DNA from: Dehalococcoidia bacterium | GTDB lineage: Bacteria; Chloroflexota; Dehalococcoidia; JACPQF01 | NCBI GenBank assembly: GCA_030650265.1 | Contig: JAUSEJ010000187.1 | Span: 1 to 7,610 of the forward strand | DNA: 7,610 nt | Direction: 5' to 3' | In this document: positions 1 to 7,610 of the stretch, piece after piece | Position numbering within the stretch: position 1 is the first letter of the stretch | How the letters are laid out: each line of letters opens with the position of its first letter | Position numbers and translations under genes: made by a program | The notes under the pieces: generated by a model | Told to the model about the DNA's origin: nothing | What the model saw: only the letters and a program-made list of their open reading frames with translations | Database searches by the model: none

Positions 1-403
1 GGGAGTCTTGGGGGGTAGCCTTGGGGCTACTTGTATCAGTACAGAGTAGGCGGGGGTTATCCCAGGCGCTGTCAAGAGAGCCGAGTGTCCAGAGGCCGTT
101 AGTCTGAAGTAGCGGAGTGGTTGGGCGTTGGCATAGTGGTCCTGAAAGACGGAGGGTTCGTCTTGGCCAAGTGGTCTTTACCCATCCGAGGCATTCGCCC
201 CGTATGAAGTGTGTCACAACTCGCGGCTTTCGTGTAGACTAAATCTGTTTCAGGCAGTAGCCCTTAAGCGCTCAATCCAGGAATCTATTCCAAGGACCTT
301 GATTCCCGAGGCCAAGATGGTTGTCGGTGGCGTGTGCTCATCCCAGGATGACACAGAGCGAAGGGCTTCACAATGCCGGTAACGAAGTGTCAGATACACC
401 ACG
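1..403. other. No recognisable gene; short hairpins only
   Basis: I find no convincing coding region or RNA gene here on either strand. Two small perfect inverted repeats are visible: GTAGCC-TTGG-GGCTAC at 15-30, followed only by a weak T-rich stretch, and TCATCC-CA-GGATGA at 338-351. The stretch lies downstream of the minus-strand flavoprotein gene and may be its 3' flank, a decayed gene, or part of a feature that continues beyond the left edge. No transfer-RNA, tmRNA, SRP RNA or RNase P RNA signature was recognised. Confidence 0.5.
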
Positions 404-1339
404 CTAGTAACCTGAGCGGCCGGTTAGGTAGCGCTCGGCAGACATCGCCGCAGTGCAGCCGTCCGCGGCTGCCAGCACAGCTTGCCTCAACCTTCGGCAG
501 GTCACGTCGCCGACGGCATAGACTCCGGGAACCGAGGTGGACATGTCCTCCCTGTCCGTCTTAACGCACTCTTGTTCATCCGTTAGCTTCAGTGAGCCGT
601 GCAGAAAGTCGACCACGGGGAGCCTGCCGTACAGGTAGAGAAAAACTCCGGTTACGTCTAACTTCACCTTTCTGTCCTGCGGTCCGGCTAACTCGATACC
701 CTCCACCGATTCCCGGCCCGTTATCCGGGCTACCCGGTATCCGGGCAACAACTCGACGTTAGAATACTTCGCTACAGTGCTCTTCTGCTGTTCGGTGAGG
801 TCGGGCGAACCGGTTGCCACGTAAAGCTTCCGGGCAAAACGCGCGAGCTGGTCCAGGTCTTCGGCCAGCAAGGCAAAATCACCGCAAGCCGCTATATCCT
901 TCCCTTCGAAGAATGCTGCATCGCAGGCGGCACAGTACGCTACGCCTTTCCCGGTGAACGCCGCTTCTCCCTCCAGTGTCGGCTTCCGCCCCATCGAACC
1001 GGTGGCCACGATCACCACGCGGGACCGGTAGTCCTCACCAAGCGTCATCACCTCCTTAGTGTCTTTGGTCAAATCGACGCCGATCACCTCAATCTGCTGG
1101 TACGCTGCGCCGAACTTCTGCGCCTGGGCGCGCATTGCGGCCAGCAGGTCCATGCCACTCTTTGCCTCAAGCAAACCGGGGAAGCTCTCGATCTTTCCTG
1201 CTTTTCCAAGGGCTCCGGCGGTTGCATTCTTGTCCAGAACGATTGTCTTCAGCTTTGCGCGAGCGCTATAGACGGCGGCCATCAGGCCCGCCGGTCCACC
1301 GCCAATAATGACTACGTCATGTACTTCCCGTTCTGGCAT
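404..1339 (-). CDS. Thioredoxin-reductase-like FAD-dependent disulfide oxidoreductase with degenerate NADPH site
   Basis: This cytoplasmic flavoprotein belongs to the thioredoxin reductase family, whose members pass electrons through FAD to a redox-active cysteine pair and on to thioredoxin or a similar partner. The 311-residue length fits the family. Visible elements are the N-terminal FAD motif GGGPAG (residues 13-18), ATGS at 112-115, the cysteine pair C136-AA-C139 followed by Asp140, and the C-terminal FAD motif GVYAVGDVT (272-280) with the following RQAV...ADG segment. The middle NADPH domain is odd: where GxGxxA is expected there is CGDFALL (152-158), and the usual HRR..R phosphate-binding segment is absent, replaced near 175-183 by ATGSPDLTE. 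NADPH may therefore not be the donor. The start at 1339 is chosen because GGGAGGTG lies just upstream; an upstream ATG at 1396 would add 19 residues with no family resemblance and run through the promoter. It is divergent from queF. Confidence 0.88.
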   Translation of the reverse strand: MPEREVHDVVIIGGGPAGLMAAVYSARAKLKTIVLDKNATAGALGKAGKIESFPGLLEAKSGMDLLAAMRAQAQKFGAAYQQIEVIGVDLTKDTKEVMTLGEDYRSRVVIVATGSMGRKPTLEGEAAFTGKGVAYCAACDAAFFEGKDIAACGDFALLAEDLDQLARFARKLYVATGSPDLTEQQKSTVAKYSNVELLPGYRVARITGRESVEGIELAGPQDRKVKLDVTGVFLYLYGRLPVVDFLHGSLKLTDEQECVKTDREDMSTSVPGVYAVGDVTCRRLRQAVLAAADGCTAAMSAERYLTGRSGY

Positions 1340-1367
1340 GCGCACCTCCCGTATACCGTGTGTGTGT

Positions 1368-1396
1368 TTGGTCACACAATTGTAGCATGCTATCAT
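1368..1396 (+). promoter_or_regulatory. Candidate sigma70-type promoter for queF
   Basis: TTGGTC (1368-1373), a 17-base spacer and TATCAT (1391-1396) lie 29 bases before the queF ATG. The spacer contains the 10-base palindrome TAGCATGCTA (1383-1392 across the -10 edge), and GTGTG...CACAC flanks the -35. The palindrome could be an operator, but no regulator is identified. No preQ1 riboswitch could be recognised in the short leader. Confidence 0.45.
1379..1387 (-). promoter_or_regulatory. Candidate extended -10 element for the flavoprotein gene
   Basis: On the minus strand the sequence reads TGCTACAAT, matching the extended -10 pattern TGnTATAAT at all but one position. No good -35 sits at standard spacing, as is usual for extended -10 promoters. 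Transcription would start near 1372, giving a leader of about 33 bases before the ATG at 1339. It overlaps the plus-strand queF promoter, so the two genes may be co-regulated or compete. Confidence 0.35.
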
Positions 1397-1425
1397 TAGT
1401 CAACCAGCTTGGGGGTAGGTAGGAA

Positions 1426-1833
1426 ATGACGACAGATAAATACTCCGGGCGCCGCTTCGACATTGAAAAGCAAGAGGACATAGACGTCGGCATTCTCGAA
1501 ACTATACCGTTCGAGTACAGTGGCTCGGCGACGGACGTGTCGTACGAGACCGAGGAATTCACCTGCGTGTGCCCCTGGACAGGCCTGCCGGACTTCGGAC
1601 GGCTGGTCATACGCTATCATCCTGACAGCGCTCTAATCGAACTGAAATCCCTGAAATACTACCTCACGTCGTTCCGTAACGTCGGCATCATTCAGGAGCA
1701 TGCGGTGAACCGGGTGCTGCGCGACCTGGTCAAACTTGTCGACCCGTTGTCCATGACGGTGGATGCTGAATACCGCGAGCGGGGCGGCATCAAAGGCCGG
1801 GCCACGGCATCCTACGTAAGACCCAGGGGGTAG
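1426..1833 (+). CDS. queF: NADPH-dependent 7-cyano-7-deazaguanine (preQ0) reductase QueF
   Basis: QueF reduces the nitrile of preQ0 to the amine of preQ1, a step in making queuosine for tRNA wobble position 34 (EC 1.7.1.13); it is a cytoplasmic tunnelling-fold enzyme. At 135 residues this is the short, unimodular type. The signature is clear: C49-PWTGLPDF contains the catalytic Cys49, which forms the thioimide with substrate, and Asp56 seven residues later. ELKSLKYY (72-79) is the family's NADPH-binding motif, and FRNVGIIQEHAVNR (83-96) carries Glu91, which binds the base. The position before Glu91, His in the Bacillus subtilis enzyme, is Gln90 here. The start follows a purine-rich GGTAGG element. 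No other queuosine gene (queC, queD, queE, tgt, queA) is in the window, so it is either isolated or separated from its pathway partners. Confidence 0.95.
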   Translation: MTTDKYSGRRFDIEKQEDIDVGILETIPFEYSGSATDVSYETEEFTCVCPWTGLPDFGRLVIRYHPDSALIELKSLKYYLTSFRNVGIIQEHAVNRVLRDLVKLVDPLSMTVDAEYRERGGIKGRATASYVRPRG

Positions 1834-1846
1834 GGACTGGCTCCAT

Positions 1847-1928
1847 CGCGTCATTGCGGGCGGAGCGAAGCAATCCGCACCCGGGGCGACAAGCGACTGA
1901 TTCCTTCGTTCGAGAACTCGTCGCCCCG
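1847..1928. repeat. Intergenic palindromic (REP-like) element
   Basis: The first part has the ATTGCGGGCGGAGCGAAGCAAT pattern style of dispersed bacterial palindromes: ATTGC and GCAAT arms at 1853-1857 and 1870-1874, with nested GCGGA/TCCGC arms. It is followed by a 9-base perfect inverted repeat, CGGGGCGAC (1882-1890) and GTCGCCCCG (1920-1928). A degenerate inverted copy of the first arm is visible inside it: GCGAAGCAATC at 1865-1875 against ATTCCTTCGTT at 1900-1910. It lies between the convergent queF and crotonase genes. No second copy exists in this window, so multi-copy status is inferred from its style. Confidence 0.5.
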
Positions 1929-1992
1929 ATTTCATACGAGGCCTTCGGCGAGTAATAGGTTTAACCTTTTCTTCTCCTGTGCAACCGGAGTG

Positions 1993-2778
1993 CTACGGAG
2001 GATCCTTTGAGGAGCGAGACCTGAACACAGGGTTTCGCTTTTCAGCGAAGGCCTGCACCCCTTCCTGGTGATCGGCGCTTTCGAAAAGTTCACGCCTCGT
2101 ATCTACCAATCGTTCGGAGGTCTGCTCGTCCGCTGCCCTGCCTTGCATGATACTTGTTATGGCGAGCTTCGTCGCCCTCACTGCCAAGGACGAATTATCC
2201 GCGATCTCGTGCGCAAGGTCGTAGGTAACCTTCTCCAGTTTGTCGACGGGCGCAACCTGGTCCACCAGGCCCATCGCGAGGGCTTCGTTCGCGGCGAACA
2301 ATCTTCCCGTATACAACACCTTTTTGGTCGCGGCCAGTCCGGCGATGTTCATCAACCGTTCCAATCCGCCCACACTGTATAGCGTTCCGATCTTCACCAT
2401 GGTCATGCCCACCTTGGTATTCTCGGCTGCTATTCGTAAGTCGCACGCGAGCGCCAAAGCGAGCCCTCCGGCCACAGCATATCCATAGATCATGGCAAGA
2501 ACGGGGCACGGACAGGACTCGATGGCGGCCCATGCGTCTTCAGCGTCGCAAATGGATTCTGGTTTGACCTGCTCGATGTCATATCCAGAGGAGAATGCCT
2601 GACGGCTGGCTCCGCGAAGAACGACTACCCTGGTTTCGCGATCGTCGCCGATAGATCGGACCAAATCAGCCAGGTGTCTCATCATGGCCGGGGTAAATGC
2701 ATTGCGCTTTTCCGGGCGGTTGATGGTGACGGTGCAAATCCCGTCCTCTTTGCTGACCAGAACAGAGTCTTCAGACAC
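1993..2778 (-). CDS. Enoyl-CoA hydratase/isomerase (crotonase) family protein, atypical active site
   Basis: This is a 261-residue crotonase-fold protein, the normal length for this family of acyl-CoA-transforming enzymes that hold the thioester carbonyl in an oxyanion hole. Family segments are NRPEKRNAF (20-28), AFSSGYDI (61-68, first oxyanion-hole loop), YGYAVAGGLALALACDLRIA (98-117, second oxyanion-hole helix), TGR (near 158) and the C-terminal EGVQAFAEKRNPVF. Aligned by eye to mammalian enoyl-CoA hydratase, the two catalytic glutamates (Glu144, Glu164) correspond to Ala107 and Met127, so simple hydratase activity is unlikely; the substrate and reaction cannot be named. The start is GTG at 2778 behind GAGGTGA, which is preferable to any internal start because the N-terminal strand begins immediately after it. 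It is convergent with queF and lacks neighbouring beta-oxidation genes. Confidence 0.9.
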   Translation of the reverse strand: MSEDSVLVSKEDGICTVTINRPEKRNAFTPAMMRHLADLVRSIGDDRETRVVVLRGASRQAFSSGYDIEQVKPESICDAEDAWAAIESCPCPVLAMIYGYAVAGGLALALACDLRIAAENTKVGMTMVKIGTLYSVGGLERLMNIAGLAATKKVLYTGRLFAANEALAMGLVDQVAPVDKLEKVTYDLAHEIADNSSLAVRATKLAITSIMQGRAADEQTSERLVDTRRELFESADHQEGVQAFAEKRNPVFRSRSSKDPP

Positions 2779-2877
2779 GCTTCACCTCGCTATCCGGAAT
2801 CATAGGTCTGAGGGAGTGCGACGGTCAAATTCCGGGAGCGGCGGCCCGCGCACTCATTCCTGCTGGAGTCTGCCCGT

Positions 2878-2906
2878 TTGCGAGCGAGTGGCCGTTCTGA
2901 TAGATT
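2878..2906 (+). promoter_or_regulatory. Candidate promoter for tRNA-Lys
   Basis: TTGCGA (2878-2883), a 17-base spacer and TAGATT (2901-2906) match the sigma70 consensus at 4 of 6 bases each. They end 10 bases before the mature tRNA 5' end, a common arrangement for a single tRNA gene. Confidence 0.4.
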
Positions 2907-2916
2907 ATCAATGCGG

Positions 2917-2992
2917 GGGCCGTTAGCTCAGTCGGTAGAGCATCTGACTTTTAATCAGGTGGTCGTGGGTTCGAGTCCCACACGGCCCACCA
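2917..2992 (+). tRNA. tRNA-Lys (anticodon TTT), CCA encoded
   Basis: A complete cloverleaf can be folded. The acceptor stem GGGCCGT (2917-2923) pairs fully with ACGGCCC (2982-2988). The D stem is GCTC/GAGC around AGTCGGTA. The anticodon stem TCTGA/TCAGG includes one G-T pair, with loop CTTTTAA placing anticodon TTT at 2950-2952. The variable loop has five bases, and the T stem is GTGGG/CCCAC with loop TTCGAGT. Discriminator A is at 2989 and the 3' CCA at 2990-2992 is genome-encoded. It reads AAA and AAG lysine codons. It lies next to an orphan gene region, a common insertion point for mobile DNA. Confidence 0.98.
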
Positions 2993-3400
2993 TTCTGTAT
3001 GAAAGGTAAAACTAAAACCTTCGAAAAGGTCTTCGCCTTGAGGCTTTGACAGGGGTTCCATTTCCTCTGACCCTGAAGACAGCTCCGGAAGCCGTTGTCA
3101 GAAAAGAAGAACTCTAATCCAGCGCGGCATCAAGTGATTCCTCTCAAGCATGCAGCTGCTTGCATATCCTGAACCCCATTGCCCGGCTCGAATCCGACCG
3201 CTGGCTGCCGACCAACGCCAAGTTGCAAGCGACGCCTTACAGTATCATGTTGTGGGCAGCATTACTATTCTGGTCATGAGGGTGAGCGCTGCTGGCAAGA
3301 TCCTGCGACTCCAAGGATCAGTGGCGAGTGGGGCTCGGATTGTTGTTCCGTTGAGATCAGAAGTAGAATCACCTTCGGAAGAAACGCTGAGGAGGAAGGT
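2993..3400. other. Intergenic stretch after tRNA-Lys, no gene recognised
   Basis: A small hairpin ACCTT-CGAA-AAGGT (3017-3030) lies 25 bases after the tRNA and could help end its transcript, but no real T tract follows. A consensus TTGACA occurs at 3046-3051 without a plausible -10 at 16-18 bases. Open frames run through 3150-3428 and 3179-3400, but they carry no recognisable domain and no ribosome binding site. No direct copy of the tRNA 3' end is visible, so there is no attachment-site evidence. The last ten bases hold the strong GGAGGAAGG binding site of the next gene. Confidence 0.5.
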
Positions 3401-4270
3401 ATGTCGTCTGAGGCGGAAGATGAGTTGAAGAAGCGGTTTAGCCAGTTGATTGAGCACAGCATACTAAAGAGCGAAGAAGTCGAGCTGAGGGCTGGCGATT
3501 TGGCAAAGCATGGGCGATACGCTCGGGATCTAGGTTTGACGGCCAGAGAACGGCTCAAGTATGCCACTGCTTCTTCTGTCGATTGGAGGCGCATGATAGG
3601 GACATTGCAATACTCGAATGAACAACAGGACCAGATTCTTTCGGGCCTTCCCACGTTCATAGGGACAGCAACAAGCGCAAGCACAGCGGCCGCTTCCTCC
3701 ATGACCGGACTTGCCGATTACGAGGCTGTGTGCACATACGCGCCAAGACAGGAGTGGGAACAGGCGAGACGCGCTGCCGAGGAATTATCGGCGGTGATCG
3801 ACAAGTTCGCGGAGAAGGAGGAGGTGAAGAAGCTTCTACGACAGTTTGGTTTAGATAATGCCACGGCTGGCGAGAAGAGCCCCCTAGAGTTGTTTGAAAC
3901 GGCTCATGCGGCATTCGATAAACCTGTCATTGAGGGATCTCCGGTAGTCACCTCTTTGCTGCCTATGAGAGAGTGCATCAACGGGATCGTTGCAGCGTTA
4001 CTCCGGCTCCGCCCTAGGCAAGAACCGGCCCGCAACGAAAAGGACAAGGTGGTCTCCGTTTGGAAACAGTGCGCCGTCTCCGGGGTTTCACAAACGGCAA
4101 TCGACGCCTTGGCGCAGCAGTGGTACGACTTGCACAACGAGTTGTCTGACTTCAAACAAAAGGGATGCAGTCGCACGGAATGGAGAGACCTTCTTCGCAA
4201 GACAACGCTGCTTCTTGTTGGCCTCTTGCGTATTCTTGACCCGGCGAGGCTTAGGCAGGTGCGGGGCTAA
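3401..4270 (+). CDS. Hypothetical protein, probably all-helical, function unknown
   Basis: I do not recognise a named domain. The 289-residue protein appears soluble and mainly alpha-helical: a charged N-terminal helix (DELKKRF, from residue 7), a Ser/Thr/Ala-rich linker at about 89-100 (TATSASTAAASS), a strongly charged helix near 120-145 (QARRAAEEL, EKEEVKKLL) that may form a coiled coil, and a C-terminal helical half. The segment LLPMRECINGIVAALLRLRPRQEPARNEKDKV (from about 190) looks like a conserved core that recalls uncharacterised bacterial proteins, but I cannot name the family. There is no signal peptide and no certain membrane segment; LLLVGLLRIL near the C-terminus is short and amphipathic. 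The start at 3401 is fixed by GGAGGAAGG directly upstream; a longer in-frame reading from 3179 lacks such a site. It sits downstream of tRNA-Lys and overlaps the next convergent gene by four bases. Confidence 0.75.
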   Translation: MSSEAEDELKKRFSQLIEHSILKSEEVELRAGDLAKHGRYARDLGLTARERLKYATASSVDWRRMIGTLQYSNEQQDQILSGLPTFIGTATSASTAAASSMTGLADYEAVCTYAPRQEWEQARRAAEELSAVIDKFAEKEEVKKLLRQFGLDNATAGEKSPLELFETAHAAFDKPVIEGSPVVTSLLPMRECINGIVAALLRLRPRQEPARNEKDKVVSVWKQCAVSGVSQTAIDALAQQWYDLHNELSDFKQKGCSRTEWRDLLRKTTLLLVGLLRILDPARLRQVRG

Positions 4271-4472
4271 GTATGCACGGCGATGACGGCGGCCTCCCCA
4301 GGCGTGCCCGGCGAGAACACGCTACCACGACGTCCCTTCGCGCCACTATCTCCGCCGCGATGTTCCGCGCCACGGTGACTGCGGTAAGTCGATCCTTGGG
4401 GCTGTCGACGATCTCGACTGCGGCGGTGTAAGTGCCCGCTTCGATGGACCTGAGGATGCCTTTGTAGAACAT
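4267..4472 (-). pseudogene. Small beta-rich conserved hypothetical protein, broken by a one-base frameshift
   Basis: Reading on the minus strand from ATG at 4472, the protein begins MFYKGILRSIEAGTYTAAVE and continues with PKDRLTAVTVARNIAAEIV, then VVVA. After that the frame drifts into an Arg/Pro-rich tail. If one base is restored near 4320, the other frame continues as VFSPGTPGEAAVIAVHT and ends at TAG (4267-4269), giving about 68 residues that look coherent from end to end. The alternating hydrophobic pattern suggests a small beta-barrel or beta-sandwich, and I associate the pattern with short hypothetical proteins from Dehalococcoidia-type Chloroflexota; that is from memory. A GGAAG element precedes the ATG. 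The break may be real decay or a sequencing error. The 3' end overlaps the preceding plus-strand gene by four bases. Confidence 0.6.
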
Positions 4473-4497
4473 GGTGAACTTCCGTTGGTAGCGGTCG

Positions 4498-4511
4498 GCT
4501 ATCAGCTATCA
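4498..4511. repeat. Tandem heptamer GCTATCA x2
   Basis: Two perfect adjacent copies of GCTATCA lie 25 bases upstream of the small minus-strand gene. This is too short to assign a role; it may be slippage or the remains of a longer tandem array. Confidence 0.4.
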
Positions 4512-4623
4512 GATTTCTTCACCCTTTCCTCTCCCGGTGGATGCCCTGGATATGCATAGCGACCATGCGTTTCCTCATCGTTAAGCCACGCTCCGACAAT
4601 ATGAAGTGAGAGGACCCCACCCA

Positions 4624-4653
4624 TTCACAAATAGGGGCGGTTGCCCTTACAAT
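4624..4653 (+). promoter_or_regulatory. Candidate sigma70-type promoter for the heliorhodopsin gene
   Basis: TTCACA (4624-4629), an 18-base spacer and TACAAT (4648-4653) each match consensus at 5 of 6 bases. The predicted start near 4660 leaves a leader of about 37 bases, ending in the strong ribosome binding site GGAAGGAGGG (4683-4692) before the ATG at 4697. This suggests the gene is expressed from its own promoter rather than by read-through. Confidence 0.55.
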
Positions 4654-4696
4654 GGGGACTGAACACGGCATTAACAGCTAGTGGAAGGAGGGTGCT

Positions 4697-5470
4697 ATGC
4701 CAATGTGGTCTGATTTTCATAGACTGAGGTCTTACAATGCGGCCATGGGGTTCCTGCACCTGGCACAGGCGGTGGCCATATTCCTCCTGAGCAACGACTT
4801 CTCTCTCCCCGCCACGACGTCTTTTCTCAACTTCGATGCCTCGACCAGGACACTCACCCCGGTGACAGAGACAGTGTTCAGGCTTCCCTTCGGTCCTCTG
4901 GTCGCATTATTCCTGCTGCTTTCAGCCGTAGCTCACTTTACCATCATTTCGCCCGGGGTGTTCGGCTGGTATGCCAACAACTTGAAGAAGGGCATCAACT
5001 ATGCCAGGTGGATCGAGTACTCGCTCAGCGCTTCCCTGATGATAGTCCTCATCGGCATGTTGTCCGGCATGTACGATGTGGCAAGTCTGATCCTGGTCTT
5101 CGTTCTCACCGCGGTGATGAACCTGTGCGGCCTGGTCATGGAGATCCACAATCAGACCACGGAGAAAACAAACTGGACCTCCTACGCGGTGGGCTGCATT
5201 GCCGGTATAGCCCCCTGGATTGCCATCGCCATCTACTTCTTCGGCTCGGTATCGAACGGAAAGGGGGCGGTGCCGACCTTCGTGTACTTCATATTGCCCA
5301 TTCTGTTCGTCTTCTTCTTCAGCTTCGCCCTGAACATGTTCCTGCAGTACAAGAAGGTCGGGCCATGGAAGGACTACTTGTTCGGCGAGCGAGCGTACGT
5401 GTTGCTCAGCCTGGTGGCCAAGTCGGCGCTGGCCTGGCAGGTTTTCGCGGGCACTCTCAGGCCAATGTGA
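4697..5470 (+). CDS. Heliorhodopsin (retinal-binding seven-helix photoreceptor)
   Basis: Heliorhodopsins are retinal-binding membrane proteins with inverted topology (N-terminus in the cytoplasm) and slow photocycles, thought to act as light sensors rather than pumps. This 257-residue protein has seven hydrophobic segments at roughly 13-33, 66-86, 103-123, 127-149, 161-183, 192-217 and 232-254. A long A-B loop (36-64), a family hallmark, separates the first two. Key residues are in place: His21 in FLHLAQ, His80 in VAHF, the Schiff-base counterion Glu107 in RWIEYSLS of helix 3 (same number as in the prototype 48C12), and Lys242 in SLVAKSALAWQVF of helix 7, with Ser238 four residues earlier. 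RWIEYS and the helix 7 motif separate it from type-1 rhodopsins. The start has GGAAGGAGGG upstream. The TspO-like gene follows 141 bases later on the same strand; no retinal synthesis gene is nearby. Confidence 0.95.
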   Translation: MPMWSDFHRLRSYNAAMGFLHLAQAVAIFLLSNDFSLPATTSFLNFDASTRTLTPVTETVFRLPFGPLVALFLLLSAVAHFTIISPGVFGWYANNLKKGINYARWIEYSLSASLMIVLIGMLSGMYDVASLILVFVLTAVMNLCGLVMEIHNQTTEKTNWTSYAVGCIAGIAPWIAIAIYFFGSVSNGKGAVPTFVYFILPILFVFFFSFALNMFLQYKKVGPWKDYLFGERAYVLLSLVAKSALAWQVFAGTLRPM

Positions 5471-5611
5471 AAGCTGTCCAGGTCATCATACGGGGCTGCC
5501 GCCGTTGGGCGCGCGCAAAGTGACCGCTGTTGCCGTGGCATTGGCCTTGCGGTCTTCTTGGAATTGGCGTCTCTCAGGTTGGCACCTTGAGGACGGAAGG
5601 AGCTTGAGCGG

Positions 5612-6091
5612 ATGACATGGCCTGACGTAGCAAAGCTGATAGCAAGCATTGTCCTTTGTGAAGGGGCCGGCGCCATCGGGGCCATTTTCACCACTAAGGC
5701 CATTCCAACCTGGTACGCCGGCTTGAGAAAGCCTGCTCTTACGCCTCCCAACTCAGTCTTCGCCCCTGTTTGGATTACGCTCTACCTGTTGATGGGGATA
5801 GCGGTGTTCCTGGTCTGGCGGGAGGGATTGGCCAATGACATGGTGAGGATCGCCTTCACAGCCTTCTGGATTCAACTGGCGTTGAACATCCTGTGGTCGG
5901 CGGTCTTCTTTGGCCTCAAATCCCTGCTGGGCGGTGTGGTCCTGATCCTGCTGCTCTGGATAGCCATACTGGTTACCATCATCCTGTTCTTCAGGGTATC
6001 CGCCGTGGCCGGCGGGATCCTCATTCCATACATAATCTGGGTCAGCATAGCCTCCAATTTGAACGTGCGCATCTGGAGGCTGAACCAGTGA
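5612..6091 (+). CDS. tspO: TspO/MBR family tryptophan-rich sensory protein
   Basis: TspO proteins are five-helix membrane proteins that bind porphyrins and other tetrapyrroles. Bacterial members are tied to light- and oxygen-dependent control of pigment genes, stress responses and light-driven protoporphyrin breakdown. The 159-residue length is typical. Helices fall at about 8-28, 48-70, 80-101, 105-126 and 132-155. Family motifs are WYAGLRKPALTPPN (34-47, with Trp34, Lys40, Pro41, Pro45, Pro46), FAPVWITLY (50-58), QLALNILWSAVFFG (88-101) and PYIIWVSIASNLN (139-151). AAGGAG nine bases upstream supports the ATG at 5612. It lies 141 bases after the heliorhodopsin stop on the same strand with no clear terminator or strong promoter between, so read-through is possible. 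The exact ligand and reaction are unknown. Confidence 0.93.
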   Translation: MTWPDVAKLIASIVLCEGAGAIGAIFTTKAIPTWYAGLRKPALTPPNSVFAPVWITLYLLMGIAVFLVWREGLANDMVRIAFTAFWIQLALNILWSAVFFGLKSLLGGVVLILLLWIAILVTIILFFRVSAVAGGILIPYIIWVSIASNLNVRIWRLNQ

Positions 6092-6161
6092 GGCCGTGAA
6101 GGTCGAACAGGAGAATGCGTTCAGGCGTGTTCCCATGTCGGGATATCCGATTGGTTTCAAA

Positions 6162-6176
6162 GAGGATGCGTTCCTC
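6162..6176 (-). terminator. Weak hairpin between convergent tspO and flavin-barrel genes
   Basis: GAGGA-TGCGT-TCCTC forms a five-base-pair stem. On the minus strand it is followed by TTTGAAA, only a short T run, and it sits three bases past the stop of the minus-strand gene. It might terminate that gene but is weak by intrinsic-terminator standards. Confidence 0.25.
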
Positions 6177-6178
6177 CG

Positions 6179-6613
6179 CTAGCCGGGCACTACAACGTGA
6201 TTCTCTCGAAAACCAGCTATGATGTATCGTTCCACGGCTACTCTCATCAGCGCCGTGTTATTGTCAGCCACGAACGCGCCGAGGACCGGATGCTTATGCA
6301 TATAGACTTTCATCAGGTGTTCCCGATCATCCCCGATGCATTCTGTAGCCCGGCCCACGGCAGTGACTGCAATCGCTTGGCTGAAATCTGATTCTTGGTT
6401 CGATCGGCTGTCCACCAAGACGGCCACTGCCGGATTGTTGTGGATGTTGCGGTACTTGAGCGTCTGACGAGGGGTTGCAAACACAATATGCTTCAAGTCG
6501 TTTGTTACCGCAAAGGCTATGAGATTCGCGTATGCCCCGCCTTCGCCATGAGTTGCCAAGACCGCAAGCGACCGCGATTCGAAGAAGCCACCCAGTTCCG
6601 ATAGGCCGAGCAA
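6179..6613 (-). CDS. Pyridoxamine 5'-phosphate oxidase-related FMN-binding split-barrel protein
   Basis: This is a 144-residue protein of the PNPOx-like split-barrel superfamily; members bind FMN, F420 or heme and many are of unknown specificity. Family features are the opening LSELGGFFESRSLAVLATHG, ANLIAFAVTNDLKHIVFATP (about 29-48), KYRNIHNNPAVAVLVDSR (53-70, typical cofactor-contact strand region), AVTAVGRA and the C-terminal ALMRVAVERY strand. The start is uncertain. TTG at 6613 is chosen because AAGGGGGG lies just upstream and the family similarity begins there. ATG at 6658 adds 15 residues without a clear binding site, and ATG at 6796 adds 61 cysteine- and arginine-rich residues unlike the family. 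The gene converges on tspO, 87 bases apart. A role in flavin- or heme-linked redox chemistry is plausible; true PNP oxidase activity in B6 synthesis is not supported. Confidence 0.85.
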   Translation of the reverse strand: MLGLSELGGFFESRSLAVLATHGEGGAYANLIAFAVTNDLKHIVFATPRQTLKYRNIHNNPAVAVLVDSRSNQESDFSQAIAVTAVGRATECIGDDREHLMKVYMHKHPVLGAFVADNNTALMRVAVERYIIAGFRENHVVVPG

Positions 6614-7017
6614 TCTAATCCCCCCTTGATTCCAGACAACCGTAACCGCCCTTGGCATAGACCCGGTTTCCGCGGGCTCTGCACCGTTTCGGGCACATCC
6701 CCTGAGAGACCATTCTACCTTCTCTGCACCCAAGCGTGCAGCACATAGAACGTCCTTCACATGCCACTTTTCAATGGCACATAAGGAGGCACACAAGGAT
6801 GAAAAGGTGCCCTCTTCCAGATCAACTCCAGAGTTGCTTATCCCCTTCGTGCTGCCCTCAGCAAGTGAGCGCCGTTCGAGTCCTGCACGCTAGGCCGTAC
6901 AGAACAGTTCCCGAACTGAAATTCGAGAAAAAGCGGCTTGTGGCTTCCATTCAGCATCTCCTCACTTCATCTGCTTGATCTTGAATACTCCTCGGTCCCG
7001 ACTGATGCCCGAGCATG
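6614..7017. other. Intergenic stretch, no gene supported
   Basis: Between the flavin-barrel gene and the divergent XRE regulator I see no recognisable gene. A plus-strand ATG at 6799 has AAGGAGG nine bases upstream and would encode about 59 residues (starting MKRCPLPDQ, ending LLTSSA), but the composition is unlike a known small protein. The upstream extension of the flavin-barrel frame (6614-6796) is also poorly protein-like. The promoter of the flavin-barrel gene should be here but no clear -35/-10 pair was found. Confidence 0.45.
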
Positions 7018-7054
7018 GTTGACAACAGGCATATTGGTGCGTATAGTTGTCAAC
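7018..7054 (+). promoter_or_regulatory. Strong promoter bracketed by twin GTTGWCAAC palindromes (probable operator)
   Basis: TTGACA (7019-7024), a 17-base spacer and TATAGT (7042-7047) form a near-consensus promoter for the XRE-type gene. GTTGACAAC (7018-7026) covers the -35 and GTTGTCAAC (7046-7054) covers the end of the -10 and the start region. Each is an odd-centred palindrome and each is the reverse complement of the other; centres are 28 bases apart. A dimeric repressor on both sites would block the promoter, and the adjacent regulator is the likely binder. GGGAGG (7057-7062) then provides the ribosome binding site. Confidence 0.7.
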
Positions 7055-7069
7055 TAGGGAGGATGCATC

Positions 7070-7610
7070 ATGATCGGCAAACGTTTGAGACAGACCCGGC
7101 TGTCCCGCAACCTTTCCCTGGATGCGCTGGCAGCCAAAATGGGAGGCATCGTAACGAAGCAGGCCCTGTCAAAATACGAGCTTAACAAGGCGCAGCCGTC
7201 TCCTGTGGTCCTGGGTAAGCTGTCTGCTGCCCTGGGGATGAAGGCCATAGACCTAACAGTGGAGCCCTCAATAACGGTGGAGTTCATCGCCTACCGGAGG
7301 ACCTCGGGTCTCCTGAAGAGAGACCGTGCCAGGGTCGAGAGCATTGTTGAGCAATCGTTGGAAGAACGGGTCCGTTTGCAGGAGTTGGCTGGACAGACTG
7401 ACGGCTCTTCAATTCCGATAAGGGCACTTCCGGTACGGAGCCTGGAAGAAACGGAGGTTGCCGCAGAACAACTCCGTGCCACGTGGCAGTTGGGGCTCAA
7501 TCCGATCGCTGACCTTACCTCAACATTGGAGGATCACTTTGTGAGCGTGCTGGAAGTGGAAGCCGGTGGCGAATTCGACGGCATTGCCGCAATTGCCTAT
7601 GACGCGGACC
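7070..7610 (+). CDS. XRE-family HTH regulator, HTH-ImmA/IrrE type, 3' end cut by window
   Basis: The first 180 codons are present and the frame stays open to the window end. Residues 5-56 form an XRE/Cro-type helix-turn-helix: IGKRLRQTRLSRNLSLDALA, then TKQALSKYELNKAQPS as recognition helix and wing. The region after residue 65 (VEFIAYRR, LLKRDRARVESIVEQ, LEETEVAAEQLRATWQLGLN, then PIADLTSTLED and VLEVE) matches the usual linker and start of the ImmA/IrrE (DUF955) metallopeptidase domain in XRE-ImmA fusions. The HExxH zinc motif would lie beyond the edge and cannot be checked. Such proteins often act as repressors that are inactivated by proteolysis under stress or govern mobile elements. The start has GGGAGG seven bases upstream and a near-consensus promoter flanked by palindromes. 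Confidence 0.85.
   Translation, partial: MIGKRLRQTRLSRNLSLDALAAKMGGIVTKQALSKYELNKAQPSPVVLGKLSAALGMKAIDLTVEPSITVEFIAYRRTSGLLKRDRARVESIVEQSLEERVRLQELAGQTDGSSIPIRALPVRSLEETEVAAEQLRATWQLGLNPIADLTSTLEDHFVSVLEVEAGGEFDGIAAIAYDAD

Follow-up and report, generated by a model that had tools for sequence, protein, structure and literature searches.

Gene content of the locus

The DNA analysed here, called the window below (7,610 nucleotides in all), carries an intact heliorhodopsin gene and, directly 3' of it on the same strand, a gene of the TspO/MBR family about which the initial annotation was silent. The features of the locus are as follows:

404-2992 and 7070-7609: unremarkable genes, for a thioredoxin-reductase-like protein, QueF, enoyl-CoA hydratase, tRNA-Lys and an HTH regulator truncated by the window's end
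3179-4270, + strand: open frame 5' of heliorhodopsin, unmatched in Pfam
4624-4653, + strand: promoter-like TTCACA-18-TACAAT
4683-4692, + strand: ribosome-binding-site-like GGAAGGAGGG, read in the sequence, preceding the heliorhodopsin ATG
4697-5470, + strand: heliorhodopsin, 257 aa, intact, ATG start and TGA stop
5471-5611, + strand: heliorhodopsin-TspO intergenic gap of 141 bp, in which neither strand shows a match resembling a promoter or a terminator
5595-5602, + strand: ribosome-binding site GGAAGGAG, read in the sequence, preceding the TspO start
5612-6091, + strand: TspO/MBR family protein, 159 aa, assigned from Pfam PF03073 and solved TspO relatives
6179-6796, - strand: PNPOx-like flavin/F420 oxidoreductase (PF01243, 3.2e-11; TIGR03618 below cut-off)

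The promoter-like match was the only one on the + strand between 4271 and 6180, and it is weak, as two matches were found over both strands when 0.9 were expected. For the frame at 3179-4270, NCBIfam gave no match to the portion starting at 3398, and no homologue was found in loci L001-L133.

Identity, fold and selection of the heliorhodopsin

The protein encoded at 4697-5470 is, with near certainty, a heliorhodopsin. Pfam family PF18761 matched residues 10-254 (E 3e-101, 338 bits against a cut-off of 26.7), no other Pfam family being present in the protein at E 0.01, and the NCBIfam HeR equivalog NF038020 gave 347 bits (cut-off 100). All six matches in a sequence search of solved structures are named heliorhodopsin, with TaHeR (6is6) first at 3e-82 and 48C12 (6su3) at 1e-61, and homologues numbered at least 7999, among 8000 candidates scored. 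The initial annotation had named this family and proposed an HMM search and a structure prediction as checks; Pfam, NCBIfam, solved structures and predicted fold all bear the name out, and the best matches did not fall in a non-rhodopsin family.

His21, His80, Glu107, Ser238 and Lys242, the residues singled out in that annotation, proved invariant in all 21 aligned sequences, the window's protein counted. The column shared with Glu107 holds E in 6is6 and D in 7clj, an entry titled as an E108D mutant. Lys242 and Glu107 align with their TaHeR equivalents and are placed in helices 7 and 3 by the predicted model; they are the predicted retinal lysine and the predicted counterion, and alignment and fold match suggest that they face each other. 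The AlphaFold model (pLDDT 76, built on 21 sequences) displays a seven-helix pattern, in which the helix 2-3 region is listed as two helices, and an A-B loop hairpin with strands at 36-47 and 52-64. Among the 50 matches listed, its TM scores over the query length were 0.83-0.87 to the heliorhodopsins TaHeR and 48C12 and 0.50-0.66 to other rhodopsins. TaHeR of Thermoplasmatales archaeon SG8-52-1 (6is6, 7u55), which shares 52-53% identity with the window's protein in the fold alignment, is alike in its seven-helix fold, A-B hairpin, and counterion and Schiff-base columns; its absorption is given as 543-555 nm (PMC9385722). The two differ in host, as TaHeR comes from an archaeon whereas the window would belong to a Chloroflexota bacterium, with TspO as the following gene. 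48C12 (6su3, 6uh3) belongs to the same family and fold and is farther in sequence than TaHeR, at 45% identity in the fold alignment.

Divergence between homologues points in the same direction as these conserved residues. dN came to 0.17-0.20 in comparisons with five relatives at 73-76% identity and to 0.51 with a remote one, while dS reached 1.1-2.2 in three of the six pairs and was saturated in the remaining three. The resulting dN/dS (NG86), about 0.08-0.17 for the three pairs with a computable dS, indicates that the gene is under purifying selection. Relic or pseudogene status is ruled out by the intact frame, the invariant residues and the low dN/dS. The earlier reading of a likely functional protein is thereby supported, family matches and fold included, and the heliorhodopsin is very probably working. 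We also have good grounds, in residues and model, to expect that it binds retinal and is photoactive. Heliorhodopsins characteristically bind all-trans retinal, absorb visible light, run through a long photocycle and have a cytoplasmic N-terminus (inverted topology), traits that would be predicted here as well. A viral origin of the gene was considered and set aside, a scan of viral contigs having yielded no relative.

Host and distribution

The host is most readily read from the sequence as a Dehalococcoidales-like Chloroflexota bacterium, probably uncultured. The three nearest among the best 80 genome loci listed are MAGs titled Dehalococcoidales (73-75% identity in heliorhodopsin), both of the homologues that carry an organism name among the 120 rhodopsin homologues listed are "Chloroflexota bacterium", and those TspO homologues that bear a name come from Dehalococcoidales or Chloroflexota. 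In a quick tree of 121 heliorhodopsins, the window fell in a branch of eight rows (SH-aLRT 96) made up of titled Dehalococcoidales together with genomes from the same order. The Chloroflexota-type genome proposed earlier is thus supported, and narrowed, by nearest loci, named homologues and tree.

Of 156 genomes in the order of the nearest relative, which is titled Dehalococcoidales, 47 have heliorhodopsin, a count that includes fragments, two genomes (G055 and G108) showing broken pieces only; in the phylum, 56 of 400 sampled genomes have it. Three draft genomes (G002, G104, G209) each carry two heliorhodopsin genes, on separate contigs. Chloroflexota heliorhodopsins are already in print, for example from SAR202 (PMC10444878), and Chloroflexi are named in the neighbourhood analysis of PMC8612252. 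The gene being common in both order and phylum, with such published cases, its occurrence in this lineage is unsurprising, and the view that a retained light receptor would be surprising here was overstated. As a gene, this heliorhodopsin is ordinary, a further member of a known family.

The TspO gene and its pairing with heliorhodopsin

Pfam family PF03073 covers model positions 2-145 of 145 in the downstream gene (E 1.2e-44), the solved-structure relatives of which are the TspO entries 2mgy, 4uc1 and 4ryi. Since the equivalog NF047825 remained below its cut-off (134 of 180 bits), we assign the gene to the general TspO/MBR family only. It lies 141 bp downstream of heliorhodopsin on the same strand, and both genes have good ribosome-binding sites; transcription of the two on one messenger appears fairly likely from this arrangement. 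The gap is long for an operon, which counts against co-transcription.

The same order recurs among the 156 genomes of the order. In G131, TspO directly follows heliorhodopsin on the same strand after 24 bp, and in G065 after 30 or 36 bp, depending on the start codon. These two genomes are close relatives with near-identical loci, so that their pair was counted as one event. Their heliorhodopsins fall in another, well-separated branch, the G131 protein sharing 47% identity with that of the window. On the contig of the G131 pair, frames resembling an IS21-type transposase pair were read by eye some 2 kb farther on (L170, 465-2795).

It is quite possible that the window simply holds a stand-alone, ordinary heliorhodopsin beside which TspO lies by chance, each gene acting independently. 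In line with this, the 80 titled-genome loci (flanks of up to 8 kb, many shorter) yielded no TspO gene, a result on which TspO was rejected as a general heliorhodopsin neighbour; the neighbours of heliorhodopsin are highly variable, the gap in the window is wide, and in nine other genomes (G013, G106, G330, G003, G055, G067, G133, G160, G322) heliorhodopsin and a strong-match TspO lie on different contigs. Against chance stand the recurrence in a second heliorhodopsin branch, with its much shorter gaps, and the probability of at least one TspO in the slot after heliorhodopsin, roughly estimated at 0.0014 for the 44 full-length loci of the order and at 0.05 under generous assumptions (either side, either strand, TspO in every genome). 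In view of this recurrence, of these estimates and of the small number of cases, we regard the pairing as probably real but rare.

Presence of the two genes was not associated across the order (8/19 vs 39/137, p 0.29, five genomes with weak TspO matches being placed in the group of 137). On the TspO tree (46 rows), two sub-branches around the TspO of the window and of G131 held heliorhodopsin in 9 of 10 genomes versus 2 of 32 elsewhere (p 1e-6), a result that we do not rely on, the sub-branches having been delimited after inspection of the tree and one of the nine genomes, G055, holding a broken fragment only. The wider branch of 17 rows gave 9 of 15 genomes versus 2 of 27 (p 4e-4). This tree omits short pieces (G249, G445, G091 and the second rows of G483 and G151) and weak matches (G018, G019, G136, G154, G156, G167, G202, G265, G375, G425, G434, G453), among which G136, G265, G375 and G425 carry heliorhodopsin. 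When set on a host tree of 55 of 60 genomes (an RpoB match being absent in G065, G104, G110, G092 and G157), the link between sub-branch and heliorhodopsin fell short of significance, with three pairs one way and none the other (median p 0.25).

Other neighbours of heliorhodopsin

The next same-strand gene was examined in 140 loci, of which 135 had room for one and 91 a candidate frame, some of these surely spurious; the phylum search contributed just 18 new loci to this set, not all 56 genomes. DegV occupied the position in 11 loci (L173, L174, L012, L017, L166, L176, L186, L190, L192, L198, L203) and TspO in three, the window included and the other two near-identical, while each remaining group accounted for at most two. 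DegV has already been published as a neighbour of heliorhodopsin (PMC9385722). At some DegV loci, DegV is followed by the 181-aa membrane family described below and DUF1295, and DUF2177 precedes. A SOUL gene lay within about 1.1 kb of heliorhodopsin in five loci (L191, L206, L035, L068, L232). Near Chloroflexota heliorhodopsins, this haem-binding protein is encoded on the same strand in L191, L206 and L232 and on the opposite one in L197; in the three archaeal loci L030, L035 and L068, it is on the opposite strand and at most 4.6 kb away.

These counts, together with the published DegV neighbour, are the basis of another reading, in which the slot after heliorhodopsin would accommodate a general lipophilic-ligand module, that is, a carrier of fatty acid, haem or porphyrin (DegV, SOUL, TspO), and heliorhodopsin would regulate membrane-lipid or tetrapyrrole traffic in the light. 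We consider it rather unlikely, the grouping of the three families being our own and made after the list had been inspected, and the slot holding none of them at most loci.

A PNPOx-like oxidoreductase gene lies on the strand opposite to heliorhodopsin in seven loci, namely the window, L018, L042, L045, L204, L207 and L210. In the window it faces the heliorhodopsin-TspO pair, and it is doubtful that it belongs to the same module.

A family of membrane proteins with 178-181 aa and five helices (alignment A2, from P0244-P0361) also recurs near heliorhodopsin in related loci. It had no sequence match in the PDB and, for the one member scanned, no Pfam match over cut-off. Its model resembles BcTSPO, a fold match that stands without support from sequence, since PF03073 matched none of 34 members and a profile comparison with TspO gave results no better than controls. 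TspO homology by sequence was accordingly rejected as unsupported, and the family may share the TspO fold, as judged from the model.

Retinal supply

Known retinal-forming enzymes were absent over cut-off from the heliorhodopsin-bearing genomes. PF15461 (Blh type) was over cut-off in none of the 156 genomes of the order, with one weak match below it, and PF03055 in none of the 47 that bear heliorhodopsin; PF00494 passed in two of these 47, G065 and G131. The same two genomes (loci L238 and L239) carry both the adjacent heliorhodopsin-TspO pair and the only squalene/phytoene synthase genes among the 47. In G131, the PF00494 gene adjoins a squalene-hopene cyclase, a polyprenyl synthetase and a radical-SAM gene (Pfam), and the order of frames in G065 is alike by eye. 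Given the neighbouring squalene-hopene cyclase, we read both as hopanoid clusters, and carotenoid synthesis in these genomes was rejected as unsupported. Fourteen control genomes gave matches for PF03055 and PF00494 and none for PF15461, which makes the latter search the least controlled. Missing genes may also be gaps, as the genomes are mostly drafts, and the search covered known families, which a novel cleavage enzyme would escape. Since none of the 47 genomes shows a recognised retinal-forming enzyme over cut-off, the pigment is probably imported or formed by a route not yet described. The same absence would agree with a lost photoreceptor function, the apoprotein having been retained for another role for want of host retinal, but this is very improbable, as a retinal-free role would not obviously need the invariant retinal lysine, counterion and both histidines that purifying selection has maintained.

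Proposed role of the pair

On balance, we favour the view that the locus encodes a working heliorhodopsin light receptor, co-transcribed with TspO as its likely partner, the pigment being taken up. The receptor is well supported; the coupling to TspO is read from the order of the genes, an arrangement seldom met. Lys242 would carry retinal as a Schiff base, Glu107 serving as the counterion, and isomerisation of the retinal by light would change the shape of heliorhodopsin, which may have the sensing role suggested for its family. Transcribed together with it, TspO would be the likely partner, a small membrane protein whose hydrophobic ligands would be porphyrins and perhaps retinoids; elsewhere, TspO is known to bind porphyrins as well as retinoic acid. 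Retinal would probably be taken up, the related genomes having no known way to make it.

The downstream gene shares its family with the solved proteins 4uc1 and 8e7x, which we take to be TspO/CrtK of Rhodobacter. According to PMC4926414, TspO was first discovered within a carotenoid cluster, and Rhodobacter TspO binds retinoic acid and adjoins the pigment genes of a phototroph, whereas no carotenoid cluster was seen in the related genomes here. In anoxic Bacillus cereus, deletion of tspO is reported to lead to porphyrin build-up; TspO is important there for keeping porphyrins in balance when oxygen is absent (PMC13185565). Functional coupling between heliorhodopsin and TspO is a possibility that we hold tentatively, and it could take two forms: heliorhodopsin might tune porphyrin handling by TspO in the light, or TspO might supply or buffer a retinoid for heliorhodopsin. 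We rate the porphyrin version slightly above the retinoid one. A broader proposal would make Dehalococcoidia heliorhodopsin a recurrent partner of TspO-type proteins, drawing on at least two independent pairs with true TspO (the window; G065/G131) and on the family of about 180 residues with a putative TspO fold encoded near heliorhodopsin at other loci, the pair being perhaps a receptor and a retinoid-capturing or porphyrin-handling membrane partner; we find it unlikely in this general form.

Partner genes have been described for other heliorhodopsins, namely glutamine synthetase (PMC9529153), photolyase (PMC9769723) and an ABC transporter (PMC11109279), systems which resemble the window in that an adjoining gene has been put forward, or demonstrated, as the partner of the receptor. 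Among the papers searched, none names heliorhodopsin together with TspO, and for other names of TspO the 15 best of 1,133 papers do not mention heliorhodopsin. The main texts of PMC11109279 and PMC8612252 do not use the word TspO, and the ten groups of neighbours given in the former do not include it.

The pairing bears on what heliorhodopsins signal to and on the source of the pigment in hosts without retinal synthesis. If the link with TspO fails, the gene described here simply adds to an already large family. As a neighbour of known ligand class in two heliorhodopsin branches, TspO offers a specific and testable partner, both proteins being small membrane proteins that can be co-expressed in E. 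coli. If true, the receptor-TspO pair would explain the use of heliorhodopsin in organisms without retinal synthesis, and the pairing hints at light use or pigment acquisition in such microbes.
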